DNA of 12,766 bases from Clostridia bacterium. GTDB lineage: Bacteria > Bacillota_A > Clostridia > Oscillospirales > CAG-272. The stretch's first letter is position 1. Every line of letters begins with the position of its first letter. The notes below the pieces were generated by a model, which did not search any database, was not told where the DNA came from, and saw only the letters and a list, made by a program, of their open reading frames with translations. Positions 1 to 12,766 of this stretch are shown in pieces. The position numbers and the translations under genes are program-made. The DNA lies in contig JAFYPS010000120.1 in the NCBI GenBank assembly GCA_017547395.1, forward strand, positions 1 through 12,766. The letters are read 5' to 3'.

Positions 1-288
1 AATGCTAATCAAAGATATACTACCGATGCAGTCTCTGCAGCGATTTTCAAAAAAGTTTGCGCTTCGGCAAACATTCCGGTTCAGGCATATGCAAATCGCT
101 CTGATCTTCCCGGCGGATCCACTCTCGGAAGTATATCCAACACACTTTTACCGGTTAGAACCGTTGACATCGGTCTTGCGCAGCTTGCAATGCATTCTGC
201 CTACGAAACGGCAGGCGTAAAAGACCTTGACTATCTCATTGCCGCAATGACGGAATTTTACTCATCCGGTATTATTGTTGTAGAATAG
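1..288 (+). CDS. M18 family metallo-aminopeptidase, C-terminal part (5' end outside window)
   Basis: Frame 1 is open from the left edge to a TAG at 286-288 and gives the last 95 residues of the protein. They contain the M18 (aspartyl aminopeptidase-like) C-terminal signature: ANQRYTTD near the start, then NRSDLPGGSTLG (about residues 32-43), then VDIGLAQLAMHSAYETAG (about 55-72). In this family the His of the AMHS motif (residue 65 here) is a ligand of the two-metal centre. The enzyme is a cytosolic, dodecameric exopeptidase that removes N-terminal residues from peptides. A full member has roughly 430-480 residues, so about four fifths lies to the left. The flavodoxin-like gene starts only 8 bases after the stop, so the two are probably co-transcribed. 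The methionine at base 2 belongs to a different frame and is not a start. Confidence 0.9.
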   Translation, partial: NANQRYTTDAVSAAIFKKVCASANIPVQAYANRSDLPGGSTLGSISNTLLPVRTVDIGLAQLAMHSAYETAGVKDLDYLIAAMTEFYSSGIIVVE

Positions 289-296
289 GAGAAAAT

Positions 297-917
297 ATGA
301 AAGCACTTTTGATATGCGGAAGCCCTAACGAAAACGGCTGCACGTTTACTGCGCTTAACGAAGTAGCAACGACTCTTCGCAAGCACGATATCGAAACCGA
401 AGTCTTCCAGATAGGTAAATCACCGATATCGGGTTGCAACGCGTGCCGCGCATGCTTTAAAACAGGAAAATGCGCAGTTAACGACAAGGTAAACGAGCTT
501 GCTGCAAGACTTGACGATTTTGATGCCGTTATAATAGGATCTCCGGTGTACTATGCCTCAGCTAATGGCGCCCTTACTGCTTTTTTAGACAGACTTTTTT
601 ACTCAGCGGGTTCAAAGCTGGCAGGAAAAATCGGCGCTTGCGTTGTTTCTTGCCGACGAGGTGGAGCAAGCGCTGCTTTTGATCAGCTTAATAAATACTT
701 TACCATATGCAATATGATAATTGCATCCTCGCAGTACTGGAATCAAGTCCACGGCTCGAATGCCGAGGAAGTAAAAAAAGACGAGGAAGGTATGCAGACT
801 ATGCGAGCACTCGGTGAAAACGTCGCGTGGCTTATGCGCCTTGTTGAGTGCGGTAAAAACAACGGTATTGAACCGCCGAAATACGAGTCTAAAGTCAGAA
901 CTAATTTCATAAGATAA
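297..917 (+). CDS. Flavodoxin-like NAD(P)H-dependent FMN reductase / iron-sulfur flavoprotein-like protein
   Basis: This 206-residue protein has the NADPH-dependent FMN reductase (flavodoxin-like) fold. The N-terminal beta strand leads to the phosphate-binding loop GSPNENGCT (residues 8-16). GSPVYYAS (81-88) followed by a helix containing FLDRL is the second FMN-contacting region. Cysteines 47, 50, 53 and 59 form CX2CX2CX5C, the compact spacing that binds a [4Fe-4S] cluster in the archaeal/clostridial iron-sulfur flavoprotein (Isf) group. By family this would be a cytosolic electron-transfer protein or quinone/nitro reductase; its physiological partner cannot be deduced. AGGAG at 287-291 lies 5 bases before the ATG. 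It is the second gene after the aminopeptidase and ends at the hairpin at 916-944. Family assignment is firm; cluster binding is inferred from spacing alone. Confidence 0.88.
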   Translation: MKALLICGSPNENGCTFTALNEVATTLRKHDIETEVFQIGKSPISGCNACRACFKTGKCAVNDKVNELAARLDDFDAVIIGSPVYYASANGALTAFLDRLFYSAGSKLAGKIGACVVSCRRGGASAAFDQLNKYFTICNMIIASSQYWNQVHGSNAEEVKKDEEGMQTMRALGENVAWLMRLVECGKNNGIEPPKYESKVRTNFIR

Positions 918-944
918 AAAAACGCACCACATGGTGCGTTTTTT
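916..944. terminator. Bidirectional intrinsic terminator between convergent genes
   Basis: A run of seven A (916-922), the arm CGCACCA (923-929), a two-base centre, the arm TGGTGCG (932-938) and a run of six T (939-944) form a near-perfect hairpin flanked by A and T tracts, so it can work in both directions. It fills almost the whole gap between the flavodoxin-like gene on the plus strand and the stop codon (945-947) of the deacetylase on the minus strand. Confidence 0.85.
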
Positions 945-1820
945 CTATACTCCGATTTTTTTCATAAACTCCTCGGTACTAATATTTGGCGGTCGGTTGA
1001 ATCTTCCAAGCTTGTAAAGTTGCTCGGGAGTACCGTTTATATAATTAATGTGCTCATAACAAGTGAGAGCAGCCAGAAAGCCTATCTTTTTTATAATGGG
1101 TAACGACTCTTTGCTGACAAAACCGTATGGATATGTGAAAACTGTAGGAGTAACGCCAACCTTTTCTTTGAGGACGGTTTGCATTTTCACAAGATCTTCC
1201 GTAAGCGCTTTATCATAGTTTTCCATACTTTCACCGTCGATTTTTGCGCATCCGCGGCGCTCTCCGAGTTCATGCATCGCATACGTGTGATTACCAATCT
1301 CTATTCGTCCCGATTCCCTTAAATATTTCATATCCTCAAAAGTAAGATATGCATAGAGCGGATTGCGGTCAACAACCGCGCTGAAGCTTTCTGCAAATTC
1401 TCCTACAACAGACACAACTGCGCACATATTGTATTTTTCAAGAAGCGGAAAAACATTTGTCATATTATTAAGATATCCGTCGTCAAGCGTTATTATAATT
1501 GGCTTTTCAGGCAAAGCGGCCCCCTCGTGCACGAATGCAACGAGGTCCGAAACAAATATCGTTTCATATCCGTTTTTTCTGAGATATTCGAGATCTGATT
1601 CAAGTACTTCTGGAGTTACTCTGTAATTTGACGTAACTTTTTTGTTATCGCACACACTGTGATACATCAAAATGGGAACTGCTATTTGTATATCCACATT
1701 TTCTGTCGATAGCGTTTGCTTGGCTTCATAACGCGCCTTATACAGTAAAACGGTTCCTACAAGAATAATGATCAAAGTAAAAACAGTAAATATTTCTTTT
1801 TCAATACATTTTCTTTTCAT
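945..1820 (-). CDS. Membrane-anchored polysaccharide deacetylase (NodB homology domain)
   Basis: Taking the ATG at 1820 gives 291 residues. Residues 11-27 are a hydrophobic anchor after a Lys/Arg-rich start, so the catalytic domain should lie outside the membrane. PILMYHSV (49-56) opens the carbohydrate esterase 4 type domain. TLDDGY (111-116) is motif 1, with catalytic base and metal-binding aspartates D113/D114. HTYAMHEL (178-185) is motif 2, with metal-binding H178 and H183. TYPYG (229-233) is motif 3. The family removes acetyl groups from peptidoglycan, chitooligosaccharides or exopolysaccharides; the substrate here is unknown. AGGAG at 1829-1833 (minus strand) lies 8 bases from this ATG. 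The upstream ATG at 1874 would add 18 residues, lacks such a site and would cover the luxS -35 box. It is a single-gene unit divergent from luxS; its own promoter is not clear. Confidence 0.9.
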   Translation of the reverse strand: MKRKCIEKEIFTVFTLIIILVGTVLLYKARYEAKQTLSTENVDIQIAVPILMYHSVCDNKKVTSNYRVTPEVLESDLEYLRKNGYETIFVSDLVAFVHEGAALPEKPIIITLDDGYLNNMTNVFPLLEKYNMCAVVSVVGEFAESFSAVVDRNPLYAYLTFEDMKYLRESGRIEIGNHTYAMHELGERRGCAKIDGESMENYDKALTEDLVKMQTVLKEKVGVTPTVFTYPYGFVSKESLPIIKKIGFLAALTCYEHINYINGTPEQLYKLGRFNRPPNISTEEFMKKIGV

Positions 1821-1861
1821 TTTTGAAACTCCTGTTATTTTGATGTTTACATAGTATTTTC

Positions 1862-1890
1862 TTGACATCGGCAAAAAAGATATGTATAAT
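1862..1890 (+). promoter_or_regulatory. Perfect consensus sigma-70/sigma-A promoter of luxS
   Basis: TTGACA (1862-1867) and TATAAT (1885-1890) are separated by exactly 17 bases (1868-1884), so both hexamers and the spacer match the vegetative consensus. Transcription should start near 1896-1898, which leaves a leader of only about 25 bases before the luxS ATG and no room for a riboswitch. Confidence 0.9.
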
Positions 1891-1908
1891 AATTAAGTCA
1901 TAATTGTT
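1888..1908. promoter_or_regulatory. Imperfect inverted repeat over the luxS transcription start (possible operator)
   Basis: AATAATTA (1888-1895), AGTCA (1896-1900) and TAATTGTT (1901-1908) form 8-base arms with 7 of 8 pairs matching around a 5-base spacer. The repeat covers the end of the -10 box and the expected start site, where a repressor would block transcription. The sequence is very A+T rich, so a chance match is a real possibility. I do not recognise the binding-site family. Confidence 0.3.
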
Positions 1909-1910
1909 TA

Positions 1911-1915
1911 AGGAG
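1911..1915 (+). promoter_or_regulatory. Ribosome binding site that fixes the luxS start
   Basis: AGGAG at 1911-1915 sits 5 bases before the ATG at 1921. The in-frame GTG at 1915 overlaps this site and therefore cannot be the start. Confidence 0.85.
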
Positions 1916-1920
1916 TGCAT

Positions 1921-2343
1921 ATGAAAAAGATAGCAAGTTTTACTGTAAACCATCTTGATTTGCTTACAGGTCTTTACGTATCAAGAATTGACCACATTGG
2001 TAACGAAGCTGTAACTACATTTGATATGAGAGTTACACGCCCTAACACCGAGCCCGTCATTGACACCCCTGCTCTTCATGCAATCGAGCATCTCGGTGCC
2101 ACCTTCTTGCGCAATGACGAAGAGTGGAAAGACAGAACCGTTTATTTTGGTCCTATGGGATGCCGAACAGGGTTCTACCTTCTCCTTGCAGGGAACCTTT
2201 CGCCCGCAGACATCTATCCTTTAATTTCGAAAATGTGTGACTTTATTCTTTCATACACGGGGGAGATTCCCGGTGCAAGCGCACGTGACTGCGGAAACTG
2301 GCAGGATCTTAATCTTGACATGGCTAAATATTATATTAGATAA
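1921..2343 (+). CDS. luxS: S-ribosylhomocysteine lyase LuxS
   Basis: This is a cytosolic enzyme that splits S-ribosylhomocysteine into homocysteine and DPD, the precursor of autoinducer-2; it belongs to the activated methyl cycle. The protein has 140 residues, slightly shorter than the usual 150-170. The zinc-binding HAIEH motif is at 53-57 (ligands H53 and H57, with the general acid/base E56), the catalytic cysteine is C81 in GPMGCRTG, and the third zinc ligand is C124 in RDCGNW. All catalytic positions are present. The start at 1921 is chosen from AGGAG at 1911-1915. No pfs (SAH nucleosidase) or methionine gene is adjacent, so the rest of the cycle lies elsewhere. A perfect consensus promoter suggests strong constitutive expression. 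mntP follows after 72 bases. Confidence 0.97.
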   Translation: MKKIASFTVNHLDLLTGLYVSRIDHIGNEAVTTFDMRVTRPNTEPVIDTPALHAIEHLGATFLRNDEEWKDRTVYFGPMGCRTGFYLLLAGNLSPADIYPLISKMCDFILSYTGEIPGASARDCGNWQDLNLDMAKYYIR

Positions 2344-2344
2344 T
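2315..2344 (+). promoter_or_regulatory. Candidate mntP promoter inside the 3' end of luxS
   Basis: TTGACA (2315-2320) is a perfect -35 box and GATAAT (2339-2344) matches the -10 consensus at 5 of 6 positions, with an 18-base spacer. The -35 box lies in luxS coding sequence and the -10 box covers its stop codon. Together with the 72-base gap to mntP, it could give mntP expression independent of luxS. Confidence 0.5.
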
Positions 2345-2415
2345 ACAAAACCGAAGTTATAGAAAACTTTACAAAAGAAAGACAAGTTTATCCAAAATAA
2401 GAAAGGATATATAAA

Positions 2416-2994
2416 ATGTTCAATATTATAATCAGTGCCGTTGTTCTTGCAATCGGTCTTGCGATGGATGCTTTTGCTGTTTCTATGTGCAAAGGCCTTG
2501 CGGTAAAAAAGCTTGAGTGGAAGCACTTGATAATCACAGGCTTATATTTCGGTATATTTCAGGCTCTTATGCCTACGATAGGATACTTTCTCGGTACAAG
2601 TTTTGAAAAGTACATCAGTAGTGTTGACCACTGGGTAGCTTTTATTCTTCTTGGCATTATCGGCGTTAATATGATACGCGAATCTATGAGCAAATGTGAA
2701 GAATGTGGCGATCACAAAGACGACTTCTCATTTAAAGCGATGTTCCCGCTCGCAATTGCTACAAGTATTGATGCTCTTGTTGCGGGAATAGGGTTCATTG
2801 GAGCAGGAAACCTTAACGTACCGCTTACAATTTCCCTTGTCGGTCTCATCACTTTTACCACCTCCGCCATCGGTGTTAAAATCGGCAACCTCTTTGGTTC
2901 ACGCTATAAGTCAAAAGCCGAGCTTGCAGGGGGAATCGTTCTCGTTGCAATGGGGCTGAAGTTCCTTATCGAAGGTTTAATGGAAACGGTTTAG
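2416..2994 (+). CDS. mntP: Manganese efflux pump MntP
   Basis: This 192-residue polytopic membrane protein of the MntP (YebN) family exports Mn(II) and protects against its excess. Two repeated halves are visible, each with the family's conserved Asp in a hydrophobic helix: LAMDAFAVS (D18) and ATSIDALVAG (D119), matching the aspartates required for transport in Escherichia coli MntP. About six hydrophobic segments can be drawn (roughly 3-25, 36-60, 71-88, 107-130, 134-157, 168-187). The cytoplasmic loop between the halves carries C94, C97 and H100 in a CEECGDH stretch, a possible metal-sensing or metal-handling site. GAAAGGA at 2401-2407 lies 8 bases before the ATG. The 72-base upstream gap is too short for a yybP-ykoY manganese riboswitch, so the usual RNA control is not seen. 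The gene ends at the terminator at 3001-3032. Confidence 0.95.
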   Translation: MFNIIISAVVLAIGLAMDAFAVSMCKGLAVKKLEWKHLIITGLYFGIFQALMPTIGYFLGTSFEKYISSVDHWVAFILLGIIGVNMIRESMSKCEECGDHKDDFSFKAMFPLAIATSIDALVAGIGFIGAGNLNVPLTISLVGLITFTTSAIGVKIGNLFGSRYKSKAELAGGIVLVAMGLKFLIEGLMETV

Positions 2995-2996
2995 AT

Positions 2997-3032
2997 AAAA
3001 AGCACTTGTTTTTTCAAACAAGTGCTTTTTTT
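2997..3032 (+). terminator. Intrinsic terminator after mntP
   Basis: Perfect 11-base arms AGCACTTGTTT (3001-3011) and AAACAAGTGCT (3016-3026) enclose a 4-base loop. Four A residues precede the stem and a T tract (3026-3032) follows. Confidence 0.93.
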
Positions 3033-3045
3033 GCGTCATATTCAC

Positions 3046-3074
3046 TTGCATTTACAACAGAATAATAGTATAAT
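3046..3074 (+). promoter_or_regulatory. Promoter of the YhcH-trpS-tagO operon
   Basis: TATAAT (3069-3074) is a perfect -10 box; 17 bases upstream TTGCAT (3046-3051) is a weak -35 box. The site lies just after the mntP terminator and 46 bases before the first gene, where the promoter of this new operon is expected. The leader contains a short CGGC/GCCG hairpin (3099-3109) directly next to the ribosome binding site. Confidence 0.6.
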
Positions 3075-3120
3075 AGTTTATGTATAAATTTATATTAACG
3101 GCAATGCCGCGGAGGACAAA

Positions 3121-3579
3121 ATGTTAGTTGACAGAATTGAAAATCTTAAACTTTATATTCCCTACGACGAAAAACTCGCTACCGTTTGCGAATTTCTTGA
3201 AAAAACCGACGTTCTTTCTCTCGAAGTTGGCAAATTTGAAATTGACAACGGCATCCGCGTTATCGTTAATGCTTTTGCAGCAAAAGAGCGCGATATTGCA
3301 AAGTGGGAAACACATAACAAATATATCGATCTTCAGTATCTTATCGAAGGCAATGAGATTATGGGATGGCTTCCGATTGACCAGATGGAAGCGGCTGAAT
3401 ACAATTCAGAAAAGGACATTTCTTATCCCTCTCCTAAAGAAGGCGCAGTTCCCTCTGACGTTATTCTTGAAACCGGCAGCTTTGCTTATCTCGAGCCAAG
3501 AGATGCTCATCGCCCTTGCGTAAAGCTTACCGCCGATAATGCTAAAAAACTTATTTTCAAAATACCTGTAAAAGAATAA
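3121..3579 (+). CDS. YhcH/YjgK/YiaL family protein
   Basis: This 152-residue cupin-like protein belongs to the family once called DUF386 (YhcH/YjgK/YiaL, also listed as the beta subunit of evolved beta-galactosidase). The family signature WETHNKYIDLQYLIEG spans residues 62-77, with likely metal-site residues E63 and H65. DAHRPC (128-133) supplies H130, and the strand near K147 completes the pocket. Homologues sit in sialic-acid and other sugar catabolic operons and are thought to act on sugar anomers or related sugars. Here the gene heads an operon with trpS and a glycan-initiation gene, with no sugar catabolic gene beside it. GGAGG at 3111-3115 is 5 bases before the ATG. It is soluble, with no signal peptide. 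Family assignment is good; the reaction is unknown. Confidence 0.88.
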   Translation: MLVDRIENLKLYIPYDEKLATVCEFLEKTDVLSLEVGKFEIDNGIRVIVNAFAAKERDIAKWETHNKYIDLQYLIEGNEIMGWLPIDQMEAAEYNSEKDISYPSPKEGAVPSDVILETGSFAYLEPRDAHRPCVKLTADNAKKLIFKIPVKE

Positions 3580-3609
3580 ACAGGTATTGTCATAAGAAAG
3601 GATTATAAA

Positions 3610-4608
3610 ATGCTTGACGATAAGAAGGTCGTTTATTCGGGTGTTCAGCCATCAGGAAACCTTACCATTGGCAACTACCTTGGCGCAATCAAGAATTTCG
3701 CCGAGTTTTCCGAATTATACAAATGCTTTTACTGTGTAGTTGATATGCATGCAATTACCGTGCGACAGGTTCCCGCAGAACTTCGCCGTCGCACTTTTGA
3801 AACGCTTGCGCTTTACATCGCGTGCGGTCTTGACCCTAAGAAGAACACCCTTTACGTGCAGTCTCACGTTCCTGCTCATGCGGAGCTAAGCTGGGTGCTT
3901 AACTGTTACACTATGTTTGGCGAGCTTAGCCGTATGACTCAGTTTAAAGACAAGAGTGCTAAGCACGCCGACAACGTAAATGCCGGTCTTTTCACATACC
4001 CGACCCTTATGGCCGCCGATATCCTTTTGTATCAGACGGATATGGTTCCTGTTGGTATCGACCAGATGCAGCACATTGAGCTTGCCAGAGACGTTGCTAA
4101 CCGCTTTAACGGAGTTTACGGTGATACTTTTACCGTACCCGAGGGTTATATGCCAAAGAACGGCGCAAAAATAATGTCACTTGCCGAGCCTACAAAGAAA
4201 ATGTCAAAATCCGATGAGAATGCAAATGCAATAGTTTATATTCTCGACTCAAAAGATGATATTATGCGAAAATTCAAGAGAGCCGTTACCGATTCGGATA
4301 CACGCGTCGCTTTTGGAGAAGGCAAAGACGGTATAAATAACCTTATGACTATTTATTCCTGTTTTACCAAAAAAACTTTTGACGAAATCGAAAAAGAATT
4401 TGACGGTAAGGGCTATGGTGATTTCAAACTTGCCGTAGGCGAAGCATGTGCAGACGGGCTTGCTCACGTTCGTGAAGAGTTTGCTCGCATTATGGCAGAT
4501 AAAGCATATCTTGAAGAGGTTATGAAAAACGGTGCTGCCGAGGCTTCCTACTACGCCAGAAAAACACTCTCTAAGGTTAAGCGTAAGGTAGGCTTTACCT
4601 CTATCTAA
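3610..4608 (+). CDS. trpS: Tryptophan--tRNA ligase
   Basis: This cytosolic class I aminoacyl-tRNA synthetase charges tRNA-Trp using ATP. Its 332 residues match the usual bacterial length. The HIGH-type motif appears as TIGN (residues 19-22, after SGVQPSGNL), and KMSKS is at 197-201. VGIDQMQHIELARD (148-161) is the conserved region contributing to tryptophan and ATP binding. AAAGGA upstream gives a normal ribosome binding site. It starts 30 bases after the YhcH-family gene and ends 19 bases before the tagO-like gene, so it is read as part of that operon. The 30-base gap and the about 46-base operon leader leave no room for a T-box, the tRNA-sensing leader often found on synthetase genes in this phylum, so regulation by uncharged tRNA-Trp is unlikely here. 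Confidence 0.97.
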   Translation: MLDDKKVVYSGVQPSGNLTIGNYLGAIKNFAEFSELYKCFYCVVDMHAITVRQVPAELRRRTFETLALYIACGLDPKKNTLYVQSHVPAHAELSWVLNCYTMFGELSRMTQFKDKSAKHADNVNAGLFTYPTLMAADILLYQTDMVPVGIDQMQHIELARDVANRFNGVYGDTFTVPEGYMPKNGAKIMSLAEPTKKMSKSDENANAIVYILDSKDDIMRKFKRAVTDSDTRVAFGEGKDGINNLMTIYSCFTKKTFDEIEKEFDGKGYGDFKLAVGEACADGLAHVREEFARIMADKAYLEEVMKNGAAEASYYARKTLSKVKRKVGFTSI

Positions 4609-4627
4609 TCCAATTGGAGATTTAAAA

Positions 4628-5782
4628 ATGGACACTCAACTTATTTATAGTTTGTGTGCGGTTTTATGTGCAGTTCTTCTCGCATTTGTTTTTACTCCTA
4701 TTGTAAGAGTTCTTGCAATAAAAATCCGTGCCATTGACATTCCTACCGACAACCGACGTATGCATCACAAGCCTATTCCGAGAACAGGCGGTCTTGCTAT
4801 TTTCCTTGCTTTTACCGTAGCAACTCTTAGTTTTTGCAAGCCTGACCGTGACCTCGTAACTATACTCATCGGCGGCGGAACTCTCGTTCTTCTCGGAATG
4901 CTTGATGACATTTACCGTCTTAATGCATTTTTAAAACTGATAGTTCAAATCATTGTGGCGCTCTTTGCCGTATCTCAGGGTATAACAATAAGCTTTATTG
5001 GTATCGGCGGCGAATACATTCCTTTTGGACTCTGGTCAATTCCGATAACCGTTTTTTGGATTGTCGGGCTTACCAATGCCGTTAACTTTATCGACGGTCT
5101 TGACGGCCTTGCATGCGGTGTTTCAGCAATCAGTTCTGCTTCCCTGTTTCTTGTTATGATTCTTTCCGGCAGCAGCGTTGCACACTGCACCTTTACCGCA
5201 ATTCTCGTTGGCGCTTGTATTGGTTTTCTGCCGTTTAATATGAATCCTGCAAAGATTTTTATGGGTGACACAGGCGCACTGTTCCTTGGATACACACTTT
5301 CGATTCTCTCAATCGTAGGCGTTTTCAAGACGGATATGATCCTCGCATTCTTTATTCCTCTTTCGATTTTTGGTCTTCCGCTTGCAGATACGGCAATTGC
5401 AATCATTCGACGTATTGCTCATGGAAAAAGTCCTTTTGAAGCAGACCGCGGTCACCTTCATCACAAGCTTATTGATATGGGATTCGGTCAGAAGATGAGT
5501 GTTCGCATTCTCTATGCAGTATGCGCTATACTTGGCCTTTCTGCAGTAATGCTCACCAACCGTGCTTGGTTTGGCGGTGGTCTTGTGCTTGTCGTTACTC
5601 TCATAGTTTTCATTCTTATCTATCACATAATGAAGACACCTCATCTTCGTATGCATTCAGCTATTTACAACTCTGATGAAGGTGTTATGCCCCCCGTCGA
5701 AACCTTTGACGATATAGGAATTCCATCTAATATTGAGAATTCCGCCAAAGATTCTTCCGGTGACGAAAATGAAAAAGAGTAA
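4628..5782 (+). CDS. tagO: Undecaprenyl-phosphate GlcNAc-1-phosphate transferase, TagO/WecA type (MraY family)
   Basis: This 384-residue integral membrane enzyme of the MraY/WecA superfamily has about ten or eleven hydrophobic segments. By family it transfers a sugar-1-phosphate, usually GlcNAc-1-P from UDP-GlcNAc, to undecaprenyl phosphate, starting wall teichoic acid or another envelope polysaccharide. Visible motifs are HHKPIPRTGG (46-55), the metal/substrate motif GMLDD (90-94), NAVNFIDGLDGL (150-161), the catalytic FMGDTGA (211-217) and HLHH (276-279), which marks the TagO/WecA branch rather than MraY itself. The last 45 residues are hydrophilic, acidic and Ser-rich, a cytosolic tail with no evident function. 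GGAGA at 4616-4620 is 7 bases before the ATG. The next gene overlaps its end by 14 bases. The exact donor sugar is not certain. Confidence 0.9.
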   Translation: MDTQLIYSLCAVLCAVLLAFVFTPIVRVLAIKIRAIDIPTDNRRMHHKPIPRTGGLAIFLAFTVATLSFCKPDRDLVTILIGGGTLVLLGMLDDIYRLNAFLKLIVQIIVALFAVSQGITISFIGIGGEYIPFGLWSIPITVFWIVGLTNAVNFIDGLDGLACGVSAISSASLFLVMILSGSSVAHCTFTAILVGACIGFLPFNMNPAKIFMGDTGALFLGYTLSILSIVGVFKTDMILAFFIPLSIFGLPLADTAIAIIRRIAHGKSPFEADRGHLHHKLIDMGFGQKMSVRILYAVCAILGLSAVMLTNRAWFGGGLVLVVTLIVFILIYHIMKTPHLRMHSAIYNSDEGVMPPVETFDDIGIPSNIENSAKDSSGDENEKE

Positions 5783-6581
5783 AAAACTATCAGGCATTTT
5801 TATACTCATAGCGACTATTTTATTGTTGGCGACAATATTGGTTTTCAGGACAAGCAAATTTGACGCAGTAAACTTTTTTAACAACTTGTTTACCGATGAA
5901 GTTGCGCCTCCAAATAATTTACCGGCAGCAAACATTTCAGACAATAAAAATGTTAACGAGTATTTCGAGGCAGTTCCTCGCGACGAATATGCCACAGCCC
6001 TTGCAAAAATGCATTTTCCGGATAGTTATTACCGAAACTATCGGATTGCCGTTTCCTCTAAAGAAGATCTATACGTTACCGAATACTTTACAGTAAAAGA
6101 CCGAAATAATTGGTGGGTTCAAACTTTAAGTAACGATATAATTCTGCAAACCACAATATGCAAAAACGGCGACGTTACTATTACCGACAATGCAGACAAT
6201 ACCTCCGTTAAAGCTAAAGAGTTTTCTGATGAAAATCCTTTCGGCGTCGCTTTTGAAGAAAAGTGCGGGATAATTTCACTTCGTACTCTTGTGAATATTA
6301 TTTTTGCTGCTGCAAACGGTGAGCCTGTTAGTTACGGCGGCGGAATCGCTGACTATTCCCTCTCATTCACCCAGACAAAACCCGGTGGCGAAAATCTTTT
6401 CAGCTTCAGTTTCGTCTGCCAGAACGGTGTTAGTGAGGAATATACCTTCTCCTTTGAAAACGCGGTTATTCTGTCCGCTTCAAAGTCATACGAGGGAAAC
6501 GAAATATACAAAATGGAAATAAAGGATTATCGTAACAGCCTCGACGAAATAGACACAGAGAGTCTGTTTTCGATAAATTGA
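5769..6581 (+). CDS. Unknown membrane-anchored extracytoplasmic protein
   Basis: I do not recognise this family. With the ATG at 5769 the protein has 270 residues: a Lys-rich start (MKKSKK), one hydrophobic segment at 8-26, then a hydrophilic domain that should lie outside the membrane. The C-terminal region (about 185-265) has alternating hydrophobic/polar stretches that suggest beta structure, with paired aromatics such as NWW (114-116) and many FSF/YSL repeats of pattern. Three cysteines (131, 166, 217) do not form a known motif. GGTGA at 5759-5763 is 5 bases before this ATG; the TTG at 5733 is a poorer start. The gene overlaps the tagO-like gene by 14 bases, so translation is probably coupled. 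Context suggests an envelope role, but that is inference only. Confidence 0.75.
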   Translation: MKKSKKLSGIFILIATILLLATILVFRTSKFDAVNFFNNLFTDEVAPPNNLPAANISDNKNVNEYFEAVPRDEYATALAKMHFPDSYYRNYRIAVSSKEDLYVTEYFTVKDRNNWWVQTLSNDIILQTTICKNGDVTITDNADNTSVKAKEFSDENPFGVAFEEKCGIISLRTLVNIIFAAANGEPVSYGGGIADYSLSFTQTKPGGENLFSFSFVCQNGVSEEYTFSFENAVILSASKSYEGNEIYKMEIKDYRNSLDEIDTESLFSIN

Positions 6582-6584
6582 TTT

Positions 6585-7073
6585 ATGCTGACTATAAGAA
6601 AAACCACACTAAGCGATCTTGATCGTGTAATGGAACTTTACGATATCGGCCGAGATTATATGCGAGCAAACGGCAATATGCTTCAGTGGATAAACGGCTA
6701 TCCCGCGCGCGATCTTGTAAAAGAAGACATTGAAAACGGCGAAAGCTACGTTGTTGTCGATGGAGACGTCATCCATGCCGTGTTTATGTTTATGCAGCGT
6801 ACCGAACCAACCTACGGATATATCGAAGACGGAGATTGGCTAAACGATCTCCCCTACGGTACCATTCACCGCATAGCAAGTGACGGCGTTCATCGCAGAA
6901 TACTTGATTTTTGCGTTGATTTTTGCCAAAAGACTATCAAAAATCTTCGTATAGACACTCACCCCGACAATATGCCTATGCAGAAAGCAATCAAGCGTTG
7001 CGGCTTCAACTATTGCGGAGTAATTTATATGGAAGACAAAACTCCAAGAATCGCCTACCAAAAAACTGAATAA
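6585..7073 (+). CDS. GNAT family acetyltransferase
   Basis: This 162-residue protein has the layout of a GNAT N-acetyltransferase, which moves an acetyl group from acetyl-CoA to an amine. The opening IRKTTLSDLDRVMELYD (4-20) is the typical first strand and helix. The acetyl-CoA region is around TIHRIASDGVHRRI (93-106), where the usual Q/R-x-x-G-x-G/A loop is degenerate. RIDTHPDNMPMQKAIKRCGF (122-141) with a following YCGVIYMED is the classical C-terminal motif. It is soluble, and the substrate cannot be predicted. It begins 3 bases after the unknown membrane-anchored gene, with no clear ribosome binding site, so translation is probably coupled. It is the last gene before the hairpin at 7075-7107. 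Confidence 0.85.
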   Translation: MLTIRKTTLSDLDRVMELYDIGRDYMRANGNMLQWINGYPARDLVKEDIENGESYVVVDGDVIHAVFMFMQRTEPTYGYIEDGDWLNDLPYGTIHRIASDGVHRRILDFCVDFCQKTIKNLRIDTHPDNMPMQKAIKRCGFNYCGVIYMEDKTPRIAYQKTE

Positions 7074-7074
7074 C

Positions 7075-7107
7075 AAAAAGCCACACATTAAATATGTGTG
7101 GCTTTTT
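7075..7107. terminator. Bidirectional intrinsic terminator between the two converging operons
   Basis: Arms AAAAAGCCACACAT (7075-7088) and ATGTGTGGCTTTTT (7094-7107) are perfect complements around the 5-base loop TAAAT. With A residues at one side and T residues at the other, it can end both the plus-strand operon and the minus-strand operon. Confidence 0.92.
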
Positions 7108-7115
7108 ATTATTCA

Positions 7116-7223
7116 TCAAATCAAAACCTCTGCGGATATCGGCATAAACACGATTTTAGGATCAACGTATCTGTAAAAATCGACACTGTAAGCATCGCAC
7201 ATCGCGTGATGCGGCATTTGCAC
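7116..7223 (-). pseudogene. Relic of a metallo-beta-lactamase-fold hydrolase (C-terminal fragment)
   Basis: Between the terminator and the kinase gene, the minus strand reads 35 codons ending in a double stop (TGATGA, 7113-7118). The peptide begins VQMPHHAMCDAYSVDFYRYV and continues to VDPKIVFMPIS. This resembles the late metal-binding segment of ComEC-like or related metallo-beta-lactamase-fold hydrolases, where a V-x-x-HH stretch is followed by FY-x-x-V-x-P-K. It lies in the same frame as the kinase gene, separated from it by TAATAA, and lacks everything upstream of the HH motif. The kinase itself ends at its family's normal end, so this is a separate truncated gene rather than a continuation. 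An ATG at 7217 could start a 33-residue peptide, but a free-standing function seems unlikely. The match was made by eye. Confidence 0.55.
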
Positions 7224-7232
7224 TCTTTTTTA

Positions 7233-8003
7233 TTATCCGAAAGATTCGCAGGCAGCGATAAGCCTTAACATATCCTTATCAACTTTTTCTCTGCCATAGG
7301 CGTCGATAAATCTGCTTGCATATTCATTTGTACCAAGGTTAAACTGAAGCGTCCATATTCCCCAGAAGATATCAATATGTCTGTCGCCTACTCCTCCGTT
7401 GTCAAGATCGATAAATCCCGAAAATCTCCAGTTGTCAAGCATTATGTTCGGCAGGCAGTAGTCACCGTGCAGCAATGTATCGTTTTGGAGATATTTTATG
7501 TTTTTTTCGACCAGTGAAAAGGCTTCTTTCGCATCGCCAAAGCCAAAGCTGCTGTCAAAAACTCCATCTTCGTGATTTGTTAAAACAGTATTTTTATATC
7601 GCTCAATCCTGTTTTGAACAGGACAATCGGAAAAATCCGTTTCGTGCAGTCCGCGAAGAAGTTCTGCAATAGTATCACATAGTTTTTCAGGCTGAAAAAG
7701 ATAAATCTTATGCGTACAATCCTCGCCTGAAAGTTTTTCGGTAAGCAGCCAATCACGGTCAAGACTGATATAATCGGCAACTCTTGTTGCAAGTCCCTTG
7801 GAGTGAAAATAACGCGTCATTTCAGCCTCGGCAAGCAAGCTTCCCTTTTTAGCAGTCTTAAGATAGTATCCACCGTCTGCGTCTATAAAATAAACACACG
7901 CCTCAGGTGAGCAACTGCTATCGTAAATTCTTGCATTTTCAAGTAGCTTACAATAACGTGACGGAAATGTATTTACGTCGGGAGTTATAAGCGTTCTTTT
8001 CAT
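7233..8003 (-). CDS. APH-fold small-molecule kinase (aminoglycoside 3'-phosphotransferase-like)
   Basis: This 256-residue cytosolic kinase transfers phosphate from ATP to a hydroxyl group of a small molecule. YLK (47-49) gives the likely ATP-binding K49, E59 is the helix-C partner, LLHGDYCLPN (177-186) is the catalytic loop with base D181 and N186, and FIDLDNGGVGDRHIDI (197-212) carries the metal-binding D199. Length and the segment LHETDFSDCP (119-128) resemble APH(3') enzymes. Its stop is followed at once by a second TAA. It is the last intact gene of the minus-strand operon and overlaps the preceding gene by 4 bases (ATGA). Homologues of the same fold phosphorylate sugars (for example N-acetylhexosamines, MurNAc or methylthioribose), and the glycosidase context makes a sugar acceptor as plausible as an antibiotic. 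Fold is certain, substrate is not. Confidence 0.88.
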   Translation of the reverse strand: MKRTLITPDVNTFPSRYCKLLENARIYDSSCSPEACVYFIDADGGYYLKTAKKGSLLAEAEMTRYFHSKGLATRVADYISLDRDWLLTEKLSGEDCTHKIYLFQPEKLCDTIAELLRGLHETDFSDCPVQNRIERYKNTVLTNHEDGVFDSSFGFGDAKEAFSLVEKNIKYLQNDTLLHGDYCLPNIMLDNWRFSGFIDLDNGGVGDRHIDIFWGIWTLQFNLGTNEYASRFIDAYGREKVDKDMLRLIAACESFG

Positions 8004-10138
8004 ATAAGCTCCGCCTTTTCAAATGCAGTTAAAACGGTTTCTTTGTCGAGAGTTGTACTGAGATAGCATTTATTCGAAACGGAAATAACAGCGTCACCGC
8101 CTATATTTTCAACGGAAAGTTTTTTTCCTCCAAGAACCGCTTCATAAACAAGGCTTTCGGCATCAAGCTTCAACTTTAATTTTGCCTCACCGCTCTTGTG
8201 CCATAACGTAACGTATGTTTTGCCGCACCGTTCAAAGCAGAAAGCTGAAACATCTTCGGGAGAATTAATTCTAACGTAAGGAACAAGCTCATATTCCCCA
8301 TTTTCATCAATAAGCAACGTATATTCCGTGTCGGGATTCTTCAGTGCTTCCTTTTGCTCATCGGTAAGCCAATTCTTTTCTCTTACGTCCTCCCAGCGGC
8401 GCATAACTTCATAAATATCAGATGTGCGCGGATTTTTTTCAACGTGTTCGAGCTTAAACTGTACAGATACAGGACAATCATAAGCCGCAGCCTTGCTTGT
8501 ACCGTATTCATAAATATCGGCCTGTGTATCATTGTCATATTTCCACCACCCGAAGTCAACGGTTGTGAAATCGCTCTTCATACGCGTTGCTTCTTCAGCG
8601 GGAAACTGTACAATCTTTTCTTTAAAAACGCTCATCGGGAAAATGTCAAAAGCATTGCCACCGCTCATCATATGCCAGCTAAAATGAGCTTTAGCCGCAC
8701 ACTGGCAAAAGATAGGTTTGTTTATAAATTTTTTGTAAACTCTGTATTGTGCAAACGGAATGTTGAATTCATACGGCGGTCTTGTGCCCTCTGAGCCGTC
8801 AAAATACACGAACTCAAAGCCACAGTTATATGCATCTGCAAGTTTTGTAGCAAGTTCGTCAGGCAGAGACGTTCTCTGGTCTGCATATATTGAGTGAGCC
8901 TCGTATTCACAAACGTCAACAACTCCGCCGATAGTACCGAGCGAATGCTCGGTTATCAAAGTGTCAAAATGACCTCTTTTGCATCCCTTAAAGCAATATG
9001 GATACTCGATGCTAAATGATTCGTACTGTATTATTTCACCGTCGAATTTAAGAACTCTGCAATCCTCTTGCATAGGAGCCCATTCAGGATTCTGTTCTAC
9101 AAAAATAACGTCATCGCTTTTCGAAATTGGTTTTGAAAGAGTATAGTATTCCTTAATACCAAGCCTATGGTCAGCAATAGGCGTAACGTATCTGCTGCGT
9201 ATTCCTACGAACGTCTGTAAAAAATGTATACCTGCCTTAATTCCCGCGGCATTAAGCTTTGCAATAACAGCCTTCAGATCTTCTGCGCCATTTGGATACG
9301 TATCTCTGTAGTCGTAATCGCCGCTATAATACCACGGACCTCTGTCAATGAAAAAAGCAGAATAATATACTAAAATCTTTTTGAATCCGCCAAGCTTTGC
9401 ATATTCAATGTGCGCATCTACGTTAGACGGATTAAGAGAAGCGGTCCATAAAGCAGATGAGTTGATATTTGAAGCTCGGCGACTCTCTACTCCACGAGGG
9501 AGATTATAATCATTTTCAAGAGCATCAATGCAGTCAAAAAGGCAATCCCTCGATGATGCTATAAGCGCGGCAACACAACCTTTAAGTTTTATACCCCGCA
9601 GTGCATCGGCACTCATAATACTGTATCCGTTTCGCTTCTCAGCGTCAATTCTTGCATGTGGGCAAGCAGCAAGGACATTTACCGCTGCGTTCTCATCCCA
9701 TATAACGTTAAGCCACTGACCAAAATTGTCTCTATTCTTGACAGGAAGCTGCAAAAGTCTGAATTCCGACACCGGCGGAACGTCCATTTTGAGCCCCTCA
9801 AACGCTTTATCCGGAACAATAAAATCAGAAAGTTTGAATGAAATATATTCGTCTTTTTCTTCGATATCAACTACCGCTTCAAAAGAAACAAGTTCAAACC
9901 CAACAATCAGTTTATTACCCTCGCGACGTACGCGGTTCGCCGAAAATACGGTTTGCTTATTAGGATATGCAAGTTTGATTTCGTTGTTAAAGGGTCTTTC
10001 TTCGGTCAGTGAGAAAAGCGGAAGCTTTTCATCTGCAAGACATTCCTCATCGGTAGACTTTAAAATAAGGCTTTGTGCTATGCAGTCTTCACCGAGCGTT
10101 AACCGAAAGTGTTTATTCTCTAAAACAACATTTCTCAT
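8000..10138 (-). CDS. Probable glycoside hydrolase with alpha-galactosidase-like barrel, substrate unknown
   Basis: The protein has 712 residues and no signal peptide, so it is cytosolic. Residues 1 to about 215 are rich in short beta strands, as in the N-terminal sandwich of clan GH-D enzymes. From about 240 a (beta/alpha)8 barrel is suggested: GGFKKILVYYSAF (250-262), a substrate-loop-like RGPWYYSGDYDYRDTYPNG (266-284), the helix AEDLKAVIAKLNAAGIKAGI (285-304) and FVYFDGSEG (443-451), whose D447 and E450 are candidate catalytic residues. FGWWKYDNDT (529-538) is another aromatic loop, and about 600-712 looks like a C-terminal beta domain. It resembles alpha-galactosidase or alpha-N-acetylgalactosaminidase-type enzymes only distantly, and I cannot name a family. 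Its ATG overlaps the stop of the PHP gene by 4 bases, and its own stop overlaps the kinase start. Confidence 0.65.
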   Translation of the reverse strand: MRNVVLENKHFRLTLGEDCIAQSLILKSTDEECLADEKLPLFSLTEERPFNNEIKLAYPNKQTVFSANRVRREGNKLIVGFELVSFEAVVDIEEKDEYISFKLSDFIVPDKAFEGLKMDVPPVSEFRLLQLPVKNRDNFGQWLNVIWDENAAVNVLAACPHARIDAEKRNGYSIMSADALRGIKLKGCVAALIASSRDCLFDCIDALENDYNLPRGVESRRASNINSSALWTASLNPSNVDAHIEYAKLGGFKKILVYYSAFFIDRGPWYYSGDYDYRDTYPNGAEDLKAVIAKLNAAGIKAGIHFLQTFVGIRSRYVTPIADHRLGIKEYYTLSKPISKSDDVIFVEQNPEWAPMQEDCRVLKFDGEIIQYESFSIEYPYCFKGCKRGHFDTLITEHSLGTIGGVVDVCEYEAHSIYADQRTSLPDELATKLADAYNCGFEFVYFDGSEGTRPPYEFNIPFAQYRVYKKFINKPIFCQCAAKAHFSWHMMSGGNAFDIFPMSVFKEKIVQFPAEEATRMKSDFTTVDFGWWKYDNDTQADIYEYGTSKAAAYDCPVSVQFKLEHVEKNPRTSDIYEVMRRWEDVREKNWLTDEQKEALKNPDTEYTLLIDENGEYELVPYVRINSPEDVSAFCFERCGKTYVTLWHKSGEAKLKLKLDAESLVYEAVLGGKKLSVENIGGDAVISVSNKCYLSTTLDKETVLTAFEKAELI

Positions 10139-11547
10139 ATCTGTCTGGTTACCGTGTCTGAATCAATAGAGCTTCCCTTTGTAATAGGACCTTCATTGAT
10201 ATGGATCTCGCGCCACTTGTTTTCAAATTCAAGTATATTTTTATCGGGAAGTACAGGCTCTGCCGCGCCGAAGAAACGGTCTGCAAAGCTGTTTGTCATC
10301 TTTGCCTCAAGTTCTACAAGTTCTGCAGGTGCTTCTCCTATAGCAAAGGCTCTCATAGCATAGCCCTCTCCCTGACACATACGCTGACGAAGTGGGAAAT
10401 AGTACTTAAGAAGGAAGTGAGCATATGAAACAAGACGGTAACTTCCGTACGCACGGTACTGTCTGTCGTACTCGTATCCGGTTGATTCTACCGCTACGCT
10501 CATAGAAGACTTTACAGCTTCAACTATAGCATCGTTAGAGTTGTCCTTTGCAAAAGCAATTGTGAAATAGTTCGGGAAGGTTTTAGCGTTCTCTATACCA
10601 TGTACGTCACTCGAACCTACTACCGATATTTTAACGCCTTCAGCACGAAGATCGTTCCACATTGCAACCGAGCAGTTATTATCCGGTACCTTCATACCGC
10701 CGATAAGCTCATATGCATCAAACATTCCGCTCGAAAGCAAGATTCTCGCGAACTCAGAGTCAACATTGTATGCCACACCGAAGCTTGGTCTCCAGAATGG
10801 GTGTGGGAATATAGCAATGCCGCCCGCCTCATGAATCTTGCCGGTTGACCACATTGCCATCGCATAACGTTCTTTGTACTCTTCGGGTACGTTGCTCGGA
10901 ACTTCTTCAAGAAGTGCGGACACCTCAAGCTCATACTGTTCGCGATTCTTTATATACTGCTCTGTTACACTGTGTTTTCCGCCAACGTGCACGATATGTA
11001 CAGGACTATGAGGAGTATGTACCTCTTCACCCAAAATACGTTTGAATCCGCACGTTATTCCCTGATAAACCTCATCAATCTCGCCGCCCGGATAATAACG
11101 GTTATGGTCGGTAAGTGCGAAAAAGTCGTAACCCTGTTCACGGTAATGTCCTGCAAGCGCAGCGGGATCGCGTTTTCCGTCCGAACGATATGAATGCGAA
11201 TGCAAATCGCCTCTGAGCGGACGAAGTGCATAAAGGTCCTCGTCAAGCGCATATACGAACATCTCCTGCAAAGACTTTTCATCATATATGATACGAATTA
11301 CATATTCCTGCTCTTTTTTAAAAGTGTATGAGAAACGAAGTACTCCATCCTTCGCATTAGTGTAAAGCTTATCAGAAACAGGCTTATAATAGTCATTATT
11401 ACTATTTACAGCGATTATTCGCAACTTATACTCGACACCCTCGAAAAACGCAAACGCGCGTTCGGACGGTGTAATAACGAATTCGGTTTCTTTGCCTACG
11501 CAAGCAACTGCCGGCCAAATATTGTAGTTTTTAGGTGTTGGTAACAT
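10135..11547 (-). CDS. PHP-domain metallohydrolase (CehA/McbA-like)
   Basis: This 470-residue protein has no signal peptide. Residues 1 to about 108 form a beta-rich N-terminal domain. The PHP (polymerase and histidinol phosphatase) metal site follows: GDLHSHSYRSDG (113-124; H116, H118, D123), LTDHNRYY (145-152; H148), GEEVHTPH (173-180; E175 and H177), FPHPF (247-251; H249) and SSDVHG (312-317; D314, H316). These residues bind two or three divalent metals and hydrolyse phosphoesters or, in CehA-like members, other esters. About 115 residues after the barrel match nothing I know. AGGAG at 11557-11561 lies 9 bases from the ATG. It starts 16 bases after the EEP-fold gene and overlaps the next gene by 4 bases. 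Metal-dependent hydrolase is secure; its substrate is open. Confidence 0.88.
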   Translation of the reverse strand: MLPTPKNYNIWPAVACVGKETEFVITPSERAFAFFEGVEYKLRIIAVNSNNDYYKPVSDKLYTNAKDGVLRFSYTFKKEQEYVIRIIYDEKSLQEMFVYALDEDLYALRPLRGDLHSHSYRSDGKRDPAALAGHYREQGYDFFALTDHNRYYPGGEIDEVYQGITCGFKRILGEEVHTPHSPVHIVHVGGKHSVTEQYIKNREQYELEVSALLEEVPSNVPEEYKERYAMAMWSTGKIHEAGGIAIFPHPFWRPSFGVAYNVDSEFARILLSSGMFDAYELIGGMKVPDNNCSVAMWNDLRAEGVKISVVGSSDVHGIENAKTFPNYFTIAFAKDNSNDAIVEAVKSSMSVAVESTGYEYDRQYRAYGSYRLVSYAHFLLKYYFPLRQRMCQGEGYAMRAFAIGEAPAELVELEAKMTNSFADRFFGAAEPVLPDKNILEFENKWREIHINEGPITKGSSIDSDTVTRQI

Positions 11548-11563
11548 TGTTTAATTCTCCTTA

Positions 11564-12268
11564 TCAAATCTCTATTTCCGCAAAGTATGGATAATGATCA
11601 GACGTAGTGTTTTCTATAGTTCCGCAAGATAATGTTTTTATATCTTTCGAAGTGAAGATATAATCGAGCTTCATTGTAGGATTGTCAGACGGAAACGATA
11701 CGTTACTCTTGTCCGAAGTTATAGCCGTGTCGTTCAGCACCTCTTTTATAGGTAGCAAGAATTCGTTGTCAGGCATTACGTTGAGGTCTCCCATAAAGAT
11801 CGTTTTGCTACCATCCAAGTTATCAAGCAATGCCTTCACAGCATTTTTCTTTTCAGCATTGGCAAGTCCAAAATGTGTAACGTATACCGTTATAACTTCT
11901 CCGACGTCAATTCTCGCTTTTATGATACACCGTGTTTCATAGTATGCCTTTTCATCCTTTACCACGGGATCCTCTACCATAATTCTTTCCGCACTAAGTA
12001 TCGGGTACCTTGAAATCAGCGCATTGCCGTAAAAACTACCGTTTAAAAACAAAGCGGGACAAAAATAGCAGTAGTCATATCCGAGTTCCCTGCATATTTC
12101 TACGGTCTGTGCGCTAAATTCACCGCCCGCACCGTGGACCTCATTGAGTCCGATAATATCCGGATTCTCTTTTTTCAGCACCGATGCGGCAAGAATAGGA
12201 TTTATATTTTTAATATTCTTATACTCGCGGCATGACATTATATTATATGTGATAACTTTGAATTGCAC
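11564..12268 (-). CDS. Endonuclease/exonuclease/phosphatase (EEP) fold hydrolase
   Basis: The protein has 234 residues and a complete EEP active site: TYNI (7-10; N9), LNEV (41-44; metal-binding E43), YGNALISRYP (80-89), THFGL (131-135; H132), MGDLNVMPDN (159-168; D161, N163), LDYIF (201-205; D202) and SDH (223-225; D224 with catalytic H225). The fold cleaves phosphodiester or phosphomonoester bonds in nucleic acids, sphingomyelin or inositol phosphates. There is no signal peptide, so it acts in the cytosol. I chose the GTG at 12268 because AGAGAGG (12276-12282, minus strand) lies 7 bases away; the TTG at 12274 is too close to that site. It nearly touches the GH3 gene and is followed by the PHP gene after 16 bases. 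A small-molecule phosphoesterase role is inferred from the glycosidase context; a DNA repair nuclease is less likely. Confidence 0.87.
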   Translation of the reverse strand: MQFKVITYNIMSCREYKNIKNINPILAASVLKKENPDIIGLNEVHGAGGEFSAQTVEICRELGYDYCYFCPALFLNGSFYGNALISRYPILSAERIMVEDPVVKDEKAYYETRCIIKARIDVGEVITVYVTHFGLANAEKKNAVKALLDNLDGSKTIFMGDLNVMPDNEFLLPIKEVLNDTAITSDKSNVSFPSDNPTMKLDYIFTSKDIKTLSCGTIENTTSDHYPYFAEIEI

Positions 12269-12270
12269 GG

Positions 12271-12766
12271 TCAAACCTCTCTTTCAAAAAAGCCTTTAAG
12301 CCCTACAGGGTTCTTTGCAGTAGTTTCTATTTCGCCAAGCAAAGCCTTGGCAACGGCTTTTTGCGTGCTTGCAGCACAACCGAATGCATTTACATAAGTC
12401 TTCATAAACGGAACTTCATATATTTTATACGGGTCGCCGAAAGACGTGAAAATCACGCACGGATGATCAAGTATATAAGCGCGCCAAAAAGCAAATATTT
12501 GTTTCCAGCCAAGACGAAGACTTCCGCCAAGGTAATTGTCGGGGCACACAAGACAATTTATGAGAATTGCATCGTAATCATCTTTCATAGTTTTTATCTT
12601 GTAATGTCCGGGATTTACAAGCACGTCGGTTTCGTATCCGCGTTTTTGAAGTTCGTCTGCAAGAACTTCAAAATCATTTGTGGTGTCGCTTGTTTCTTTC
12701 TTAAGATTTAAAAAAAGAAACATTTCATTTTCCTTAAGATTAATCGGAATAAGACTTTCATAGTTG
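12271..12766 (-). CDS. Glycoside hydrolase family 3 protein, C-terminal domain (5' end outside window)
   Basis: The frame is open to the right edge, giving 164 complete codons. The reading starts NYESLIPINLKENEMFLFLN, typical of the linker into the C-terminal GH3 domain, in which a 'D-x-x-x-L-L-P-L' stretch precedes the first strand. It then runs through an alternating beta/alpha domain to VIFTSFGDPYKIYEVP, YVNAFGCAASTQKAVAKALLGEI and NPVGLKGFF, closely resembling the end of NagZ/YbbD-type beta-N-acetylhexosaminidases. The catalytic barrel, with its nucleophile Asp, lies beyond the edge, so activity and any signal peptide cannot be judged. The ATG at 12723 is internal and not a start. It is the first gene seen of the minus-strand operon; its stop lies 2 bases before the EEP start codon. 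Confidence 0.8.
   Translation of the reverse strand, partial: NYESLIPINLKENEMFLFLNLKKETSDTTNDFEVLADELQKRGYETDVLVNPGHYKIKTMKDDYDAILINCLVCPDNYLGGSLRLGWKQIFAFWRAYILDHPCVIFTSFGDPYKIYEVPFMKTYVNAFGCAASTQKAVAKALLGEIETTAKNPVGLKGFFEREV
12276..12282 (-). promoter_or_regulatory. Ribosome binding site that decides the EEP gene start
   Basis: AGAGAGG on the minus strand lies inside the last codons of the GH3 gene, 7 bases from the GTG at 12268 and only 1 base from the TTG at 12274. The spacing supports the GTG. Confidence 0.6.

Follow-up and report, generated by a model that had tools for sequence, protein, structure and literature searches.

Introduction

The enzymes closest to those considered here have been described in separate systems. 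Glycosidases of family GH36 (clan GH-D; Flavonifractor plautii galactosaminidase, 9ayu/8x1b), together with GH101 and GH31, are the known systems nearest to a 712-residue protein analysed below. For GH3 enzymes, a His/Asp acid-base dyad is given as the rule for phosphorylases (PMC8950772). PHP-fold enzymes include both phosphoesterases (3e38, RNase AM, 2yb1) and the CehA/McbA metallohydrolases, of which CehA and McbA are described as carbaryl hydrolases (PMC9148518). The APH(3') aminoglycoside phosphotransferases belong to the PF01636 fold family. Members of these families, together with an EEP-fold hydrolase, stand side by side in the window analysed here, a 12,766-nucleotide stretch of DNA from a Clostridia bacterium (contig JAFYPS010000120.1). 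The original prediction was that the five genes form an operon that dismantles an imported phosphorylated glycoside. In the accessible literature, which takes in few subscription journals, we recognised no description of its gene set, of the 712-residue family or of parts of the proposed pathway.

Results

A compact minus-strand operon

The five genes are tightly packed in the order GH3 tail, EEP, PHP, 712-residue protein and kinase, with spacings of 2, 16, -4 and -4 bases (Table 1); the layout first described, two short gaps and two 4-base overlaps, is borne out by the ORF coordinates, once the EEP start is placed at a GTG. The longest EEP ORF spans 11564-12274, but its most likely start codon is the GTG at position 12268, which is preceded by a sequence resembling GAGAGG; this start gives the 2-base gap and fits the 234-aa length of the protein's database entry. 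Because the window ends inside the GH3 gene, no transporter is visible. As nine terminator-like sites were found against 5.3 in shuffled sequences, only the stem length of the hairpin beyond the kinase gene stands out.

Table 1. Features of the operon, with coordinates in the window.
Feature	Position	Strand	Evidence or remark
GH3 enzyme, C-terminal 164 aa	12271..12766 (ORF 12271-12765)	-	Gene cut by window end
EEP-fold metal-dependent hydrolase, GTG start, 234 aa	11564..12268	-	PF03372, 68 bits (cut-off 24.5); active-site residues conserved
PHP-domain hydrolase, 470 aa, N-terminal Ig-like domain	10135..11547	-	Predicted PHP fold and metal-ligand set
712-aa glycosidase-like protein without family model	8000..10138	-	Predicted fold; family search
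APH(3')-like small-molecule kinase, 256 aa	7233..8003	-	PF01636, 91.4 bits (cut-off 23.2)
Terminator-like hairpin 3' of kinase	7068..7114	-	20-pair stem and T tract (7114-7068); also serves convergent plus-strand gene

Two hydrolases and the tail of a GH3 enzyme

The EEP protein belongs to its family both by its PF03372 score, which lies above the cut-off, and by the Asn, Glu, Asp/Asn and Asp-His residues of the active site, with N11, E45, D163, N165, D226 and H227 kept in 60-61 aligned orthologues. The PHP protein has a predicted PHP fold and the corresponding metal-ligand set, H116, H118, D147, H148, E175, H184, H249, D314 and H316 being kept in aligned orthologues. These residues, like those conserved in the kinase, are the ones expected in the active sites of the respective families. 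The PHP protein departs from the described enzymes of its fold in scoring below the cut-offs both of PF02811 (22.8 against 26.4 bits) and of its best NCBIfam match, the CehA/McbA metallohydrolase model NF038032 (70.6 against 80 bits), and in its extra N-terminal domain. Its best fold match is the two-domain protein 3e38, and the best fold matches are annotated as phosphoesterases or nucleases. Of the two phosphoesterases originally expected, the PHP protein may, judged by its sequence, be an ester or carbamate hydrolase instead.

The GH3 tail alone gave no Pfam match. Aligned over 168 columns, it shares 50% identity with the C-terminal end of a 534-residue protein from another locus (L210), in which the PF00933 catalytic domain scores 189.7 bits. 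The best PDB sequence match of this relative is the beta-glucoside phosphorylase BglX (5vqd; BglP/BglX group), at E 4e-63. The relative also carries a KHFPGxG...H stretch, comparable with NagZ/Nag3-type GH3 enzymes. It has Asn where NagZ has Asp ahead of the catalytic His. The window does not reach the catalytic domain of its GH3 enzyme, whose likeness to both groups comes by way of this relative.

A GH36-like fold without GH36 sequence signatures

The 712-residue protein matches no Pfam or NCBIfam model. Its family comprises 1,770 or more proteins at E <= 0.001 (7,993 scored, the best 120 listed). Its AF2 model (pLDDT 88.6) resembles GH36, GH31, GH101 and GH13, and the predicted architecture is that of GH36, a beta-sandwich followed by a TIM barrel and a C-terminal beta domain. 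The earlier description of the protein as alpha-galactosidase-like is thus upheld by the predicted fold but not by the sequence: the Pfam search returned no PF02065 (Melibiase) match, a profile-profile comparison with four GH36 proteins gave a probability of 3.9%, and where those four proteins have the K-x-D-x-N nucleophile motif, at strand 4, the family has DGSEG. We accordingly dropped GH36 membership. Searched against PDB sequences, the protein and its profile each returned a single match that was weak and short (E 0.0012 and 0.16) and that we read as chance, and the viral contigs searched held no relative.

Predicted barrel strand 4 ends at Asp447. The window's protein has Gln at position 479, where most relatives have Glu; in a census of 199 sequences, 4 of which failed to match the search pattern, 8 of the remaining 195 have another residue (Ala 4, Gln 2, Ser 1, Ile 1; window included). 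We do not accept a reading in which Glu479 serves as the catalytic acid and Gln479 marks a dead enzyme, because Asp498, invariant in 20 of 20 aligned sequences, is an equal candidate for the acid.

The kinase resembles aminoglycoside phosphotransferases

The kinase shares with APH(3') enzymes both the fold family and the HGDxCLPN and FIDLDN stretches, and its residues H179, D181, N186 and D199 are kept in aligned orthologues. At E <= 1e-5 it matches 8 PDB sequences, every one an aminoglycoside phosphotransferase and 7 bearing the name 3'-phosphotransferase, and it scores 128.3 bits against the APH(3') model NF033068. It could on these grounds be a chromosomal aminoglycoside phosphotransferase that trails a sugar operon and has no role in the pathway. 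We regard this as improbable: the NF033068 score falls short of the NCBI cut-off of 205, and of the 118 genomes of one Clostridia family 25 carry orthologues at 43-61% identity. These stand in mixed and partly metabolic gene chains (GNAT, peptidase C26, GH32 and methyltransferase neighbours), several of which include glycerate kinase, GDPD or GH5-like genes.

The loci examined lack the full five-gene set

We examined 80 loci for the 712-residue family, 34 for PHP, 51 for EEP and 28 for the kinase, and in none of them did as many as three of the families occur together; the loci were searched again by tblastn, since longest-first ORF calling can hide genes under shadow ORFs. The 80 loci of the 712-residue family yielded neither PHP, kinase nor GH3 proteins related to those of the window. 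These loci hold two distant EEP matches (22-24% identity, not listed by the stricter tblastn search), one adjoining the 712-residue gene on the other strand (L049) and one several genes away (L063). The 34 PHP loci contained no EEP or kinase relative, and a single, very weak 712-residue-like match on the other strand (L132).

Pairs do recur. Kinase and EEP genes are neighbours in two genomes, G411 (L291) and G416 (L308), although the EEP of G416 is a distant one; GH3 and EEP genes are neighbours in G109 (L210) and, as a weak case, in G427 (L329). Database entries on contigs of matching size suggest that EEP-PHP and PHP-712-residue pairs exist in close relatives. One EEP relative (P0243, 83% identity) comes from a contig of 19,313 bases, and none of the 120 PHP matches listed is from a contig of that size; this is weak counter-evidence, as clustering hides members and the window's own PHP is not among the matches listed either. 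At the level of whole genomes, the 712-residue and EEP families co-occur (7 of 8 against 39 of 118, p 0.0017), a result that we set aside because genome size may confound it; neither 712-residue with kinase (3 of 8 against 28 of 118, p 0.29) nor EEP with kinase (12 genomes, p 0.15) reached significance.

The absence of any locus with three families would be expected if gene order is fluid and unrelated salvage genes have come together by chance, merely sharing a promoter. Consistent with such an assembly, the neighbours of the kinase are heterogeneous, and relatives of EEP and PHP also occur in unrelated contexts, EEP partly beside housekeeping genes (GcpE 4 and tRNA ligase 4 of 101 neighbours). 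Moreover, the matches listed include PHP relatives at 86 to 68% identity (P0122-P0126) but none of the 712-residue protein between 77% and 61%, so the 712-residue gene could be a recent addition. The pairs suggested by matching contig sizes argue against chance, as do the enrichment and the parallel operons presented below, and we consider this explanation unlikely.

Parallel operons repeat the functional mix

The closest parallel, chosen after the fact like the other operons described here, is L039 of Clostridia bacterium RGIG8739, which runs GDPD, PHP, three 712-residue copies, a PfkB fructokinase-like gene and a member of the zinc alcohol/polyol dehydrogenase family, with spacings of -4, 8, 33, 43, 2 and 1. 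Like the window, it unites a phosphodiesterase, a PHP protein, the 712-residue family and a sugar kinase in one tight operon; it differs in having GDPD for EEP, another PHP subfamily, PfkB for the APH-fold kinase and tandem 712-residue genes, and no GH3 was found in it. L396 carries metallophosphoesterase, GH2 and a PHP 57% identical to that of the window. L291 combines HAD, PHP, GDPD, GNAT (read from sequence), PHP, glycerate kinase, the kinase orthologue, EEP and GH5-like genes. In L210, GH36 and GH3 precede EEP and metallophosphoesterase, and in L316 GH36 adjoins EEP. Fucosidase/GHL6/GH42-type proteins and sugar-acid enzymes occur among the neighbours of the 712-residue family.

Across loci, which are not independent, 9 of the 262 genes lying close to a 712-residue, EEP or kinase gene and in its direction are PHP genes, against 4 of the 1441 remaining genes of the same loci, an enrichment of about 12-fold (p 1.7e-5). 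A PHP gene adjoins the 712-residue gene in just 2 of the 80 loci of that family, and is then of another subfamily. The small PHP subfamily of L291 was rejected as a pathway marker: it occurs in 44 of the 118 family genomes (E <= 1e-25), sharing a contig with a kinase or EEP match in two (G411, adjacent; G369, about 7.5 kb away) and with a 712-residue match in none.

A glycan-catabolic operon could also act on a phosphate-free substrate, with GH3 and the 712-residue enzyme cutting the chain, PHP removing acyl or carbamoyl groups as a CehA/McbA-like esterase, EEP loosely associated and the kinase priming the sugar. The best NCBIfam match of PHP fits this, as do the 62 neighbours of PHP relatives, among them 5 MFS, 3 solute-binding and 2 GDSL proteins, and those of the 712-residue family, where glycosidase-type families lead among 96 of the 170. 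Against it stand the annotations of the top PHP fold matches, the GDPD and PHP genes beside the 712-residue family in L039, and the EEP genes of L204, L208, L209, L210 and L291, which adjoin PHP, GDPD or metallophosphoesterase genes or share a chain with them; we judge a phosphate-free substrate rather unlikely.

Discussion

Because the functional mix recurs with other families and PHP is enriched, we favour catabolism of a phosphorylated glycoside, and hold it close to an even chance that the window encodes a catabolic, probably cytosolic, operon for a small phosphate-bearing glycoside. The proposal that such a compound is dismantled gains from the similar mix in L039 and L396 and from the pairs, and loses from the lack of the five-family set in every locus examined; likewise, conserved co-occurrence in other Clostridia fails for the five genes together, which are scattered in the loci examined, and is seen in a few genomes for the kinase-EEP and GH3-EEP pairs.

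We infer the substrate class, the order of steps, the catabolic direction, the cytosolic location and the kinase substrate; the location is suggested by the lack of an obvious signal sequence. The glycoside would enter through transporters encoded outside the window. GH3 and the 712-residue GH36-fold enzyme would take off sugars by hydrolysis, or GH3 by phosphorolysis if it behaves like the best solved match of its L210 relative. EEP would open a phosphodiester or remove phosphate, PHP would strip phosphate (or an ester) from the product, and the APH-fold kinase would phosphorylate the freed sugar or polyol for entry into central metabolism.

More speculatively, and we think it doubtful as a whole, gut Clostridia may possess a catabolic route, as yet without a name, for phosphodiester-linked glycosides such as glycosyl-polyol phosphates. 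Its modules would be exchangeable, with EEP, GDPD or metallophosphoesterase serving as phosphodiesterase and PHP as phosphatase, alongside a new GH36-fold glycosidase family and a sugar or polyol kinase. The Glu479-to-Gln swap in the window's lineage would then perhaps change the chemistry or substrate of the 712-residue enzyme.

Phosphate-bearing glycans are present in the gut as bacterial wall polymers, yeast phosphomannan and glycerophospho-glycolipids, and to our knowledge few bacterial routes for them have been defined. If the modular reading is true, L039, L291, L396 and the window would provide concrete enzyme sets for such a route, and the large 712-residue family, whose member in the window lacks a family model, is worth characterising in its own right.

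A packed operon whose gene set did not recur in the loci examined

ORF calls place the end of the GH3 gene, the EEP hydrolase, the PHP hydrolase, the 712-aa protein and the APH-fold kinase in that order along the minus strand, with spacings of 2, 16, -4 and -4 bases when the GTG at 12268 is taken as the EEP start; this arrangement confirms the five packed genes of the original prediction. The operon is without a GC break (window GC 0.37-0.45 in 1-kb steps).

Positions of features in the window and in loci fetched around relatives of its genes
Sequence	Feature	Positions	Remarks
Window	Five-gene operon	12765 to 7233	minus strand
Window	712-aa protein	8000-10138	minus strand
Window	Terminator-like hairpin, long	7114-7068	3' of the kinase gene; also faces the convergent gene
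Window	YhcH/YjgK/YiaL family gene	3121-3579	just upstream of trpS; under the N-acetylneuraminate anomerase model cut-off
Window	LuxS-type S-ribosylhomocysteine lyase, 142 aa	1915-2343	matched models longer (153-171 positions)
Window	Polysaccharide deacetylase domain protein	945-1874	N-terminal hydrophobic stretch, read from sequence
L039	Three 712-aa family copies in tandem	3732-10326	between GDPD-PHP and PfkB-dehydrogenase genes
L208	PHP, EEP and metallophosphoesterase chained with glycosyltransferase genes	367-7957	includes a fused glycosyltransferase/pyruvyltransferase gene
L398	Stretch with a PHP relative	about 8052-11084	downstream of DapH-like and DapA-like genes
L399	Stretch with a PHP relative	about 7759-10871	downstream of a 230-aa gene and a DapA-like gene

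Co-occurrence of all five families in other genomes, the check proposed with that prediction, was not found: no locus held even three of the five among 80 712-aa, 34 PHP, 28 kinase (of 33 matches with identity of at least 43%) and 51 EEP loci (of 84 matches). Within the flanks of the best 80 of 169 confirmed 712-aa family loci there were no relatives of the window PHP, kinase or GH3, and two carried a distant EEP-like gene at E <= 1e-4, adjoining the 712-aa gene on the opposite strand in L049 (24% identity) and several genes away in L063 (22%); both matches are absent at a stricter threshold. The 34 PHP loci fetched with flanks (19 + 15, part of all PHP matches) contained no EEP or kinase relatives, and their weak matches comprised a 712-aa-like gene on the opposite strand (L132), GH36-like genes (L398, L405), HAD (L401) and a distant GH3 (L407).

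Recurring pairs and a similar functional mix

Pairs of the families do recur. Kinase and EEP are paired in genomes G411 (locus L291; 59% and 41% identity) and G416 (L308; 54%, with a distant EEP at 22%), GH3 and EEP in G109 (L210), a distant GH3 and EEP in G427 (L329), and GH36 and EEP in L210 and L316. When the best 12 of 120 listed relatives per family were compared, two pairs of equal contig size were the sole matches besides the window's own contig: P0002 (712-aa, 77%) with P0121 (PHP, 89%), each from a 6,781-base ncbi contig, and P0244 (EEP, 78%) with P0123 (PHP, 82%), each from a 3,203-base lgn contig. These equal sizes suggest PHP-712-aa and EEP-PHP pairs in close relatives; counting against the latter, EEP P0243 (83%) lies on a 19,313-base contig, a size matched by no PHP among the 120 listed. 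Same-size coincidences with lower-ranked relatives (4131 and 8327 bases) were taken as chance.

A similar functional mix also appears with other families. The Clostridia bacterium RGIG8739 operon (L039) begins with GDPD and PHP, continues with three copies of the 712-aa family and ends with a fructokinase-like PfkB kinase and a dehydrogenase of the zinc alcohol/polyol type, at spacings of -4, 8, 33, 43, 2 and 1. Tandem 712-aa family copies (n=2) are also present in L072. L396 reads metallophosphoesterase, GH2, PHP (57% identity to the window PHP); L291 reads HAD, PHP, GDPD, GNAT (read from sequence), PHP, glycerate kinase, kinase, EEP, GH5-like; L308 reads MBL-like (read from sequence), HAD, GDPD, a gene that matches no Pfam family, kinase, EEP; and in L210 the series GH36, GH3, EEP, metallophosphoesterase comes after one gene lacking any Pfam hit and one that encodes an S-layer domain. 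With its glycosyltransferase genes, L208 is possibly a locus for phosphoglycan or polymer synthesis or remodelling instead.

Using a PHP profile whose 9 distinct seeds came from the fetched loci, we compared close co-directional neighbours with other genes of the same loci. PHP occurred beside 712-aa genes in 2/118 neighbours versus 0/767 other genes, beside the kinase in 4/62 versus 2/269, beside EEP in 3/82 versus 2/405, and beside the big PHP itself in 2/45 versus 0/172. Pooling the first three gave 9/262 versus 4/1441 (odds ratio 12.8, p 1.7e-5), figures that cover co-directional neighbours only, include shadow ORFs among the gene calls, come from non-independent loci, and concern a family picked post hoc, once L291, L050 and L039 were known. 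By Pfam, 132 kinase-chain proteins included 5 PHP and 3 GDPD, versus at most one each in 131 same-loci controls.

Some features of the neighbourhoods speak against the proposed pathway. Kinase chains are very mixed; around EEP (101 of 105 chosen), GcpE and tRNA ligase (4 each) exceed PHP (3) and GH3, GH36 and metallophosphoesterase (2 each); and 712-aa family neighbours (96 of 170) are foremost of fucosidase/GHL6/GH42 type (8-9), with PHP at 2. PHP relatives are neighboured by transporters and GDSL proteins, and the context of those in L398 and L399 (51-53% identity) does not fit a sugar pathway. Given these mixed neighbourhoods, the link between the families is therefore loose. The proposed cytosolic route, dismantling an imported phosphorylated glycoside and rephosphorylating the released sugar, is supported by these comparisons as a functional theme, not as a conserved five-gene unit.

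Placement of the window and the 712-aa family

Searched against 65 genomes, including 30 carriers of the 712-aa family, the window TrpS matched in 49, and its top matches (79-83% identity) were five 712-aa family carriers, full length in G019, G023 and G026 and as fragments in G017 and G028. Their records are two Clostridia MAGs (RGIG, water-deer rectum), two Oscillospiraceae MAGs (SIG) and one Ruminococcus MAG (RUG); judged by these best TrpS matches, the window is placed near gut Clostridia.

The window 712-aa protein carries Gln479-Cys480, a pair shared with its 77% relative P0002. At these positions Glu-Gly stands in 182 and Glu-Ala in 5 of 195 sequences, the window being one of the 195. 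This lineage change at residue 479 may alter an acid/base or substrate-binding residue. The family itself, large, uncharacterised and of predicted GH36 fold, is the best-founded of the new elements.
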